Shown here: positions 1 to 64,000 of the stretch, one piece after another
How positions within the stretch are numbered: the first letter of the stretch is position 1
Layout of the letters: the number at the start of each line of letters is the position of its first letter
Source: Kineosporia sp. NBRC 101731
GTDB lineage: Bacteria; Actinomycetota; Actinomycetes; Actinomycetales; Kineosporiaceae
Direction of reading: 5' to 3'
Assembly (NCBI RefSeq): GCF_030269305.1
Contig: NZ_BSTC01000001.1
Span: forward strand, 385,467 to 449,466
DNA length: 64,000 bases
The notes under the pieces: model-generated
Seen by the model: the letters and a program-made list of their open reading frames with translations, nothing else
The model's database searches: none
What the model was told of the DNA's origin: nothing
Made by a program: the position numbers and the translations under genes

Positions 1-1
1 C

Positions 2-361
2 GTGCTGCACCCGGGCGAGTTCGTGCTGGCGTCGACCTACGAGAAGGTGACGCTGCCGGACGACGTGGCGGCGCGGCTCGAGGGCAAGTCGTCGTTGGGT
101 CGGCTGGGGCTGCTGACGCACTCCACGGCGGGCTTCATCGACCCGGGATTCTCCGGGCACGTGACGCTGGAGCTGTCCAACGTCGCGACACTCCCGATCA
201 AGATCTGGGCCGGGATGAAGATCGGTCAGCTCTGCTTCTTCCGTCTGACCAGCGCAGCCGAGCATGCCTACGGCAGCGCGCACTACGGATCCCGGTACCA
301 GGGGCAGCGCGGCCCGACGCCGAGCCGTTCGTACCTCTCGTTCCACCGTACGATGGTCTGA
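2..361 (+). CDS. dcd: dCTP deaminase, 3' part (cut by window edge)
   Basis: C-terminal 119 residues of a dCTP deaminase of the dUTPase-like trimer family. The visible part contains [11 protein letters not shown], the [13 protein letters not shown] strand and a C-terminal [16 protein letters not shown] tail. These closely match the actinobacterial enzymes known to be bifunctional (dCTP to dUMP, combining deaminase and dUTPase steps), which feed cytosolic dTMP synthesis. The N-terminal third lies left of the window, so the true start is not visible and the first codon here is internal. The gene ends 25 bases before the next one on the same strand, so the two may be co-transcribed. Bifunctionality is inferred from the family and is not shown by the sequence alone. 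Confidence 0.95.
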
Positions 362-386
362 GGATCTTCGACGGGAGGAAGCGTTC

Positions 387-1436
387 GTGGCGGCCCGCAG
401 ACGACGTGACCGGGCAGTGGAGCCCGTGGCCGAGGTGGAAGACGGTATTTCCGTCGTCGATCTTGCTGCGCGGCATCTGCTGCTCTGTCCGACCACTGTC
501 GATATCGAGGTGGTCGACACCCTGGTGCGCGACCGTCTCCCGAACAGCGACCTCTACAACACCGGTGAGGTCCAGATCGGGCGGCACAGCCGCATCACAG
601 GCCCCTACGAGCTCTCCATGGAAGATGCGGTCGACGCCGGCGTCCCCATGCCCTGGACCATCTGTTACTGCCTGGAAGCCCCGGTCGAGCGGGAAGACCC
701 GCCGATGCCGGGCGTCGACGACCGCGACGGATTTGCCTACGCGTTCCCCGAGGGTCTGCCCTGGCGGGATGAGGGACGCGCGTTGCAGCTGCTGGTCAGT
801 CTGGCGCGGCGGATCGGTGGTGCGGTGCGGGTGGCCGGCACCCTGCAGCTGATCCAGCCCGATCAGGAGCGTGCGGTCGACTACATCATCCACTCCCGTA
901 CGTGGCTCGAGCCCGACACCTTGCTGGGCATCGTGAACCGGGAGATGCCCGGCGCCGTGCTCGCCGTCGAGGGGGAGGACTGGCCCGGGCCACCGGATGC
1001 CGCCTACACCGGCGAGATCCTCATTGAAGACATCGGCCGGAGCCCGCTCAGCTCGCAGGATCTGGAGGCGCTGCACGCCCGCGCCGACGCCCGCGACCGC
1101 AAGATGCTTGCCGAGGACGATGTGATCGACGGCTTCGCCATCGTCGGTGACTTCGGCTGGGACGGCGTGGTCGAGATCCAGGTGCATCTCACCGACATCG
1201 ACGACCCGACCGTGATCGGTCAGCCCTGGGCGAGCGAAGAACTCGTCACCTACGAGGTGCGCTGGCAGCCGCCGAACCCGGAAGACCGGGAAAAGCGCTA
1301 TCCACCAGAAGCTTTCCGGGCCGGCCGGGCCCGCGTGGCTCCGGTCATCGCGCGTACCGCCCGGGCTCTGGTCGAGGCGGCCGGTGGTGTCGTCCTGGAC
1401 GAGGACAATTTCGGGGTCGATCGCTACACACTCTGA
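387..1436 (+). CDS. Conserved hypothetical protein, 349 aa
   Basis: I do not recognise the family. The GTG start at 387 is chosen because a strong ribosome site (gggaggaa, 373-380) lies six bases upstream. An in-frame extension to 264 would overlap dcd and add only Arg/Ser-rich sequence typical of an out-of-frame shadow. The protein has no signal peptide or membrane segment and looks cytosolic and acidic, with many Asp/Glu and regular alpha/beta periodicity. A long middle segment (roughly residues 60-230) is rich in Trp, Tyr and Pro turns. It follows dcd closely and is followed by a terminator-like hairpin, so dcd plus this gene may form one unit. No catalytic motif was seen. Confidence 0.8.
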   Translation: MAARRRRDRAVEPVAEVEDGISVVDLAARHLLLCPTTVDIEVVDTLVRDRLPNSDLYNTGEVQIGRHSRITGPYELSMEDAVDAGVPMPWTICYCLEAPVEREDPPMPGVDDRDGFAYAFPEGLPWRDEGRALQLLVSLARRIGGAVRVAGTLQLIQPDQERAVDYIIHSRTWLEPDTLLGIVNREMPGAVLAVEGEDWPGPPDAAYTGEILIEDIGRSPLSSQDLEALHARADARDRKMLAEDDVIDGFAIVGDFGWDGVVEIQVHLTDIDDPTVIGQPWASEELVTYEVRWQPPNPEDREKRYPPEAFRAGRARVAPVIARTARALVEAAGGVVLDEDNFGVDRYTL

Positions 1437-1453
1437 GCACACCGTCTTTCATC

Positions 1454-1482
1454 AGCCCCTGGGAGCCCTGCTCCCGGGGGCT
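1454..1482 (+). terminator. Terminator-like hairpin after the 349-aa gene
   Basis: Two 12-base arms (1454-1465 and 1471-1482) pair perfectly apart from one G-U, around a five-base loop. The hairpin lies 18 bases after the stop codon. No clear T-run follows, which is common in high-GC actinobacteria. Confidence 0.6.
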
Positions 1483-1594
1483 GCTCTGCGTGTTCGCGTC
1501 GTAGCGGTTCACTCCTCATAGGTATGGGGCTCTTTGGCGCCACCTAAATGATTCCTAAGGGGCCTCTGAGCAGGCCGCACGGCCTGATCCGGCT

Positions 1595-1610
1595 GATACG
1601 TTCTCGTATC
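1595..1610. promoter_or_regulatory. Candidate operator upstream of chitinase gene
   Basis: A perfect inverted repeat, gatacg-ttct-cgtatc, lies 57 bases upstream of the chitinase start in an otherwise AT-richer stretch. It could be an operator for a regulator of glycan use, or simply a small hairpin. No known chitinase-operator consensus was recognised. Confidence 0.3.
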
Positions 1611-1666
1611 GGCAGTTAATTTAAGACCCCTCACTAATCATGAATCCCACCCTGAAAGGGATCGCC

Positions 1667-3220
<1,554 letters not shown>

Positions 3221-3234
3221 AAAAGCCTTTCGGT

Positions 3235-3260
3235 GCCCGGTCGGCCTGAACCGGCCGGGC
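3235..3260 (+). terminator. Hairpin after chitinase gene
   Basis: Ten-base arms (3235-3244 and 3251-3260) pair with one G-U around a six-base loop, 15 bases after the chitinase stop. Without a T-run it may be a weak terminator or an mRNA-stabilising stem between two secreted-enzyme genes. Confidence 0.45.
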
Positions 3261-3308
3261 CCCGCTGACCACCAGTTCGTGAACCTTCCCCGAAGAGGAT
3301 CACCTCGC

Positions 3309-4784
3309 ATGTCACAGAAACGTCTTTCGCGTACGCGCCGGACGGCGGTCGTCGCCTCCGGAGCGGTCGCAGCGGCCGTGATGGCGGCAGTCGCCGTCGC
3401 GGTGCCGGGTCACAGTGCGCCCGCCTCCACGGTGGCCGCCTCGACCGACGACTTCAGCACGGTCTGGTCGGACAACTTCGAGGGAGCCAAAGGCACCTCA
3501 CCTTCGTCCGAGAACTGGCTCTTCGACATCGGTCACAGCTATCCCGGCGGTGCCGACGGCTGGGGTACCGGTGAGATCGAGGAGATGACCGACTCCACCG
3601 CGAATGCCGGCCTCGACGGCAACGGCAACCTGAACATCACCCCCATCCGCGACGCGTCTGGCAACTGGACCTCGGCACGCATCGAGACCCAGCGCACGAA
3701 CTTCGCCGCTCCCGAGGGTGGCGTGGTGCGCTTCGAGAGCCGCATCCAGCTGCCCAATGTGAGTGGCGATGCGGCACAGGGTATCTGGCCTGCCTTCTGG
3801 TCGCTGGGCGAAGACTTCCGGGGCACGTACACCAACTGGCCGGGCATCGGCGAGGTCGACGTGATGGAGAACGTCAACGGCCAGAACACGGTCTACGGCA
3901 CCCTGCACTGCGGCACCGCGCCGGGAGGTGTGTGCAACGAGTCAACCGGTCTGGGTGGCAGCAAGACCGGATTCAGCACCCGTCTGCAGAGTGGTTTCCA
4001 CACCTATGCGGTGGAACTCGACCGCAGTGGGACGACCGAGGAGCTGCGCTGGTACGTCGACGGCGAGGAGTATCACACGGTCACCGAGGCCGAGGTCGGC
4101 GCGGACGTCTGGAAGAAGGCCACCGATCACGGATTCTTCCTGATCCTCAACGTCGCCGTCGGCGGTGGCTGGCCGGGCAGTCCGACGGCCGCCACCGCGT
4201 CGGGCAAGCCGATGACAGTCGACTACGTCAAGGTGCTCCAGAAGGGCGGGGACACGAGCGGCTCGGACGAACAGACGCAGGCACCCGAGCCCAGTGAGAC
4301 GGCGACGACCGAGCCGGCCGCAGACCCGACCGCCGAAGTCCCTGCCACTGAGCCGGTTACGTCCAACGGTTCCGGAGAGCGCGACGCCTTCGGCACCATT
4401 CAGGCCGAGAGCTTCGACCGTCAGACGGGTATCAAGACTCCTGCGACGCAGGACGGCGGAAAGAAGCTGGGTTCCATCGCGAACGGCGACCTGGCGGTGT
4501 ACGAGGGCGTCGACTTCGGTGACGATACGGCCCACACCTTCGTGGCCAAGGTCGCTTCCGGTGCGGACACCGGCGTGAGCGGTCTGATCCAGGTGCGCCT
4601 CGACAGCCCGGCGGCAGAACCGGTCGCCCAGATCTCGGTGGCGAACACCGGCGGCTGGGAGAAGTACAAGGCGGTGCCGGGCGAGCTGGCCAAGACCACC
4701 GGCACGCACGACCTCTACCTCACCTTCACGTCGGGCAGCACCCAGGAGTTCGCCGACGTGGACGCCTTCACCTTCAGTCGCTGA
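3309..4784 (+). CDS. Secreted GH16 beta-glucanase with C-terminal CBM6-like domain
   Basis: Endo-beta-1,3(4)-glucanase type glycosidase, predicted to be secreted. ATG 3309 follows a gaagagga ribosome site. The longer GTG start at 3279 would put non-signal sequence in front. Residues 1-40 form a Sec signal (twin basic start, Ala/Val-rich core). The GH16 domain spans about 50-315 and contains the catalytic E-V-D-V-M-E signature at residues 182-187 (Glu182 nucleophile, Glu187 acid/base by family analogy). A Thr/Glu/Pro linker runs to about 358. Residues 360-491 (IQAESF... to VDAFTFSR) resemble CBM6, a beta-glucan/xylan-binding fold. It lies between the chitinase and two GH64 genes, which supports a laminarin or fungal-wall substrate over agar or carrageenan. 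Confidence 0.9.
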   Translation: MSQKRLSRTRRTAVVASGAVAAAVMAAVAVAVPGHSAPASTVAASTDDFSTVWSDNFEGAKGTSPSSENWLFDIGHSYPGGADGWGTGEIEEMTDSTANAGLDGNGNLNITPIRDASGNWTSARIETQRTNFAAPEGGVVRFESRIQLPNVSGDAAQGIWPAFWSLGEDFRGTYTNWPGIGEVDVMENVNGQNTVYGTLHCGTAPGGVCNESTGLGGSKTGFSTRLQSGFHTYAVELDRSGTTEELRWYVDGEEYHTVTEAEVGADVWKKATDHGFFLILNVAVGGGWPGSPTAATASGKPMTVDYVKVLQKGGDTSGSDEQTQAPEPSETATTEPAADPTAEVPATEPVTSNGSGERDAFGTIQAESFDRQTGIKTPATQDGGKKLGSIANGDLAVYEGVDFGDDTAHTFVAKVASGADTGVSGLIQVRLDSPAAEPVAQISVANTGGWEKYKAVPGELAKTTGTHDLYLTFTSGSTQEFADVDAFTFSR

Positions 4785-4803
4785 CGAGAATTTAGGACGA
4801 AAA

Positions 4804-5958
4804 ATGCCAAACCTGACTCGCCGCAACCTCATCCGTGGGGCCATCGGCGGTGGCATCCTCGGAGCCGTCGGTCTGACCGCGGTTCCCCAGCTGGTCCACG
4901 CCGCCAACGGGTTGCCCCTCAAGGTCGTGAACAACACCGGTAAGAGCAGCGACCAGATCTGGGTCCACGTCGTGGGTACCCACCTGTCCACCGGGAAGAT
5001 GGGCCATATCACGGCGGACGGCAACTTTGCCGAGATCGCTCTTTCGGACAACGCTGCCAACGGCTACACCAACTACGGCATTCGCCTGAGCCAGCTCAAC
5101 ACGCTGCCGCTGGCCGCGCTTTCGGGACGCGTGTACATCTCGATCGGGGAGCAGCTCAAGTTCAGGGTGGTCGGCACCGGTAGTGGTATCGGTCTGCAGT
5201 ACCCGGCCGGCTGGGTCAGCAGCGACCCGTCGTACAACATCGTGCACGACTTCATGGAGTTCACGAACAACGACAGCGGCATGTACTGCAACACCACCAT
5301 GGTCGATATGTTCGGCCTGCCGATGTACATCACCCTGGGCGGTTCGAAGACCCAGTCGATCGCCCAGTACAAAGACGGTGCCCGGGCGAAGATCTTCGAA
5401 GCCCTGCGTCGGCAGAATGGTTTCGAGAAGCTGGTGCAGGGCGACCTGCGGGTGATCGCGCCGGGTCACGGTATCGATGCCGGGCTGTTCTCCAGTACCT
5501 ACCTGGACGGGAACATCAACGCCCGGTGGTCGCAGTACAGCTCGCAGACCATGACGATGACGGCGAACAACCAGCAGTACACCGGCAAGATCGAGGGCTC
5601 GAAGTTCGTGTTCCGGCAGAACGGCGTGGTGAAGGCTTCGTTCGCCAAGCCGACGACCAAGGACGTCTTCTTCTGCAACGGCGCCCTGATCTCCCCGAAC
5701 GACGGTGTGAGTGGCCCGATCGGGGCCATCCTCGCCGCCGGTCTCAACCGGGGAGTGTTGGTGCAGACCCAGCAGCCGGTCACCGACCCGGCCCAGTTCT
5801 ACCCGGGCACCACGACGAATCACTACTCCCGCGTTCTGCACGCGAACACGGTCGACGGCAAGGCCTACGGCTTCGCCTACGACGATGTGTGCGAGCAGGC
5901 GTCGTACATCCAGGACAACGCGCCCAAGAACGTCACGCTGACGCTGCAGCCGTTCTGA
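4804..5958 (+). CDS. GH64 family beta-1,3-glucanase, copy 1
   Basis: 384-residue exported glucanase of the GH64 (thaumatin-like) family, which releases laminari-oligosaccharides from beta-1,3-glucan. A twin-arginine leader is visible: TRRNLI at residues 5-10, a Gly/Ala-rich core and a VHAAN processing region near 35. This suggests Tat export. The mature part begins LPLKVVNNTG and shows the family's FMEFT, VDMFGLPMYITL and HDFMEF-type segments throughout. The start follows an aggacga ribosome site with only 19 bases after the GH16 stop, so the two are likely co-transcribed. The next gene is a close paralog over its whole length. Confidence 0.88.
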   Translation: MPNLTRRNLIRGAIGGGILGAVGLTAVPQLVHAANGLPLKVVNNTGKSSDQIWVHVVGTHLSTGKMGHITADGNFAEIALSDNAANGYTNYGIRLSQLNTLPLAALSGRVYISIGEQLKFRVVGTGSGIGLQYPAGWVSSDPSYNIVHDFMEFTNNDSGMYCNTTMVDMFGLPMYITLGGSKTQSIAQYKDGARAKIFEALRRQNGFEKLVQGDLRVIAPGHGIDAGLFSSTYLDGNINARWSQYSSQTMTMTANNQQYTGKIEGSKFVFRQNGVVKASFAKPTTKDVFFCNGALISPNDGVSGPIGAILAAGLNRGVLVQTQQPVTDPAQFYPGTTTNHYSRVLHANTVDGKAYGFAYDDVCEQASYIQDNAPKNVTLTLQPF

Positions 5959-5989
5959 GTCAGTGACTGAGACGACCTGAAGCGACCAG

Positions 5990-6027
5990 AGGTGCCCGGT
6001 GACCGTATCGACGGTCACCGGGCACCT
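5990..6027. terminator. Perfect 17-bp inverted repeat between the GH64 genes
   Basis: Arms 5990-6006 and 6011-6027 are exactly complementary over 17 bases with an atcg loop. It sits 31 bases after the first GH64 stop and 30 bases before the second start. It probably acts as a terminator or attenuator separating the two paralogs. There is no T-run. Confidence 0.65.
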
Positions 6028-6057
6028 CGTCCACCATCATCTGAAGGAAATCGATAC

Positions 6058-7212
6058 ATGCCGAACCTGAGTCGTCGCAATCTGTTTCTGGGTGCTCTCG
6101 GCGGTGGCGCGCTGGGCGCGGCCGGCCTGCTGGCCGTTCCCGAACTGGTGCACGCCGCGAACAAGCTCCCGCTGAAGATCGTGAACAACACGGGCAGGTG
6201 GAGCAGCGACAAGATCTGGGTGCACGTTGTCGGTACCGAGCTGTCGTCGGGACGTATGGGTCACGTCAAGGCCAACGGCACTTTCGTGGCCGCCAGCCTG
6301 GCGGACAACGGTGCCAATGGTTACGCAGCCTACGGAATGCGTCTCAGCTCACTGAAGAGCATTCCGATGGCCAGGCTTTCGGGTCGGATCTACATCTCTA
6401 TGGGTCAGCCGCTCAAGTTCAAGGTGGTGGGTAGCGGCAACAGCGTCGGTATCCAGTACCCGGCGGGATGGGTGAAGACCGACCCTTCCTACAAGATTCT
6501 GCACGACTTCATGGAATTCACCTACGATGGCGGATTCCACACCAACACCACGGCCGTGGACATGTTCGGTCTGCCGATGTACATCACGCTCACCGGCGCC
6601 CGGAAACAGACCACCGGCCGGTTCGCATCGGGTTCCCGGGCCAAGGTCTTCGCCGAGATCCGCAAGCAGCCGGGCTTCAAGAAGCTGGCGATCGGGAACC
6701 TGCGCGTGATCGCCCCCAGCCACGGCCTGGACCGCGGGATCTTCTCGAACTCCTATCTCGACCCGTACATCGACGCCCGGTGGGAGCAGTACGCGTCGAA
6801 GACGCTCACGGTGGTGGCGAACAATCAGACCTATCTGGGCCGGGTCGAGGGCTCGAAGCTGGTGTTCCGCCAGGATGGCGCGGTCAAGGCCAGTTTCGTC
6901 AAGCCCAGCACCCGTGACGTGCTGTTCTGCGACGGGGCGCTGAACGCGCCGAACGACGGTGTCGGCGGGCCGATCGCCGCGGTGGTCGCGGCCGGCCTGA
7001 ATCGCGGTGTCCTGCACCGCACGAAGCAGCCGATCAAGAACGACAACCTCTACTACCGTCCCTCGCGCACGAACCACTATGCCCGGATCCTCCACGAGCA
7101 CACCGTTAACGGCAAGGCGTACGGCTTCGCCTTCGACGACGTCTGCGAACAAGCCTCGTTCGTGACCGACCCTGCCCCGAAGAGTGTGACGCTGACGCTG
7201 CAGGCCTTCTGA
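6058..7212 (+). CDS. GH64 family beta-1,3-glucanase, copy 2
   Basis: 384-residue paralog of the preceding GH64 gene, the same length and collinear from the leader to the C-terminal VTLTLQ.F. The start at 6058 has a gaagga ribosome site. A Tat-type leader is visible (SRRNLF at 5-10, Gly/Ala-rich core, VHAAN). Differences from copy 1 are scattered, with a slightly more basic surface (RKQ, KKLAIGN, SRAK), which suggests an old tandem duplication rather than a recent one. Substrate divergence between the copies is possible but cannot be read from sequence. Confidence 0.88.
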   Translation: MPNLSRRNLFLGALGGGALGAAGLLAVPELVHAANKLPLKIVNNTGRWSSDKIWVHVVGTELSSGRMGHVKANGTFVAASLADNGANGYAAYGMRLSSLKSIPMARLSGRIYISMGQPLKFKVVGSGNSVGIQYPAGWVKTDPSYKILHDFMEFTYDGGFHTNTTAVDMFGLPMYITLTGARKQTTGRFASGSRAKVFAEIRKQPGFKKLAIGNLRVIAPSHGLDRGIFSNSYLDPYIDARWEQYASKTLTVVANNQTYLGRVEGSKLVFRQDGAVKASFVKPSTRDVLFCDGALNAPNDGVGGPIAAVVAAGLNRGVLHRTKQPIKNDNLYYRPSRTNHYARILHEHTVNGKAYGFAFDDVCEQASFVTDPAPKSVTLTLQAF

Positions 7213-7872
7213 TCGGCCGGAAGTCCCAGCAACGGGGGACGTCGCCGGTAGTTCCAGCGATGTCCCTCGTTGTTTGCGTTCGGGACTGTAACTCGTTCGG
7301 CCTCATCCGTTCTGGCGAGGTTGTCGGGATCTAGGCCTACTTGAGCCGTCATCTTTTCGGTTCGATCCGGTGGCGCTGATCTGATCGAGCGACGCGGTGT
7401 GCGGCTTTCTGGGTGAGCCCACCTGTGGCTTTTCGGGCGCACTCTCGACCGTTCGCGGCCCTCGCTCAAGATCGATCTGAGCGATCATGACCGGTTTGGG
7501 CGGCCTGTGTCTGCCGTCTCGCTCGGAACTGTGCAGGTGAGAGACCTGCGGGCGATCCGAAGGTCCTCGGTGCGACATTCGCGGTCACTGAACGTTAATA
7601 GACCGATTATCCGGTGTTATTCGTGATGCGTCCGGCGTCTGATGATGCGGGCGACACGTCGAGACAAGCCCTAAGTCATGACGCCATGTAGTCCTTCCCC
7701 TACAGTCTGTCGCGGGTCGCAGTCGTCGACCCGTGTCTGATCTCAGTGATAGCCCGACCCTGCCGGGCCCCTCCGCGACGGAAGTGCCGCGAGTGGGGGA
7801 CGGGAGCTCACGGTCACGGGTCAAGGGGCGATCTCCACCGCCGGTGGGATCGCAGAGGAAGGAACAAGCTTG
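7213..7872. other. 660-bp gene-free stretch; leader of the Ig-like protein gene
   Basis: No convincing gene is seen on either strand; the minus-strand open frames here have Arg/Ser-rich, unpatterned translations. The right half probably holds the promoter and leader of the downstream surface protein. A tacagt -10-like hexamer lies near 7700. A perfect seven-base stem (7713-7719 with 7727-7733) follows, then a G-rich segment up to the strong ribosome site agaggaagga at 7854-7863. Confidence 0.5.
7713..7863 (+). promoter_or_regulatory. Possible structured 5' leader of the Ig-like surface protein
   Basis: About 150 bases before the start contain a perfect stem (cgggtcg/cgacccg, loop 7720-7726), several G-runs and short inverted segments, ending in the ribosome site. 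Long structured leaders before secreted cell-wall proteins in actinobacteria are sometimes c-di-AMP (ydaO-type) riboswitches. I could not match a consensus, so only the presence of structure is claimed. Confidence 0.25.
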
Positions 7873-10800
7873 ATGAACCTCCAGAGCAAAAATGCGCGCA
7901 TTCCCATTGCGGCGCTGGGCGTCACGGCCCTCTGCAGCGCCGGCCTGGGGATCTTCGCCTCGCCGGCCTTCGCTGCGCCGGCGGAGATCGCGCTGAACAG
8001 TGGTGCGACATCGATCGCGGTCGGAAACTTCGGCACCGCCAGCGCCGCGACGGCCAATGCTGCGTATGCGTTGAAGATTCAGGAAGCCTCGGTTGCCAAC
8101 GCGGTGCTGGCCGTGGACTCAGCGCCTACCAACGGTGTGCTCGCGTTCGATCAGGCGGCCAGCAACGCCGTGGCGGCCACCAATGGTTTCACGACGGTGC
8201 CGACTGCGGCGGTCAACGAGATCCAGACGTTGACCTTCGGTGCCACCCCTACCACTGGCAGCTTCGACATCACCATCGGCAGCAACACGACGGGCCCCCC
8301 GGTCTCTGCGCCGGTGACGAACACGAGCCTGGCGACGGCGCTCAACACCATTGTCGGCGACGGTGACGACGTGACGGTGACCTCGGTCGGCAACGTCTAC
8401 AGCGCCACCTTTGCGGGGTCCATTGCCGGTACCGACGTGCCGACGATGACCTTCAGCAACAACACGCTGGAGGACGCCGGTACCGACCCGGTGTCCGCCA
8501 CCGCGGCGACCCCGACGCCGGGAAGTGCGGCTACCGCGGTCGGCACTATCGGTTCGCTCGTGCAGACCGACTACGTGTACGTGACCGGCAACGTTCCGGG
8601 GACCTACAAGTTCCGGATCTTCTCGGACGCGAACTCCAACTCGGTCTACGACACGGCGGACGAGCGCAGTACCGCACTCGTCACCCTGAATGTCTTCGAC
8701 ACCGGTGGCCTGGGGACGACGGCATCCGACACGACCGACGACGTCAATCCGGTTCTGGCGACGACATCCCCTGCCCCCGTGGGTGATCCCATTACTGCGG
8801 ATGTCACCTACAGCAAGACGCTTTCGTTGTCGGATGCTCGTGGTGCCTCGGTGGCCACCGGCCTGGGCGGGCGGCTGAACGATCTGACGTTCATCGACCG
8901 TACGTCCTCCGCCGCCGGCGTCGGGACGAACTCCAACCTGCAACCGACCTACTCGACCACCACCGGGAAGAGCACCTTCACGGTCGGTACGCCCACCGGA
9001 GCCGGGTCGATCACTCTGAAGAGTGACCTGGCCGCGGTCGCACCCGGGACCTACCCGACCGACAATGCCAAGACCATTGCCGTGGCATCCAACAATGTCG
9101 CCACGCTGACCCAGGGCACGACGGCGGTCGAGGGCAAGGTCAAGGTCACCGGCGGTACGGTGGCGGCCAAGTCCGGCACCGCTTCTCTGGAGTTCACCGC
9201 TACGGCGGCGGACAGCACACCGTTGCCGGTGGCCGGGGCGAAGGTCACCTTCACCGTTGCGGGCGACGCCACGAACGTGGCCAAGCTGACCGCTGACGGT
9301 ACGGCCGGTACCGCGACGGCGACCAGCAAGGTCTACACCGCGACGACCGACGCGAAGGGTGTTGCCACCCTGAAGGTCACGTCGAGCGACTCGTCCTCGG
9401 GTACCTACACGGTCAGCGCGACCTCGAACAGTCACTCCGGCACCACGCAGACGGTCACCTACGCCGCGTCGGCGGCCACCGAGATCGCCACCACGAGCAC
9501 CGCGGCCGAGCTGACGCCGACCGTCGGGGCGACGAGCGTGACGCTGAAGGGCGCCATCAAGGACCAGTTCGGGGCGCCGTTCGTGCCGTCCCAGAGCGAC
9601 CCGCAGCAGGTGACCGTTCAGATTCCGGACGGCACGACCGCCGGATTCGCGCCGGTCTCCGCCACCGGAACGTTCTCGTACGTCTACACGGTGCCTGCCC
9701 CGGCTCCGGTGGTCGGCGACACGAAGACGTTCGACTTCGAGTACGGCTCGGTGCTCGATGGCGCATCGCCCGGGGGGACCATCCGTTTCGCCAGTGCTTC
9801 TGCTGCCTCGAAGGTGACGCTCACGACGCCGGTCACCGGCGCCATGAGCGTGGACATCCTCGGGAACGTCGCTCCGAGCCCGGTTCAGGACGCCACCGGT
9901 ACGCCGCAGTTCGGCAACCTGACCGGTGCCGTGACCGGTACGGTCTTCGACGCCTCGAACGCTGCACTGGCGTACAAGGCAGTGACGCTCACGGGCGGCA
10001 ACGGGGTCTGGTTCTCGACCACGGCCACTCCCAGCGCCACGGACAAGCTCGTCGAGTCGCTGGATGTCGTGACCGACGCGTCCGGTGCGATCAGCGGTGC
10101 GTACGTCTACTTCTCGAAGTCTGGTGAGCACACCGTCACGGCGACGTCGGGTACGGCCACCGCTACGTCCACAGTGACGGTCGACAAGCCGGCTGCCGCT
10201 GCCGGATGGACCGTTTCTGTCGACGACATCGCCGGTGCCCCGGGCTCGACGCTGATCGTGACCGGCAAGGTCATGGACATCTTCGGTAACGCGGTCCAGG
10301 GCGCGCAGGTCGACCTGAGCACGGGTACCTCGACGGTGGGATCGCTCGGCGACTCGACCCTGACGACCAACGCCGCCGGCATCTTCAGCACGACCTTCCT
10401 GACCGGCTCGAACTCCAGTGGCGATGTCGAGCTGACAGCGGAGATCTCCAACAACCCGGGCACCCTCACCGCGAACGCGACGCTGGTCGCATCCGGGTTC
10501 ACCGCCCCGGCGGCGAAGGACACGGCCACCGGCGAGATCAAGATTGCCGTGGCCAAGCTGACTCTCAGCGCCACGGCGAGGGTCACCGCCAGTGCGACGG
10601 GTGGTACGGCGAAGCTGTCCGGCACCTACCTGCCGAACAGCTCGGTCGACATCTACTCGAAGGAATCCGGCGAAAGGTCTTACAGCCTGCTGGACTCGGT
10701 GACCACCGACGCCGAGGGTGAGTGGGGTCTCTCCACGAAGGTCAACAAGTCGACCTACTTCCTCGCCAAGTCGAACGGCCTGAGCAGCCCTTCCGACCTG

Positions 10801-11079
10801 ACCGAGGTCTGGTCCAGCGTGAGCCTGACGGCCAAGGCCCTGGGTAAGGGCAAGGTGCGGCTCTCGGCCAACGGCGACCCGAACTCGAAGGCCACGCTGA
10901 CCTTCTACCGCTCGATCGCGGGCGCCGACCCGGTGCTCAAGAAGGTCACATCCAGCTCCTTCGGTGCTGGGTCGGTCACGGTCGCGCTGCCGAAGGGCCA
11001 GCGTTCGGTCTACGTGACATACAAGGCCGCCGGTACCGGTCTGGGCACCAGCAAGACCCTGAAGGTCAACGTCAAGTGA
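7873..11079 (+). CDS. Large secreted Ig-like (invasin/Big_1-like) repeat protein
   Basis: 1,068-residue secreted surface protein of unknown role. ATG 7873 is chosen over the TTG just before it because agaggaagga lies nine bases upstream. A Sec signal peptide ends near FAAPAE (about residue 36). The rest is Thr/Ser/Ala/Gly-rich beta sequence with almost no Cys. Repeats of the bacterial Ig-like kind are visible: one around residues 415-540 (AKVTFTV... TDAKGVATLKV... YTVSAT) and another around 780-880 (TLIVTGKVMDIFGN... TNAAGIFSTTF). The last 170 residues are Lys-rich beta repeats ending TLKVNVK. No LPXTG or membrane anchor is present, so it is released or held non-covalently, for example as an S-layer-like or matrix protein. 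A strong hairpin terminates it. Confidence 0.8.
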   Translation: MNLQSKNARIPIAALGVTALCSAGLGIFASPAFAAPAEIALNSGATSIAVGNFGTASAATANAAYALKIQEASVANAVLAVDSAPTNGVLAFDQAASNAVAATNGFTTVPTAAVNEIQTLTFGATPTTGSFDITIGSNTTGPPVSAPVTNTSLATALNTIVGDGDDVTVTSVGNVYSATFAGSIAGTDVPTMTFSNNTLEDAGTDPVSATAATPTPGSAATAVGTIGSLVQTDYVYVTGNVPGTYKFRIFSDANSNSVYDTADERSTALVTLNVFDTGGLGTTASDTTDDVNPVLATTSPAPVGDPITADVTYSKTLSLSDARGASVATGLGGRLNDLTFIDRTSSAAGVGTNSNLQPTYSTTTGKSTFTVGTPTGAGSITLKSDLAAVAPGTYPTDNAKTIAVASNNVATLTQGTTAVEGKVKVTGGTVAAKSGTASLEFTATAADSTPLPVAGAKVTFTVAGDATNVAKLTADGTAGTATATSKVYTATTDAKGVATLKVTSSDSSSGTYTVSATSNSHSGTTQTVTYAASAATEIATTSTAAELTPTVGATSVTLKGAIKDQFGAPFVPSQSDPQQVTVQIPDGTTAGFAPVSATGTFSYVYTVPAPAPVVGDTKTFDFEYGSVLDGASPGGTIRFASASAASKVTLTTPVTGAMSVDILGNVAPSPVQDATGTPQFGNLTGAVTGTVFDASNAALAYKAVTLTGGNGVWFSTTATPSATDKLVESLDVVTDASGAISGAYVYFSKSGEHTVTATSGTATATSTVTVDKPAAAAGWTVSVDDIAGAPGSTLIVTGKVMDIFGNAVQGAQVDLSTGTSTVGSLGDSTLTTNAAGIFSTTFLTGSNSSGDVELTAEISNNPGTLTANATLVASGFTAPAAKDTATGEIKIAVAKLTLSATARVTASATGGTAKLSGTYLPNSSVDIYSKESGERSYSLLDSVTTDAEGEWGLSTKVNKSTYFLAKSNGLSSPSDLTEVWSSVSLTAKALGKGKVRLSANGDPNSKATLTFYRSIAGADPVLKKVTSSSFGAGSVTVALPKGQRSVYVTYKAAGTGLGTSKTLKVNVK

Positions 11080-11117
11080 TTCCTGAGGGCCTGGCCCTCG
11101 TGAAGATCTGAACCGGC

Positions 11118-11153
11118 GATGGGCCGGCATCCCGAAGGGGGTGCCGGCCCATC
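11118..11153. terminator. Bidirectional terminator-like hairpin between convergent genes
   Basis: Sixteen-base arms (11118-11133 and 11138-11153) with one G-U pair and a gaag loop. It lies 38 bases after the Ig-like protein stop and 18 bases beyond the stop of the convergent AraC-type gene, so it can serve both. Confidence 0.75.
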
Positions 11154-11171
11154 CGTTTGGGCGGTCTGATG

Positions 11172-12041
11172 TCACCCCGGCTCGACCGGGAGCCAGAGCT
11201 CGCAGGTTGCGGTGCTGAAGTCGTCCGCCAGCTCGAGGATCGTGACGATCGACGGGCCCGGACGCAGGATCCAGGGATTCGAGGGGAACCACTCGGCCGC
11301 GGTCGCGGCCCAGGCATCCTGCAGTGCCTGGGGATACGGGCCGCTGGTGCGGAAGACCGCCCAGCGTCCGGCCGGCACCTCGATGGCGTCGAGGTCGTCC
11401 GGGACCGCAGTCCCGGCGGAAACGGCGACGCCGTGCAGGTAGGTCAGTTCGCTCCCCTCGGCCGCGTCGGGTGCGAGGTCGTCGGTGACCTGGAGCAGGC
11501 CGCTCGGCTCGATGTTCCCGAGAGCTTTCAACCGTGCGTGCTCCTCTGGCGGCAGCGATGAGATGTGCTGCTGGATCTGTGGATTGATCCCACGGTGAAT
11601 GAGTGGGACGCGGACGGCGTGCCCGACCAGCCGGAACGAGGGCTGGTCAGCGATGCGGGTGTCCATGGGGGTGTTCCCTTCGACGGTCAGGCGGAACCTG
11701 AGCTGCGGTTGTGTCCGAAGGGGGCCTCCGTCGCGGCGGACGTCGCCGGGTCCCGAGCCGTGAACCGCCCGGAACGCCCGCCCGAAAGCCTCGGTCGATC
11801 CGTACCCGTACCGGACCGCGATGGTGAGCAGGTGCTCCTCACCCCGCACGACGGCGGCCGCGGCGACGGTCATGCGCCGCCGACGGACGTACTCCGACAG
11901 CGGCATCCCGGCCAGCGCCGAGAACATCCGGCGCAGGTGGTACTCGGTCGTGCCGAGCGCCCCGGCGAATTCCCGGACGTCGAGCTCCTCACCGAGGCGC
12001 TCCTCCACGAGATCCACGAGCTGGTTCAGTTCCGAGATCAC
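11172..12041 (-). CDS. AraC-family regulator with GyrI-like effector domain
   Basis: 289-residue transcription factor. The N-terminal 100 residues form an AraC/XylS double helix-turn-helix: FAGALGTTEYHLRRMFSALAG is the first, and AVRYGYGSTEAFGRAFRAVHG the second with its conserved FxRAF. Residues 125-289 resemble the GyrI/SbmC-like small-molecule domain found in Rob- and multidrug-type regulators (starting DQPSFRLVGH, then VPAGRWAVFRTSGPYP). The GTG start at 12041 follows a ggaaggga ribosome site. The domain order (DNA-binding first) is that of Rob/SAV-type regulators, so control of an efflux or stress response by a hydrophobic ligand is plausible. The ligand and targets are unknown. Confidence 0.9.
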   Translation of the reverse strand: MISELNQLVDLVEERLGEELDVREFAGALGTTEYHLRRMFSALAGMPLSEYVRRRRMTVAAAAVVRGEEHLLTIAVRYGYGSTEAFGRAFRAVHGSGPGDVRRDGGPLRTQPQLRFRLTVEGNTPMDTRIADQPSFRLVGHAVRVPLIHRGINPQIQQHISSLPPEEHARLKALGNIEPSGLLQVTDDLAPDAAEGSELTYLHGVAVSAGTAVPDDLDAIEVPAGRWAVFRTSGPYPQALQDAWAATAAEWFPSNPWILRPGPSIVTILELADDFSTATCELWLPVEPG

Positions 12042-12093
12042 GGACGACTCCCTTCCGGTATTCAGCCTGGATCAGGCTTCACCGCCCGCGCCC

Positions 12094-12116
12094 GATCGCA
12101 GTGATCCGATGCGATC
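12094..12116. promoter_or_regulatory. Inverted repeat upstream of AraC-type gene
   Basis: Perfect seven-base arms gatcgca (12094-12100) and tgcgatc (12110-12116), nine bases apart, lie about 55 bases before the regulator start. This fits a possible autoregulatory operator. AraC-type sites are usually direct repeats, so the assignment is tentative. Confidence 0.3.
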
Positions 12117-12135
12117 AATCGAAGCAGTCTGAGGC

Positions 12136-12745
12136 TCAGTAGAGGTCGGCCGGCGTGATCAGCACGATGTCCATGTCATCATCCGCAGCAGCGAGGAGCT
12201 CGTCACTGAATCCCGGGCCGGCGAAACAGACAAGTTTCGCAGCTTCTGCGCCGTAGCGGTTCTGGCGGGTCAGGAGGTCTCGGATACGACGAAGCCGGTC
12301 CAGGTGCCCCAGGCCCATGACCTCACCCCACTTCGCCTCACCCACGGCGAGAAGGGGACGTCGATTGTCGTCTTCCAGGCCGAGAACGGCTACGTCGACC
12401 TCATGACTGGCCTTGCCGGCCGGATCGGTGATGGTTCCGCCGGCCACCAGGTTGGGATGCCCGGCGAACAGATCGAGCGGAGCCATGTATCGGGTCCAGT
12501 GCCGGCACACCTGCTCGAAGTGCGGGTCGAGGACCTGACCCGAGAAACGCCTCTGACTCTGCTGCCAGAGCCGGTTCCCGGATGACGAGTCCACAGTCTT
12601 CGAGCACGGTGAGCGGGTGCGCGAGGTCGCCCGATTTCCGGCCTAGATACGAAGCTATCCCGCCGCGGTGGGTGTTCCCGGTCGCTATTGCCGCGAGAAC
12701 CGAGTGGTACAACGCAATGTCGTGGAGTTCTGGCTCGTGGGCCGA
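12136..12745 (-). pseudogene. Remnant of an AAA ATPase with DUF234 C-terminal domain
   Basis: Two pieces of one protein lie in different frames. The upstream piece (about 12745 down to 12580) encodes ALYHSVLAAIATG... and SYLGRKSGDLAHPLTVLEDCGLVIREP. This is the winged-helix part that precedes DUF234 in archaeal-type AAA ATPases. The downstream piece (from about 12590 to the stop at 12136) encodes RLWQQSQRRFSG..., then EVDVAVLG and LLAVGEAKWGE, the nuclease-like DUF234 core with its D...EAK pattern. Between them roughly 40-50 residues expected in the family are missing and the frame changes, so an out-of-frame deletion is likely. The N-terminal ATPase domain is absent altogether. The 152-residue second piece could still be translated from a GTG at 12594. 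Confidence 0.7.
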
Positions 12746-13098
12746 CTTATGTGATCTGTGTCGCCTGAGAACGCCGGTCACGTGGGGTGGCTGGCTGGCC
12801 CGATCGGGTAGGTTTCTGCCCGGTCTCAAGATTCCCACTGCCCTGCCCGGGTATGAGCACAGGCCCAGGCCTTCATGCGTCCGGCCCAGCCACCGTGCGG
12901 CAATCGTCCGTGCTCGGGCGGCCTTGTACCGGCCGGGGGGAGGAGCTGCACCACCGTCGGTCACCGTCGCCGGCCGGCGTCTTCGCGCCTTCACCCGCCC
13001 GGCAGATATGGCCGTCACGCAGCCTCGGTAACTCTCAAGTAACGGGCCGTGACCGCATCGCCCGTACGTAGTCGTCCCTTGCGGATGGCTTGAGGGAG
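12746..13098. other. 353-bp stretch without a supported gene
   Basis: Open frames on both strands are Arg/Pro/Ser-rich and show no domain pattern. The missing ATPase domain of the adjacent pseudogene is not detectable here, so that part was lost rather than frameshifted. The promoter of the downstream protease gene presumably lies in the right part, but no clear boxes were identified. Confidence 0.4.
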
Positions 13099-13872
13099 AT
13101 GAGGGCTTGGGTGCCTGCTCGGCTTCGACTGGCTCTTGTGGCCGCACTGATCGCGGTGATCACTTTCGGATCGGCGCCCTGGGCCGCGGCGCAGGGCACC
13201 GGCACTCCGCCGGGGACGGCCAGCAGTGCGTACAAAGTCATGAAAGTTGTTCTCGACAGCGGAAAAACGATCAACGCACGGTGGAATCCCTGTCAGAGCG
13301 CCATCACCTACCGGGTGAACCTGAGCGGACTTCCGCAGAGCAAGAAGAAGGCCATGCTGAAGACGGTCAGGGCCTCGTTCGTCAGACTGAGCCACGCGAC
13401 GGGCCTGACCTACCGGTACGCAGGACTGACCACATTCGTCCCCACCACCCGGAACCTGGCGAAGCAGCCGGCCGAGATCGTCGTGGCCGCGGTGGCGAGG
13501 ACGAAGACTGACTTCCCGCTGACGAAGAACTCGCTCGGGTACGGGGGAGCACTCTGGTCGACCTGGTACGGCAGCCAGGGTGAGGGCGCGGCGATCGTCC
13601 GGGGTTACGTGATCCTCGAGGCCAAGGCCATCCAGAAGCTCAAGAGCGGCTGGGGCACGGGGACGCGGCAGAGCAACGTGGTCCTGCACGAGCTCGGGCA
13701 CGCGTCCGGCCTGGACCACGTGAGCAGCCGTGAGCAGCAGATGTACCCGACCCTGACCTCGGCCTCACCGAGCGGGTACGGCAAGGGGGATCTTGCGGGC
13801 CTGGCGAAGGTCGGCACGAAAGCGGGCTGCATCGACATCCCGAGTTACGTCAGCGTGCGCGACCTGCGCTGA
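13099..13872 (+). CDS. Secreted zinc metalloprotease, metzincin-like
   Basis: 257-residue exported protease. A Sec signal (about residues 5-33, ending WAAAQ) is followed by a pro/mature region. The full metzincin zinc site H197-ELGH-ASGLDH207 is present, with a downstream Met-turn candidate (QQMYP, Met215). This matches the HExxHxxGxxH class, such as matrixin/snapalysin-like enzymes, rather than thermolysin types. The start is uncertain: ATG 13099 has a ribosome-like gaggga very close to it, and GTG 13111 also gives a full signal peptide. It stands alone between the ATPase remnant and the chemotaxis operon on the same strand. Substrate unknown. Confidence 0.85.
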   Translation: MRAWVPARLRLALVAALIAVITFGSAPWAAAQGTGTPPGTASSAYKVMKVVLDSGKTINARWNPCQSAITYRVNLSGLPQSKKKAMLKTVRASFVRLSHATGLTYRYAGLTTFVPTTRNLAKQPAEIVVAAVARTKTDFPLTKNSLGYGGALWSTWYGSQGEGAAIVRGYVILEAKAIQKLKSGWGTGTRQSNVVLHELGHASGLDHVSSREQQMYPTLTSASPSGYGKGDLAGLAKVGTKAGCIDIPSYVSVRDLR

Positions 13873-13964
13873 AGATCCACGAGGTCCCGGGCCCCGAAGT
13901 GGGGGCCGGCAACGACGGGCCGGTGAGCCACGATCGCCGTGGTGACACGCGTCCTCAATGCCCG

Positions 13965-13993
13965 CTCAAGAGTGAACCAGCCCCAGCCGATGA
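13965..13993 (+). promoter_or_regulatory. Sigma-28/WhiG-like promoter of the che operon
   Basis: CTCAAG (13965-13970), exactly 15 bases, then GCCGATGA (13986-13993), 45 bases before the cheA start. The -10-like part differs by one base from the classical flagellar-sigma GCCGATAA. The same architecture occurs before flhA and fliM on the other strand, which raises confidence well above a single match. Confidence 0.75.
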
Positions 13994-14037
13994 AAAAGCC
14001 AACGTCCGGACCCTGCGGTTGTCCTTGAAGGAGTGCG

Positions 14038-16506
14038 ATGGAGGCGATCGACGAGATCGTTGCCGAGTTCCTGGTCGAGTCACACGAGAACCTCGACCAG
14101 CTCGACACCGACCTGCTCGCGCTGGAGCAGGACCCGACCTCACGGGATCTGCTGGGAAGCGTCTTCCGAACCATCCACACGATCAAGGGCACCAGCGGGT
14201 TCCTTGCGTTCAACAAGCTGGAGAAGCTCACACACGTCGGCGAGAACCTTCTCAGCCGTATGCGTGACGGCAAGATCCTGCTGAACGAGGACCGCACGAG
14301 CGCCCTGCTGGACATGGTCGACGCCGTGCGCGGCCTGCTCTCGAACATCGAGGCCAGCGGTGGTGAGGGGGATGTCGACCACACCGAGCTGGTGGCTCGG
14401 CTGGGTGATCTGCTCGAGGACGGGGTGATCGAGGCCCCGCCGCTGATCCCCGCCCAGGCAGGCAGCCCGGAGGCCGCCACCGGTGCCGCCGAGGCGGTCG
14501 CCGGGGCGGAGGACTCCACCGAGGCGGTGGTCGAGGCCGCCGCACAGGCCGCCGCCGCCCAGGCGATCGAGGCCGCGCACGAACTGGCCGAGGCCGCCAA
14601 GAGCCACCCCGAGGAGATCCCGGTCGGCGCGCAGGTCGTGTCCGCCGAGGTCTCGATCACGAATCTTCCCGAACCGCCTGCTGCGGCAGCTCCGCCACCT
14701 CCTGCCCCCGCCCCGAAGCCGGCGGAGAAGCCGGCCGCGAAGGCCGTGCCCGAACCAGGTGAGCCCGGTGAGCAGAAGCGCTCGGTCGTCGAGTCCTCGG
14801 TGCGTGTCGACATCGGGCTGCTCGACACCCTGATGTCGATGGTCGGCGAGCTGGTGCTGTCGCGTAACGCACTGGTCTCCGAGCTGGACGAGCAGAACGA
14901 CAGCGCCCTGGCCCGGTCTGCGCAGCGCCTCTCACTGATCACCAGTGAGCTGCAGGAACAGGTCATGAAGACCCGTATGCAGCCGGTCGACACGGTCTGG
15001 TCCAAACTGCCCCGAGTCGTCCGCGACCTCTCCCACCAGCTCTCGCGCAACGTGCGCCTGGAGATGGAGGGCCGCGACACCGAACTCGACCGGAGCGTCC
15101 TCGAGGCCATCAAGGACCCGATGACGCACCTCGTCCGCAATGCGATCGACCACGGCATCGAGCCGCCGGACGTGCGGATCGGCAAGGGCAAGAACCCCGA
15201 GGGCGTGCTGATGCTGCGCGCCTATCACGAGGCCGGCCTGGTCCACCTCGAGATCATCGACGACGGTGCGGGTATCGACCACAACGTGGTCGGTAACAAG
15301 GCGGTCGAGCGGGGCCTGGTCACCCAGGCCCAGCTGGAGAAGATGACGCCGCGCGAGATCACCCAGATGATCTTCCTGCCCGGATTCTCCACGGCCGCCA
15401 AGGTCACCAACGTCTCCGGCCGGGGCGTCGGTATGGACGTGGTGAAGACCCGGATCGAGGCGATCGGCGGTTCCGTCGACGTCGTCTCGAACAAGGGCGC
15501 CGGCTCCACCTTCCGCCTCAGCATCCCGCTGACCCTGGCGATCATCCCGGCTCTGACGATCGGTTGCTACGGCCACCGTTACGCGGTGCCGCAGGTGAGT
15601 GTGCTGGAACTGGTGCGACTCTCGGGCGAGCACGCCCGCGGCGGCATCGAGCACATCTCCGGGGCGCCGGTCTACCGGCTGCGCGGTTCGCTGCTGCCCC
15701 TGGTGCAACTGGACGAGCAGCTCGAGCTGGTCTCGATCGGCACCTCCAGCGGCGGTGGCCGCAACGATGACGGGCGGGGCGGCTTCATCGTCGTCCTGCA
15801 GGCCGAGCAGCACCGCTTCGGCCTTGTCGTGGACGATGTCCTCGACACCCAGGAAATCGTGGTCAAGCCGCTGGGCCGGCACCTGAAGGCCCTGCCGATG
15901 TACCAGGGCGCCACGATCCACGGTGACGGCAGCGTGGTCCTGATCCTCGACGCGACCGCGATCGCCCGGCGGGCCGACGTGCTCTCCAACCAGGCCGCGG
16001 CCGCCAGCTCGTCGGTCATGGAAGAGACCACGCCGATCGACCCGGTGCTGGTGGTGGAGCTGTCCGGAGGACGGCGCACCGCCATCCCCCTGGACATGGT
16101 CACCCGGCTGGAGGAGATCCCCAACGAGACCATCGAGCGGGTGGGTGGTCGCGAGGTGGTCCAGTACCGGGGCCACATCATGCCGCTGGTACGCCTGGCG
16201 AACCTGCTCGGTGCCTACGGCGAGGAGACCGACAACGCGAGGGTTCAGCTGGTGGTCTACACCCGCGGCCAGCGCAGTGTCGGCTTCGCGGTCGAGCGGA
16301 TCATGGACATCGCCACCGAGCGGGCCGGTTCGCGCTCCGACATCGACGACCATGCGCTGCTGGGGTCGATCGTCGTCGGTGACCGGGTGGTCGAGCTGCT
16401 CGACGTGCAGGCCGCGGTGCTCGCCGCCGACCCTGCGTTCTACCAGGACGACGCCGGCGCCACGACGGTGCAGCAGCTCGGCGACATGTACGAGGAGGCA
16501 TTGTGA
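14038..16506 (+). CDS. cheA: Chemotaxis histidine kinase CheA with two CheW-like domains
   Basis: 822-residue sensor kinase that passes receptor signals to CheY and CheB by phosphotransfer. The Hpt domain (residues 1-105) carries phospho-accepting His47 in HTIKGTSGF. Residues 145-250 are an Ala/Pro/Glu linker with no recognisable P2 CheY-binding domain. The P3 dimerisation helices follow (IGLLDTLMSMVGELVLSRNAL, from about 258). The ATPase domain has an N-box (HLVRNAIDHGIE), DDGAGID and GRGVGMD. The C-terminus contains a CheW-like regulatory domain (about 510-650) and a second divergent one (about 670-805). The ATG has an aaggag ribosome site. It is the first gene of the che operon and overlaps cheW by four bases. 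Confidence 0.96.
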   Translation: MEAIDEIVAEFLVESHENLDQLDTDLLALEQDPTSRDLLGSVFRTIHTIKGTSGFLAFNKLEKLTHVGENLLSRMRDGKILLNEDRTSALLDMVDAVRGLLSNIEASGGEGDVDHTELVARLGDLLEDGVIEAPPLIPAQAGSPEAATGAAEAVAGAEDSTEAVVEAAAQAAAAQAIEAAHELAEAAKSHPEEIPVGAQVVSAEVSITNLPEPPAAAAPPPPAPAPKPAEKPAAKAVPEPGEPGEQKRSVVESSVRVDIGLLDTLMSMVGELVLSRNALVSELDEQNDSALARSAQRLSLITSELQEQVMKTRMQPVDTVWSKLPRVVRDLSHQLSRNVRLEMEGRDTELDRSVLEAIKDPMTHLVRNAIDHGIEPPDVRIGKGKNPEGVLMLRAYHEAGLVHLEIIDDGAGIDHNVVGNKAVERGLVTQAQLEKMTPREITQMIFLPGFSTAAKVTNVSGRGVGMDVVKTRIEAIGGSVDVVSNKGAGSTFRLSIPLTLAIIPALTIGCYGHRYAVPQVSVLELVRLSGEHARGGIEHISGAPVYRLRGSLLPLVQLDEQLELVSIGTSSGGGRNDDGRGGFIVVLQAEQHRFGLVVDDVLDTQEIVVKPLGRHLKALPMYQGATIHGDGSVVLILDATAIARRADVLSNQAAAASSSVMEETTPIDPVLVVELSGGRRTAIPLDMVTRLEEIPNETIERVGGREVVQYRGHIMPLVRLANLLGAYGEETDNARVQLVVYTRGQRSVGFAVERIMDIATERAGSRSDIDDHALLGSIVVGDRVVELLDVQAAVLAADPAFYQDDAGATTVQQLGDMYEEAL

Positions 16507-16943
16507 CCCAGCTGTCGACGTTCCACGTCGGTTCCTACCTGTTCGGGGTGGAGGTTGCCCTGGTCCAGGAAGTGGTCCGGATGCAGACGTTCACCCCGGT
16601 CCCGCTCGCCTCGGCCGAGGTGTCCGGCCTGATCAACCTCCGTGGTGAGGTACTCACCGCCATCGATGTGCGGGCCCGGCTGGGTCTGCCGCCGACGACC
16701 GGTGAACGCGCCCAGGTCAACGTCGTGGTCCGGGTGGACGACGAACCCGTCAGCCTGCTGGTCGACGAGATCGGCGGCGTGGTCGAGGTTTCCCAGATCC
16801 CGTTCGAGGGAACCCCCTCGACGGTGAATGCCAGGGTCGGTTCGCTGCTGCTCGGCGCGTACACGCTGCCGGACAAGCTGCTCCTCGCCCTGGACGCTCG
16901 TGCCTTGCTGGCCTTCGACGAAAGTCGCTCGGCAGCTGCCTGA
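16503..16943 (+). CDS. cheW: Chemotaxis coupling protein CheW
   Basis: 146-residue single-domain CheW, the cytoplasmic adaptor linking CheA to chemoreceptors. The typical features run throughout: VGSYLFGVEVALVQEVVR, then GLINLRGEVLTAIDVRARLGLP, then VSLLVDEIGGVVEV. The GTG start overlaps the cheA stop (gtga) and gaggagg lies just upstream, inside cheA, so translation is probably coupled. The C-terminus is a short Ala/Ser tail. Confidence 0.95.
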   Translation: MTQLSTFHVGSYLFGVEVALVQEVVRMQTFTPVPLASAEVSGLINLRGEVLTAIDVRARLGLPPTTGERAQVNVVVRVDDEPVSLLVDEIGGVVEVSQIPFEGTPSTVNARVGSLLLGAYTLPDKLLLALDARALLAFDESRSAAA

Positions 16944-16977
16944 GGGCATCCGATAGAAGACCGAAAGGGGCGACGCG

Positions 16978-17349
16978 ATGCGAGCCTTGGTGATCGACGA
17001 CTCGCGAGCGATGCGATCGATCCTGACGAGGCAACTCGAGGCACTCGGTTTCGACGTCGCCCAGGCCTTCGACGGACGAGATGCACTGGACCTGATCGAC
17101 ACCGGTTACCTGCCACACGTGGCCCTCGTCGACTGGAACATGCCGCGGATGGACGGACTGACCTTCATCAAGGCGATCCGGGCCCGCGAATCGCTGAACG
17201 ACGTTTCGCTGATGATGGTCACGACCGAGAGCGAACACGGCAACATCGTCCGGGCCCTGGCAGCGGGTGCGCACGAGTACGTCATCAAACCGTTCACCTC
17301 AGAGGTGATCGCTGAGAAGTTGGCGCTCTTGGGATTGGTGAAGGTATGA
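16978..17349 (+). CDS. cheY: Single-domain response regulator, CheY-type (first copy)
   Basis: 123-residue receiver domain without an output domain. Acidic pocket Asp7/Asp8, phospho-acceptor Asp52 in LVDWNMPRMDG, Thr in MMVTTES and Lys in VIKPF are all present. As a CheY it would bind FliM/FliN when phosphorylated and bias the motor. It overlaps cheB by four bases. A second CheY lies five genes downstream. Which copy is the motor-binding one and which, if either, acts as a phosphate sink cannot be told from sequence. Confidence 0.92.
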   Translation: MRALVIDDSRAMRSILTRQLEALGFDVAQAFDGRDALDLIDTGYLPHVALVDWNMPRMDGLTFIKAIRARESLNDVSLMMVTTESEHGNIVRALAAGAHEYVIKPFTSEVIAEKLALLGLVKV

Positions 17350-18479
17350 GCGGGGCAACCATCCGCGTTCTGATCGTTGACGACTCGGTGGTCATCCGCC
17401 GGTTGATCAAGGAGATTCTCGACGCCGACAACCGGATCGAGGTTGTCGGCGTCGCACACAACGGACAGGTCGCGATCGGCAAGGTCGAGGAACTGAAGCC
17501 GGACGCGCTCACCATGGACATCGAGATGCCCGTGATGAACGGCGTCGAAGCGGTCCGGGCACTGCGCAAGACGCATCCTCGCCTGCCGATCGTGATGTTC
17601 TCCACCCTGACCGAGCGGGGCGCGTCCGCCACCATGGACGCGCTCGCGGCCGGGGCCAGCGACTACGTCACCAAGCCGGCCAACGTCGGCAGCGTGATGG
17701 AGAGCCGGCAGAACATCAAGGAACAGCTGATACCGAAGCTGATCGCGCTCACCGGCGCGAGGAAGCTGGTGGGCACCAGAACCCCCATCCCGCCGGCCCA
17801 ACCGCCGGCGGGAGTCTCGCGAGCCCCCGGAACGCCACGACGCACGCAGCCGTTCGGTCTGCTGGCGATCGGGAGTTCCACCGGTGGCCCGGACGCGCTG
17901 GCGACCGTGCTGGCGTCCCTGCCCGGAGACCTGCCCGTGCCGGTCGTGATCACCCAGCACATGCCTCCGGTGTTCACGAAAATGCTTGCTCAGCGCCTCG
18001 ACTCGATCTCCCGCCTGAGCATCGTGGAGGCCGCCGAAGGTGACGCGGTGGAGCGCGGGAAGGTGCTGATCGCCCCGGGTGGTCTGCACATGGAGATGAA
18101 GTCGAAGGGCACCGGAGTTTTCGTGCACCTGAGCGATGCCCCGCCGGAGAACTTCTGCCGGCCCGCCGTGGACGTCATGTTCCGGTCGGTCGCGGCGGTC
18201 TACCGGAACCGGGTGCTCGGGCTGGTGCTGACCGGGATGGGGCGGGACGGGGCCGCGGGGGCCGGGGTGATCCGGTCTGCCGGTGGCGAGGTGTTCGCCC
18301 AGGACGAGGCGTCGAGCGTGGTCTGGGGTATGCCCGGTGCCACCGTGATGGCGGGGCAGGCCGACCGGGTTCTCCCGATCGAGCAGATCGCCCCGACCGT
18401 CGCAGCGGCGCTGATCCAGAGTCAGGGCGCCTCCACCCGTCAGGCAGCCGGCCCGGTGACGGGCGGGGTGCGGGCATGA
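17346..18479 (+). CDS. cheB: Chemotaxis methylesterase/deamidase CheB
   Basis: 377-residue CheB that removes methyl groups from chemoreceptor glutamates during adaptation. The N-terminal receiver has phospho-acceptor Asp58 (TMDIEMPVMNG). A Pro-rich linker (about 140-165) leads to the esterase domain. That domain has the catalytic Ser in GSSTGGPDAL, His in ITQHMPP and Asp in GMGRDGAAG. Start and stop overlap both neighbours by four bases. No chemoreceptor gene is in the window, so its substrates lie elsewhere in the genome. Confidence 0.96.
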   Translation: MSGATIRVLIVDDSVVIRRLIKEILDADNRIEVVGVAHNGQVAIGKVEELKPDALTMDIEMPVMNGVEAVRALRKTHPRLPIVMFSTLTERGASATMDALAAGASDYVTKPANVGSVMESRQNIKEQLIPKLIALTGARKLVGTRTPIPPAQPPAGVSRAPGTPRRTQPFGLLAIGSSTGGPDALATVLASLPGDLPVPVVITQHMPPVFTKMLAQRLDSISRLSIVEAAEGDAVERGKVLIAPGGLHMEMKSKGTGVFVHLSDAPPENFCRPAVDVMFRSVAAVYRNRVLGLVLTGMGRDGAAGAGVIRSAGGEVFAQDEASSVVWGMPGATVMAGQADRVLPIEQIAPTVAAALIQSQGASTRQAAGPVTGGVRA

Positions 18480-19294
18480 CCTTGCAGGACTCTGATTTCA
18501 CCTTCGTCATCGGAATGATCCGGCAGCGCAGTTCGATCGACCTGCAGCCGGGAAAGGAATACCTGGTCGAGTCCCGGCTGGCGCCGGTGGCCCGGAAGTT
18601 CGGTGACAAGGACGTGGCCGCCCTGGTGCACCGCCTGCGGCGTAACGACCGGGAAGCCTGCGACGCGGTGGTCGACGCCCTGACCACGAACGAGACCTCG
18701 TGGTTTCGCGACGTCCATCCGTTCGACGCCTTCACCCGGCTGATGCTGCCCGAGGTGAAGAAGTTCGGCGGGCCCACCGTGAACGTCTGGTCGGCGGCCT
18801 CGTCCAGCGGCCAGGAGGCGTACTCACTGGCTCTGCTGCTGCTCGACTGGCTGCCGGTGAACCCGGGCCGGACGGCGAAGATCCACGGTACGGACATCTC
18901 TCCGACCATGGTGGCGCGGGCCACGGCCGGGAAGTACAGCCAGCTCGAAATCAATCGCGGTATGCCGGTCAAGTACATGGTCAAGTACTTCGATCAGGTA
19001 GGGAGGGACTGGATCGTCAAGCCGGAGGTGCGTGCGATGACCAGCTTTCGGCAGGGCAATCTGGCCCAGCCGCCGGTCGGCCTACCGCAGATGGACATCG
19101 TCTTTCTCCGGAACGTGCTGATCTACTTCGATCTGCCGACCAAGCGCCAGGTGCTCGCGAATGTTCGCAAAGTGTTGCGGCCCGGTGGATTTCTGGTTCT
19201 CGGCGGGGCCGAGAGCACCATCACCCTGGATACGAACTTCACCCGGGTGGAAACCGAAAAAGTAGTGATCTTCCGAAACGGAGGAGGGACATGA
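18476..19294 (+). CDS. cheR: Chemotaxis methyltransferase CheR
   Basis: 272-residue SAM-dependent methyltransferase that methylates receptor glutamates. The N-terminal helical domain (about 1-75) is followed by TTNETSWFRD and the SAM-binding motif VWSAASSSGQEAYSLA. HGTDIS and DIVFLRNVLIYFD follow in the usual CheR order. The ATG overlaps the cheB stop, and its own stop overlaps the next gene by four bases with gaggaggga upstream. The length is typical for CheR, with no TPR or pentapeptide-binding extension. Confidence 0.95.
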   Translation: MTLQDSDFTFVIGMIRQRSSIDLQPGKEYLVESRLAPVARKFGDKDVAALVHRLRRNDREACDAVVDALTTNETSWFRDVHPFDAFTRLMLPEVKKFGGPTVNVWSAASSSGQEAYSLALLLLDWLPVNPGRTAKIHGTDISPTMVARATAGKYSQLEINRGMPVKYMVKYFDQVGRDWIVKPEVRAMTSFRQGNLAQPPVGLPQMDIVFLRNVLIYFDLPTKRQVLANVRKVLRPGGFLVLGGAESTITLDTNFTRVETEKVVIFRNGGGT

Positions 19295-19836
19295 GCGTCT
19301 TCACCGAGCTGGATGACGATGCGCGAGAGGAACTCGGTGTGATCCTCACCGATGTGTTCTCCTCCGTGCTGAAGGAAGAGGCCATCATCACCAACAACCA
19401 GCTGCCGGTGGGCGACACCACCGTGTCACGCCTGGCCATTCACAACTTCGCTGACGACGGCGATCAGAGCGAGGAACAGTTCGCGGTGATCGAGGTCCGT
19501 GTCGGTGTCAGCCTGGCCCGGGTGATGGCGGCCAGGATGATGTCGATCAGCTCTCCGGGACCGAACGATCTGGTCGACGCGATCGCGGAGATCAGCAACA
19601 TCGCCGGCGGGAACGTGAAGACGCTTCTGTGCACTCACGCCCGCCTGTCTCTGCCGACGGCGGAGATCATCGATGACGAGCGGTTCGAACAAGCGGAGCC
19701 CGCGGACGGCACCACGTGTGTGCGCGCCGTCGTGCTGGGGCACGTGGTCCAGCTCGCCATCCACCCCCATGCCCCGGTAGCTGGCCTCCTCTGGCCGCCG
19801 GAGATCAACGACGCAACCCTGGAGCCCACCTCATGA
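19291..19836 (+). CDS. cheX: CheX-like CheY-phosphate phosphatase
   Basis: 181-residue protein of the CheC/CheX/FliY phosphatase class, which ends signalling by dephosphorylating CheY-P. The class signature ExxN is seen at Glu100-Asn103 in AEISNIAGGN. The helix-strand pattern around it (SLARVMAARMM before, VKTLL after) matches CheX. The start at 19291 follows gaggaggg; an extension upstream would run through cheR in another frame. It overlaps the following cheY by four bases, which pairs a phosphatase with its presumed substrate. Confidence 0.82.
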   Translation: MSVFTELDDDAREELGVILTDVFSSVLKEEAIITNNQLPVGDTTVSRLAIHNFADDGDQSEEQFAVIEVRVGVSLARVMAARMMSISSPGPNDLVDAIAEISNIAGGNVKTLLCTHARLSLPTAEIIDDERFEQAEPADGTTCVRAVVLGHVVQLAIHPHAPVAGLLWPPEINDATLEPTS

Positions 19837-20198
19837 AGATCCTGGTAACTGACGACAGTCGAGCAATGCGGATGATCGTCATCCGGACCATGCGGCAGGC
19901 AGGTCTGGGGAAGCACGAGATCAAGGAGGCCGAGAACGGCCGCCTCGGGATGGAAGCCGTCAAGGACTTCAAGCCGGATCTCATCCTGTCCGACTGGAAC
20001 ATGCCGGAGATGACCGGCATCGAGTTCCTCAAGGCACTTCGCGCCAGCGGCAACACCACCCCGTTCTGCTTCGTCACCTCTGAGGGTGGCGGCGACAAGG
20101 CGGAAGAGGGTGTGGCCGCCGGTGCGATCGGATTCATCGTCAAGCCCTTCACCGCGGAAGCGTTCATGGACACACTCGGATCGGTGGTTTCAGCATGA
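19833..20198 (+). CDS. Single-domain response regulator, CheY-type (second copy)
   Basis: 121-residue receiver with Asp7/Asp8, phospho-acceptor Asp54 (LSDWNMPEMTG), Thr/Ser in FVTSEGG and Lys in VKPFTAEAF. It is a second CheY in the same operon, placed between two CheX-like genes and overlapping both by four bases. It resembles proteobacterial and Thermotoga-type CheY more than the first copy does. Its role as main motor regulator is plausible but unproven. Confidence 0.92.
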   Translation: MKILVTDDSRAMRMIVIRTMRQAGLGKHEIKEAENGRLGMEAVKDFKPDLILSDWNMPEMTGIEFLKALRASGNTTPFCFVTSEGGGDKAEEGVAAGAIGFIVKPFTAEAFMDTLGSVVSA

Positions 20199-20683
20199 GT
20201 GTCGAGACAGAACAGTCACCCCTGCCCAGCCGGCATTCGGTGCGCAACACGATCGAGGGCCTCGTCGGCCGCGACGTCGACCTGTCGGACGGCGTCCCGC
20301 CGCCGGCCAAGTCGACCAACGTGGTCGCGGTCTACGTCACGGACCAGCTGAAGACGTCTGCCCTGGTGGTCGTCGACCTGGAGTGCGCCGCACGGATCGG
20401 GGGCTCCCTGGGCATGATCCCCCGTGGTGTGGTGGACGAGAGCATCAAGGCTCGTGAGCTGCCGAAGGACCTCGAGGAGAACTGCTACGAGGTTCTCAAC
20501 GTGATGGCGTCGATCTTCAACGTGCCCAACCACCCGCACGTGCGTCTCTACGAGATGTACGCCCCGGGCTCGGCCATCCCGGCCGACATCGCCGCGCTGG
20601 CCGCCACGGTCGGCAACCGGATGGACGTGAAGCTGAAGATCAGCGGATACGGCGACGGAACCCTGTCGGTCGTCATCAAGTAA
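20195..20683 (+). CDS. Possible second CheX/CheC-like protein
   Basis: 162-residue cytosolic protein not firmly recognised. Residues 15-110 follow the CheX/CheC plan: an N-terminal helix (VRNTIEGLVGRDV), a strand (SALVVVDL), a helix (CAARIGGSLG) and then a helix containing an ExxN motif (Glu99-Asn102 in CYEVLNVMASIFN). That is the position expected for the phosphatase active site. The C-terminal IPADIAALAATVGNRMDVKLKISGYGDGTLSVVIK looks like the closing beta sheet. It overlaps cheY by four bases. If the assignment is right, the operon encodes two CheY and two CheX-type proteins. A structural rather than catalytic role remains possible. Confidence 0.55.
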   Translation: MSVETEQSPLPSRHSVRNTIEGLVGRDVDLSDGVPPPAKSTNVVAVYVTDQLKTSALVVVDLECAARIGGSLGMIPRGVVDESIKARELPKDLEENCYEVLNVMASIFNVPNHPHVRLYEMYAPGSAIPADIAALAATVGNRMDVKLKISGYGDGTLSVVIK

Positions 20684-20693
20684 GCGAGAGCGA

Positions 20694-21992
20694 ATGTCAT
20701 CGGACCCCGGATCCCTGTCCGAGGCCATCGCTGAAGCGCCGGTACCCACGGAAGCTCCACGGGTACCGGCGCAGACGCGCGTCCCGCCCGATGCGGTGCG
20801 GAACGTGCGGGTGGGCCGGCACGGGCTCTACGACGCCCGCCGCACCCTGATGGCCTACGAGGTGCTGTTCCACTCCGGCGAGAAGGACCAGGGTGACCGG
20901 GCGACGTCCCAGGTCATCGCCTCCACCTTCGGCACCTTCGGGGTGGACCGGATCGCCGGGCCCCGGCCCGTCTTCATCAGTCTCACCCGCGCCTTCCTCA
21001 CCGGGATCATCCCGATCCCGGTGGAGCCCGCCGGTGTCGTCCTCGAGATCTCGGCGACCATGATGATGGACGCGGAACTGTTCGCCGGCGTCGAGCAGTT
21101 GCGTTCGGACGGATATCGTCTGGCGCTGATCGAATACCGCGGCCAGGCCGAGGCCTCGGTGCTCCTCGACCTCGTCGACTACGTGAAGATCGACGTGTCG
21201 GCCCATCCCGGCTGGCAACTCGCCGAGCTGGCCGCCCTGGTGACCGAGCGCGGTCGCGATCTCATGGCCGGTGGCATCCAGGACCAGCCCACGTTCGACC
21301 GGGCCCGCGAGCTCGGCTTCAGCCTGTTCCAGGGGTCGCTGCTGGAGAAGCCCAAGGTGCTGGAACGGCGCACCCTGACGCCGACCGAGTTGGTCTGTGT
21401 GCGCCTGCTGCGTGAACTGGCCGACCCCGACCTGGACATCGTCCGGCTCGAGCCCACCGTCGGCAGCGATCCCGGCCTGGCCCTGCGGCTGCTGCGCACG
21501 GCGAACTCGGCCGCGTCCGGTACCAGTGGCCAGATCTCCTCGCTGCGCCAGGCCCTGGTCGTCATCGGCCCGCGCCGCCTGCGTTCCTGGATCGTGCTGA
21601 TGCTGATCGAGGGTCCGTCCAGCGCCTCACCGGTCAACGGCCTCTGGAAGGTGCTCGCCCGGGCCGGCACCTGCCGTCTGCTGGCTCCGAAGGAGGCCGG
21701 TGACCTGGCGTTCACCATCGGCCTGCTCTCCGGGGCCGCGGAGTTGCTCGGTGCGTCCCCGCAGACGGTGGCCGAGGCCGCCGGGGTCACGGGGGACGTC
21801 CGTGACGCCCTGGTCAGTGGGCTCGGCGGCGCCGGGGTCGCCCTGCACGCGGTGCTGGCCCACGAGCGCGACGACGACCAGGGCGTCACCGCCTCCGGTC
21901 TGAGTCTTCACGCCGTTTCGCTCGCCTACCTGGAATCGCTCAGCGAGTCGCTCCGCCTGGTCGAGGAGATCGCAGGTGCCGCTGACGATTGA
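20694..21992 (+). CDS. EAL-HDOD domain signalling protein (degenerate EAL)
   Basis: 432-residue cytosolic protein of the YuxH-like class: an N-terminal EAL-fold domain (about 40-230) and a C-terminal HDOD domain (about 235-430). The EAL signature is altered (AYEVLFHS in place of E-A-L) and several metal ligands expected for cyclic-di-GMP hydrolysis are missing. VKIDVS remains. It is therefore probably not an active phosphodiesterase and may bind the nucleotide or act as a scaffold. The HDOD part shows VGSDPGLALRLLRTANSA and IGPRRLRSWIVLML. It is the last clear che-operon gene, and its end overlaps possible alternative starts of nadE. Confidence 0.82.
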   Translation: MSSDPGSLSEAIAEAPVPTEAPRVPAQTRVPPDAVRNVRVGRHGLYDARRTLMAYEVLFHSGEKDQGDRATSQVIASTFGTFGVDRIAGPRPVFISLTRAFLTGIIPIPVEPAGVVLEISATMMMDAELFAGVEQLRSDGYRLALIEYRGQAEASVLLDLVDYVKIDVSAHPGWQLAELAALVTERGRDLMAGGIQDQPTFDRARELGFSLFQGSLLEKPKVLERRTLTPTELVCVRLLRELADPDLDIVRLEPTVGSDPGLALRLLRTANSAASGTSGQISSLRQALVVIGPRRLRSWIVLMLIEGPSSASPVNGLWKVLARAGTCRLLAPKEAGDLAFTIGLLSGAAELLGASPQTVAEAAGVTGDVRDALVSGLGGAGVALHAVLAHERDDDQGVTASGLSLHAVSLAYLESLSESLRLVEEIAGAADD

Positions 21993-22021
21993 CGCCGGGC
22001 CGGTTTGAGAGACTGCTCCTC

Positions 22022-24055
22022 GTGAGCGAGCGCTTCTACTCCGCGTACCACCAGGGCTTCCTCCGGGTCGCCGCCTGCACGATGCGCACGGCCATCGCCG
22101 ATCCGGACACCAACGCCGAGTCGGTGCTGCGGATCGCGCGGGACTGCCATGACGACGGCGTGGGGCTGGCGGTGTTCCCCGAACTCACGCTCACCGGCTA
22201 CTCGATCGAAGACCTCCTGCTGCACGAGACGCTGCTGGCCGACGCCGAGCGCGCCCTGCGCACGGTGATCGACGGCTCGGCCGGGCTCACCCCGGTGCTG
22301 CTCGTCGGCCTGCCTGTGCGTTACCGGCACCGCCTGCACAACGTCGCCGCGGTGGTGCACGACGGGCGACTGCTCGGGGTGGCCCCCAAGTCGTACCTGC
22401 CGAACTACCGCGAGTTCTACGAGGCCCGCCAGATGTCCGCCGGGCGCGACGTGGGCGAGAGCATCGGGCTGGCCGGCGAACAGGTCCCGTTCGGTAACGA
22501 CCTGCTCTTCGCCGCCACCGACGTGCCCGGTTTCGTGCTGCACGTCGAGATCTGCGAGGACATGTGGGTGCCCGTGCCGCCCAGTGCTACGGCCGCGCTC
22601 GCCGGGGCGACTGTGCTCACCAACCTCTCGGGCAGCCCGATCACCATCGGCCGCGCCGAGGACCGCAAGCTGCTCTGCCGTTCCGCATCGTCGCGCTGCC
22701 TGGCCGCCTACGTGTTCGCGGCCGCCGGGGAGGGCGAGTCCAGCACCGATCTCTCCTGGGACGGGCAGACGCTCGTCTACGAGAACGGGGTGTTGCTGGC
22801 CGAGGGGGAGAGGTTCCCGACCGGCGACCGCCGCACGATCGCCGACGTCGACCTGGACCTGCTGCGCGCCGAGCGACTGCGGATGGGCTCGTTCGACGAC
22901 AACCGGGCCGCTCACGGCACCGATCTGCGCACGATCGAGTTCGAGCTCAAGCCGCCGGCGGGCGACATCGGGCTGCGGCGTGAGGTCGAGCGCTTCCCGT
23001 TCGTGCCGGCCGACGAGTCCCGGCTCGAGCTGGACTGCTACGAGGCCTACAACATCCAGGTCGCCGCCTTGCGGCAGCGGATGCGGGCGATCGGTCAGCC
23101 GAAGATCGTCATCGGGGTCTCGGGAGGGCTCGACTCGACCCATGCCCTGATCGTCGCGGCCAAAGCCATGGATGAGGAGAACCGTCCCCGCACCGACATT
23201 CTCGCGTTCACGCTGCCCGGCTTCGCGACCAGCGACCGGACGAAGAACCAGGCGGTCGGCCTGGGTCGCACGCTCGGGGTCACCTTCGAGGAGATCGACA
23301 TGCGGCCGGCGTCCGAGCTGTTGCTGAAAGACCTCGGGCACCCGTTCGCCAACGGCTCGCCGGTGTACGACATCACCTTCGAGAACGTGCAGGCCGGGCT
23401 GCGCACCGACTACCTGTTCCGGCTGGCCAACCAGCGCGGCGGCATCGTGCTCGGCACCGGCGACCTGTCCGAACTTGCCCTCGGCTGGTCCACCTACGGT
23501 GTCGGCGACCAGATGTCGCACTACAACGTCAATGGTGGTGTACCGAAAACGCTGATGCAGCATCTGATCCGCTGGGTCATCACGTCGGGTCAGTTCGATG
23601 ACGAGGTGGGCAAGATCCTGCAAGACGTGGTCGGTGGTGAGATCAGCCCGGAGCTGGTGCCCGCGGGCGAGGACGGCGTCACCCAGAGCACCGAGGCCAA
23701 GGTCGGGCCGTACTCGTTGCAGGACTTCTCATTGTTCTACACACTGCGCCACGGGTTTCGGCCCTCGAAGATCGCCTTCCTGGCCCTGCACGCCTGGGGC
23801 GATGCCGGGAAGGGCGACTGGCCACCGCATTTCCCGCCGGAGAGCCGCAACGAGTTCGACCTGCCGGTGATCCGGCACTGGCTCGAGGTGTTCGCACAGC
23901 GGTTCTTCGCGTTCAGTCAGTTCAAGCGTTCCGCCATGCCGAACGGACCGAAGGTCACTGCCGGTGGCTCGCTCTCGCCGCGGGGTGACTGGCGGGCCCC
24001 GTCGGATGCCTCGGCCCGGATCTGGCTGGACGAGATCCGTCGCGAGGTGCCCTGA
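22022..24055 (+). CDS. nadE: Glutamine-dependent NAD+ synthetase
   Basis: 677-residue cytosolic enzyme that makes NAD+ from deamido-NAD+, ATP and glutamine. The N-terminal nitrilase-type glutaminase domain (about 1-270) has its Glu in FPELTLTGYS, Lys in APKSYLPNY and Cys in VEICEDMW. The C-terminal synthetase domain has the ATP-pyrophosphatase loop GVSGGLDSTHA and the GTGDLSELALGW segment. The GTG at 22022 gives the usual N-terminus (RFYSAYHQGFLRVAACT); a TTG at 21989 overlapping the previous stop is an alternative. It is a housekeeping gene after the che operon, with no evident functional link. Confidence 0.95.
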   Translation: MSERFYSAYHQGFLRVAACTMRTAIADPDTNAESVLRIARDCHDDGVGLAVFPELTLTGYSIEDLLLHETLLADAERALRTVIDGSAGLTPVLLVGLPVRYRHRLHNVAAVVHDGRLLGVAPKSYLPNYREFYEARQMSAGRDVGESIGLAGEQVPFGNDLLFAATDVPGFVLHVEICEDMWVPVPPSATAALAGATVLTNLSGSPITIGRAEDRKLLCRSASSRCLAAYVFAAAGEGESSTDLSWDGQTLVYENGVLLAEGERFPTGDRRTIADVDLDLLRAERLRMGSFDDNRAAHGTDLRTIEFELKPPAGDIGLRREVERFPFVPADESRLELDCYEAYNIQVAALRQRMRAIGQPKIVIGVSGGLDSTHALIVAAKAMDEENRPRTDILAFTLPGFATSDRTKNQAVGLGRTLGVTFEEIDMRPASELLLKDLGHPFANGSPVYDITFENVQAGLRTDYLFRLANQRGGIVLGTGDLSELALGWSTYGVGDQMSHYNVNGGVPKTLMQHLIRWVITSGQFDDEVGKILQDVVGGEISPELVPAGEDGVTQSTEAKVGPYSLQDFSLFYTLRHGFRPSKIAFLALHAWGDAGKGDWPPHFPPESRNEFDLPVIRHWLEVFAQRFFAFSQFKRSAMPNGPKVTAGGSLSPRGDWRAPSDASARIWLDEIRREVP

Positions 24056-24060
24056 GCGTC

Positions 24061-24357
24061 CTAACCGGCCTGGGCCCGGCGCTCAGCCTCTTCGGCGGCC
24101 CGCTTGGCCTCGGTCTCGGCCGCGTTCTGGGCGGCCTCGCGGGCGTCCGCCGCGTCCTTGTCGTCCCACTCCTGCTCGTACCGGCTGATCAGGTCCATGA
24201 TCAGCGAGGCTCCGATCATGCACAGCAGAGCGACGATGCACCAATTCAGCACAGCTGTGTAGCCGTCGAGACCGCCTCTCTCGTACTGGATGTAGAGAAG
24301 CGGTCCCGCCAGCACGGCTGCGATCAAACAGCCGGCCTCCGGAGGAGTCGTCGTCAC
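24061..24357 (-). CDS. Small membrane protein at the end of the flhA operon
   Basis: 98-residue protein with two hydrophobic segments (residues about 8-24 and 36-58) followed by a charged Ala/Glu/Lys helix (63-98), predicted to lie in the cytosol as a short coiled coil. Its GTG start overlaps the stop of the FlhF-like gene (gtga), so the two are translationally coupled. I do not recognise the family. Its place third in flhA - flhF-like - this gene suggests a link to the export apparatus or to flagellum placement, by context only. Confidence 0.7.
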   Translation of the reverse strand: MTTTPPEAGCLIAAVLAGPLLYIQYERGGLDGYTAVLNWCIVALLCMIGASLIMDLISRYEQEWDDKDAADAREAAQNAAETEAKRAAEEAERRAQAG

Positions 24358-27300
24358 GAGTCCGCGCCACCCATGGCCAGCTGGGTGCAGAGCAGGGCGG
24401 CCCAGCCGACCCGGTCCACGCCGATCCCGTCGATCCGGACCACCGGCAGACCGAGCTGCAGCACCGACGCCGGCTCCCCGGAATCAAGGGCACCGTCCAG
24501 CGCCACCGCGTCGACCTTGCCCAGATACCTCACCCAGCGCTGGTTCTCCTCCAGCGACCGGGATCCGTCGAGTACTGCGATCACTGCCTCAGCTCCCACG
24601 GTCTGCAGGACCTTACGGACCTTGCCGGCATCTTCCGTGCGGTCGCCGTCGACCGGGACACTGACCACCACCGGACGGGTGATGGACACCAGATCCATGG
24701 CGCCGATCCGATCCGGACCCACCTCGTGCGGAACGGTGACCACCTTCCGTGGTTGTCCGTTGTGCGGCAGATCCAGTGCGGTGCGGGCGGCCTCGAGCCC
24801 GACGACATCAGAGGGGCCCACCACCGCGATCACCCCGACATCGTCCGGGATCGTCGGTTCGGGCATCGAGCCGAGCATCTGCACGACGGCCATGAACCGG
24901 TCACCGGACTGAAGATTCGCAGCCCATTCCGGCGGCACTCCGAGGTTGCCCAAGGCCGTCCGGTCGGCGGCCAGGGCCACGGCGGCGGTGGCCTGTTCGG
25001 TGGTCTGTTCGGTGCTCTCAGGTGCGGCCGGTTTCTCGGACATCGGGGACATCGGGGACGCCGTGGTCGCCCCGTCCTCACCGGCCCAGTTGATCTCCGG
25101 CTGGGTGGACCAGACAGAGGACGCGCTCCAGTCGGTGGTGTCCAGGTCCGGTGTCCAGGGGGCGGTCAGGGGGTCGCTCAGAGAATCGGCCGGTGCGGAC
25201 AACTGGATCGGGATAGAACCGAAACTAGCGGTGGGAGAGGGCGCCGAGTCCGGTCCGGGATCGTCGGCGGGCGGTTGTGCGGTGATGCCGGGCAACGGCT
25301 CGGGCGGTGTGGACCATTTGATGGCGGACAGAGCAGCGTCGCCGGACAGGGCAGCGTCGGTCGGCAGGGCAGCGTCGGTCGAGGGAGCACCTTCGGTGAA
25401 GGGGGTCTTCTCGGGCGAGAACGCTTCGGGAGCCGGAGTGATCGGGATCGGCATCGTGATCGGCTCCGTCGAACCGGCCGAAACTATTTGCCCTGCGGAT
25501 TGTTCCGGAACTGCAGTGATCCCGGGAAACGAGCCCGGCAGCGAGTCGGACGCCGACTCGGCGGCCGAAGGGGTGGTGGTTTCTGTCGCCGGCTCGGGTG
25601 CTGCACTGCTGGTGGAACCGAAAGGCGAGTCGAAGGGTGAGCTGAAGGGTGAGCTGAAGGGCGAGGGTGTGCTGGCCGGTGCGTTGGTTGCCGAAGGGGT
25701 GGTGGTTTCCGTCGTCGGCTCGGTGGCCGCGCCGGTGACCGAACCGAAGGGAGAACTGAACGGCGAGTCCGTCGTGGTGCTGGGCATCGCGTCGGACGGT
25801 GAGCCGGCAGCGGGAAGCGGGTCCGAGCCGAACGGTGAGGCCGCAATGCCCGGGACCGAGCTGGATCCGGAGTCCGCGGCCAGGCCGGCGGCCGAATCCG
25901 GCATCGAGGAGGTCGCCACCTCGGACAGCGGGTCGGCTGCCGTCGGTGTGACCGCCCCAGTGGCCGGTCCGGCCGGTGACCCGAACGGTGAATCGGCCGG
26001 TGCACTCAGGTTCGAACCACCCGACGATCCGGTCAGCGGGGCGGCCGTCGAGCTCGGTGCGGATCCGGTGACCGAACCCGGCGCTGAACCCGATACCAGA
26101 CCCGGGCTCGAGCTCTTCACCGAACCCGGCGCCAGGCCTGGGACCGGACTTTCCGCCGATCCCGGTACTGATCCGGGTGCCAGGCCTGGGACCGGACTTT
26201 CTACCGATCCCGGTACTGATCCGGGTGCCAGACCTGGGACTGAACTTTCCACCGATCCCAGCGCTGACCCCGGCACCGGAGTCGGCTCTGAACCCGGCAC
26301 CGAACTCTCTACCGAAACCGGGACCGAATCTGGCATCGAACCCGGGGTGGGGTTCGTGACCGCGTCCTTGGGCGCGTCCGTTGTTGGGGTTTCGGAGGTG
26401 GTGGCTTCCGGGGCCGGAACGGCCCAGGCCGCCGTGGCCTCGGCGGGGGAGGCCCAGCTCGACGTGGGGCCCTCATCGGGTGTTCCTGGCGCGGGGGCCG
26501 CGGGGGCGGGCCATTCCGGGCTGGTGTTGGCCGGGGTGGTGGCCCAGGTCGAGATCGTGTCCGTCTCCGCGCTGGGGGCGCTCGGCTGGGCGGGGACGAT
26601 GGGCTGGGCGCTCATGTCCGGGGTGCCGGAGGCCGGGACTGATCCGGAAGTTGCCTGTGCCGAGGGATTCTGATCGGTGGCGGTCTTCTGGGCGGTCAGT
26701 ACGGAGTGCGCGGCCGCGAGTTCACCCGCGGCCGCGGCCGCGCTGGCCCGGGCTGCCATGATCTCCCAGGCGGGAGGATCGTTGAGGGCGGCCCCGGTGG
26801 AGGATTCCATCCGCGGGGTCGGCACGGCCGGAGCCATCGGAATCGGGGCGACCGGGGCGGCGGTCTCCTTCTGGATCTCTTCCTGGGGCTCGTCCTTAGT
26901 CTTGGCCTTCTTGCGCCCGCCCAGTCGGATACCGAAAACCTTGATGCCGGAGCTCATCGCGGCCTCAGTAGGGGCAGTGCGAGCGGCGCTGACCGGCGCG
27001 GGGGCCACGGTGCCGTCGGCCGGCGTGCCCAGCGTCGGGTCAGTACCCGGGCCGGTGTGCCGCGCGTGGCTGCGGTCGCGGCGCGGGCGGTGCCGGCCAC
27101 TGTCGTCGGTCATGGTCTCGGCGGACGTGGCGTCCGTCGGCGCGGTCGATCCCGGTGCCGTTGCCGGGCTCGGCGATGAAAGGGCGCTCGGCGTCGGCGC
27201 GGAGGGGGTGACTCGAAAAGAGGGAGCAGACATGGAGGTGGCTTCCGGCGTCTTTCGCGCAGTGGGCTCGTTCTTCTTCGAACGTCGTGACTTTCCCTTG

Positions 27301-29975
27301 GGCAGAACGGTTGTCGCCCGGGGAGCGGTCGCGGGAAGGTCGGACAGATCCGGCCCGGCGCCGAGAGTGGCCGTCGTCGGCGCAGCCGTGTCGGCAGACT
27401 GGTCGGACCCGGTGGCCGGGGCTTGCGGCGTGAACGCCGGGGGCGGCGTCCCGAACTGCTGGCCGGATTCCTGGGCCGCCTGGCCGAACTGCTGGCCGGG
27501 CTGGCTGAACGGGGATTCCTGGGCCGCCTGGCCGAACTGCTGGCCGGGCTGGCTGAACGGGGATTCCTGGGCCGCCTGGCCGAACTGCTGGCCCGGTTGG
27601 CTGAATGAGGACTGCTGGGCCAGTTCACCGAACTGCTGAGTCTGACCGGATTCCGGCGTCGGCTGACCGAACGACAGTGATGCCCCGAACGGCGAGGGGC
27701 CACTGAACTGCTGGCTCTGCTCTTCGGACGGCTGCGAACCGAACTGCGGCGTCTGCGGCTCGGCCGGGGCCCCGAACTGACCGAACTGTGCAGCGTCCGA
27801 ACCGAACTGCTGAGCTGACGGGCTGAACGGAGTCGCCTCGGGCGCAGGAGCGGGAGCCGCGAACTGCGGTGTGACCGCCTCCGGCGAGCCCGGCTGGGCG
27901 GGGATCGACGCGACCGGGCCACCACCACCGGCGCTGGCACCGGCACCGGCACCGGCACCGGTAGCCGCGCCGAGGGCCGGGGCGGCCCACCGCTGGGCTT
28001 GGGCATCTTCGCCCCCGCCGGCCGGCTCGCCCCATCCTCCGATGAGCGTGGGGGTCTCCGCCAGGACAGGAGTTGCCGGAGAGGTCTCGGCCCAGGGCGA
28101 TGCCGCCGTCGGTTCGGGAGCGGTCAATGGGCTGTCCCGCTCGACGGCGGGCTTGAGCGCCGGTGTGGCCGGCGCCAGGGCCGGGGTCCCGGCCCACTGT
28201 GCGGCCGCGTCATCGGGCGTGGGGACTACCGGTGGCGTGGGCGTGCTGAACTCAGGGGCCAGCGCCGGTCCGGTCGGATCCGCCCATTTCGCCAGAAGTT
28301 CGGCCTCCGGGTCTGGTGATCCCGGGAGTGCCGAGGCGACCGGGGACACTGCCGGAGCCAGACCCGGAACCGGGACGTCCGGTGTGGCCGTCCCGGCGCG
28401 GGCCTCGGCCTCGTCCGGTGCGGCAGCGTGCTTCGGGGGGTCGGAGGGTGCCCGTGCCGGGTCGTCCGCACCACCCGACCCGGAGCCGCCGGAGCGGGCC
28501 CGAGGTGGAAGCGGAAGAAGCTTCGGGATTTCCCTCACCGTCGATGGATCGGAAGGAACACTGCCCGTGTTGAGGGGTAGCGCACCGCCGGTCTGCGCAG
28601 GCTGTCCCCCGGACGGCGGCTGATCTGTCATCTCCACCCGGATGCCCGGCCGGGAGTCCGTCATCAGGGAACCGGGAAGCGCGGCCCGGCGCGAGAGGCC
28701 CTTGCTCGCCGGCAGCGTCAGGTCTGAGGTCGGCGCCGACCGGTCCGAGGCCGGGGGCGTCGTGCCTCGCGGACGGGCCCAGGCCGGCCGCAACTGGCTG
28801 AAGTCCAGGTCGTCGCCGCCCCGGGTCTCCACCGTCAGGCTTTCCGGGATCTCGATCTGCTGCGCAACTGTCGTCACGGTCAGGTCGACGGGGGCGGTGC
28901 GGCCCAGGGTGGACGCGGATGTCCTCCCACCGGCGTCGGTCACCTCGGTGCGAATACCGGCGGGCGGGGTGGTCACGTCGACGGAGGTGTGGCCCTCGGC
29001 GGTGCACGGTGAAGGGGCGTTGTGGCCGGCCACGACGGCAGATGGACCGGCCCCGGTGGTGGCCGCCGCGACATCGCTCCCCGTCTCCGCGCCGGTCGGG
29101 TGTTCCGCCTTCGTCGCGGCCGTACGCCGACGCGCAGCCGCCTTGGCCGCCTTGGCCCTGGCCTTGCGGGCCGCCTTGGCCGCCCGCTGGACGTGGATCT
29201 CCTCGGCCCGGGCGGCGATGCGGGCCGCGCGCTCCTCGATCTCCTGCTCCTGCGCCTCGAGACGCTCGATCTCCCGGCGCTCGGCCTCCCGATCCACCTC
29301 GTCCGGCTGGGACTCCGCAGCCGCGATGTCCTCTTCCCAGTCGTCCCACTCGGCCTCGTCCCCGGCGAATTCGCCCGGGTCTGCCGGTGCTGTCGGTGCT
29401 GCCGGTGTTGCCGAACGGGAGAGCGGCAGACCCCGGCCCGTCGGCACCCGGCGCTCGTGCGATCGTCCACTGCTCGGGGCCCGCCCGGCGGGGTATCCGC
29501 CATGACCGAGAATCTCCGCCAGATCGAGCGTCTCGCGAACCTCTTCCTGCCCGTAGGGGTCGAACGACGGACCCCGGCCACTCCGGGGAACACCGAGGCC
29601 CAGGACCGGCATGCGCTCGTCCGAGGCCATGGCCGCCTCGAACGCGGCCTGCCGGGCCATGGCCAGTACAGCGGCGTCCTCGGTCGACTCGTCCTGCGAC
29701 CTGGCCTGCGACCCGGCCTGGCGGGCCAGGGTGATCAGGTCGCGGTAACCGGAGCGCTCCTGGTGCAGGGGAACGGCGGGCAGCGCGAGCTCTTCGTCGT
29801 CGAGCCCGTCACCGGGCACCTCGACGGCGACCTCGAAGCCCTCTTTGGCGAAGAATCCGAGGACGCCACCGCGGCGCACCTTCTCGGCCCGGACGATGCG
29901 GGCGAACGGACCACCCTCGTGACGTGCCTGCATGAGCAGCGCCTCGAGGTCGTCACCTTCAAGCAGCAAATTCAT
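24354..29975 (-). CDS. FlhF-like protein with huge repetitive linker and no P-loop
   Basis: 1,873 residues. Residues 1-55 match the FlhF N-terminus: a short helix region, then RAEKVRRGGVLGFFAKEGFEVAVEV, like the GGFFGFF segment of known FlhF. A basic coiled coil lies at about 225-290. About 1,400 residues then form a Pro/Ser/Thr/Ala/Gly linker with 16-residue repeats. The last 170 residues look like the FlhF/SRP-type G domain in order, but where GxTGVGKT is expected (from residue 1720) the sequence is GPSDVVGLEA. Lysine and the Ser/Thr ligands are missing and the G4-like segment reads ALDGALDSG. GTP binding is therefore unlikely. It starts inside flhA (17-base overlap), exactly where flhF usually lies. 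Typical FlhF is about 400 residues. Confidence 0.8.
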   Translation of the reverse strand: MNLLLEGDDLEALLMQARHEGGPFARIVRAEKVRRGGVLGFFAKEGFEVAVEVPGDGLDDEELALPAVPLHQERSGYRDLITLARQAGSQARSQDESTEDAAVLAMARQAAFEAAMASDERMPVLGLGVPRSGRGPSFDPYGQEEVRETLDLAEILGHGGYPAGRAPSSGRSHERRVPTGRGLPLSRSATPAAPTAPADPGEFAGDEAEWDDWEEDIAAAESQPDEVDREAERREIERLEAQEQEIEERAARIAARAEEIHVQRAAKAARKARAKAAKAAARRRTAATKAEHPTGAETGSDVAAATTGAGPSAVVAGHNAPSPCTAEGHTSVDVTTPPAGIRTEVTDAGGRTSASTLGRTAPVDLTVTTVAQQIEIPESLTVETRGGDDLDFSQLRPAWARPRGTTPPASDRSAPTSDLTLPASKGLSRRAALPGSLMTDSRPGIRVEMTDQPPSGGQPAQTGGALPLNTGSVPSDPSTVREIPKLLPLPPRARSGGSGSGGADDPARAPSDPPKHAAAPDEAEARAGTATPDVPVPGLAPAVSPVASALPGSPDPEAELLAKWADPTGPALAPEFSTPTPPVVPTPDDAAAQWAGTPALAPATPALKPAVERDSPLTAPEPTAASPWAETSPATPVLAETPTLIGGWGEPAGGGEDAQAQRWAAPALGAATGAGAGAGASAGGGGPVASIPAQPGSPEAVTPQFAAPAPAPEATPFSPSAQQFGSDAAQFGQFGAPAEPQTPQFGSQPSEEQSQQFSGPSPFGASLSFGQPTPESGQTQQFGELAQQSSFSQPGQQFGQAAQESPFSQPGQQFGQAAQESPFSQPGQQFGQAAQESGQQFGTPPPAFTPQAPATGSDQSADTAAPTTATLGAGPDLSDLPATAPRATTVLPKGKSRRSKKNEPTARKTPEATSMSAPSFRVTPSAPTPSALSSPSPATAPGSTAPTDATSAETMTDDSGRHRPRRDRSHARHTGPGTDPTLGTPADGTVAPAPVSAARTAPTEAAMSSGIKVFGIRLGGRKKAKTKDEPQEEIQKETAAPVAPIPMAPAVPTPRMESSTGAALNDPPAWEIMAARASAAAAAGELAAAHSVLTAQKTATDQNPSAQATSGSVPASGTPDMSAQPIVPAQPSAPSAETDTISTWATTPANTSPEWPAPAAPAPGTPDEGPTSSWASPAEATAAWAVPAPEATTSETPTTDAPKDAVTNPTPGSMPDSVPVSVESSVPGSEPTPVPGSALGSVESSVPGLAPGSVPGSVESPVPGLAPGSVPGSAESPVPGLAPGSVKSSSPGLVSGSAPGSVTGSAPSSTAAPLTGSSGGSNLSAPADSPFGSPAGPATGAVTPTAADPLSEVATSSMPDSAAGLAADSGSSSVPGIAASPFGSDPLPAAGSPSDAMPSTTTDSPFSSPFGSVTGAATEPTTETTTPSATNAPASTPSPFSSPFSSPFDSPFGSTSSAAPEPATETTTPSAAESASDSLPGSFPGITAVPEQSAGQIVSAGSTEPITMPIPITPAPEAFSPEKTPFTEGAPSTDAALPTDAALSGDAALSAIKWSTPPEPLPGITAQPPADDPGPDSAPSPTASFGSIPIQLSAPADSLSDPLTAPWTPDLDTTDWSASSVWSTQPEINWAGEDGATTASPMSPMSEKPAAPESTEQTTEQATAAVALAADRTALGNLGVPPEWAANLQSGDRFMAVVQMLGSMPEPTIPDDVGVIAVVGPSDVVGLEAARTALDLPHNGQPRKVVTVPHEVGPDRIGAMDLVSITRPVVVSVPVDGDRTEDAGKVRKVLQTVGAEAVIAVLDGSRSLEENQRWVRYLGKVDAVALDGALDSGEPASVLQLGLPVVRIDGIGVDRVGWAALLCTQLAMGGADS
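26131..26274 (-). repeat. Three tandem 48-bp units in the FlhF-like linker
   Basis: Units begin at 26131, 26179 and 26227. The first two are nearly identical and the third has drifted. Each encodes 16 residues rich in Pro, Gly, Ser and Val (PGSVPGS / VPGLAPGS type). The repeat keeps the frame. More degenerate units extend on both sides (about 26050-26340). Confidence 0.85.
27465..27608 (-). repeat. Three tandem 48-bp units coding FSQPGQQFGQAAQES-type repeats
   Basis: Units at 27465-27512 and 27513-27560 are identical; 27561-27608 differs by a few bases. Each encodes 16 residues (Gln, Phe, Gly, Pro, Ser). Looser QFG motifs continue downstream in the protein on either side. Exact identity of two units suggests recent slippage or unequal exchange. 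Confidence 0.9.
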
Positions 29976-32097
29976 GACTACTACTCACCTGTCCGACGGT
30001 CTCGATCTGGTGAATGCCGGTCGCCTCGGTGAAGGCAATGACGGGCAACTGGGGCAGCGATCCACGCAGCAGTCGCCGCATCGGCAGCCGCAGAGGTCCG
30101 GATATGAGGAGAACCGGCAGCTCACCACGCTGTTCAGCAGTGGTCTGGAGGGCAGAGATGTCCGAGACCAGGCGTTGTGCCTGGACCGGGTCGAGAGCGA
30201 TGACCACTCCCTGCTCACCGGCCCTCAGCGCCTCGCCGATCTGGGTCTCGACGGCGGGTTCGAGGGTGATGGCGCGCAGTACCCCGTCCCGCACGTAGTG
30301 CGCGGCGAGGGCCGGGCCGAGAGCGGCCCGGGCGGCCTCCAGCAGGGCGTCCGGATCGCTGGTGGAGCGGGCCCGCTGGCCCACACCCTCCAGGACCCGT
30401 CCGAGGTCGCGGATCGAGACCTGCTCGTCCAGCAGTCCCTGCAGCAGACGCTGCACCGCCGCGAGCGGCAGCACGCTGGGCACGAGTTCCTCGACCGCGG
30501 CCGGCCGGTCGTTCTTGAGCACCTCGAGCAGGTCGCGGGTGTCGTCCAGACTGAGAAGACGGGACGCGTTCTGGCGCACCATCTCGGCGAGGTGGGTGGT
30601 GACGACGGCGGCGCGCTCCACGATCGTGGCGCCGGCCAGCTCGGCCGAGGCACGGTACTCGATCGGTACCCAGACGGCGGGGAGACCGAACACCGGTTCG
30701 GTGGTGTGACGGCCGGGCAGGCTGTCCATCGAGTCGCCGATCGCCAGCAGGTGCCCGGGCGGGGCCTCGCCGGTGGCCACGCTGCTGCCGCCGATCCGGA
30801 TCTCGTAGGTGCCGGGTGCCAGCATCGCGCCGTCCCGGGTCCGCACCGGGGGCAGCACCAGGCCCAGGTCCAGGGCGGTCTTGCGGCGCAGGGCCCGCAC
30901 CCGGTCGAGCAGGTCGCCACCGCGGGCGGCGTCCACCAGGTCGACGGCGTCGGGGGAGAGCAGGAGTTCGAGGGGGTCGACGCGGAGCGAGTCGGTGACC
31001 GGGTCGCCGGTTCCGCCACCGGCCGGCAGCGGAACCTGGCCGGACGGCATCGCGATCGCGCCGCTGGCGGCGGCGGCCTCGGCCGCCATGTCGTCGCCGT
31101 GGGCGTCGGTGGAGCGGTAGGCCACGAAGAGCACCAGCCCGCCGACGATCAGGAACGGGATCTTGGGCATGCCCGGGACCAGGCAGAGAGCCAGCAGCGA
31201 ACCGGCGCCGATCATCAGGGCCTGACGGTGGCGTCCGAGCTGCTGGATGAGGTCGCTGCCGACGTCGCCGGCGCCGGTCGAGCGGGTCACGATCACACCG
31301 GTCGCCACCGACATCAGCAGCGCGGGAATCTGCGAGACCAGCCCGTCACCGACGCTGAGGAGGGCGTACTTCTGGATCGACTCACTGGCGCTGAGGCCGT
31401 TCTGCAGCATCCCGATCGCGAAACCACCGACCAGGTTGACCAGGGTGATGATGACCGCGGCCATCGCGTCGCCCTTGACGAACTTCGTGCCACCGTCCAT
31501 GGCGCCGTAGAAGTCGGCCTCGGCGGCGACGTCCTTGCGTCGCTGGCGGGCCGTGTCCTCGTCGATCAGGCCGGAGTTCAGGTCGGCGTCGATCGCCATC
31601 TGCTTGCCCGGCATGGCGTCGAGGGTGAAGCGGGCCCCGACCTCGGCGACGCGGGAGGCACCGCTGGTGACAACGGTCAGCTGGATGATGATCAGGATCG
31701 CGAAGATGACCAGACCGATGATCAGGTTGGCCCCGATCACGATGTGGCCGAACGCTTCGATCACGTGCCCGGCGAAACCGTCGCGCAGCACCAGCCGGGT
31801 CGAGCTGACGTTCAGGGCCAGCCGGAAGATGGTGGCCACCAGCACGATGGTCGGGAAGACCGCGAAGTCGAGAACGCGCTGCACCTGCAGCGAGACCAGC
31901 AGAACGATCAGGCTGATGCCGATGTTCAGGGCGATCAGGATGTCCAGGAGGGCGGCCGGCAGCGGCACGACCATCATGAGGACGACGAGCACGATCGCTA
32001 TGGGTACGGCGATACGGGTCATCCGGTTGGACGGCACGGCGGCGACCTCCGACAGCAGGGCAGGTTGGATCTGTGTGAGGGCGGGCGCCTCACTCAC
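29959..32097 (-). CDS. flhA: Flagellar export apparatus protein FlhA
   Basis: 712-residue inner-membrane component of the type III flagellar export gate. Residues about 25-325 contain eight hydrophobic segments with the family's FPTIVLVATIFRLALNVSSTR and RFTLDAMPGKQMAIDADL (the FHIPEP loop). Residues 345-712 form the cytosolic substrate/chaperone-docking domain. The GTG start at 32097 has a weak ribosome site. It heads the operon flhA - FlhF-like - small membrane protein, with a sigma-28-like promoter about 55 bases upstream. Confidence 0.96.
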   Translation of the reverse strand: MSEAPALTQIQPALLSEVAAVPSNRMTRIAVPIAIVLVVLMMVVPLPAALLDILIALNIGISLIVLLVSLQVQRVLDFAVFPTIVLVATIFRLALNVSSTRLVLRDGFAGHVIEAFGHIVIGANLIIGLVIFAILIIIQLTVVTSGASRVAEVGARFTLDAMPGKQMAIDADLNSGLIDEDTARQRRKDVAAEADFYGAMDGGTKFVKGDAMAAVIITLVNLVGGFAIGMLQNGLSASESIQKYALLSVGDGLVSQIPALLMSVATGVIVTRSTGAGDVGSDLIQQLGRHRQALMIGAGSLLALCLVPGMPKIPFLIVGGLVLFVAYRSTDAHGDDMAAEAAAASGAIAMPSGQVPLPAGGGTGDPVTDSLRVDPLELLLSPDAVDLVDAARGGDLLDRVRALRRKTALDLGLVLPPVRTRDGAMLAPGTYEIRIGGSSVATGEAPPGHLLAIGDSMDSLPGRHTTEPVFGLPAVWVPIEYRASAELAGATIVERAAVVTTHLAEMVRQNASRLLSLDDTRDLLEVLKNDRPAAVEELVPSVLPLAAVQRLLQGLLDEQVSIRDLGRVLEGVGQRARSTSDPDALLEAARAALGPALAAHYVRDGVLRAITLEPAVETQIGEALRAGEQGVVIALDPVQAQRLVSDISALQTTAEQRGELPVLLISGPLRLPMRRLLRGSLPQLPVIAFTEATGIHQIETVGQVSSSHEFAA

Positions 32098-32517
32098 GCA
32101 TGAGGGTGAATCCCTTGGCCCCGCGGTTACGCCATCCGTGGCTGTTGCTCACATCGGCGGAGCACGGGTGGGACTTGAGTCGGGCGCGGCGTTCTGCCAT
32201 CCGGGGGATATCCGGCCCGATCCCGGAGCCGGGCATCACCCCTGGGTTGCCTACCGTCTACTGGCTGTCAAAGTCTTTGCGGGGCGGCCCTGCCCGGTCG
32301 GACCACCTGACGTGCCGAGCGTGAAATGCGGCGTATTTTATGGTGAAGTGGCTCCTATCACTGTCGAAGCGGAGCAAAATAGACTCTGCTCGGCGGCCTG
32401 ACACCAGACACCTGTTCCAGCCTCCGCACCCGACGACGTGTGCGTGCGCGTAGGTGAATGATGTCCGTATCCGTAATCGTTCCAGCACTTTTAGCACCGC
32501 CTCGGCGGAGGTCTCGA
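32098..32517. other. 420-bp divergent intergenic region between flhA and the 47-aa ORF
   Basis: It holds the flhA promoter (32151-32179) on the left. On the right is the leader of the plus-strand small membrane ORF, with an AT-rich tattttat near 32334. A ccgcc-tc-ggcgg palindrome partly overlaps that ORF's ribosome site. No further gene was supported. Confidence 0.5.
32151..32179 (-). promoter_or_regulatory. Sigma-28/WhiG-like promoter of flhA
   Basis: On the minus strand: CTCAAG (32179-32174), exactly 15 bases, then GCCGATGT (32158-32151). The -35 part and spacing are identical to the che-operon site. The expected transcript start is near 32144, giving a leader of about 50 bases. Confidence 0.75.
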
Positions 32518-32661
32518 ATGTCTGTTGTTATTGCCGTGATCGCTGTCTTCCCCGTGTTCACCCTGCTGATGATCGGCCTCGCCAAGGCTGAGAACGGCCT
32601 CTACAAGCGGAGCGCTCCGGCTGATCTCCCCTCGACCGCGGTGGAGTCGACCGTCAGCTGA
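32518..32661 (+). CDS. 47-residue single-pass membrane protein
   Basis: Short ORF starting at an ATG with ggagg seven bases upstream. One hydrophobic segment (SVVIAVIAVFPVFTLLMIGLA, residues about 2-22) is followed by a short polar tail (KAENGLYKRS..., to residue 47). An upstream in-frame ATG at 32458 would add an Arg/Pro-rich extension and lacks a good ribosome site. The ORF is followed after 20 bases by a strong hairpin, which supports a real transcription unit. The family is unknown. Confidence 0.55.
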   Translation: MSVVIAVIAVFPVFTLLMIGLAKAENGLYKRSAPADLPSTAVESTVS

Positions 32662-32681
32662 TCCCCCCGGCTACAAACCGT

Positions 32682-32719
32682 CTGCGGCCCGTATCTCGTT
32701 GTCGAGATCCGGGCCGCAG
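32682..32719. terminator. Terminator-like hairpin between the small ORF and the sortase gene
   Basis: Seventeen-base arms (32682-32698 and 32703-32719) with a single mismatch and a ttgt loop, located between two convergent genes. It can end transcription from both sides. Confidence 0.7.
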
Positions 32720-32735
32720 CCGCGTCTTCGGGAAC

Positions 32736-33380
32736 TCACGTTCGGGCGGGGAGGCTGCGGACCAGCTGGGCGTGCACGTAGAGCCGCTCGGCGGCGGAGA
32801 ACTCGGGGTGACAGGTGGTCAGGGTGAGCCAGGCGCGGCCCTCGGCCGTCTTCTGCTGGACGACCGAGATGTCCGCCGGATCGGTCACCCCCTCGCTGAC
32901 CACCGAGTAGTCGAACCTTCCGCGCGCCGTCCAGACCTGAATCACGTCGCCGGGCCGGAGCTCGTTGATGCGCCGGAACGGCGCACCCCAGGTGGTGCGG
33001 TGCCCGGCGATGCCGACGTTGCCCCGCCGTCCCGGCTGCGGACTGCCCTCGTACAGGCCCAGCCCTTGCCGCAGAATGTCGGTCCCGGTACCGAGTTCCA
33101 CCGGCATCCGCCAGTCCTGGCCCAGTCGGGGGATACGGACCACGGCGACCACCGGGCCGGCCACCCCCTTCGGGATCAGGACGGTCTCGGGTCCCTTCCC
33201 GACCGGAGACGTCCAGGCCTGGGTCGCGCGGTCGGCCAGACCGTGCGCGGTGGTGCGGGCCTTCCAGTTGGTCCACCACCAGCCGCCACCGACGCCGGCG
33301 GTCAGCATCACGCCGACTGCCAGGGCCACAAAACCGATGAGGCGGACCCCCGAGCCGCGGGTCCGCCCCATCGATGTCAC
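32736..33380 (-). CDS. Class E/F-type sortase
   Basis: 214-residue membrane-anchored transpeptidase that attaches surface proteins to the cell wall. One N-terminal membrane segment (about 12-35) is followed by the extracellular sortase barrel. The catalytic set is complete: His127 in AGHRTTWG, Cys190 in TLTTCHPEF and Arg199 in SAAERL. The TLTTC-HPEF-type motif is that of actinobacterial class E/F enzymes, which favour LAXTG signals. The gene lies 36 bases after a large LAFTG protein, its evident substrate, so the two form a dedicated pair. Confidence 0.9.
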   Translation of the reverse strand: MTSMGRTRGSGVRLIGFVALAVGVMLTAGVGGGWWWTNWKARTTAHGLADRATQAWTSPVGKGPETVLIPKGVAGPVVAVVRIPRLGQDWRMPVELGTGTDILRQGLGLYEGSPQPGRRGNVGIAGHRTTWGAPFRRINELRPGDVIQVWTARGRFDYSVVSEGVTDPADISVVQQKTAEGRAWLTLTTCHPEFSAAERLYVHAQLVRSLPART

Positions 33381-33416
33381 TCCTGCATCCTTCCAGTTCT
33401 TTCGGTACGCGGCTGG

Positions 33417-36400
33417 TTACGCCACGTCGTCAGGGACGTGGAACTGGGTCTCGTCGTCCTCGCGCTGCGGGTCGAAACCACCGCCGACCGGACCGGCCGG
33501 CATCAGCGGCCGCCCGTCCTCGTCGTAGTCGTAGTCGTCGTAGTCGTCGGAACCCGGCTGCCAGGAGCTGGCGGTCCGGCGCATCCGCAGGCGCTCGGCG
33601 CCGAGCAGGCCGGTGCCGAGCAGCATCAGCAGCAGGCCCAGGGCCAGGCCCGGGATGAGCAGCACCGGGGTGCCAGTGAAGGCCAGGCCGCCCCCGGTGT
33701 CGTTGCCGCCGCTCCCGCCGGTGCTGCTGCCATCACCGTCACCGGTGTTGTTGCCGCCCCCACCGCCGGAGCCACTGCCACTGCCGTCACCGTCACCGTC
33801 ACCGGTGTCGTTGCCGCCGCCTCCCCCGCCGCCGGTGCCGCCCGCCTCGACGACCGACACCTCGACGGTCTGCTCCGAGGTCTGGCCGAGGTCGTCGATC
33901 ACCGACATCACGAAGGAGTCGTCGCCGAGTTCGTCGGCAGCCGTGTAGACACAGCTCTTACCGCTGTCCGAGATCTTCGTGGAGCCGAGCCCGTCCGGGG
34001 TGGAGCAGGCGGTCACCTCGAGGCCCGAGTAATCCGGGCCGCGCGGTGCGATCGCCTTACTGGCACCGAGCACCACATCGGTCCGGATCGTCACCGTCGC
34101 GGCGAGCACCGGGATGAAGGTGAACGCCTCCACGAAGCTCGTCGAGCCCGCCGAGTTCGTCACGGTCACCGTGGTGGGCCCACCGGCGTGCGGCGGCGTG
34201 GACACCGTCAGCACGTTCGAGGTCGCTGCCTTCCACCGGCTCAGCGCCTGGCCGGCCGACATCGGCCGGTAAGCCCGGGCCCTGGTGTCGTTGTCCCGGG
34301 TCGCGCGCCCCAGGCCGTTCTGCGTGGAAGCCTTCCGGGAAACCTTCTCGGGTCCGACCGAGGGGTCGTCCACGTCAGCACCGAGCGTCAGGTCGGTGCC
34401 CTGCACCCCGTCGAAGGTGACGGTGGTGGAGCTGTCGAACCCGGTCCCGCTGATCGTGACCCGGGTGCCACCGGTCACCGGCCCGACGTTCGGTGTCAGC
34501 CCCTGCACAGTCGGCAACCCGGTGCGCGGCACGTAGGTGAACAGGTAGGAGCTGCTGGTGCCCTGCGGGTTCCGCAGGAGCACGGCGATCCCCCCGGCCG
34601 TGTGGGCCGGTGTCTTCACCGACAGCGTGGTGCTGCTGACGAGTGTGAGGTCCAGGCCCTCGACCCCGTCGAACGTCACCCGGTTCACGTTCTGCATTCC
34701 GAGACCCCGGAACACCACGGTGGTTCCACCGGCGGTCGGGCCGCTGCGCGGCGTCATGCTGTCGACCACCGGCACGCTGTTCGCGGCCACGTAGGTGAAG
34801 TCGGAGGCACTGGCCCCGGTGCTGCTACCCAGCGGTGAGGTCACGATGACGCTGACCGTGCCGGCCGCGTGCTGCGGTGAGGTCGCGAGGATCGTGGTGC
34901 TGTTGATCACCGTGACGTTCGTGGCCGCACTGCCACCGAAGCTGACACCGGTGGTGGTGAGGAGCCCGGTGCCGTAGATCGTCACCTGGGTGCCGCCGTC
35001 GACCGGCCCGACGCTCGGCGTCAGGGCGGTGACCGTCGGCGCCACGTTCACCGGGAGGTAGGTGTACAGGCCGGTGTTGGCGCTCTCGATGTTGCCCGCA
35101 CCGACGACGACCACGTTCACCAGACCGGCCGCGTGCTGCGGCGTGGTCACGGTGATCTGGGTGCCGGCGCCGTTCACGCTGAAGGCTGTACCCGCCGTAC
35201 CGCCGAAGCGGATCCCGGTGGCCCCGGTGAACCCGGTACCGGTGATCGTCACGACCGTGCCGCCGGTGACCGGACCGGAAATCGGTGCGACCCCGGTGAT
35301 GTTGGCGTCGAAGGCAACGTAGGAGTAGTTCAGCGTGACGATGCCACCCGCCGTGGCGATGATGATCGGGACCGTGCCCGTGGTCAGGCCGGCCGGCATG
35401 GTGAAGGTGATCTGGGTGTCACCGGTGACGGTGTAGTTGGTGATGACGTTGGCGCCGACGGTCAGCGCCAGGAGCGAGCTGAACCCGGTACCGGTGATGG
35501 TGACCTGGTTGCCACCCGGGAGGGGGCCGCTGGACGGCACGACCGTGGCCGGGCCGGCCGGGTTCGGCGTGTAGACGAACGTGCCCGCGGTGAGCGAGGT
35601 ACCGCCCGGGCCCGAGAGGGTCACGGTGTAGGCGCCGGCGTCGTTCGACGGGGAGTCGAACTTCAGCGACGAGGCCGTGCTGCTGCCCTTCGGGTTCACC
35701 GTCTTGGTGCCGACCTGGACCGACGTGATCAGGTCGAAGTTGCTGCCGGTCACCGTCACCTCGGTACCGCCGCTCACCGGTCCGGTGATCGGGCTGATGC
35801 CGGTGGTCGTCGGAACCGGGTTGTAGGTGAAGTTGGTGCTCGTACTGGTCACCGACCCGGTCTTGACCGTCACCGCGATCGGGCCGGCCGAACCGGGCGG
35901 GGTGGTGACCCGCAGAACCGTGGGGCTCACGTACTCCGTGGTCAGTGCGGTGGTACCCCAGTAGGCGACGGACGACGAGGTGAAGTTGGTGCCGTTCACC
36001 GTCACCGTCGTGCCACCGGTGGCCGGGCCGTTGTCGGGGGTGAGGTTCCCGATCGTGGGCGTCGCCGCGACGTAGGTGTACGTACTGTCCAGACTGACGA
36101 GGCTCGTCCCACCGGCGGTGGTGACGGTCACCGGCACGACGCCCGGGGCGTCCCCGGGCGGGGTGGTGACCGTGATCGAGGTCAGCGTCGGGGTCCCGAC
36201 CACCGTGGCGTTGTTGGCGCCGAACTTGACCGTGGTGCCGGTCAGGGTCACGAAGAGGCCCTGCACCGTCACGGTGTCGTTCCCGGCGATCGGCCCGCTG
36301 TTCGGGCTGACCGAGGTGATGGCGACGACACCCGGCACCGGGACCACCGGGGCGGGGTCGGCGAAGAGGAAGGTTCCGGCCGGAGTGGTTCCACTCGGGC

Positions 36401-38231
36401 TGATCAGCGTCACCGCCACGGACCCGGCGGCGTGGGCCGGGGTGCTGAAGGTGATGTTCGTGGCCCCGATGGTCGGGCCGGTGACGGCCGCGCCGTCGAC
36501 CCGGACCTCGGTGACGGCGTCCAGCTCGGTGCCGGTGATGGTTACCGCGGTGCCGCCCGCTGTCGTGCCGGTCACCGGGGTCATCGCGGTGACGACCGGG
36601 ACGGCCTGGTAGGTGAAGGTCTGGGGGGCCGAGGTGTCGGAACCGCGCTTGACCGTGACCGGCACGCCGCCGGCCGTCGTCGTCGCGGGCGTGACCGCGG
36701 TCAGCTTCGTGGCGCTGACGTAGGTTGTCGCCACCGCGTTGCCGTCGACGGTGATCTGCGAGTCGGTGGTGAACCCGGTGCCGGTGGCGGTGATCGTCGT
36801 GCCGCCGGTGATCGGCCCGGTGGTCGGGCTGATGCTGCTCAGGCCCAGGGCGTCCTGGTAGGTGTAGGCGGTGGCGGCACTCGCCGCCGACGTCCCCCCG
36901 TTGTTGGCGACCGTGACGAACACGGTGCCCGTTCCGGCCGGTGCGGTGGCCGTGATCGAGGTCGGGCTGTTGACCGTCACGTTGGTGGCGTTCGCGGCAC
37001 CGAACTTCACGGTCGGGGTTCCCACCCCGGCTCCGCTGAAGCCAGTGCCGGTGATGGTCACCGACGTGCCCCCGCCCGGCGAACCGCCCGAGGGAGCCAC
37101 ATTGGTCACCGTCGGGGCGCCGACGTAGGCGAAGGTGTTCGTCCCGGTGCTCGCGCCGCCCGGCGTGGGGGTCGTCACGACCACGTTCGCCGCACCGGCC
37201 GCGTGAGCGGGGGCGGTCGCCGTGATCTGCGTGGTGCTGTCGATCGAGTAGCTGGCGGAGATCCCGTCGAACTCGACCTTGGACGCGCCGCGGAAGTTCG
37301 AGCCGGTGATGACGACGCTGGTGCCGCCGGTGGTCGGCCCGGTGGCCGGGGCGAGCCCACTGACCGTGGGCACGAGGGCGTTGGTGGTGGAGCACTCGGT
37401 GTGGCCGGCGATCACGTCACCGGCGCCGACGGCGTCCAGCAGGCCGCCGTTGCCGCCGAGCTTCAGGTGAAGGGCGTTGGTGACCAGCTTGGTCTTGCCG
37501 CCGGTCGTGGTCCGGATCTGCTCGTTCAGCGTCAGCGTGCCCAGGTTGGCCACGTTGATCACGGTGTTCGCGGCCGGCTGGTCGGGCGTCGCGTTGAGAA
37601 CGCCGGAGAGCTTCAGCCCGGTGACGGTGGAGGTGGCGGTCACTCCGGAGGCGTCACCGGTGCACTGCGACGAGATCAGGTCGGCGGATACTCCCTGGAG
37701 GCCCAGCACGGTGCCCAGACCGAGGCCGTCGACCGCGGAGGTCGCGTGCGCGGTGTCTTTCAGGTCGTCACCATGGGCGGCCACGGTGGCCGTGCCACTG
37801 CTGAGGAGGCCGGGAACCCCGACGCTCGCGGTGGTCGCGGTCGCGGGACCGCCCGGCCAGTCGGCCTTCGGCGTCTGCTCGGTGCCGATCGCGGCGGCCC
37901 CCAGGAGCCGGACGTTGGCGTAGAGGCCGTAGGACGACGCAGCGGTCGAACCGTCGGCGGCCGCCGCGAAATTCTTCGGCCCGATCTTCTTCTTGTGCTT
38001 CGTCGGCTTCCCCTCCGCCGAGTGCGGGGAAGCGGCCGGGGCCGTGGACACGGTCGGGCCGGTCGTCAGGGGTGTTGCCGAAGCCGTGGCTGCGGCCAGG
38101 GGCAGCCCTCCGCCGGCGACGAGGAGACCCGCGACGACCTGCGCCACCCCTCGTCTGTGCCGGAAACGGGCACGGCCAGGTGAAAATGACCCCCCGCCCG
38201 GGTTCGTGCTGGTCCGTGTCAAGACACGCAT
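33417..38231 (-). CDS. Giant cell-wall-anchored surface protein, 12 TIG domains, LAFTG signal
   Basis: 1,604 residues. The N-terminal signal (about 1-52) has a long basic region before the hydrophobic core. Residues about 65-265 look like a choice-of-anchor-type domain (GLYANVRLLGAAAIG...). Twelve IPT/TIG immunoglobulin-like domains follow, each starting with a P.V..L.P..GP..GGT.VTITGTGF pattern. A Gly/Asp/Ser-rich spacer leads to LAFTG at 1516-1520, a membrane segment (1522-1545) and RLRMRR. Unusually, about 50 acidic residues (DDYDDYDYDED...) follow the basic stop. The last TIG domain is split by a basic insertion of about 54 residues. It lies upstream of its sortase and between flhB and flhA, so adhesion or sheath-like functions linked to motility are conceivable. 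Confidence 0.88.
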   Translation of the reverse strand: MRVLTRTSTNPGGGSFSPGRARFRHRRGVAQVVAGLLVAGGGLPLAAATASATPLTTGPTVSTAPAASPHSAEGKPTKHKKKIGPKNFAAAADGSTAASSYGLYANVRLLGAAAIGTEQTPKADWPGGPATATTASVGVPGLLSSGTATVAAHGDDLKDTAHATSAVDGLGLGTVLGLQGVSADLISSQCTGDASGVTATSTVTGLKLSGVLNATPDQPAANTVINVANLGTLTLNEQIRTTTGGKTKLVTNALHLKLGGNGGLLDAVGAGDVIAGHTECSTTNALVPTVSGLAPATGPTTGGTSVVITGSNFRGASKVEFDGISASYSIDSTTQITATAPAHAAGAANVVVTTPTPGGASTGTNTFAYVGAPTVTNVAPSGGSPGGGTSVTITGTGFSGAGVGTPTVKFGAANATNVTVNSPTSITATAPAGTGTVFVTVANNGGTSAASAATAYTYQDALGLSSISPTTGPITGGTTITATGTGFTTDSQITVDGNAVATTYVSATKLTAVTPATTTAGGVPVTVKRGSDTSAPQTFTYQAVPVVTAMTPVTGTTAGGTAVTITGTELDAVTEVRVDGAAVTGPTIGATNITFSTPAHAAGSVAVTLISPSGTTPAGTFLFADPAPVVPVPGVVAITSVSPNSGPIAGNDTVTVQGLFVTLTGTTVKFGANNATVVGTPTLTSITVTTPPGDAPGVVPVTVTTAGGTSLVSLDSTYTYVAATPTIGNLTPDNGPATGGTTVTVNGTNFTSSSVAYWGTTALTTEYVSPTVLRVTTPPGSAGPIAVTVKTGSVTSTSTNFTYNPVPTTTGISPITGPVSGGTEVTVTGSNFDLITSVQVGTKTVNPKGSSTASSLKFDSPSNDAGAYTVTLSGPGGTSLTAGTFVYTPNPAGPATVVPSSGPLPGGNQVTITGTGFSSLLALTVGANVITNYTVTGDTQITFTMPAGLTTGTVPIIIATAGGIVTLNYSYVAFDANITGVAPISGPVTGGTVVTITGTGFTGATGIRFGGTAGTAFSVNGAGTQITVTTPQHAAGLVNVVVVGAGNIESANTGLYTYLPVNVAPTVTALTPSVGPVDGGTQVTIYGTGLLTTTGVSFGGSAATNVTVINSTTILATSPQHAAGTVSVIVTSPLGSSTGASASDFTYVAANSVPVVDSMTPRSGPTAGGTTVVFRGLGMQNVNRVTFDGVEGLDLTLVSSTTLSVKTPAHTAGGIAVLLRNPQGTSSSYLFTYVPRTGLPTVQGLTPNVGPVTGGTRVTISGTGFDSSTTVTFDGVQGTDLTLGADVDDPSVGPEKVSRKASTQNGLGRATRDNDTRARAYRPMSAGQALSRWKAATSNVLTVSTPPHAGGPTTVTVTNSAGSTSFVEAFTFIPVLAATVTIRTDVVLGASKAIAPRGPDYSGLEVTACSTPDGLGSTKISDSGKSCVYTAADELGDDSFVMSVIDDLGQTSEQTVEVSVVEAGGTGGGGGGGNDTGDGDGDGSGSGSGGGGGNNTGDGDGSSTGGSGGNDTGGGLAFTGTPVLLIPGLALGLLLMLLGTGLLGAERLRMRRTASSWQPGSDDYDDYDYDEDGRPLMPAGPVGGGFDPQREDDETQFHVPDDVA

Positions 38232-38300
38232 GGAGGCGCCCCCGCTACCTGATTGCCAGGATCCATTGCGATCCGGTCGATCCGCGACTCTAGGTAGTGG

Positions 38301-38310
38301 TGTAATTACA
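38301..38310. promoter_or_regulatory. Perfect palindrome upstream of the TIG surface protein
   Basis: TGTAATTACA is a perfect ten-base palindrome in an AT-rich patch 70 bases before the surface-protein start. In this GC-rich DNA it stands out as a promoter or operator element. The binding protein is unknown. Confidence 0.3.
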
Positions 38311-38401
38311 GACTTGGGATTCCGTTCGGCGTGTCCTGAAAGATCTCTGGATGACTGACCGAATTTGCTCCTCGGTGACCGATTTTGGCGGGTGGAAGTG
38401 G

Positions 38402-39571
38402 TCAGCGCGCCCGATGTCGGGCTTCGCTGATTTCACGCCGCCGACGGGAGCTGAGCTCTGAACGGCTGGGCAGAACTTCCGGAACCGGCGTGAGAGTAGG
38501 TGGTTTCCGGGTTCCGGCATTGCGCCCCGGCTTGCCCGCCTGCATCACGAAAGCGAGGATCCGGGCGACGGCCATGTAGAGCTCGGCGGGAATCTCCTCG
38601 CCGACCTCACAGACCCGGAAAAGGGCTCTGGCCAATGGCTTGTCCTCCACAATGGGGACGCGGTTCTCCCGGGCGATCTCCCGGATCGCCATCGCCACGG
38701 TGCCGGAACCTTTCGCCACCACCTTGGGGGCGCCCTTGCCCGCCTCGTACCGCAGGGCGATCGACAGGTGTGTCGGGTTCGTCAGAATGACGTTGGCAGT
38801 GGGAACATCGGCCATCATCCGGTTGCGGGCCATGGCCATCTGCTTCTGCCGGATGGCGCCCTTCAGCATCGGGTCGCCCTCCTGCTGCTTGTACTCGTCC
38901 TTGATCTCCTTGGGCGTCATCATGAGTTGCTTCATGACCTCATGGCGCTGATAGCTGTAGTCGGCCAGGGCCAGCACCAGTCCCGCGGCAGCCGCGGCGT
39001 AGACCATCGAACGGATGCCGGCACTGGTGCGCTCCACCGTTGCCAGGAGCGGAAGCGTGCCTGAACCGACGAGTTCCGGGATCAGGTTCTTGCCCGTCAT
39101 GTATACGACGAAGGCGAGCACGGCCACCTTGAGCAGAGCCTTCAGCGCCTCCCAGGCCGCGCGCAGACCGAACATCCGCTTGATGCCCTGCAACGGGTTC
39201 ATCCGGCTGAACTTCGGCTTCATCGCCTTGGACGAGGGGTAGACACCCTGGGCCGCCATGGCGATGGTGCCTGCGAGCATCGAGGCCAGCACCATCGGCG
39301 CCGCACCGATCATCACGGTCATCGGGATGTCGTTCATGACCTGCAAGGCCCGGGGGACGCTCGGATCGTTGACGATGGCAGGTAGTTTCGAGAGCATCAC
39401 GCGCAGGCGCTCATTGGTCAGGTGCACGCTGAGGGGAATCAGCGAGATCGCCACGGCGATCGACGCCCAGGTGCCGAAGTCCTGGGAGCGGGGGAACTGG
39501 CCGTCCTTGCGGGCGTCTTTGATCTTCTTCTGTGTCGGCTTCTCGGTCTTGCCGTCCTTGTCACCGGCCAT
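38402..39571 (-). CDS. flhB: Flagellar export switch protein FlhB
   Basis: 389-residue membrane protein that sets export specificity (rod/hook versus filament). The N-terminus has the EKPTQKKIKDARKDGQFPRS signature, and four membrane segments follow within about 30-215. The cytosolic domain contains the self-cleavage site N265-P-T-H268. The C-terminus after about 350 is a basic Pro/Arg tail, slightly longer than in E. coli. It is the last gene of the fliM-to-flhB operon, nine bases after fliR. Confidence 0.96.
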   Translation of the reverse strand: MAGDKDGKTEKPTQKKIKDARKDGQFPRSQDFGTWASIAVAISLIPLSVHLTNERLRVMLSKLPAIVNDPSVPRALQVMNDIPMTVMIGAAPMVLASMLAGTIAMAAQGVYPSSKAMKPKFSRMNPLQGIKRMFGLRAAWEALKALLKVAVLAFVVYMTGKNLIPELVGSGTLPLLATVERTSAGIRSMVYAAAAAGLVLALADYSYQRHEVMKQLMMTPKEIKDEYKQQEGDPMLKGAIRQKQMAMARNRMMADVPTANVILTNPTHLSIALRYEAGKGAPKVVAKGSGTVAMAIREIARENRVPIVEDKPLARALFRVCEVGEEIPAELYMAVARILAFVMQAGKPGRNAGTRKPPTLTPVPEVLPSRSELSSRRRREISEARHRAR

Positions 39572-39580
39572 GGATCACCC

Positions 39581-40342
39581 TCACCCCCCGACCAGCCGGA
39601 CCATGGTCACCCCGGCGGTGTTGACGAAGCGTTCCAGGGCGCCCGGGATCTGCACCAGGATGAGGCCGATCAGGAAGAGGCTGAGCACGATCTTCAGCGG
39701 GAAGGCCAGGGCGAACGCGTTCAGGGCGGGGGCGGCGCGGGTGAGCAGGCCGAGGGCGATGTCCGCGATCAGCAGGGCGGCCAGGATCGGCGCCGTGATC
39801 TGGACGGCCGAGAGGAACATGGTCGAGAGCATCTTCAGCAGGGCCTCGGAGATCTCACCGAGGTTCATCCGGGCCATCGGTGAGATCTCGAACGTGCGCG
39901 AGAGACCGCGCAGGATCACCAGGTGCCCGTCGGCGCCGAACAACAGGGTGATGGCCATCAGCTGGTGCAGCCGGCCCATCACCGAGCTGTTCACCATCGA
40001 CAGCGGGTCGAGGCTCTGGGAGATGCTGAAACCACCAGCCAGGTCGATGAAGTCACCGATGGCCTGGATCGCGGCCACGGCCATGAGCACGAAGTAGCCC
40101 AGGGCCACGCCGAGCAGCATCTGGAGCAGCATCTGCCCGATCATGGCTCCGGATCCCAGCTCGGGAGCAGTACGGATGGTCCACGTGGACAGCGGGATCG
40201 CCAGGGCGATGGCGGTGGCGGCGCGGACCTGGGAGGGAATGGCCCGGGTGTTGAACGGCGGGGAGGTCATCATGAATCCCACCGTGCGGCCCAGAGCGAG
40301 CAGGAACCCCGACAGGGTCAGCTCGGCGATCGTGAGGTCCAC
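39581..40342 (-). CDS. fliR: Flagellar export gate protein FliR
   Basis: 253-residue protein with six hydrophobic segments and the FliR pattern (MMTSPPFNTRAIPSQVRAATAIALA... and DLAGGFSISQSLDP). It forms part of the FliPQR export gate. The GTG start lies nine bases after fliQ. Length and order are standard. Confidence 0.95.
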   Translation of the reverse strand: MDLTIAELTLSGFLLALGRTVGFMMTSPPFNTRAIPSQVRAATAIALAIPLSTWTIRTAPELGSGAMIGQMLLQMLLGVALGYFVLMAVAAIQAIGDFIDLAGGFSISQSLDPLSMVNSSVMGRLHQLMAITLLFGADGHLVILRGLSRTFEISPMARMNLGEISEALLKMLSTMFLSAVQITAPILAALLIADIALGLLTRAAPALNAFALAFPLKIVLSLFLIGLILVQIPGALERFVNTAGVTMVRLVGG

Positions 40343-40351
40343 GGCAGGCTC

Positions 40352-40621
40352 TCAGCTGCGCAGGAGGGTGGGCACCATGTTGAAGAGCTCCCGGGTGAAA
40401 CCCTCCAGAGTCCTCAGGCACCAGTTGCCGGTGAGCACCAGAACCACCGCGGTGATCACCAGCTTGGGCACGAAAGTCAGTGTTTGTTCCTGAATCTGAG
40501 TGGCCGACTGGACGATCGACAGCAGCAGGCCGATGGCCAGGGTGGCGAACAGCACCGGGCCGGCGACCTTGGTCGCGGTCATCAGTGCGGCCGCCACGAT
40601 CTGGATGATTGAGTCTTCCAT
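40352..40621 (-). CDS. fliQ: Flagellar export gate protein FliQ
   Basis: 89-residue protein with two membrane hairpin segments and the conserved VGLLLSIVQSATQIQEQTLTFVPK-type core. It is the small subunit of the FliPQR gate in the inner membrane. The ATG at 40621 follows ggaggag-like sequence 19 bases after fliP. Standard size. Confidence 0.95.
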   Translation of the reverse strand: MEDSIIQIVAAALMTATKVAGPVLFATLAIGLLLSIVQSATQIQEQTLTFVPKLVITAVVLVLTGNWCLRTLEGFTRELFNMVPTLLRS

Positions 40622-40640
40622 GGGGGACTCCTCGAACGGG

Positions 40641-41504
40641 TTAGCGGTAGCTGCCGATCAACGTGGTCACGATCAGCGACCAGCCGTCGACGAGTACGAA
40701 AAGCAATAATTTGAACGGGAGGGAGACGAGTGCCGGAGGCAGCATCACCATGCCCAGCGACATCAGGATCGCGCTGACCACGATGTCGATGACCAGGAAG
40801 GGTATGAAGATCACGAACCCGATGATGAAGGCGCCGCGCAACTCGCTGAGCACGAAAGCCGGTATCAGGGTGCGGAGGTCGACCTTCTCCCGGGTCACCG
40901 GGTTCGGTAGGTCGGCCGCCCGCGTCATCAGGGCCAGTTCCTCGTCGCGGGTGTGCTTCAGCATGAACTCGCGCAGTGGCTGGCTACCGGCCCGGTAGGC
41001 CTGCGTCACGGTCATGTCGCCCTTGGAGTAGGGCTGGATGGCCTTGTCGTTGATGGCGTCGGCAGTCGGCCCCATGATGAACAGGGACAGGAACAGGGCG
41101 AGCCCGACCAGCACCTGGTTCGGCGGTACCGACGGTGTGCCCAGGGCCTGCCGGGTGAGGGACAGCACGACCACGATCTTGGTGAACGACGTGCACAGCA
41201 GCAGCACCGAGGGGGCCACGCCGATGAGCGTCACCAGCAGGATGATCGAGATCACCTGGCTGCGCTGTCCCGGCACACTCACCGTGACGTCACTGCCGTC
41301 GGTGGCCGTGGGATTGTCCGGGTCGGCCGGGTTGTTCGGCTCCACCGGGGCCGAGACGGGGGCGGAGGTCTGGGAAGGCACCGCTGCCTGCGCGGCTGGA
41401 CCCGGACCCGCGATCTGGAGGAGGCAGATCGCCAGGCCGAACAGCAGCCCGGCGACCAGCCGGCGACCAGCTCGCAGGCCCTTCCGGGGGGAATGGCCGG
41501 TCAT
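40641..41504 (-). CDS. fliP: Flagellar export gate protein FliP
   Basis: 287-residue FliP with a cleavable signal peptide (about 1-42, ending AQAA), which FliP characteristically has. A short Pro/Asp-rich spacer precedes the conserved membrane core (LLLCTSFTKIVVVLSLTRQALGTPSVPPNQVLVGLALFLS, then IPAFVLSELRGAFIIGF). The ATG at 41504 is preferred over the GTG at 41510 because of the spacing to ggcgggg. The fliO stop lies within six bases, so the genes are coupled. Confidence 0.95.
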   Translation of the reverse strand: MTGHSPRKGLRAGRRLVAGLLFGLAICLLQIAGPGPAAQAAVPSQTSAPVSAPVEPNNPADPDNPTATDGSDVTVSVPGQRSQVISIILLVTLIGVAPSVLLLCTSFTKIVVVLSLTRQALGTPSVPPNQVLVGLALFLSLFIMGPTADAINDKAIQPYSKGDMTVTQAYRAGSQPLREFMLKHTRDEELALMTRAADLPNPVTREKVDLRTLIPAFVLSELRGAFIIGFVIFIPFLVIDIVVSAILMSLGMVMLPPALVSLPFKLLLFVLVDGWSLIVTTLIGSYR

Positions 41505-41506
41505 GG

Positions 41507-43462
41507 TCACCCCCGCCGGACGGTCATATCACGCAGCGCGTCGACTCCCTGTCGCCACGTCCTGGGCGACAGCACCGATCCATTGATCTGAGGGTCTTGC
41601 TGCTGGGACCGGCGGCCCGAGGGCCGGGCCGGAGCCTGGGGTGCGCGTCCCTGCGCCTGGGCACGAGTCTGCTGGGTGGGAACCGAGGAGCGATCAACGC
41701 TGCCGGGCAGCTGGTTCCGGTCGGGCTGGGTGGATCGATGGGACTGAGTGGTGCGGCCCCGCTGGGCGGGCAGCACCGACTGGGCCCGGCGGGCCGGGGT
41801 GGGTGCCGGCACCGAGGCCGGCGGCTGGGCCCGCTCGGGACGTAGCGAGGGGTAGGCCTCGGCCTGGAACTCAGCCACCTGCCGCGCGGTGCGCTCCGGC
41901 AGGGTCTCCTGCCGTGCGGGACGCACATCGGCGCGAGAACGTGCCTGGAGATCGATGTTCGGACGCGGTCGGGGTGCGGTCGGGGTCTGGGCCCGGGTCT
42001 GGGCGTCGAGCGGCGCGGCCGGGGAGTCCGGGGCGAACGTGCTACGGGCGGCCCGCCTTCCGGGCCTCGCCTCGGCGGCCTGCCTCGGTGCCGGAACCGG
42101 TGTGGAAACCGGCCTGGAAACCGGCGCGGGCTGGGGTACTGGAGTGGGGCGGGGTGCCGGAGTGGGGCGGGGCATCTGGGCCGGCCGGGGCGCCGGGGCG
42201 GTCCGGCCGGCTGCGCGCAGTGCCGTGGCCAGGTCCGGGTAGTCGTCCACGTTCAGGGCACCCGGCAGAGGGGTGGGTGTGTCGTCGGCCGGGGCCTCAC
42301 GCAGTGACGCCCGGTTCTCGGCGCGGGTGCGCGGGGCCAGGTCGACGGGCGGTCCCGCGGCCCGGCGGCCCGAGGGCCGGGGTGCCGGGGCGAGCGGGGG
42401 CGGGTTGTCCAGATCGAGAGCAACGGACGAGGTGCTCTCCCCGGTCGTCCCGCTCACCGTTGGTAGCGGGTCGACGGAGTCACGGACGTCGATGAGCAGC
42501 GAGTCGACCGGAGCCACGGTGTCGTGCTGTGCCTGCGTGCCCGGCCCGAACTCGCTCAGATGTTCGTAGCTGACGGCCGGCTCCGGCTCCGCGTACGTCT
42601 CGGAGTGGCCGTACGTCTCGCGGTAGTCGGATGTCTCGGGGTAGTCGGATGTCTCGGAGTTGTCATACGTCTCGGGGTGGTCATACGTCTCGCGGTGATC
42701 GTAGGTCTCGGAGCGGTCGTACGTCTCGGGACTGTCGTACGGCTCGGGCCGTCCGTACTGCTCGAGGTTGTCGGACCGCTCGAGGTTGTCGTACTGCTCG
42801 GTGTCGAAGGGTTGCTCGGCCCCGGACGGCTGGATCTCGTTCTGCTCGGTCGAGTTCTGCTCGAACAGGGCGGCCAGCTGCACCGCGGCGTCTTCGCTCT
42901 CGTGCAGCTCCTGGGAGTCGATGTGTTCCGGCCTGCTGACAGAACTGGGGATCCGGGTGGGCACCACGGTGGGAACCGTGACTCCCCGCGGACCGGCCCG
43001 GCGACGGCCCCGCCGCCGGGAGCGGCGGCTTGTCGGAGCAGGTTCGTCGTCTACCGTTTTCTTCCCGAAACCCAGCTGCTCGCGCAGGCTCGCCCCGATG
43101 AAACCGGTGACCCCGCTCGATGTCCGGGCGCCGGAACGGCTACGCCGGGATCCGGCCGAGTGGGCTGCGACCGCCTCGGCGAGCTGCTCGTGCTGCCTCT
43201 CGTTCCCCTCCTGCCCACCGTCGATGTCGGCGAGCATGGTCACCCCTTGCGCGGTGACGCCGAGAAGCAGCTTGCGGTCGGAGATCTCGATGACGGCCAG
43301 ATTGGCCTCGCGGGAGAGACCGATGCGCTCGACGATCTTCAGGCCGCTGCCGCCGTTCTCACCGTGGGCCCGGCGGGCGATGCGGGCGACGAGCCCGATC
43401 GACACCAGCACCACGATCAGGCCGCCGACAACCCGGCCCAGCAGGTCCAGGTCGCCGCCCAT
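41507..43462 (-). CDS. fliO: FliO-like protein with very long repetitive C-terminal extension
   Basis: 651 residues, against about 100-200 for usual FliO. Residues 1-90 are the FliO part: a membrane segment (about 7-26), RRAHG, then LKIVERIGLSREANLAVIEISDRKLLLGVTAQGVTMLADI. After a basic patch (RRSRRRGRRR, about 145-155) the protein becomes disordered: acidic Gln/Glu, hexapeptide xxETYD repeats (about 240-295), then a 300-residue Pro/Arg/Ala-rich tail ending in a basic RTWRQG... segment. The ATG at 43462 overlaps the fliN stop. Position between fliN and fliP confirms identity. FliO assists FliPQR gate assembly; the extension's function is unknown. Confidence 0.85.
   Translation of the reverse strand: MGGDLDLLGRVVGGLIVVLVSIGLVARIARRAHGENGGSGLKIVERIGLSREANLAVIEISDRKLLLGVTAQGVTMLADIDGGQEGNERQHEQLAEAVAAHSAGSRRSRSGARTSSGVTGFIGASLREQLGFGKKTVDDEPAPTSRRSRRRGRRRAGPRGVTVPTVVPTRIPSSVSRPEHIDSQELHESEDAAVQLAALFEQNSTEQNEIQPSGAEQPFDTEQYDNLERSDNLEQYGRPEPYDSPETYDRSETYDHRETYDHPETYDNSETSDYPETSDYRETYGHSETYAEPEPAVSYEHLSEFGPGTQAQHDTVAPVDSLLIDVRDSVDPLPTVSGTTGESTSSVALDLDNPPPLAPAPRPSGRRAAGPPVDLAPRTRAENRASLREAPADDTPTPLPGALNVDDYPDLATALRAAGRTAPAPRPAQMPRPTPAPRPTPVPQPAPVSRPVSTPVPAPRQAAEARPGRRAARSTFAPDSPAAPLDAQTRAQTPTAPRPRPNIDLQARSRADVRPARQETLPERTARQVAEFQAEAYPSLRPERAQPPASVPAPTPARRAQSVLPAQRGRTTQSHRSTQPDRNQLPGSVDRSSVPTQQTRAQAQGRAPQAPARPSGRRSQQQDPQINGSVLSPRTWRQGVDALRDMTVRRG
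42592..42753 (-). repeat. Nine 18-bp units coding xxETYD hexapeptides in FliO
   Basis: An 18-base periodicity (tacgtctcgg at about 42593, 42611, 42665, 42683, 42719 and variants in between) encodes ETYD/ETSD/ETYG units with two variable residues. The array stays in frame and is acidic and Tyr-rich. Confidence 0.85.
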
Positions 43463-44268
43463 CACGTCGCGTCCCGGGTAACGATCTCGGTGATGCGCAG
43501 GCCGAAGCTCTCGTCCACGACCACGACTTCGCCCCGGGCCAGCAAGGTGCCGTTGACCAGCAGGTCGGCCGGGGAGCCGGCGAGGCGATCGAGCTCCACC
43601 ACGTCGCCGGGGGCGAGCGCGAGCAGCTGGCGCACCGACATCCGGGTCCGGCCGAGCTCGCAGGTCACCTCCATCTCGACGTCGCGCAGCATCTCGATGC
43701 CCCAGCTGTTGCCGCCCGTGCCCACGGCCGATCGGGAACCGCCCTGGGCGGGCACCGACGCGGCGGGCGGGGCCATCTGGGTGAGGGACAGGCCGATGAC
43801 CGCGGTCGTCGTGCCGTCCGGTCCGGCCAGCGGGAGGATGACGACGGTGCCGCCGGTGAGCACGTCGAGGCATCCCTCGACGGGGGTCGCGGTCGGGTCG
43901 CCGTCCAGCCGGCCGCCCAGCGAACTGGCGATCGAGTCGAGCGCCGGGCGCAGGGCCTGAGCGGGCTCCAGTGTTCCGAAAGGGGTTCCGGCCAGGGCGT
44001 CGACCAGCTCCTGACCGACGACCAGGAGCACCTTGCCCTCGATCCCGCCGGAGAGGAACGCCGTGATCGCAGCCCCCGCCGGTTCGGGCAGGGTGGCCTG
44101 ATCCGGTGCGTGGACGGGATCGCCGATGGTCAGCGGTGACGCGGACGGAATCTGCGGCAGAGCTTCCCGCACGGCCCCGATGGCGGCCTGGACCGCGGCG
44201 TCCCGGTTGCCGGCGCCGGCTTCGGCACTGCGCTGCTCAGGAACTAGGGGTGAGGCGGAGAAAGACAT
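43462..44268 (-). CDS. fliN: Flagellar motor switch protein FliN (long, with CheC/FliY-like N-terminus)
   Basis: 268 residues. The C-terminal 85 residues are the FliN/SpoA domain (MLRDVEMEVTCELGRTRMSVRQLLALAPGDVVELDRLAG... GEVVVVDESFGLRITEIV), which forms the lower C-ring and binds CheY-P with FliM. The N-terminal 180 residues contain a segment (AITAFLSGGIEGKVLLVVG..., about 65-165) resembling the CheC/FliY fold. No clear ExxN phosphatase motif is visible, so a structural role is more likely. It overlaps fliO by four bases and starts 143 bases after fliM. Confidence 0.88.
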   Translation of the reverse strand: MSFSASPLVPEQRSAEAGAGNRDAAVQAAIGAVREALPQIPSASPLTIGDPVHAPDQATLPEPAGAAITAFLSGGIEGKVLLVVGQELVDALAGTPFGTLEPAQALRPALDSIASSLGGRLDGDPTATPVEGCLDVLTGGTVVILPLAGPDGTTTAVIGLSLTQMAPPAASVPAQGGSRSAVGTGGNSWGIEMLRDVEMEVTCELGRTRMSVRQLLALAPGDVVELDRLAGSPADLLVNGTLLARGEVVVVDESFGLRITEIVTRDAT

Positions 44269-44364
44269 GAGGGGTCCTCGGTATGCGTGAGTCAGATGTT
44301 CGAGGTGGCTTCCATGCTGTTTCTCGGCTGCATCCCTGCGCTGATTGAGCTATCCGGGTGATCC

Positions 44365-44385
44365 GGCTGAAAAAAGCTTTCAGCC
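44365..44385. other. Small inverted repeat between fliM and fliN
   Basis: Eight-base arms (44365-44372 and 44378-44385) ggctgaaa/tttcagcc around aaagc, with T- or A-rich loops on both strands, in the 143-base gap. It may be a weak attenuator or an mRNA processing stem within the operon. Confidence 0.35.
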
Positions 44386-44411
44386 CGAGGCCGGGGGCCG
44401 TGCGTGGTTCG

Positions 44412-45332
44412 TCATTGCTCCTGCGGGTCGACGATCAGCGCTGCCAGCTGCTTGCCCGAGGCGCCCGGGATCGCGTACCCGAAGGTGGACGTCGCCGAGG
44501 TCACCTCCAGCGGCTTGGACGTGCGGTGACCCAGGCCGATCACGTCGCCGACGGCCAGGCTGCCGATCTGGGACGAGCTCATCTGGATCGGGTCGAAGCG
44601 GATGGACACGTCCACCTCGACATCGTTGAGCCGCTGGGTGGTCTTGGCGGCCGCGGCGGAACGCTGCTTCTGCTTCTCGCCGCGGTCCTGCGAGCGGGTG
44701 GCCTGCTCCAGCGCGGGCTGCAGCATCGCGTACGGCATGCAGAGGTCCATGGTGTTGATCCGCTCACCCATGACCAGCTGCAGGCGGGCCACGATCACCG
44801 GGTCGGTGGCCGCGGCGGCCTGCACGAACTGGGCGTTGCTCTCCAGCGTGAGCAACTGCGGGCGGGTGACCGCGATCGGTTCCATCGCGTAGGCGAACTC
44901 ACGCAGCGCCCGGCCCATCAGATGCCGGATCAGCGTCTGCTCGATGTCGGTCAGCTGGCGCTCCGGCTGTTCGTCCACCCCGCGCCCACCCAGCAGATGG
45001 TCGATCATGACCATCAGTGTGCTGAGGTCGAGACTCATCAATGCCTTGCCCTGCAACGGTTCCAGCGACATCACGGCACAGATGCTCGCCTCGGGCAGTC
45101 CGGTGAGGAATTCGTCGTAGCTCATTTCCTCGACCTGAACGAGGCTGAGCACGCTGACCGCACGCAGACTCGTCGTCAGCACGGTGGTTGCCTGCCGGCC
45201 GAAGGTCTGCATCGCGACCTTCAGCAGGTGGGCATCTTCTCTGGCCAGCCTGACCGGCCGGCGGAAGTCATAGGTGCGAGCACCCGCCCGTGGGCGTCTG
45301 CCCGTGCTGGTCGCCTGATTGGAGTAGCCCAC
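44412..45332 (-). CDS. fliM: Flagellar motor switch protein FliM
   Basis: 306-residue C-ring protein that binds CheY-P and, with FliG and FliN, switches rotation. YDFRRP near residue 21, the middle CheC-like domain (about 45-215, VQVEEMSYDEFLTGLP... LMVMIDHLLGGRG) and the C-terminal FliN-like domain (about 230-305) are in order. The N-terminal CheY-binding peptide typical of proteobacterial FliM (LSQDEIDALL) is not recognisable. The GTG start at 45332 has no ribosome site and lies seven bases beyond the end of a sigma-28-like -10 element. This suggests a leaderless transcript. It heads the fliM-fliN-fliO-fliP-fliQ-fliR-flhB operon. Confidence 0.94.
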   Translation of the reverse strand: MGYSNQATSTGRRPRAGARTYDFRRPVRLAREDAHLLKVAMQTFGRQATTVLTTSLRAVSVLSLVQVEEMSYDEFLTGLPEASICAVMSLEPLQGKALMSLDLSTLMVMIDHLLGGRGVDEQPERQLTDIEQTLIRHLMGRALREFAYAMEPIAVTRPQLLTLESNAQFVQAAAATDPVIVARLQLVMGERINTMDLCMPYAMLQPALEQATRSQDRGEKQKQRSAAAAKTTQRLNDVEVDVSIRFDPIQMSSSQIGSLAVGDVIGLGHRTSKPLEVTSATSTFGYAIPGASGKQLAALIVDPQEQ

Positions 45333-45338
45333 GAAAGT

Positions 45339-45367
45339 CCATCGGTGGGTTCCCCGGATTCCTTTAA
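45339..45367 (-). promoter_or_regulatory. Sigma-28/WhiG-like promoter of fliM
   Basis: On the minus strand: TTAAAG (45367-45362), exactly 15 bases, then ACCGATGG (45346-45339). It shares CCGATG and the 15-base spacing with the cheA and flhA sites, and its -35 is nearer the classical TAAA. The predicted start coincides with the GTG of fliM. Confidence 0.7.
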
Positions 45368-45440
45368 CGCGTGCTCCGAAGGTCGGCGGATTGCATGATC
45401 ACGATCAGGAACGGGGCCACCGTCGGGACGACACAACCGC

Positions 45441-45502
45441 AAACTTACGGACGAAACCCAAAGAACGTAACCTTGCAAACGTTAGGCAACGCATGTAAGT
45501 TT
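45441..45502. promoter_or_regulatory. Candidate operator region of the oxidoreductase gene
   Basis: aaacttac (45441-45448) and gtaagttt (45495-45502) form a perfect eight-base inverted repeat 46 bases apart. Between them ttgc...gcaa (around 45473-45488) forms a shorter one. This AT-rich stretch just upstream of the oxidoreductase start is a likely binding site for an unknown repressor. Confidence 0.35.
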
Positions 45503-45539
45503 TTGGCTGAGTCGAGATGCGAGCTACCGAGGAGCCACG

Positions 45540-46580
45540 ATGAACGGCACCGTCACCGTCACCGAGATCGTTCTGCCCGGTCAGGTCGAGCCGGAGGGCC
45601 TGCAGATCCGCAGCCGCGAACTGCCACGGCCGGGTGCCGGGCAGGTCGTGCTGCGGATGGAGGCCACCGGGGTCTCGTTCGCCGAGCAGCAGATGCGCCG
45701 CGGCAAGTACTACGACCAGCCGGCGTTCCCCTTCGTGCCCGGTTACGACGTGGTCGGCACCGTGGTCGCGGTGGGGGCGGAGGTGGACGCCGCCCAGGTC
45801 GGCCGGCGGGTCGCCGCGGTCACCAAGACCGGTTCCTGGGCCAGCCATCTGGTGCTCGACGCGGCCGACCTGGTGCCCGTGCCGGCCGGTGTGGACCTGG
45901 CTGCGGCGGAGACGGTGGTGGTCAACGGCGTCACCGCCTGGCAGATGCTGCACCGCACCGCGAAGGTGGCCACGGGCGGCACGATCGTGGTGCTGGGCGC
46001 CAACGGCGGGGTCGGCACGACCTTGGTGCAGCTGGCCCGGCACGCGGGCATCACCGTGATCGGCACCGCGTCGCAGCGCAACCATCAGGCCGTGCGTGAC
46101 CTGGGTGCGATACCGGTCGACTACCGCGACCCCGACCTCTACGAACGCATCCGCGAGCTCGCGCCCGACGGGGTGGACGCGGTCTTCGACCACGTGGGCG
46201 GTGAGGGCCTGGCGAAGTCGTGGCAGCTGCTGCGGCGCGGCGGCACGCTGGTCTCCTACGGCACCGCGGCGACCAAGGACGAGGAGGGCAACTCCCAGCT
46301 GCCGGTGCTCCTGCTCTTCGCCCGGCTCGCGCTGTGGAACTACCTGCCCAACGGCCGGGGCGCTCACTTCTACAACTTCTGGGCCGGCCGCCGCCTCCGC
46401 ACCGCCACCCACCGGGCCCGGCTCGCCGAAGACCTGACCCAGGTGCTGCGCCTGCTCGCCGACGGTGCCATCGTGCCGCAGATCGCCGCCACGTTCCCGC
46501 TCTCCGAGGTCGCGGCCGCACTGACCCTCGCCGAGTCGCGTACCGTCGCCGGCAAGATCGTGCTGCTGCCCGACGCGTGA
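45540..46580 (+). CDS. Zinc-independent quinone oxidoreductase-like MDR enzyme
   Basis: 346-residue medium-chain dehydrogenase/reductase. The GroES-like domain (about 1-125: VLRMEATGVSFAEQQMRRGKYY, FVPGYDVVGTVVAVG) is followed by a Rossmann fold with VLGANGGVGTTLVQLA and FDHVGGEG. Zinc ligands are absent, as in NADPH:quinone reductases. The ATG follows gaggag. It is on the plus strand, divergent from fliM and convergent with fliL, so it interrupts the flagellar genes. Substrate unknown; no sequence sign of a flagellar role. Confidence 0.88.
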   Translation: MNGTVTVTEIVLPGQVEPEGLQIRSRELPRPGAGQVVLRMEATGVSFAEQQMRRGKYYDQPAFPFVPGYDVVGTVVAVGAEVDAAQVGRRVAAVTKTGSWASHLVLDAADLVPVPAGVDLAAAETVVVNGVTAWQMLHRTAKVATGGTIVVLGANGGVGTTLVQLARHAGITVIGTASQRNHQAVRDLGAIPVDYRDPDLYERIRELAPDGVDAVFDHVGGEGLAKSWQLLRRGGTLVSYGTAATKDEEGNSQLPVLLLFARLALWNYLPNGRGAHFYNFWAGRRLRTATHRARLAEDLTQVLRLLADGAIVPQIAATFPLSEVAAALTLAESRTVAGKIVLLPDA

Positions 46581-46693
46581 GCGCCGAAGGCGACCGCTCG
46601 GCGGCAGCCGGGACGAACGTCCACCATGAATTCCCCTGACCGGGCGCGCCGCCCCTTCGCAGGGAACGACGCACGCAGCCAGGGCGAACTGTC

Positions 46694-47275
46694 TTACTGC
46701 ATCACGAACTCGGTGAAGTACACGTCATACACCTCGGGCTGAACGGTCAGCGCGGCGGCCCGCTTCTCCGCCTGCTCCGCGGTCAGCTCGTCGTTCTCAT
46801 GGGCCTTACCCCCGCTGAACTTCTCGTTCGCCTTCTTGATCTCCTCGTGGGTGATCTTGTCGTGCGGCAGGTAGGCGAGTTTGATCCGGGCCACGAGCTC
46901 CTTCTTGGCGGCGTCCTTGCCCTCGGCCGACGTCAGTTCCTTGACGGTCCGGTTGCTGAACACATTGATGACCTGGTCCAGGGCCATCGAACCGTCAGGG
47001 GTCTCGGCCACGTCGGCGGTCGGTTGCAGAGCGATGCCGATCTTGAGGAAGTGGGCACCGGCCAGGTTGACCGTGATCGATTCGAGGGGGGCGATCGTGC
47101 CGGGAGTGGGGGCGGGCAGCGCCTTGGCCGCTCCGGACTCGTCCTTCGGCTTCAGTATGAAGAAGTAGGCGGCGGCGAGCACCAGCACGACGACGGGCAG
47201 CGCAATGATGATGAGCTTCTTGCGACCCCCACCAGTGGCTTCCTCGTCGCCCTCATTATCTTCTCCCTTGGCCAT
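46694..47275 (-). CDS. fliL: Flagellar basal-body-associated protein FliL
   Basis: 193-residue single-pass membrane protein. An acidic N-terminus (about 1-18) precedes the membrane segment (about 19-40, KKLIIIALPVVVLVLAAAYFFI) and the FliL periplasm-like domain (about 60-193, ESITVNLAGAHFLKIGIALQ ... VYDVYFTEFVMQ). FliL surrounds the stator and supports torque. It is the last gene of flbD-motA-motB-fliL, 81 bases after motB. Confidence 0.93.
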   Translation of the reverse strand: MAKGEDNEGDEEATGGGRKKLIIIALPVVVLVLAAAYFFILKPKDESGAAKALPAPTPGTIAPLESITVNLAGAHFLKIGIALQPTADVAETPDGSMALDQVINVFSNRTVKELTSAEGKDAAKKELVARIKLAYLPHDKITHEEIKKANEKFSGGKAHENDELTAEQAEKRAAALTVQPEVYDVYFTEFVMQ

Positions 47276-47356
47276 GTTTCGTATCCTCCTGTGAGCAGTT
47301 CATCCGTGAGATGGTCGGGTCTTCCGTGGTTGCTTGCGTGCCGGTACGGGGAGAAG

Positions 47357-48274
47357 TCAGTCGGCGCTGGAACTCGACGCGTTGCCGAGGTCCTCGACCG
47401 CCTGGCCGGCGGAGTCGTCGACCCGGGCCAGCACGATGATCTCGACGCGGCGGTTGACCACCACCGAGCGGGGGTCGCTCGCCGGCAGCCTCGGCTGGGT
47501 GTCGGCGTAACCGGTGAAGGTCATCCGGCCGAAGGGAATCTTGTCGCGGTTGTGCATGTAACGCAGCACATTGGATGCTCGATACCCGGAAAGCTCCCAG
47601 TTGGAACCAAACTTCGCGGTGCGGATCGGGATCGAGTTGGTGTGGCCGTCGATACTGAGCTGGTTCGGCAGGGCCCGGAGCGTGGGGCCCAGCGCGATGA
47701 GGATCCTCTCGCCCCGGGGCTGTATCTGGTCGCTACCGCTCTTGAAGAGCACATTGTCGGTGGCGATCGTGACCACCAGGCCGCGCTCGTTGAACCGGAA
47801 GGTTGCGCCATTCTTCAGGCCGGCCTTCTGGAGAGCCCTCTTCAGGTCGTCCCGGGCCTTCTTGAGGTTCTTCACCTCACCCTTGACCTGGGCCTCCTGT
47901 GTCGCCCGGGCCAGCTCGGCGACCTTCTGCGGGTCGATATTGCCCAGGTTGCCGCTCTTGCCCGAGGTGCCGTCGGTCTTCTGGTTACCGGACGAGCCGG
48001 ACAGGTTCGGATCGTCCGGCGCGACCGCGCCACCCGCGTCCAGCAGCGAGGTGCCGCCCTCGAGAATCTGCGGCGGCGCCCCGAAACCATTGGCCAGGCC
48101 GGCCTTCAGCTCAGCGAAACGCTTCTCGTCCACCTGGCTGATGGCGAAGAGCACGATGAAGAGCACCATCAGCAGGGTCATCATGTCGGCATAGCTGACC
48201 AGCCAGCGCTCGTGGTTCTCGTGCTCCTCGTGTTCTTCCTCATGACCGCGTCGTTTACCGCCGCCCCCGCTCAT
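47357..48274 (-). CDS. motB: Flagellar stator protein MotB
   Basis: 305-residue stator subunit. An acidic His-rich N-terminus (HEEEHEEHENHE) precedes the membrane segment with the proton-channel Asp30 (WLVSYADMMTLLMVLFIVLFAIS). The plug/linker includes a Gly/Ser/Asn-rich stretch (about 75-115). The C-terminal OmpA-like peptidoglycan-binding domain is at about 180-290 (IDGHTNSIPI... NWELSGYRASNVLRYM). The Asp and the absence of sodium-type signatures point to H+ drive, but this is inference. The ATG overlaps the motA stop by four bases. Confidence 0.95.
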   Translation of the reverse strand: MSGGGGKRRGHEEEHEEHENHERWLVSYADMMTLLMVLFIVLFAISQVDEKRFAELKAGLANGFGAPPQILEGGTSLLDAGGAVAPDDPNLSGSSGNQKTDGTSGKSGNLGNIDPQKVAELARATQEAQVKGEVKNLKKARDDLKRALQKAGLKNGATFRFNERGLVVTIATDNVLFKSGSDQIQPRGERILIALGPTLRALPNQLSIDGHTNSIPIRTAKFGSNWELSGYRASNVLRYMHNRDKIPFGRMTFTGYADTQPRLPASDPRSVVVNRRVEIIVLARVDDSAGQAVEDLGNASSSSAD

Positions 48275-49047
48275 CAGGCCGCCTCACGCACTTCGTTCGG
48301 GCCCGCCGGGGTCATCTTCGAGCGCAGCTTGGTGGCGACCACCCGCGGGTTCGAGCCGGCCTGGATCGCCAGCACCCCGTCGATGACCAGTTCCATCTTG
48401 GCGGCCTCCTGGGCCGTCAGGTACTTGATGCGCTTGGCCCACGGCAGGAACATGACGTTGGCCGACATGACGCCCCACAGCGTGGCGACGAACGCGCCGG
48501 CGATCAGGTGGCCGAGTTTCTCCGGCTCGCTGAGGTTCTCCAGCACGTGGATCAGACCGATGACGGTACCGACGATGCCGATGGTGGGTGCGTAACCACC
48601 CGCGTCGGTCCAGAAGGCCGCACCCACAGCGGCAGATGCCTTTTTCGCCCGTACCTCGGCCATCAGGATGTCGTACAGGTCGTCGGGGTCGGTGCCGTCG
48701 ACGGCCATCTGAAGACCCCGCTGCATGAACGGGTCCTCGACCGAGTCCATCTCCGACTCCAGCGAGAGAAGCCCTTCGCGTCGTGCCTTCTCAGCCATCT
48801 TGACCAGAGGCTCGACCACCTCCTCGTGCTTCGGCGGCTTCGCGGTGAACGCGTAGATCAGCCACTTGAAGGCGGTCATCATCGATGCGATCGTGCCGCT
48901 GGCCATGCACGCACCTAACGTGCCCACGATCACCAGCATGATGGCCGGAATCAGGAAGATCGCCATCGGGCTGGAACCCTCAAGGATCATCGAGGTGAAG
49001 ATGGCGCCCAGAGATACGACGAGCCCGGCAATCATGGCCACATCCAT
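48274..49047 (-). CDS. motA: Flagellar stator protein MotA
   Basis: 257-residue four-helix membrane protein that forms the proton channel with MotB. Segments at about 5-28, 32-52, 145-170 and 180-205, with PTIGIVGTVIGLIHVLENL and the charged cytosolic loop (about 65-140), are as expected. It follows flbD by three bases and overlaps motB. Confidence 0.95.
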   Translation of the reverse strand: MDVAMIAGLVVSLGAIFTSMILEGSSPMAIFLIPAIMLVIVGTLGACMASGTIASMMTAFKWLIYAFTAKPPKHEEVVEPLVKMAEKARREGLLSLESEMDSVEDPFMQRGLQMAVDGTDPDDLYDILMAEVRAKKASAAVGAAFWTDAGGYAPTIGIVGTVIGLIHVLENLSEPEKLGHLIAGAFVATLWGVMSANVMFLPWAKRIKYLTAQEAAKMELVIDGVLAIQAGSNPRVVATKLRSKMTPAGPNEVREAA

Positions 49048-49050
49048 GGC

Positions 49051-49398
49051 TCACACCTCCCGCGAAGGCAGCCGCAGAACTCGGCCGAAAGTTGATTCAT
49101 GGGCCGAGCGCTCCGCCGTGGAGACGTCATCCGCTGTCGCCGCGTCGTCCTCGCCGTAGCGCGCGAGGGTGAGTGCTGATGCGGCGACCGATGCCCGCCA
49201 GCTACGGACCAGATCGACGACTTGCGCCAAAGGTTCTTCGACGACCAGCTTGTGGCCGTCCACGAGGGTGATGACGGTGTCGGGCGTCGCCTCGGCGCGC
49301 TCGATCAGGTCAGGGTTGACGGCGATGGCCACCCCGTTACCCAGTCGGGTCACAATGATCACGCGAAGATCCATCCTTGGAGTTGTCGGGCCGTCCAT
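49051..49398 (-). CDS. flbD: FlbD family flagellar protein
   Basis: 115-residue protein whose first 70 residues match the FlbD/SwrD family: VIIVTRLGNGVAIAVNPDLIERAEATPDTVITLVDGHKLVVEE. SwrD-type proteins raise stator power in Bacillus. The C-terminal 45 residues (Ala-rich, then Arg/Ser) are an extension not usual in the family. Start choices are ATG 49422, 49398 and 49374. I take 49398 because gaaagggcgagg precedes it and because 49422 would lie within a possible promoter -10. The location just before motA supports a stator role. Confidence 0.85.
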   Translation of the reverse strand: MDGPTTPRMDLRVIIVTRLGNGVAIAVNPDLIERAEATPDTVITLVDGHKLVVEEPLAQVVDLVRSWRASVAASALTLARYGEDDAATADDVSTAERSAHESTFGRVLRLPSREV

Positions 49399-49412
49399 GG
49401 GCCTCGCCCTTT

Positions 49413-49440
49413 CGTTCGGCATCGCAGCCGGGGGATTGAG
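49413..49440 (-). promoter_or_regulatory. Weak sigma-28-like promoter before flbD-motA-motB-fliL
   Basis: Minus strand CTCAAT (49440-49435), 14 bases, GCCGAACG (49420-49413). It shares TCAA and GCCGA with the stronger sites but is one base shorter in spacing and lacks the final ATG, so it is only a candidate. Confidence 0.35.
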
Positions 49441-49604
49441 ACGTTCGGGGGGCGGCTACTCCGGTCGGGCTACCGAAAACTTTCCTGACTCACGGAAGGT
49501 GCCCTGGCTGGGGCGAAAAATGCCTTTCCGCGCGGTTACCCGGGGCTGAACGGTGGAACCGCCGAAAGAGGACCCGGTCGGCGACCAGTCCGGGTGGCAG
49601 GCCA

Positions 49605-49641
49605 GAGGGCCACCGGCCGCGCAGTGCGACCGATGGCCCTC
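49605..49641 (-). terminator. Terminator-like hairpin after flgE
   Basis: Twelve-base arms (49605-49616 and 49630-49641) with one mismatch, about 18 bases after the flgE stop. It probably ends the long flgB-to-flgE operon before flbD. Confidence 0.6.
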
Positions 49642-49658
49642 GTCGGGTCGGGCCGTCA

Positions 49659-50864
49659 CTACCTCTTGATGTTGACCAGTTCCTGAAGGATCTCGTCGCT
49701 GGTGGTGATCACCTTCGAGTTCGCCTGGAAACCGCGCTGGGCGATGATCATGTTGGTGAACTCGGCCGCCAGGTCGACGTTCGACATCTCCAGCGCGCCA
49801 CCGGTGACCAGTCCGTGACCACCGGCGCCCGGGATGCCGATCTCGGCCAGGCCGGAGTTGGCGGTGTCGCGGTAGACACTGTCCCCCTGCTTCTCCAGGC
49901 CGCTCACGTTGTTGAACGTGGCCAGGGCGAGCTGCCCCAGGGACTTCTTCTGGCCGTTGCTGAAGATACCGGTGATGATGCCGTCGGGGCCGATCTGGAA
50001 CTCGTTCAGGGTTCCTGCCGAGTAGCCGTCCACGGATTTCGGGGTCGGCGAGCTCAGCCCGGCGTAGCCGGTGAACTGGGTCAGGTCCACCGCCATCGTC
50101 ACCCCGTTGACGGTGAAGGTGGGAGGGGTAGAACTGGCGGGGTCATACAGGCCGGCGCTGGTGAAGGCGATGGTGCCGGTGCCGATCGTGCTGCTGTTGT
50201 CGGCCGGGTCCTGCACATTGATGGTGTAAGTGCCGTCCGGTGGGTCGTTCGGCACCAGGTTCATGGGTACGGCGTAGGCCGCACCACCGGTGTCGTAGAC
50301 GGTCGGGGTAACGGTCAGTGTCAGGGTGCCCTTCGGGTCCAGATTGCCGCCGAGGGAGACCGTGTTCGTCGCGTCGCCGGGAATGGTCAGGCCGGCCTGG
50401 AGCTTGAGCTTCGAGAGCTGGCCGTAAGCACTGATGGCACCGTCGACCGCCTGATAACCCTGAACGTACATGCCGTTCGGGTTGACCAGATAGCCGTCAT
50501 TGTCCAAAGTGAAGGCCCCGGCCCGGGAGTACACCTGTGTACCCCCGTCGTCCAGTACGAAGAAGCCGTCGCCGTTGACCAGAAGGTCGGTCGACTTGTT
50601 GGTGATCTGTGTCGAACCCTGGGCGAAGTTCTGCTGCACAGCAGCAAGTTTCACGCCGAGGCCGATCTGGGTCGGGTCGAGGCCACCGCTGGTCTGGGTC
50701 GAGGCGCCGGCGGCGCGCATGAGCTGGCTCAAGGTGTCCTCGAAAACGATGTTCGAGGTCTTGAAGCCGGCGGTGTTGACGTTGGCAATGTTGTTGCTGA
50801 CAACGTCCATCATCTGTGAATGGGCTTTCAGGCCACTGATTCCGGAGAAGAGTGAGCGGAGCAT
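49659..50864 (-). CDS. flgE: Flagellar hook protein FlgE
   Basis: 401-residue hook subunit. The N-terminal rod/hook signature (SLFSGISGLKAHSQMMDVVSNNIANVNTAGFK) and C-terminal LAAEFTNMIIAQRGFQANSKVITTSDEILQELVNIKR are intact and form the D0 coiled coil. The central part (about 80-330) has DLLVNGDGFFVL and beta-rich surface domains. Exported by the flagellar type III system, so it has no Sec signal. It follows flgD by 97 bases. Confidence 0.95.
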   Translation of the reverse strand: MLRSLFSGISGLKAHSQMMDVVSNNIANVNTAGFKTSNIVFEDTLSQLMRAAGASTQTSGGLDPTQIGLGVKLAAVQQNFAQGSTQITNKSTDLLVNGDGFFVLDDGGTQVYSRAGAFTLDNDGYLVNPNGMYVQGYQAVDGAISAYGQLSKLKLQAGLTIPGDATNTVSLGGNLDPKGTLTLTVTPTVYDTGGAAYAVPMNLVPNDPPDGTYTINVQDPADNSSTIGTGTIAFTSAGLYDPASSTPPTFTVNGVTMAVDLTQFTGYAGLSSPTPKSVDGYSAGTLNEFQIGPDGIITGIFSNGQKKSLGQLALATFNNVSGLEKQGDSVYRDTANSGLAEIGIPGAGGHGLVTGGALEMSNVDLAAEFTNMIIAQRGFQANSKVITTSDEILQELVNIKR

Positions 50865-50961
50865 GCCGGACCTCCTGGTTCGGTCATCACTGCTGTCGGC
50901 ATCCGTGCCGGTGTCGTCCGGCGCATCCTGCGCCCGGAACTTGCGGGCCGAACAGCGGGTA

Positions 50962-51462
50962 TCAGGCCCCGTCGGCTTCCTTGCCGGACGAGGTGTCGGG
51001 GGTGGTGGACTTGGTTCCGGTGACCTTCACACTGGTCAGATCGGCCAGCGGAACCTTGACCGGAGTGCCGCTGGTGCCGGTGACCAGCAGCTGGGGGGAT
51101 CCGTCCACCATCGTGATACCCGTGACGAGTCCGGAGCTCGCCTTCGTGCCCACGCCGTACTCGACCGTGGCTCCGATCATGCCCAGCGACGACTGCATCT
51201 GGCTGGCCGTCAGCAGGCTGGTGGTGTTGTCCACCATGTCGCCCAGCTTCTCCACGGTGGTGAACTGCGCCATCTGGGAGAGGTACTGGGTGGAGTCGGT
51301 CGGGTTCATCGGGTCCTGGTACTTCATCTGGGCCAGAAGAAGTTTCAGGAACATGTCCTTGTCCGACTTGGAGCTGTTGGTGGCTGCGGACACCGTCTTG
51401 GTGTCGGTCTTGGCGCTGTTGCCCGCCTGGATCTCGGCGATGTTTCCGATCGGTGAGGCCAT
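50962..51462 (-). CDS. flgD: Hook-capping protein FlgD
   Basis: 166-residue hook assembly cap. The N-terminal FlgD motif KDMFLKLLLAQMKYQDPMNPTDSTQYLSQMAQFTTVEKL is complete. The C-terminal tudor/FnIII-type region is short, and the length is in the small range for FlgD. It lies between fliK and flgE, the usual order. Confidence 0.95.
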   Translation of the reverse strand: MASPIGNIAEIQAGNSAKTDTKTVSAATNSSKSDKDMFLKLLLAQMKYQDPMNPTDSTQYLSQMAQFTTVEKLGDMVDNTTSLLTASQMQSSLGMIGATVEYGVGTKASSGLVTGITMVDGSPQLLVTGTSGTPVKVPLADLTSVKVTGTKSTTPDTSSGKEADGA

Positions 51463-51488
51463 GGGCGTTCCTCCTTGCGGGGGTGAGG

Positions 51489-53444
51489 TCAGATCATCAG
51501 ATCGACATTTCCGTCACCCGACGCGCCACGGGTCGTCGCGGTGGCGTCCGGGCTGGTGCCCGTGCTGCGGGCTGTCGTGCTCACCGAGCTGACTCCCGAT
51601 GAAAGCCCGCCTCCCTGGGGGGAGTTCTGGGGTGACGACTGTGAGCCGCCACTCATGGACGCCCCCGCGTCCATGCTCTGCTGCATCTGCACGTCGGCCA
51701 GGTTCAGGCCGGACTGCTGCATCTGCTCGCGCAGGTCGCTCAGGCCGGCCTGCAGCTGGGCCAGGGCCGCCGGGGCCGCGACCAGGTCGAGGCGCACATC
51801 ACCACGGTGCACCGACAGCGTGACCGTCACGTCGCCAAGATCTTTCGGCGACAGGTGGATCACCGCACGGTGGCTGCCCTCCTTCAGGGTGCGCAGCTGG
51901 GCGGCGATCTGCTGCCCGATCTGTTCGGCCACGCTCTGGCCTGCGGTGTAGCCGCTACCCGGCACCGTGGCCGCCGGCCCGGCCGACTGGGTCTGCTGGG
52001 CCTGCCCCAGCTGGGTGCTGAAAGGCGATGCTTCGGTGTTGTTGTCGGTGGACTGCGTGCTCTCGGTGGTCGTGGACGCCGAGGTGGTGCCGGTGTCGGT
52101 CTGGGCGTCGTCATCGGAGCTGCCGGTCGGCGAACCCGTGCTTGAACCGGTGACTCCGGCTGCTCCAGCGGCTCCGGTCGCCCCGGTAGCCGCCGTGTCG
52201 GCGGTCGGCTCCCCGGTCAGGAGGGCCGCCGCGTCCGAGCCGTTCATCCACTGTCCGTCGACCATGATCCGGCCGGGCATCGGGGCGATCGCGGTGTCGG
52301 CCGCGGCACCCACCTTCTGGTTGCTGACACCTCCGTCAAAGTAGTTGTCGGCCTCGGAGCCGTTCATCCACTGTCCGTTGACCAAGACCTGGCCCGGTGT
52401 CGGGTTGGTGGATCCTTCCCCGAACTTGTTCAGGCCCGCGGCGGCAGCACCCGCGACGTCACCCGCGATCGCGGCCGAGGCGATGTCCGCGTCGGTCTTC
52501 ACCTGGACGCCTCCGGGCAGCGGGGTGTTCGTGGTCTGCCCGGTGCTGCCGGCGGCAGGGGCTCCCACCGTGCCGGTCATGCTCTGCACGCCGGTGGAGG
52601 AATCGATCGAGGCATCCGAGTTCTGGCCGAGAAGTGCTTCCAGGGCTGTTTTCTCGTTCTGGCTGAGCGTCGCGTCCGGCACGGCGGTGCTCCCGGAGCT
52701 CAGGCCTGCCCCGGCCGTGCTCTTCGAACCCTCGAGACCGTTCAGGATGGCCAGGGTATCGGCGGCGGCGGCAGTCAGGTCGATCGACAGCCGGGTGTGG
52801 ACGCCGTCCGGGCCGGTGGTGGTCTCGATCGACGTCCCGGTCGGCATCTTCCCCGCGGCCTGCGCGTCAGCGCCGGCCAGGGCCTGGGCGATCTTCTGCG
52901 CCACGGCCGCCTCGACGGCCAGAACCTGGGCCAGGGCCGATATTCCGGCCGCAGCCGTGGTCTTTTCGTCGTCGGCCGGGCGACCCCCGGCGTTCTGACC
53001 GGTATGGTCTTTCTGCTGAGCGGTTGTGGCGGCAGCCGTGTGATAGCGCTCGTTACCGCCCGGCTCGATCTGGGCTCCGTTCGAACCGTCCTTGCGAATC
53101 GCCTCGGCCAGGGCCCGACGGGCGGCGGCGCGCTGGTCGGCCGCCTTGTCCGCTGCCTTCTCGGCGGCCGTCCGGTCGTCGGCGGCCTTCTCGGACTCCG
53201 CTTCGGCGAGGACTTTCGACTCATGGTTGCGTCGGCGCGCAGCGTTCTGGGCTGCGCGTTCGGCGGCGTTCTGGCGCTGTAGGGCCTTCTCACTGCCGGC
53301 CCGGTCGCGGGCCGCAGAGAGCTGCTTCTCGAACTGCATCGCATGTTCGGCCGTTGCCGAAGAGTTGTTACGGAAGGTGGGCCGAAGGGCCTTCGGGCTG
53401 AGCAGGGCCTCGATCGAGCTCTGCATGTTGGTCGACGTCGTCAT
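51489..53444 (-). CDS. fliK: Flagellar hook-length control protein FliK
   Basis: 651-residue exported ruler protein. The C-terminal domain (about 500-600: LRTLKEGSHRAVIHLSPKDLGDVTVTLSVHRGDVRLDLVA) is the part that acts on FlhB. The N-terminal half is Ala/Glu/Arg-rich helical (about 25-125). The middle is Gly/Thr/Ala-rich and contains a duplicated segment with NGQWMNGS / DGQWMNGS about 40 residues apart. The ATG at 53444 overlaps the stop of the upstream hydrolase gene. A GTG fifteen bases upstream is less likely. Long FliK proteins are common in actinobacteria. Confidence 0.9.
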   Translation of the reverse strand: MTTSTNMQSSIEALLSPKALRPTFRNNSSATAEHAMQFEKQLSAARDRAGSEKALQRQNAAERAAQNAARRRNHESKVLAEAESEKAADDRTAAEKAADKAADQRAAARRALAEAIRKDGSNGAQIEPGGNERYHTAAATTAQQKDHTGQNAGGRPADDEKTTAAAGISALAQVLAVEAAVAQKIAQALAGADAQAAGKMPTGTSIETTTGPDGVHTRLSIDLTAAAADTLAILNGLEGSKSTAGAGLSSGSTAVPDATLSQNEKTALEALLGQNSDASIDSSTGVQSMTGTVGAPAAGSTGQTTNTPLPGGVQVKTDADIASAAIAGDVAGAAAAGLNKFGEGSTNPTPGQVLVNGQWMNGSEADNYFDGGVSNQKVGAAADTAIAPMPGRIMVDGQWMNGSDAAALLTGEPTADTAATGATGAAGAAGVTGSSTGSPTGSSDDDAQTDTGTTSASTTTESTQSTDNNTEASPFSTQLGQAQQTQSAGPAATVPGSGYTAGQSVAEQIGQQIAAQLRTLKEGSHRAVIHLSPKDLGDVTVTLSVHRGDVRLDLVAAPAALAQLQAGLSDLREQMQQSGLNLADVQMQQSMDAGASMSGGSQSSPQNSPQGGGLSSGVSSVSTTARSTGTSPDATATTRGASGDGNVDLMI

Positions 53445-54511
53445 CGCAGTTGCCCCCAAGCTTTCTGTACTCGACGGACGTAATTCTCGGTTTCGGTGTA
53501 CGGCGGAACGCCGTCGTACTTCCGGACCGCACCGGGCCCGGCGTTGTAGGCGGCCAGGGCGAGATCCACCCGGCCGAAAGTGCGCAGCTGGTCAGACAGG
53601 TACCGGGCCGCACCGTCCACCGCCTGGGCCGGGACCATCGGGTCCACACCGAGTTGCCGGGCGGTGCCGGGCATGAGCTGCATCAGGCCCTGGGCCCCGG
53701 CAGGACTCTTCGCCGAGGCGTTGTAATTGCTCTCGGTCCTGGCCACGGCAGCCAGCAGCGCCGGGTCGAGGCCGTAACGTTTCCCGGCCGCCGTGAAAAT
53801 ATCGGCGTACGGGGTTGATCCGAGGGCCGAAGCGCCCGTCGCACCGATCGCACCCGTCAGCTTCGCCAGGGTCGCGCCCACCGATCCCGGTGCCGAGGCG
53901 CCGGACGGATCGGCCGAGGTGCTGGCGGAGGTGTCGGTGAGCACCCGGCGGATCTGGCTGGGCGTCTCGTAGACGTCGCGGATGCGCACCACGTCACCGG
54001 CCTTCGGCGCGTCGATCATCTTGCCGTCACCCAGATAGATACCGACGTGGTGCACCGGAGAGCCGAAGAAGACCAGGTCTCCCGGCTGGGCCGCGGCGAT
54101 CGACGACACCCGGGTGCCCTTCGTGGCCTGCATCGCACTGTTGCGCGGCAGCTCGATGCCGAGCTGGCGATACACCAGCTGGGTGAGCCCGGAGCAGTCG
54201 AGTCCGGTCTCCGGATCGGTGCCGCCCCATCGGTAGGCCACGCCCAGGTACTGCTTGGCGGTCGTGACCGCCTTCTCGGCGAGCGAGCCGGCCGACGAGG
54301 TGGTCCCCGGGGTCGGCCGGGTGCCTTTCACCAGGTCGAGCAGGCCGGCGAAGTTCGTCGAGCCGGCACTCTCGCTGGTGCCCGAGGTGGAACTCGGGTC
54401 ACCGGTCGCACCCGTTGTACCCGTCGCCTTCGTCGGACTGACCGGCTGCGGGTTGATGAGTGACTCGATCTGACCGATCCGGCTGAGCACCGCGCTCATG
54501 CCTTCGGACAT
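53441..54511 (-). CDS. Dual peptidoglycan hydrolase, NlpC/P60 plus lytic transglycosylase
   Basis: 356 residues with two cell-wall-cutting domains in one chain. After an N-terminal helix (1-20) and a Thr/Ser/Gly linker, an NlpC/P60 endopeptidase domain (about 75-195) has Cys106 in GLDCSGLT and His155 in HHVGIYLGD. A second linker (about 195-230) leads to an SLT lytic transglycosylase domain (about 232-356). That domain has catalytic Glu260 (ARTESNYN), GAQGLMQLMPGTARQLG and AYNAGPG. No Sec signal is visible, so export through the flagellar apparatus is likely, as for FlgJ. Its place between fliJ and fliK, with overlaps on both sides, points to making room for the rod in the wall. Confidence 0.9.
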   Translation of the reverse strand: MSEGMSAVLSRIGQIESLINPQPVSPTKATGTTGATGDPSSTSGTSESAGSTNFAGLLDLVKGTRPTPGTTSSAGSLAEKAVTTAKQYLGVAYRWGGTDPETGLDCSGLTQLVYRQLGIELPRNSAMQATKGTRVSSIAAAQPGDLVFFGSPVHHVGIYLGDGKMIDAPKAGDVVRIRDVYETPSQIRRVLTDTSASTSADPSGASAPGSVGATLAKLTGAIGATGASALGSTPYADIFTAAGKRYGLDPALLAAVARTESNYNASAKSPAGAQGLMQLMPGTARQLGVDPMVPAQAVDGAARYLSDQLRTFGRVDLALAAYNAGPGAVRKYDGVPPYTETENYVRRVQKAWGQLR

Positions 54512-54963
54512 CAGGATCCTCCAGAGTCGTTGCCCGGGAAAACGCCCGGCCGGCGCCGGCCGGAGCCGGCGAGTTCGTCCATCTCCCGCTGCTCGGCGCG
54601 CTGGATCATCTCCGCGCGCTGCTTGCGGTAGCGGTCGTGCAGGGCGGCGACGGCGTGCACCTGCGCCCGGGCCTGTAGCCAGGTCTCCCGGCGCTCCGCC
54701 AGTCTCGCCGTGAGTTTCGTCATCTCGTGATCCACCTCGGCCAGGTCGCCCCGCAGCCGGAACCGGTACACCGCTTCGAGTTCCAGCTCGTGCGGGGTGT
54801 TCTGGCCGTGCCGCTGGGCCCGCAGGCGTTCCAGCAGGTCGTCCCGCCGCGCCTGGGCCTCCCGCACCGCGGACTGGGCCCGGTGCAGATCCTGTGCGGT
54901 CTCCTCGAGGCGCTTCTCCCTCAGTCGCTCCACGGTGGCCAGCCGGAAGCCCTTCCTGTTCAT
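54511..54963 (-). CDS. fliJ: Flagellar export chaperone FliJ
   Basis: 150-residue helical coiled-coil protein (almost all residues, e.g. FRLATVERLREKRLEETAQDLHRAQSAVREAQARRDDLLERLRA). FliJ links the FliI ATPase ring to FlhA. The ATG at 54963 overlaps the fliI stop by four bases; a longer start at 54999 lies inside fliI. Its own stop overlaps the next gene. Confidence 0.88.
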   Translation of the reverse strand: MNRKGFRLATVERLREKRLEETAQDLHRAQSAVREAQARRDDLLERLRAQRHGQNTPHELELEAVYRFRLRGDLAEVDHEMTKLTARLAERRETWLQARAQVHAVAALHDRYRKQRAEMIQRAEQREMDELAGSGRRRPGVFPGNDSGGS

Positions 54964-56285
54964 CGCCGCACTCCCAGCAGGGTGGCCAGTTCGGTCCACG
55001 ACTGCTGCACCGGGATCGCCTCGTCCGGCCGCTGCCGCAGGAAGTTGTCGATCGCCGGGCGCAGCCGGATCGCGGCGTCGGCCACCGGGTCGCTGCCGCT
55101 CACGTAGGCGCCGACCTCGACCAGCTCACGGACGTCCCTCCACGAGGCCATCAGCCGCCGCAGGGTGAGCGCCAGCTGGCGCTCGTCCTCGGACAGCACC
55201 GCGCGTTCCACCCGGGACACCGACTCCAGCACGTCGATGCTGGGGAAGTGGCCGGCGGTAGCGAGGTCGCGGGACAGCACGACATGGCCGTCCAGGATGC
55301 CTCGGACCGTGTCGCCGATCGGGTCCTGCAGGTCGTCGCCCTCCACCAGAACCGTGTAAAGGGCGGTGATGGAACCGTTCTGGCCAGGACCTGAGCGCTC
55401 GAGCAGGCGGGGGAGCATGGCGAAGACACTGGCCGGGTATCCCCGGGTGGCCGGTGGCTCGCCCGCGGCCAGCGCGACCTCGCGCTGGGCCATGGCGGTG
55501 CGGGTGACCGAATCGACGACGAGGAGCACGTCCTCGCCCTGATCCCGGAACCACTCGGCGATGCGCGTGGCGGTGAAGGCGGCGGTGACCCGCAACAGAG
55601 CCGGGTCGTCCGCGGTGGCCACCACCAGCACGGTCCGGGAACGAGCCTGCGCGTCCAGGGTGTCTTCGATGAACTCCCGCACCTCACGGCCACGTTCGCC
55701 GACCAGGGCGACGACGCGGACCGGGGCGACGGTGCCCCTCACCGCCATGCCGAGCAGGGTCGATTTGCCGACTCCACTGCCGGCCATGATGCCGACCCGC
55801 TGTCCGGCGCCGACCGGGATCAGGGTGTCGAGCGCCCGTACCCCGGTGGGCAGGGCGTCTTCGACCCGGCGGCGCAGCAGCGGGTTGGGCGCCGAGGCCT
55901 CGACCGGGACCATGGTGACCCCGGTAGGTTTCGGCTTCCCATCGATCGGCCGCCCGAGGGGGTCGATGATCCGGTTCATCATGCCGTAGCCCGCGGGCAC
56001 CCGGAGCTGGTCGCCCGTGCGCCGCACCGGGTCACCCGCCGCCACTCCGGCGGTGGTGCCCAGGGGCATCGCGCTGACGCCGTCCCGCTGCACCGCGATC
56101 ACCTGGGCCGGCAACTGGCCGGCCGAGGTCTCGATCGTCAGCAGTTCGTTCACGGCAGCGGACAGTCCGCGGATACCGATGCCGAGGCCGACCACATCGC
56201 TGACCCGACCCTCGGCCTGTGGTGAGGCAGCATCGGCGGCGGCCCCGAGTCGTATCCGGAGCTCCTGCGCCAGAGAAGAACTCAT
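54960..56285 (-). CDS. fliI: Flagellar export ATPase FliI
   Basis: 441-residue F1-type ATPase that drives export. Walker A AGSGVGKST is at residues 168-176, Walker B in VLLVVDSVTR, and ATRGYPASVFAMLPRLLERSG follows. The N-terminal residues about 25-95 form the beta-barrel domain. Overlaps fliH and fliJ by four bases. Standard length. Confidence 0.97.
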   Translation of the reverse strand: MSSSLAQELRIRLGAAADAASPQAEGRVSDVVGLGIGIRGLSAAVNELLTIETSAGQLPAQVIAVQRDGVSAMPLGTTAGVAAGDPVRRTGDQLRVPAGYGMMNRIIDPLGRPIDGKPKPTGVTMVPVEASAPNPLLRRRVEDALPTGVRALDTLIPVGAGQRVGIMAGSGVGKSTLLGMAVRGTVAPVRVVALVGERGREVREFIEDTLDAQARSRTVLVVATADDPALLRVTAAFTATRIAEWFRDQGEDVLLVVDSVTRTAMAQREVALAAGEPPATRGYPASVFAMLPRLLERSGPGQNGSITALYTVLVEGDDLQDPIGDTVRGILDGHVVLSRDLATAGHFPSIDVLESVSRVERAVLSEDERQLALTLRRLMASWRDVRELVEVGAYVSGSDPVADAAIRLRPAIDNFLRQRPDEAIPVQQSWTELATLLGVRR

Positions 56286-56971
56286 GCGCGCATCACCTCC
56301 TCGGCGGCGGCCAGCGCCGCCGGGAGGTCCTGACGCAGGCGTTGTGCGGGCGTGAGCACGGCGACGCTGCCGGGGGAGAGGGTGATGTCGGGAACGATCG
56401 TCACACCCTCCGGGCCGTTGTCACCGAGCATGGCCGCGTCGTCGGGATGCAGGTGCACCACGGTCTCGTCGGAGGCCGCCACGTGCCGCAGGGCGGCCCG
56501 CACGGTCTGCCCGACCGCATCGTCCACCGTTTGCAGTTCTCTCCCCAACGCGGCGGCGGCGAGCTTCAGCGAACCCTCGATGAGCACGTCCGCCACCTCG
56601 TTCCACTCCGGCAGAGCGGCCTGACCGGCCTCCTGCACGGCCTTGCCCAGCATCTCGAGCAGCTCGGTCACCTGATCGGCAACCTCGGCCCGGATCCGCT
56701 GATTCTCCTTCTGTTGCGTCGCCCGGATCCGGGCGGTGTCCTCCGCCGCGGCCTGTCGCCCCTGGGCCCAGCCGGCCAGATATCCCTGTGCCTGGGCCTC
56801 CTCGCGCGCCGCCAGGCTGGCGGTGCGAATCATTTCCTCCAGACGTGGGTCGCTGTAATGCGGTTCGATCGTGGTGCGGGTCAGCGGCCGGTCCAGGTTC
56901 GCCGGCCGTACCGACGTCCGGACCTGTTCCGCCGTGAGCACCGGCGTCTCGGTGGTTCTGGACAACGTCAC
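56282..56971 (-). CDS. fliH: Flagellar export stator protein FliH
   Basis: 229-residue helical regulator of FliI. A long Ala/Gln/Glu-rich coiled coil (about 50-130, EEMIRTASLAAREEAQAQGYLAGWAQGRQAAAEDT) is followed by the FliH C-terminal domain (ETVVHLHPDDAAML). The GTG start overlaps the fliG stop (gtga). Order fliG-fliH-fliI is canonical. Confidence 0.9.
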   Translation of the reverse strand: MTLSRTTETPVLTAEQVRTSVRPANLDRPLTRTTIEPHYSDPRLEEMIRTASLAAREEAQAQGYLAGWAQGRQAAAEDTARIRATQQKENQRIRAEVADQVTELLEMLGKAVQEAGQAALPEWNEVADVLIEGSLKLAAAALGRELQTVDDAVGQTVRAALRHVAASDETVVHLHPDDAAMLGDNGPEGVTIVPDITLSPGSVAVLTPAQRLRQDLPAALAAAEEVMRA

Positions 56972-57987
56972 TCCACCATCGCCTCTTCGTCGCTGCGCTG
57001 GATGAGGATCTGACCGGTCTGCTCCAGGGCCCGGATCTCCTGGACCACCTTCGCCTGGGCCTCCTCGACCTGCTTGATCCGGACGGCACCGAGCATGTCG
57101 ATCTCCTCGATGAGGTTCTCGGCGGCGCGGGTGGACAGGTTGCGGGTGATCTTCTCCTTGACCATCGGGCTGACACCCTTGAGTGCGAGTGCCAGATCGC
57201 CACTCTCGACGTTGCGCAGCACCAGCTGGATCGCCTTGTCGTCGAGCGTGAGAATGTCCTCGAAGATGAACATCTGGGCGCGCACGGTCTCGGCGAGTTC
57301 CTGGTCGACGGTCTCCAGGCCCTCGAGGATCATCCGCTCGGTCGACCGGTCGGCGCGGTTGATGATCGCGACGAGCGGCTCGACACCACCCACCGACGAC
57401 ATCTCCTGCGGGCCCAGCACCGTGGTCATCCGGCGCTCGAGTTCCCTCTCGACCAGACGGATCACGTCCGGGCTGGCGGGTTCCATCGAGGCGATCCGGT
57501 AGGCCACCTGGGCCTGCAGGCTCTGGGCCAGGCCCGACAGCACCACGGCGGACTGCTGCGGGGCCAGGTGGGCGAGCACCAGCGCGATGGTCTGCGGGTG
57601 CTCGTCGGCGAGGAACGAGAGCAACTGCCGGGCGTCGGCCCGGCGGATGCCCTCGAACGGCATCTCGGCCAGGGAAGCGCCGAGACGCTCCATGATCTCC
57701 TCGGCCCGGTCACTGCCGAGGCTCTGTGCCAGCAACTGCCGGGCGAGGTCCATACCGCCGCGCGACCCGGACTGGGCCGCCAGGTTGTCGTGGGCCTCGG
57801 ACAGCACCGACTCGGCGTCGAGCGTGGTGACCTCTTTGAGGCGGACGATCTCCCCGGTGAGCTCCTCGACGATGTCCTCGGGGAGCAACCCCATGATCCG
57901 GGCGGCCTTCTCCTGGCCCAGCTGCACCAGGAAGATGGCGGCCTTACGCAGCCCGGTGAGGGGCTTGTTCGAGGTTGCGAGTGACAT
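56968..57987 (-). CDS. fliG: Flagellar motor switch protein FliG
   Basis: 339-residue rotor protein that interacts with MotA. N-terminal GLRKAAIFLVQLGQEKAARIMGLL binds FliF. The middle has the conserved EHPQTIALVLAHL. The C-terminal torque helix MFIFEDILTLDDKAIQLVLRNVE carries the charged residues. The ATG lies six bases after the fliF stop. Confidence 0.97.
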   Translation of the reverse strand: MSLATSNKPLTGLRKAAIFLVQLGQEKAARIMGLLPEDIVEELTGEIVRLKEVTTLDAESVLSEAHDNLAAQSGSRGGMDLARQLLAQSLGSDRAEEIMERLGASLAEMPFEGIRRADARQLLSFLADEHPQTIALVLAHLAPQQSAVVLSGLAQSLQAQVAYRIASMEPASPDVIRLVERELERRMTTVLGPQEMSSVGGVEPLVAIINRADRSTERMILEGLETVDQELAETVRAQMFIFEDILTLDDKAIQLVLRNVESGDLALALKGVSPMVKEKITRNLSTRAAENLIEEIDMLGAVRIKQVEEAQAKVVQEIRALEQTGQILIQRSDEEAMVE

Positions 57988-57993
57988 CTGCCA

Positions 57994-59595
57994 CTACTTC
58001 CGTTCTGCCAGCCAGCCCTGGAGCATCGCGGCGACGTCGTCGGGCTGGTTGTCGACCATGGCGGATACCTCTTCGCGCATCCGGTCGCGAGACAGGTCGG
58101 CCTCCTGGGCCAGGGCGAGCTGCTGGTTGTGGGCGAGGGCCTGCGGTGACAGCAGCATCCCGTCGGGCAGGTCGGAGGCGGTGGCCTCGATCCGGGCCTC
58201 TTCCTCCTCGATCCGCCGCTTCTTGCGACGGCGCAGGAAGATGAGCACCACGACGAGCACCAGCAGGGTCAGGCCGGTCTGCTTGGCCAGACCCAGGTAG
58301 CCGGCCGTGCGCTCGGCGCTGGCCTGAGCCTCCAGGGCCTTTGACGCCGCATCGGCCGCCGTGGTGTCGAACGGCAGCACACTCACCTGCACGCTGTCGC
58401 CGCGGGCGGGGTCCAGACCGAGGGCATTGGTGACGAGTTGCGAAGCGGTATTGGTGTTCATGGCCCCTGCCGTCTTGCTGTTGAGCACGACCGCGACAGT
58501 CATCCGTTCGACCTTCCCCGGGGCCGCCTTGATCTCGGCCACGCTCTGGTTCACCGCGTTGTTCACGGTCGACTGGATCCGGTTGTAGTCCCCGGTGCCG
58601 CCACCGGCGTTGAGCGGCGTCGGCAAGGTCTGCCCGAGCGTGCCGCCGGCGGCCGCGCCGGTACCGCTGTACTTCTCGTTCACCTCGGCCTCGCTGAGCG
58701 GAGGGGGCGCTGGATCGGACTGGGTGTAGGTCTTGCTGGTGGTTTTCTGGGTGTCGAAGTTGAGGGTGGCGTTGACCTGGACCCTGGCGTTGTTCGGACC
58801 GACCACCGCGTTCAGCACGTTCTCCACCGACTTGTTCATCCGGCTCTCGAAAGTTGCTGTCTGATTGTCGGTCTGGCTGGCATCGTTGGCTGCCGACCCG
58901 GCACCGGAACCGGAACCCGAGAGCAGCTCCCCGTTCTGGTCGGTGACCGTCACGTCGTCGGGGCTCAGGTTCGCCACCGACCCGCCGACCAGCTGGGTGA
59001 TCGACTGCACCTGGCCGTCGGCGAGCTCCGTGCCGGGTTTCAGCTTCAGCAGCACCGAGGCGGTGGGCTTGCGGGTTTCCTCGGCGAACACGCTCTCCTC
59101 GGGGATGGCGAGCTGCACGACCGCCTTGTCCACCCCGTTCATCGCCTCCAGGGTCTTGCCCAGCTCCCCCGAGAGGGCTCGCTGGTAGGCAACGCTCTGC
59201 TGGAACTCGGTGGCGGTGATGCCCTGGTCGTCGAGCAGCGACCAGCCCTCGCCGCTGCTGCCGTTCGCCGCCCCGGCGAGGCCGGCCGCGGCCAGCTTGA
59301 TGCGCTCGGAGTAGACCTGTTCCTGGGGTACCAGGATCGCGGTTCCCGAGTCGGCGAGCTGGTAGGGCACCCCGTCGGTGTTCAGCTGTTCCGTGATCGC
59401 GTTGGCGTCCTCGCCGGAGAGGCCGCCGTACAGCGGCGTCCAGTTCGGCTGGGAGAGGTACTTGCTGAGGGCAAAAGCGGCCATCAGCAAGGCGATGACA
59501 CCGATGATCACGACGGCGCGCTGTCCGGCGGTGAAACCGTTGGCGAACGTGCGGGCCCGCGTGGTGACTGCCTTGGCATTGAACTGAGGACTCAA
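57994..59595 (-). CDS. fliF: Flagellar MS-ring protein FliF
   Basis: 533-residue membrane ring protein. TM1 is at about 27-47 and TM2 at about 435-455. The ring-building domains lie between them (YLSQPNWTPLYGGLSGEDANAITEQLN, ARVQVNATLNFD). The cytosolic tail (about 460-533) ends in the FliG-binding VDNQPDDVAAMLQGWLAERK. The start is TTG at 59595, overlapping the fliE stop; no better in-frame start is visible before TM1. Confidence 0.96.
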   Translation of the reverse strand: MSPQFNAKAVTTRARTFANGFTAGQRAVVIIGVIALLMAAFALSKYLSQPNWTPLYGGLSGEDANAITEQLNTDGVPYQLADSGTAILVPQEQVYSERIKLAAAGLAGAANGSSGEGWSLLDDQGITATEFQQSVAYQRALSGELGKTLEAMNGVDKAVVQLAIPEESVFAEETRKPTASVLLKLKPGTELADGQVQSITQLVGGSVANLSPDDVTVTDQNGELLSGSGSGAGSAANDASQTDNQTATFESRMNKSVENVLNAVVGPNNARVQVNATLNFDTQKTTSKTYTQSDPAPPPLSEAEVNEKYSGTGAAAGGTLGQTLPTPLNAGGGTGDYNRIQSTVNNAVNQSVAEIKAAPGKVERMTVAVVLNSKTAGAMNTNTASQLVTNALGLDPARGDSVQVSVLPFDTTAADAASKALEAQASAERTAGYLGLAKQTGLTLLVLVVVLIFLRRRKKRRIEEEEARIEATASDLPDGMLLSPQALAHNQQLALAQEADLSRDRMREEVSAMVDNQPDDVAAMLQGWLAERK

Positions 59596-59990
59596 AGCTG
59601 CATCCCCATGATCTGCTGGAACGACTCAAGCGCCTTGTTGCGCAGGGTCGTCGTCAGCTCGACGGCGGTCTGGGCCTCGACAGCGGCGATCACGTAGTCG
59701 TGCACGTCGTTGAGATCGCCGGTGGCGGCCCCGATCGCCTTGTTCTGGGCCGTGATGTCAAGGTTCTCGACGCTCTGCAGACCCTTGCCCAGCGCATTGC
59801 CGAACGATTCGCTGCGGGCCGACGCGGCCTCGGTGATCGCGGAGGTGCCGACCCCGGGCACCGAGATGTTCTCGATGCTGCCGACGTCGGCGGTGCCGAG
59901 CCCCGCGGCCATCTGGCTGTAGAGATCGGCGCCGGAGATCATGGCACCGGGGTCGGTCACGCCGACCGCGGCGACAGGCATGACGCTCAT
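59592..59990 (-). CDS. fliE: Flagellar hook-basal body protein FliE
   Basis: 132-residue rod/MS-ring junction protein. The C-terminal helix pair with VEAQTAVELTTTLRNKALESFQQIMGMQL is typical FliE. ATG 59990 is taken; a GTG at 59999 overlapping the flgC stop is also possible. It overlaps fliF by four bases. It belongs to the flgB-flgC-fliE-fliF group. Confidence 0.92.
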   Translation of the reverse strand: MSVMPVAAVGVTDPGAMISGADLYSQMAAGLGTADVGSIENISVPGVGTSAITEAASARSESFGNALGKGLQSVENLDITAQNKAIGAATGDLNDVHDYVIAAVEAQTAVELTTTLRNKALESFQQIMGMQL

Positions 59991-59991
59991 C

Positions 59992-60390
59992 TCAGCCACG
60001 TCCCATCTGGATCGCGGCCTGGTAGGCGGCCCGCACCCGGTCGAGATTGGCGGTGTTCGCCTGGTAACCGCGTTGTGCCATGACCATCTCGGTCATCTGG
60101 TCACCCAGGTCGATGTCCGGCCGCCGCACGTAGCCCTGGGCGTCGGCGTAGGGATGTTCGGGGTCAAAGACCAGCTGACCCTGGGCGTCGCCGAGCTCCA
60201 CGCCGGCGACCCGCACGCCCGAGCCCACCCCACCGTTCTCGACCGACTGGGCGATCACGTAGCGGGCCTGGAAGGCATCTTCATTGCTCGGACGCACCGT
60301 GTTCACGTTCGCGATGTTGTCCGACACGGCGTCCAGCCAGTTCTGGTGGACATACATACCACTGCCGGAAATGTCGAGAGATTCAAACAT
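59992..60390 (-). CDS. flgC: Flagellar proximal rod protein FlgC
   Basis: 132-residue rod protein with N-terminal SLDISGSGMYVHQNWLDAVSDNIANVNT and C-terminal QMTEMVMAQRGYQANTANLDRVRAAYQAAIQM, the two ends that form the rod coiled coil. The start at 60390 (MFESLDI) is chosen over the 60414 extension, which overlaps flgB. One base separates the flgB stop from it. Confidence 0.95.
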   Translation of the reverse strand: MFESLDISGSGMYVHQNWLDAVSDNIANVNTVRPSNEDAFQARYVIAQSVENGGVGSGVRVAGVELGDAQGQLVFDPEHPYADAQGYVRRPDIDLGDQMTEMVMAQRGYQANTANLDRVRAAYQAAIQMGRG

Positions 60391-60391
60391 G

Positions 60392-60748
60392 TCAGTTGCT
60401 CCTGATCGCGGCACGCAGCAGGCTGAAGCGATCGCCGGTCGCGCGAAGGGCCAGCTCGTAGCTCATTTCGGTCTTGACGCTGTTGACCGAGGCTTCGCCC
60501 AGGTCGACGTTGTTGCTCGTGAGATCGCCGGCGGCCCCGGAGTACGCAACCGTCGGGGTGACCACCTGGGTCGGGTCGTCGCCGTTCGCCAGTGCCTGCT
60601 TCAGCTGACCCTCGAAATCGACCGAGCGAGCCCGGTAATACGGGGTGTTGACATTGGCGATGTCATCGCTGATCGCCTGCTGTCGCTGGGACAGGCCGTC
60701 CAGTGCGGTGTGCAGGGCATTGATCGAGACGTCGTCGAGCATGGACAT
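60392..60748 (-). CDS. flgB: Flagellar rod protein FlgB
   Basis: 118-residue rod protein with LDGLSQRQQAISDDIANVNTPYYRARSVDFEGQLKQAL and the C-terminal SYELALRATGDRFSLLRAAIRSN. ATG 60748 has gggaagg ten bases upstream; the GTG at 60781 would lie before that ribosome site. It heads the long operon to flgE. Confidence 0.95.
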   Translation of the reverse strand: MSMLDDVSINALHTALDGLSQRQQAISDDIANVNTPYYRARSVDFEGQLKQALANGDDPTQVVTPTVAYSGAAGDLTSNNVDLGEASVNSVKTEMSYELALRATGDRFSLLRAAIRSN

Positions 60749-61095
60749 GGAACGTCGCCCTTCCCGGGAGAACGCGGGCACAATCGTCGAATGACTGGGG
60801 GTCGCGCCGATCCGTGGCGCTACAAGAGCGGTCCGTGCTCAGAACCAGGCTTCGACGTAAGCCCATCGGGTCTTGAGGGATGCTCCGTTCCTGTGAATGT
60901 CGTTCATCCGAAAGCACCAGTCGGTCTTGAGGTTCCCGGCATAATGAGATGCTGTGCGGGATTCGCGGCTTTTGACTGGCCCGGCCGGGCGACCACCGAA
61001 CCGGTGAGGCGGACACGACCTCGAGAACGCGTTCTATGCGTCCAAAAGCAAGAAGCACGGCCATCGGTGGATGACCGTGCTCCTGCGGCTGCGCC
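60749..61095. other. 347-bp upstream region of the flgB operon
   Basis: No gene was supported. It contains two copies of tcttgagg (about 60875 and 60925). The second is the -35-like part of a possible sigma-28 promoter. The rest is ordinary GC-rich sequence. Confidence 0.5.
60904..60931 (-). promoter_or_regulatory. Weak sigma-28-like promoter before flgB
   Basis: Minus strand CTCAAG (60931-60926), 14 bases, TCGGATGA (60911-60904): identical -35 to the cheA and flhA sites, with two mismatches and one base less spacing in the -10. It would give a leader of about 150 bases. Confidence 0.4.
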
Positions 61096-61428
61096 TCAGC
61101 CGTTGATGTCCAGGGTGGAGCCCATGCGGGCCTCTGAGGCCCGGGTGAACGTGGGCCGGATACGCGAGATCTCGGATCGGAACTCCTCGCGCAGGAAGCG
61201 GGCGCGGAACTCCAGCTCGGTGATCCAGCGCTGAAGCTCCTCGGACCGGCGCCGGAAGGATTCCGGCGGCCGCCCGGGGGGCGGGGTGATCAGCGGCAGC
61301 GCGAAGACGTCGTGCCGGCTGAGGGCTATTTCGAACTCGTGCATCGACTGCTCGACGGCGTCGAAGTAGCCGTTCCAGGCGGTCATGGCCTCCTTATTGG
61401 CGGCCCTGACGGAATTGGTGGTGGTCAT
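61096..61428 (-). CDS. Small protein encoded after fliS, possible FliT-like chaperone
   Basis: 110-residue helical protein. Residues about 10-45 and 60-95 form two helices (WNGYFDAVEQSMHEFEIALS and SFRRRSEELQRWITELEFRARFLREEF) separated by a Pro-rich loop (ITPPPGRPPE). Size, helical content and the position directly after fliS (six bases) match the FliT export-chaperone slot. I see no diagnostic FliT motif, so this is positional inference. Confidence 0.6.
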   Translation of the reverse strand: MTTTNSVRAANKEAMTAWNGYFDAVEQSMHEFEIALSRHDVFALPLITPPPGRPPESFRRRSEELQRWITELEFRARFLREEFRSEISRIRPTFTRASEARMGSTLDING

Positions 61429-61434
61429 CGGATG

Positions 61435-61833
61435 TCAGCCCACCGGGAACGGGCTCGTCGATGCTTCCAGCGTGAGGGCCTGCTTCCAGGCGTCCCGCAA
61501 GGGTTCCAGCATCTCCCTTACCGCCAGAATACGTTCCGGCTGGGGTGGCAGGCGGCTGCTGCTCAACTCGGTGACCATCCACAGGTACAGGCTCTTGAGG
61601 CCTGTTCCCTCGGGCCAGATCGCCACGTCGAGGCTGCCCCACAGCTCCAGAATGATTTCCTGGGCATGCTGAATACGGTTTCCTACGGTCGAGTGGTCGC
61701 CGGTCCGCATGGCGGCCTCGGCCACCGCAAGATCACCGATCAGCCGGTCGTAGAGCATCGTCAGCAGGCGTTGTGGTGAGGCCGTGTGGGCGGTGTCGTC
61801 CGCGTACCGTGACCTGGCCAGTCCGTTCGGCAT
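61435..61833 (-). CDS. fliS: Flagellin export chaperone FliS
   Basis: 132-residue helical chaperone that keeps flagellin unpolymerised. RSRYADDTAHTASPQRLLTMLYDRLIGDLAVAEAAM and the later WGSLDVAIWPEGTGLKSLYLWMVTEL match the FliS four-helix bundle. The ATG at 61833 has aaggag six bases upstream; the longer frame is less likely. Confidence 0.92.
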   Translation of the reverse strand: MPNGLARSRYADDTAHTASPQRLLTMLYDRLIGDLAVAEAAMRTGDHSTVGNRIQHAQEIILELWGSLDVAIWPEGTGLKSLYLWMVTELSSSRLPPQPERILAVREMLEPLRDAWKQALTLEASTSPFPVG

Positions 61834-61877
61834 TGGTACTCCTTGACCTCGCAGGCATCTCTCCGGGCAAAGCTGAG

Positions 61878-61915
61878 CCGCAGGGCCCACGCCGGGATCG
61901 GGGCGGGCCCTGCGG
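61878..61915 (-). terminator. Hairpin after fliD
   Basis: Perfect 11-base arms (61878-61888 and 61905-61915) lie just after the fliD stop and 45 bases before fliS. It is probably a partial terminator reducing fliS expression relative to fliD. Confidence 0.55.
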
Positions 61916-61921
61916 ATCGGA

Positions 61922-63796
61922 TCAGCTGGACGACGAGCTGCTACTGCTGTTGAAGAAGCTCGCGAGAGAGCTCTGCTGCGCCTTCAGCGCGGAGAGCGAG
62001 CTCTCCATCGCCGTGAACTTCGCCGTGACGGTGGTGCGGTACGCCGCCAGGCGGTCGGTCCAGGCGTCGATCTGGGTCTGCAGATCCTTCACCTGGGTCT
62101 TGGCCGTGGTCTGCGCCTGTACCAGGGTGCCGGTCTGCGAGTCGCTCATCTGGCTGAAGAGCGAACCCAGCTGCTGGGCCAGCCCGGGCTTGTAGGTGAG
62201 GTCACCGATGAGCCCGGTGGTATTGCTGTTGACCGTGATCGACAGGCCGGCGGCGGGGTCTTCCGAGGCCGGCGGGACGGTCAGGATGTTGCCGATGCCC
62301 GTGGCCTCGATGCCATTGATGGTGCCCTTGATGTCGGCGCCCTCGGCGGTCTGGCTCACGGTGGCGCCGCTGACGGCGCTGCCGGTGGCCGTCTCGGTGA
62401 ACTCCACATCGAAGGCGCCGGCCGAACCCGGGTTCGTCGAGGTGAAGGTGAGGTTGCCGCTGACGTCGGCGGCCGCGGTGATGCCCATGCCGGACTGCGC
62501 CAGCATGGTGTTCAGCTTGGCGGCGACGGCAGCGGCATCGTCGCCCGGGGCGGCGTCGTACTTGATCGTGGAGCTGCCCCGCAGCAGGGCGACGGTGCGG
62601 CCCACCACGCCGGTGCCGGGCGGAATCACCTGCCACTGCTCGGCCTTCGCCAGCGATGTGACGTTGATGGGGTAGTCACCGGCTTGGGTGGCCGCCGTTG
62701 CGCGGGTGTAGGTGGCACTGGCCGACACGCCGGAGAACGATGAGCTGGCGCCGTACGCCGCCATCGTGCCGGTCGGGTCGGACTTGAACGCCGTGTCGAA
62801 CGTGGCCTTGTCGAACGTCACCTGTCCACCTGAGGTGACAGTCAGGCCCGGGGTGTTCATGCCGGCGACGGTGCTCAGGATCTGCTGCTGCAGAGCCCGG
62901 ACGGTGCTGTCACCGAGCAGCGGACCGCCCTTCTTCGTGGCGGGGTCCCACGCGGTGTTCGTCGCGATCGAGCTGAGCAGATTGTTGATGTTGGTGACGA
63001 CCCCGGAGACCTGGTCGGTCACCTTGGTGGTGTCGACCGAGCTGCCGACCGTGACGCCGGCCTCGACCTTGCCGACCGTGAACGAGAGGCCCTGGGCGAC
63101 GTCGGTGAAGGTGTTCGTGGCCGAGGTGACGGTGTAGGCGTTGCTGCCGCTGCCACCGATCGAGATCTCGGCGTCGGTCCCTTCGGCCAGCACGTTCATC
63201 TGGGCGCCGGCGCCGGGGAAGCCGCTGAGCCCGGACAGGGTGAACTGGGAGGCCTCACCGGTGGTGGTCGAGGCGACCTGCAGGCGGTAGGTGCCCGGCG
63301 AGGTCTGGACCGCGGATGCCGTGACGCCGGCATTCGCACTGTTGATGGCCGAGACCACCTCGCTGAGCGAGCCGGTGCCGACATTGATCGAGGTGCTCGT
63401 GCCGTTCTTGTCCAGCGTGATGGTGCTGCCCGACGCCACCGTGGCGGCGAGCGAGTTCACCGAGCCGTTGGAGATCAGCGATTGCGCGCTGGCCACCGAG
63501 GTCACGTCGAAGGTGAGGGAGTTGGCCACACTGCCGGTCGCCGTCGCCGTCACCGAGGAAGACGAAGAAGTGGCCGAGGTGGTGGCCCAGGAGCTGGTGT
63601 TGGCCAGCGAGCTCATCTGGGTGACGAGCGAGCCGATGCTGCTGAGCATCGAGCTGTAGGCGCTGACGGCGCTGTTCTGCTCGATCTGACGGTTCTTCAG
63701 GAGTGTCTGGGAATTGCCCTGGACGGACACCAGTTTGTCGACGATCGATTTGGTGTCCAGACCAGAGACGATCCCACCGATGGTGAGCGAGGTCAT
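61922..63796 (-). CDS. fliD: Flagellar filament cap protein FliD
   Basis: 624-residue cap protein. N-terminal LTIGGIVSGLDTKSIVDKLVSVQGNSQTLLKNRQIEQ and the C-terminal Gln/Ser-rich coiled coil (LGSLFSQMSDSQTGTLVQAQTTAKTQVKDLQTQIDAWTDRLAAYRTTVTAKFTAMESSLSALK) are typical. The middle is Thr/Ser/Ala-rich beta domains. The ATG at 63796 has aggaag upstream. The protein ends in a run of Ser residues. Confidence 0.95.
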   Translation of the reverse strand: MTSLTIGGIVSGLDTKSIVDKLVSVQGNSQTLLKNRQIEQNSAVSAYSSMLSSIGSLVTQMSSLANTSSWATTSATSSSSSVTATATGSVANSLTFDVTSVASAQSLISNGSVNSLAATVASGSTITLDKNGTSTSINVGTGSLSEVVSAINSANAGVTASAVQTSPGTYRLQVASTTTGEASQFTLSGLSGFPGAGAQMNVLAEGTDAEISIGGSGSNAYTVTSATNTFTDVAQGLSFTVGKVEAGVTVGSSVDTTKVTDQVSGVVTNINNLLSSIATNTAWDPATKKGGPLLGDSTVRALQQQILSTVAGMNTPGLTVTSGGQVTFDKATFDTAFKSDPTGTMAAYGASSSFSGVSASATYTRATAATQAGDYPINVTSLAKAEQWQVIPPGTGVVGRTVALLRGSSTIKYDAAPGDDAAAVAAKLNTMLAQSGMGITAAADVSGNLTFTSTNPGSAGAFDVEFTETATGSAVSGATVSQTAEGADIKGTINGIEATGIGNILTVPPASEDPAAGLSITVNSNTTGLIGDLTYKPGLAQQLGSLFSQMSDSQTGTLVQAQTTAKTQVKDLQTQIDAWTDRLAAYRTTVTAKFTAMESSLSALKAQQSSLASFFNSSSSSSSS

Positions 63797-63835
63797 GGGC
63801 GTGGTCTTCCTGTGCACTGTGCAGGGGCGGGGCTT

Positions 63836-63881
63836 GTGACGATGGGCCGGGCACGCGAAGCCCTGCCCGGCCCATCGTCAC
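63836..63881. terminator. Perfect 18-bp inverted repeat between fliC and fliD
   Basis: Arms 63836-63853 and 63864-63881 are exactly complementary over 18 bases, with a ten-base loop. It lies 39 bases upstream of fliD and downstream of fliC on the same strand. It is a strong terminator or processing stem separating abundant flagellin mRNA from fliD. Confidence 0.7.
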
Positions 63882-63896
63882 GATGTGAAACTGGAA

Positions 63897-63926
63897 CCGG
63901 GTGGTGGTCTTTCGATCACCACCCGG
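63897..63926 (-). terminator. Terminator-like hairpin after flagellin gene
   Basis: Thirteen-base arms (63897-63909 and 63914-63926) with one mismatch and a gaaa tetraloop on the minus strand, starting eight bases after the flagellin stop and followed by a T-rich stretch (ttccagttt). Confidence 0.7.
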
Positions 63927-63933
63927 TCCGGGA

Positions 63934-64000
63934 TCACTGCAGCAGCTTGAGGATGCTCTGCGGCTGCTGGTTGGCCTGCGCCAGCATGGCGGTACCCGCC
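63934..64000 (-). CDS. fliC: Flagellin, C-terminal end (cut by window edge)
   Basis: The last 21 codons and stop of a flagellin: AGTAMLAQANQQPQSILKLLQ, the conserved C-terminal D0 helix of the filament subunit. The gene extends to the right of the window. Together with fliD and fliS it forms the filament module. Confidence 0.85.
   Translation of the reverse strand, partial: AGTAMLAQANQQPQSILKLLQ

Follow-up and report, generated by a model that had tools for sequence, protein, structure and literature searches.

In the 64,000-nucleotide stretch of Kineosporia sp. NBRC 101731 DNA analysed here (the window), a very long gene with FlhF-like ends adjoins flhA. FlhF is a bacterial protein that directs where the cell builds its flagella and has been studied as a GTP switch. 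The locus contains the following features.

29959..32097, minus strand: flhA (PF00771, E=3.5e-237), with a 17-base overlap with the start of the FlhF-like gene.
24354..29975, minus strand: FlhF-like gene, 1,873 aa, stop codon at 24354-24356, no internal stop.
29808..29975, minus strand: N-terminal domain, residues 1-56, with the fold of a FliG-interacting domain (FID), strand-helix-strand-strand.
25011..29807, minus strand: linker, residues 57-1655, rich in Ala, Pro, Ser, Thr and Gly, net charge -87, with disorder inferred from composition.
29505..29672, minus strand: two linker islands, residues 102-123 and 134-157 (LAMARQAAFEAAMA.DER; RGPSFDPYGQ.EVRETLDL).
28479..28556, minus strand: conserved linker island, residues 474-499 (SDPS.VR-IPKLLPLPP-ARSG), in 6/6 genus-group genomes.
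27465..27621, minus strand: tandem array of a 48-base unit, 3.3 copies (16-residue FGQ.. repeat).
26901..27101, minus strand: basic conserved islands, residues 959-985 and 1010-1025 (RHRPRRDR.., GIKVFGIRLGGRKK).
26131..26259, minus strand: tandem array of a 48-base unit, 2.7 copies (16-residue VPGSVESPVPGLAPGS repeat).
24357..25001, minus strand: SRP-type pseudo-NG domain (short N-subdomain remnant plus G-domain), last 215 residues, AF2 pLDDT 93.8, pTM 0.89.
24789..24818, minus strand: site of the former P-loop, GPSDVVGLEA, residues 1720-1729, without Lys or Ser/Thr at the binding positions.
24061..24357, minus strand: next gene, a small protein with hydrophobic stretches.

The initial annotation had placed a 1,873-residue ORF overlapping flhA at exactly these coordinates. 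dN/dS was below 1 in all regions of the gene tested (four genome pairs), and the gene is carried by six genomes of the Kineosporia group (the genus group), where it encodes 1,873-2,368 aa; the frame is therefore coding. A frameshift or assembly artefact was rejected as its source, as the six genomes agree. A separate complete flhF nearby had been named at the outset as evidence that would count against the reading. Our searches found no complete FlhF elsewhere in the NBRC 101731 genome and none above the cut-off in 296 genomes of the class, so a paralogue beside a complete FlhF was also rejected. Of 58 relatives, 30 carry flhA, and 29 of these have the gene behind it. This is the slot of the FlhF family: in the true-FlhF genomes fetched, FlhF lies behind flhA in eight of nine, and the stretch from the ninth contains no flhA. 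Genomes without the FlhF-like gene carry small ORFs of similar appearance, judged by eye, directly after flhA.

The N-domain was modelled by AF2 with a pLDDT of 85.1 (E2-7, H10-21, E26-35, E44-52). Its first-ranked Foldseek match was 9en1_G, the crystal structure of the Shewanella FlhF FID (probability 1.00, TMt 0.78, rmsd 1.6). The E-value of this match is a mere 0.25, which was counted against the explanation that we prefer below; in a PDB sequence-profile search with the same domain, 9en1 had E=0.99 and ranked below polymerases and other proteins. The FlhF model TIGR03499 matched residues 6-102 of the window protein (E=0.0026) with 17.8 bits, short of its curated cut-off of 174.15 bits, and it matched 34/34 members of the N-domain alignment A3 at E<=1 (best 2.4e-9). 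Aligned by hhalign, the A3 profile, which may miss very divergent N-domains, matched true FlhF with P=3.9e-9. The N-domain is also the best conserved part of the protein, with dN/dS of 0.05-0.13 (four genome pairs). The FlhF-like N-terminus with GGVLGFF recognized in the initial annotation thus holds: the motif is present, TIGR03499 matches, and 9en1 is the top fold match. By model and profile, the domain is assigned to the FlhF-type FID and is predicted to bind FliG; the portion of PMC11236974 that deals with FliG binding places the FliG site in residues 1-44 of FlhF.

For the C-terminal domain, sequence searches came up empty. Pfam gave no match to the full protein, NCBIfam searched singly with 47 C-domain sequences gave no FlhF match and only scattered weak families with one member each, and a PDB sequence-profile search with the C-domain returned weak Rossmann-like and designed-protein matches and no SRP GTPase. 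Fold and profile-profile comparison were therefore required, with fold comparisons of C-terminal parts confined to alignment A2. Among the best 50 Foldseek matches listed, all were SRP-type GTPase entries, including FlhF 8r9r at rank 3 (TMq 0.61, rmsd 5.5) and FlhF 2px0 at rank 22; the predicted fold is thus SRP-type, where an unrelated fold would have spoken against the original proposal. An hhalign comparison of the C-domain profile with true actinobacterial FlhF, done with 7 sequences at first and then repeated with all 14, gave a score of 38.0 (P=1.7e-4) with the 14, and the alignment is colinear (columns 50-208 versus 173-360). Because 60 column-shuffled FlhF profiles (maximum 16.6), reversed FlhF (12.7), FtsY (20.9) and a single Ffh (20.1) all scored lower, the likeness of the C-domain to FlhF exceeds chance. 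Ffh and FtsY share the NG fold, yet the window C-domain profile matches FlhF far better; two full-length SRP54-type genes, taken as ftsY and ffh, lie elsewhere in the genome.

The initial annotation had described the last 170 residues as following G-domain order, which stands as to homology, while the extent is closer to 200 residues and includes a short N-subdomain remnant. It had also read GPSDVVGLEA, without Lys or Thr, at the P-loop position, and this is what we found at residues 1720-1729. The P-loop GxxxxGK[ST] of FlhF GTPases is absent from the window protein, and alignments show that DTAG (G3) and TKxD (G4) are absent from the pseudo-NG domain, which keeps the SRP-type NG fold of the FlhF family with its N-subdomain shortened. 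The pseudo-NG dN/dS is 0.12-0.32 (four genome pairs, genus group); both end domains are under purifying selection. In the C-domain alignment, which spans 47 diverse sequences, P186 is invariant and P177, D191 and W200 are nearly invariant within the last 40 residues (..PV..LDG.PA....WA..L), G62 is invariant at the old P-loop, and P23 and V113 are nearly invariant. C-terminal parts are very divergent in the deepest P-loop-less side branch (e.g. G414, G393, G449 and G409).

Between the two domains lie about 1,599 residues, more than the 1,400 or so first estimated. The low-complexity repeats then noted make up part of this linker, and islands conserved in the genus group are present as well. TRF gave 15 rows, of which the two top-scoring are the arrays of the 48-base unit. 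Island 102-123 was found in 6/6 genus-group genomes, island 134-157 in full or nearly so in 5/6, and basic island 959-985 is missing in 1/6 (G001). A search for the genus-group islands in six family proteins (two of them cut) found none, barring matches to the loosest pattern. The two large linker segments have dN/dS of 0.39-0.69 (four genome pairs), indicating fast drift. Against 1,873-2,368 residues in the six Kineosporia-group genomes, 18 other complete relatives have 287-1,027; compared with complete family relatives (483-1,027 aa), the Kineosporia-group protein is about 2-5 times as long, and the excess is nearly all linker. Great length, unlike P-loop loss, thus sets the genus group apart; two Actinoplanes, for instance, carry a short version. 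FliO open frames, too, reach their greatest length in the Kineosporia group, and given these, the giant linker may come from lineage-wide drift. Among named relatives, an LLAAAD-like motif occurs in the linkers of 36/71 proteins and STES..F in 20/71, versus at most one in shuffled linkers, although the patterns were written after seeing the sequences, some genomes belong to both sets, and the shuffles correct for nothing beyond composition. The window's own protein matches neither motif, so a tether reading was weighted lower and a relic reading higher.

The initial annotation had put its emphasis on P-loop loss in this protein. The loss is not peculiar to this organism and falls on one branch of an FlhA tree of 76 phylum genomes, from which G025 (short FlhA, 404 aa) was left out and in which four rows with the gene cut by a contig end were scored 'unknown'. 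The search for the gene after flhA in actinobacteria that the annotation proposed did find it, P-loop-less across the clade and of varying length. The window's side of the tree (58 rows) has a P-loop-less gene behind flhA in 46, the N-domain only in 2, none in 7 and a cut gene in 3; among 80 named loci, the P-loop pattern is absent in 66/66 complete genes. Many flagellated actinobacteria share the loss, which is ancient and extends across the clade. Within the class, 11 of 36 flhA-bearing genomes have no such gene, and two further ones (G090 and G068) keep the N-domain without a recognizable pseudo-NG domain; the function is therefore dispensable in some flagellates. Family membership of the class members G078, G165 and G263 was judged by eye on their N-termini. 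At the phylum level, the region behind flhA was read in 35 of 52 flhA-bearing genomes, five of the remaining 17 having true FlhF, and three genomes were scored absent, with G563 79% and G610 83% complete and 600-700 bases read behind flhA. Eight genomes (G412, G531, G540, G452, G442, G599, G413 and G512) carry an eroded FlhF at the flhA locus, with DTAG altered in 7/8; G412 keeps DTAGRS and TKLDE. These proteins resemble the window's in slot, in the GG..GFF N-domain and in having no strong FlhG match, but differ in retaining GxxxxGK[ST].

Searches of the NBRC 101731 genome yielded no FlhG orthologue, the best match (1.3e-10, 29% identity) lying on another contig. Across 58 relatives including this one, there were only weak generic ATPase matches (best 7.7e-15) and no FlhG partner with a DQAxxLR N-terminus; FlhG orthologues elsewhere match at 1.3e-78 to 1e-110. 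Strong FlhG matches occurred in 3/20 genomes, the three with canonical FlhF, and the other 17 gave 3.4e-12 at best or none. FlhG appears to have been lost first, followed by erosion of the switch motifs and then loss of the P-loop.

Taken together, the data support an FlhF-type gene (FID plus SRP-type NG fold) whose nucleotide-binding motifs have been lost. Compared with FlhF (TIGR03499; 8r9r, 2px0, 9en1), the order FID-linker-NG and the flhA-adjacent locus are alike and both domain folds match, whereas P-loop, DTAG, TKxD and a detectable FlhG partner are missing and the linker has about 1,600 residues. HubP/FimV polar landmarks have a long, acidic, repeat-bearing cytoplasmic stretch, which the window linker resembles by analogy only; the window protein is without any Pfam domain. 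The initial interpretation therefore survives in part, as to an FlhF-type protein without nucleotide motifs; its emphasis does not. A tether is no departure from FlhF, as the model in PMC11236974 already has normal FlhF tethering FliG to a polar landmark; the same source describes nucleotide-independent binding of HubP by the Shewanella FlhF NG domain.

On balance, we lean towards a pseudo-GTPase flhF orthologue whose switch died in the common ancestor of the clade and which would act as a nucleotide-independent tether from FliG to a putative anchor. The N-domain would still bind FliG and help seed FliF-FliG, the pseudo-NG domain would dock without nucleotide to the putative anchor at membrane or pole, and the linker would set the reach between the end domains and may carry docking motifs. 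With neither GTP hydrolysis nor FlhG, such a tether would be constitutive, so that the site or number of flagella would have to depend on how much tether there is and on its anchor, not on a GTP cycle. In Pseudomonas, FlhF binds FliG in its GTP-bound form and more weakly with GDP (PMC12713375), and a nucleotide-free form might therefore not bind FliG.

An unlikely but serious alternative is an assembly factor with no positioning role, which would hold FliG off FliM/FliN until the MS ring is present, with the pseudo-NG domain serving just as a folded cap or for dimerisation and no specific role for the linker. The strong conservation of the N-domain, the sole recognizable part in G090 and G068, fits this reading, but purifying selection on the pseudo-NG domain and its alignability across 47 diverse sequences do not. 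It is rather unlikely that the gene is a slow relic, an FlhF without regulator and switch drifting toward loss, with a linker grown by neutral repeat expansion in a high-GC genome. Such drift agrees with the repeated losses in the class (11/36), the fast-evolving linker with its 48-base arrays, the long FliO frames and the absence of class-wide linker motifs from the window protein; it is opposed by the constraint on both end domains, the conserved linker islands and the retention of the P-loop-less gene in 46/58 rows. Quite unlikely, in our estimate, is that the Kineosporia giant chain is a fused landmark and tether that would stand in, nucleotide-free, for FlhF, FlhG and HubP jointly; the linker with its basic islands and motifs would form or recruit a site capturing many FliF-FliG via the FID, giving one flagellar patch on a round spore. 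Re-use of the G-domain fold to bind a different ligand, or a protein, where nucleotide once sat, as a switch other than a GTP switch, could account for the conserved positions in the last 40 residues and at G62, P23 and V113, but these may be structural and no search suggested a ligand, which makes it very improbable. That the gene is an unrelated protein behind flhA by chance, as the empty Pfam, NCBIfam and PDB profile searches would allow, has a negligible chance of being right given two independent fold matches, a controlled profile match and P-loop-bearing intermediates at the flhA locus.

A 2023 survey reports, in its account of the later actinobacterial classes, that FlhF is absent from them (PMC10746217); it probably missed a divergent orthologue. 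If these later classes correspond to the P-loop-less side of the tree, the published absence is corrected, and named relatives back this correction for the class to which the window belongs. In P-loop-less actinobacteria, flagella may be placed without a GTP switch. The clade kept FlhF, the FliG-type domain and (where tested) the fold but dropped the switch, which amounts to a natural separation-of-function series. Its steps, which occupy the same locus within a single phylum, are canonical FlhF with FlhG, FlhF lacking FlhG, genes with eroded motifs, genes that have lost the P-loop, a lone N-domain and no gene, and the series makes the purpose of the FlhF GTP cycle directly testable.

The gene overlapping the end of flhA encodes a protein of 1,873 residues, in which a short N-domain (residues 1-56) and a C-domain (the last 215 residues) are separated by a long linker (residues 57-1655). 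Its surroundings in the window are as follows:

24354-29975, minus strand: FlhF-like open reading frame, 1,873 codons, starting within the 3' end of flhA with a 17-base overlap
24061-24357, minus strand: small protein of 98 residues with hydrophobic stretches, downstream of the FlhF-like gene
40.6-56.3 kb, minus strand: the ten tested genes of the flagellar cluster (fliP, fliO, fliN, fliL, motB, motA, a FlgE-type gene, fliK, a transglycosylase/NlpC gene and a flagellar-type ATPase), to which flhB and fliR also belong

A protein of 1,604 residues that contains 12 TIG/IPT stretches (33417-38231, minus strand) and is surface or adhesin-type by appearance sits between flhB and flhA, an unusual location for such a protein.

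The initial annotation took the protein for an FlhF that has lost its P-loop and proposed structure prediction of both ends; three lines of evidence, the N-domain, the C-domain and the locus, concur on the FlhF identity. TIGR03499, the FlhF model, was matched by all 34 members of the N-domain alignment, with E-values down to 2.4e-9 (2.9e-4 for the window's own protein). The AlphaFold model of the N-domain (pLDDT 85.1) is strand-helix-strand-strand, and a structure search of 350,542 PDB chains ranked first the FliG-interacting domain of Shewanella FlhF (9en1; probability 1.00, rmsd 1.6, albeit at E=0.25), which is described as three antiparallel strands and one helix in the first 44 residues and supplies the FliG-interaction site (PMC11236974, as excerpted). 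The C-domain was not recognized as an FlhF or SRP GTPase by sequence alone. With its AlphaFold model (pLDDT 93.8, pTM 0.89), the best 50 of 101 Foldseek matches (E<=0.001) were all SRP-type GTPase entries, among them the FlhF structures 8r9r (rank 3; E=9.2e-8, TMq 0.61, rmsd 5.5) and 2px0 (rank 22). Its profile also aligned with that of 14 true FlhF, colinear over the domain (score 38.0, P=1.7e-4; controls <=20.9). As for the locus, flhA lay within the stretch in 8/9 true-FlhF genomes fetched from the same phylum, and in all eight FlhF started <=11 bases from the flhA stop. In the phylum genome G447 a true FlhF exceeds the cut-off, but the fetched stretch contains no flhA and the genome is not among the flhA-bearing ones of the phylum; its assembly is possibly incomplete.

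The claimed loss of the P-loop holds, with GPSDVVGLEA at the site, and extends to DTAG and TKxD, which are absent at the G3 and G4 positions in alignments to FlhF. The genome contains two full-length SRP54-type genes (open frames of 411 and 536 aa, taken as ftsY and ffh) alongside four partial matches, none of them taken as a second FlhF. No orthologue of FlhG, the regulator partner of FlhF, was found among 58 relatives including this genome (best match 7.7e-15; own genome 1.3e-10 at 29% identity), whereas true orthologues score 1.3e-78 to 1e-110.

A search of relatives found flhA in 30 of 58, and in 29 of these (exception G028) the N-domain opens the adjacent gene, with a start offset of -32 to +4 bases relative to the flhA stop. 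Five of the 29 genes are cut by contig ends and 24 are complete (287 to 2,368 aa): 1,873-2,368 aa in the six giant forms of the genus group, and 287-1,027 aa in the other 18. The closest named relative is Kineosporia mesophila (N-domain identity 98%); Kineosporia sp. R_H_3 (G011; 797 aa) and A_224 (G009; cut) fall under another genus code of the survey and are not giant. Among named genomes, of which the best 80 of 317 relatives were retained, GxxxxGK[ST] occurred in 0/66 complete genes; genera among these 80 include Kineosporia, Kineococcus, Cellulomonas, Actinotalea, Sanguibacter, Demequina, Actinokineospora, Actinoplanes, Micromonospora, Planomonospora and Quadrisphaera. In the excerpted table of the Kineococcus genome paper, flhA carries the number 1673 and csrA 1677, with no named gene in the interval (PMC2587704).

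Across the class, flhA is present in 36/296 genomes and the FlhF-like gene in 25 of the 36, being absent from 11 (G285, G207, G117, G252, G216, G100, G317, G235, G340 of family code f45, G028 and G189). In these 11, the N-domain had no genome-wide match better than E=0.158 (four positive controls, 1.1e-25 to 1.9e-29), and the C-domain profile found nothing convincing (best 1.7e-4). The initial annotation had considered a separate complete flhF next to this gene in relatives; none over the curated TIGR03499 cut-off (174.15 bits) was found in the 296 class genomes. Where the FlhF-like gene is missing, flhA is followed immediately by small ORFs that resemble the 98-residue protein by eye; the latter may therefore represent an as yet unnamed actinobacterial flagellar protein.

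Across the phylum, FlhF exceeded the cut-off in 14/296 genomes and flhA was found in 52/296. The gene behind flhA, examined in 35 of the 52, had a P-loop in 16 and none in 15, was absent in three and cut in one. Eight of the 16 P-loop bearers fall below the FlhF cut-off; seven of these keep the P-loop with an altered DTAG (e.g. DTPG, DTPP), TKxD is also altered in several of the eight (e.g. THLD, SKAD), and one, G412, retains DTAGRS and TKLDE. A strong FlhG match is lacking in all eight. On a 76-row FlhA tree, the P-loop state of 63 scored rows required one change (branch support 100; SH-aLRT, quick search), with 18 rows on the P-loop side (15 with P-loop, two without the gene, one cut) and 58 on the other (46 P-loop-less, two N-domain only, seven without the gene, three cut). 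The tree is unrooted with two long rows, and the direction of change follows from taking true FlhF as the ancestral form. The single change, together with the eroded FlhF that keep a P-loop but lack a strong FlhG match, is thus most simply explained by FlhG loss, then switch-motif erosion, then one P-loop loss, followed, lineage by lineage, by gene loss, C-domain loss or linker growth. On one of the deep branches without a P-loop, divergence of the C-terminal parts is so high that their NG fold is putative.

A 2023 survey, in its excerpted text, reports FlhF absent from the later, FlgFG-less actinobacterial classes (PMC10746217). The present data indicate that a P-loop-less orthologue was probably missed there, since the BLASTP and PSI-BLAST searches it started from used Salmonella or Bacillus queries. 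No account of an FlhF lacking the P-loop turned up in the largely open-access literature searched, and 'actino' does not occur in the excerpted text of an FlhF-FlhG review (PMC12826062).

In four genus-group pairs, dN/dS was 0.05-0.13 in the N-domain, 0.12-0.32 in the pseudo-NG C-domain and 0.39-0.69 in the two large linker segments. The linker of the six genus-group proteins is fast-evolving and gappy with highly conserved islands, some incomplete in some of the six:

Linker islands, genus group: residues about 102-123, 134-157, 391-404, 474-499, 557-570, 883-904, 959-985 and 1010-1025

A scan of six other family proteins (two cut) for these islands gave only hits of the loosest pattern. Class-wide, in two sets with partly shared genomes, an LLAAAD-like motif occurred in 8/59 survey-set and 36/71 named-genome linkers and STES..F in 16/59 and 20/71 (shuffled linkers <=1); the window's own protein matches neither. 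The linker of Kineococcus indalonis (G043, L222) contains a long Glu/Arg-rich repeat with a single-alpha-helix look, an alternative lengthening of the same linker.

Shewanella FlhF is described as a tether, with the FliG site in its first 44 residues and the polar landmark HubP bound by its NG domain, unchanged by GDP or GTP (PMC11236974, as excerpted). This share of the work needs no GTP, and the modules that carry it are the ones retained here. We therefore infer that the FlhF-like protein would most likely act as a constitutive tether, free of nucleotide, that links FliG to a putative anchor. Against this, Pseudomonas FliG is reported to be bound best by GTP-bound FlhF (PMC12713375, as excerpted). 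For the linker, neutral growth is a serious rival, since FliO open frames are likewise longest in the genus group (552-1,055 codons versus 131-533 for main matches in other order members). The frame in the window (41507-43873, minus strand) measures 909 codons from stop to stop; more than one flagellar protein has acquired a longer tail in this genus group. The proposed tether must also accommodate the dispensability of the gene, which counts against it, as 11/36 flhA-bearing class genomes lack it; these 11 genomes provide a natural control for the function of the gene.
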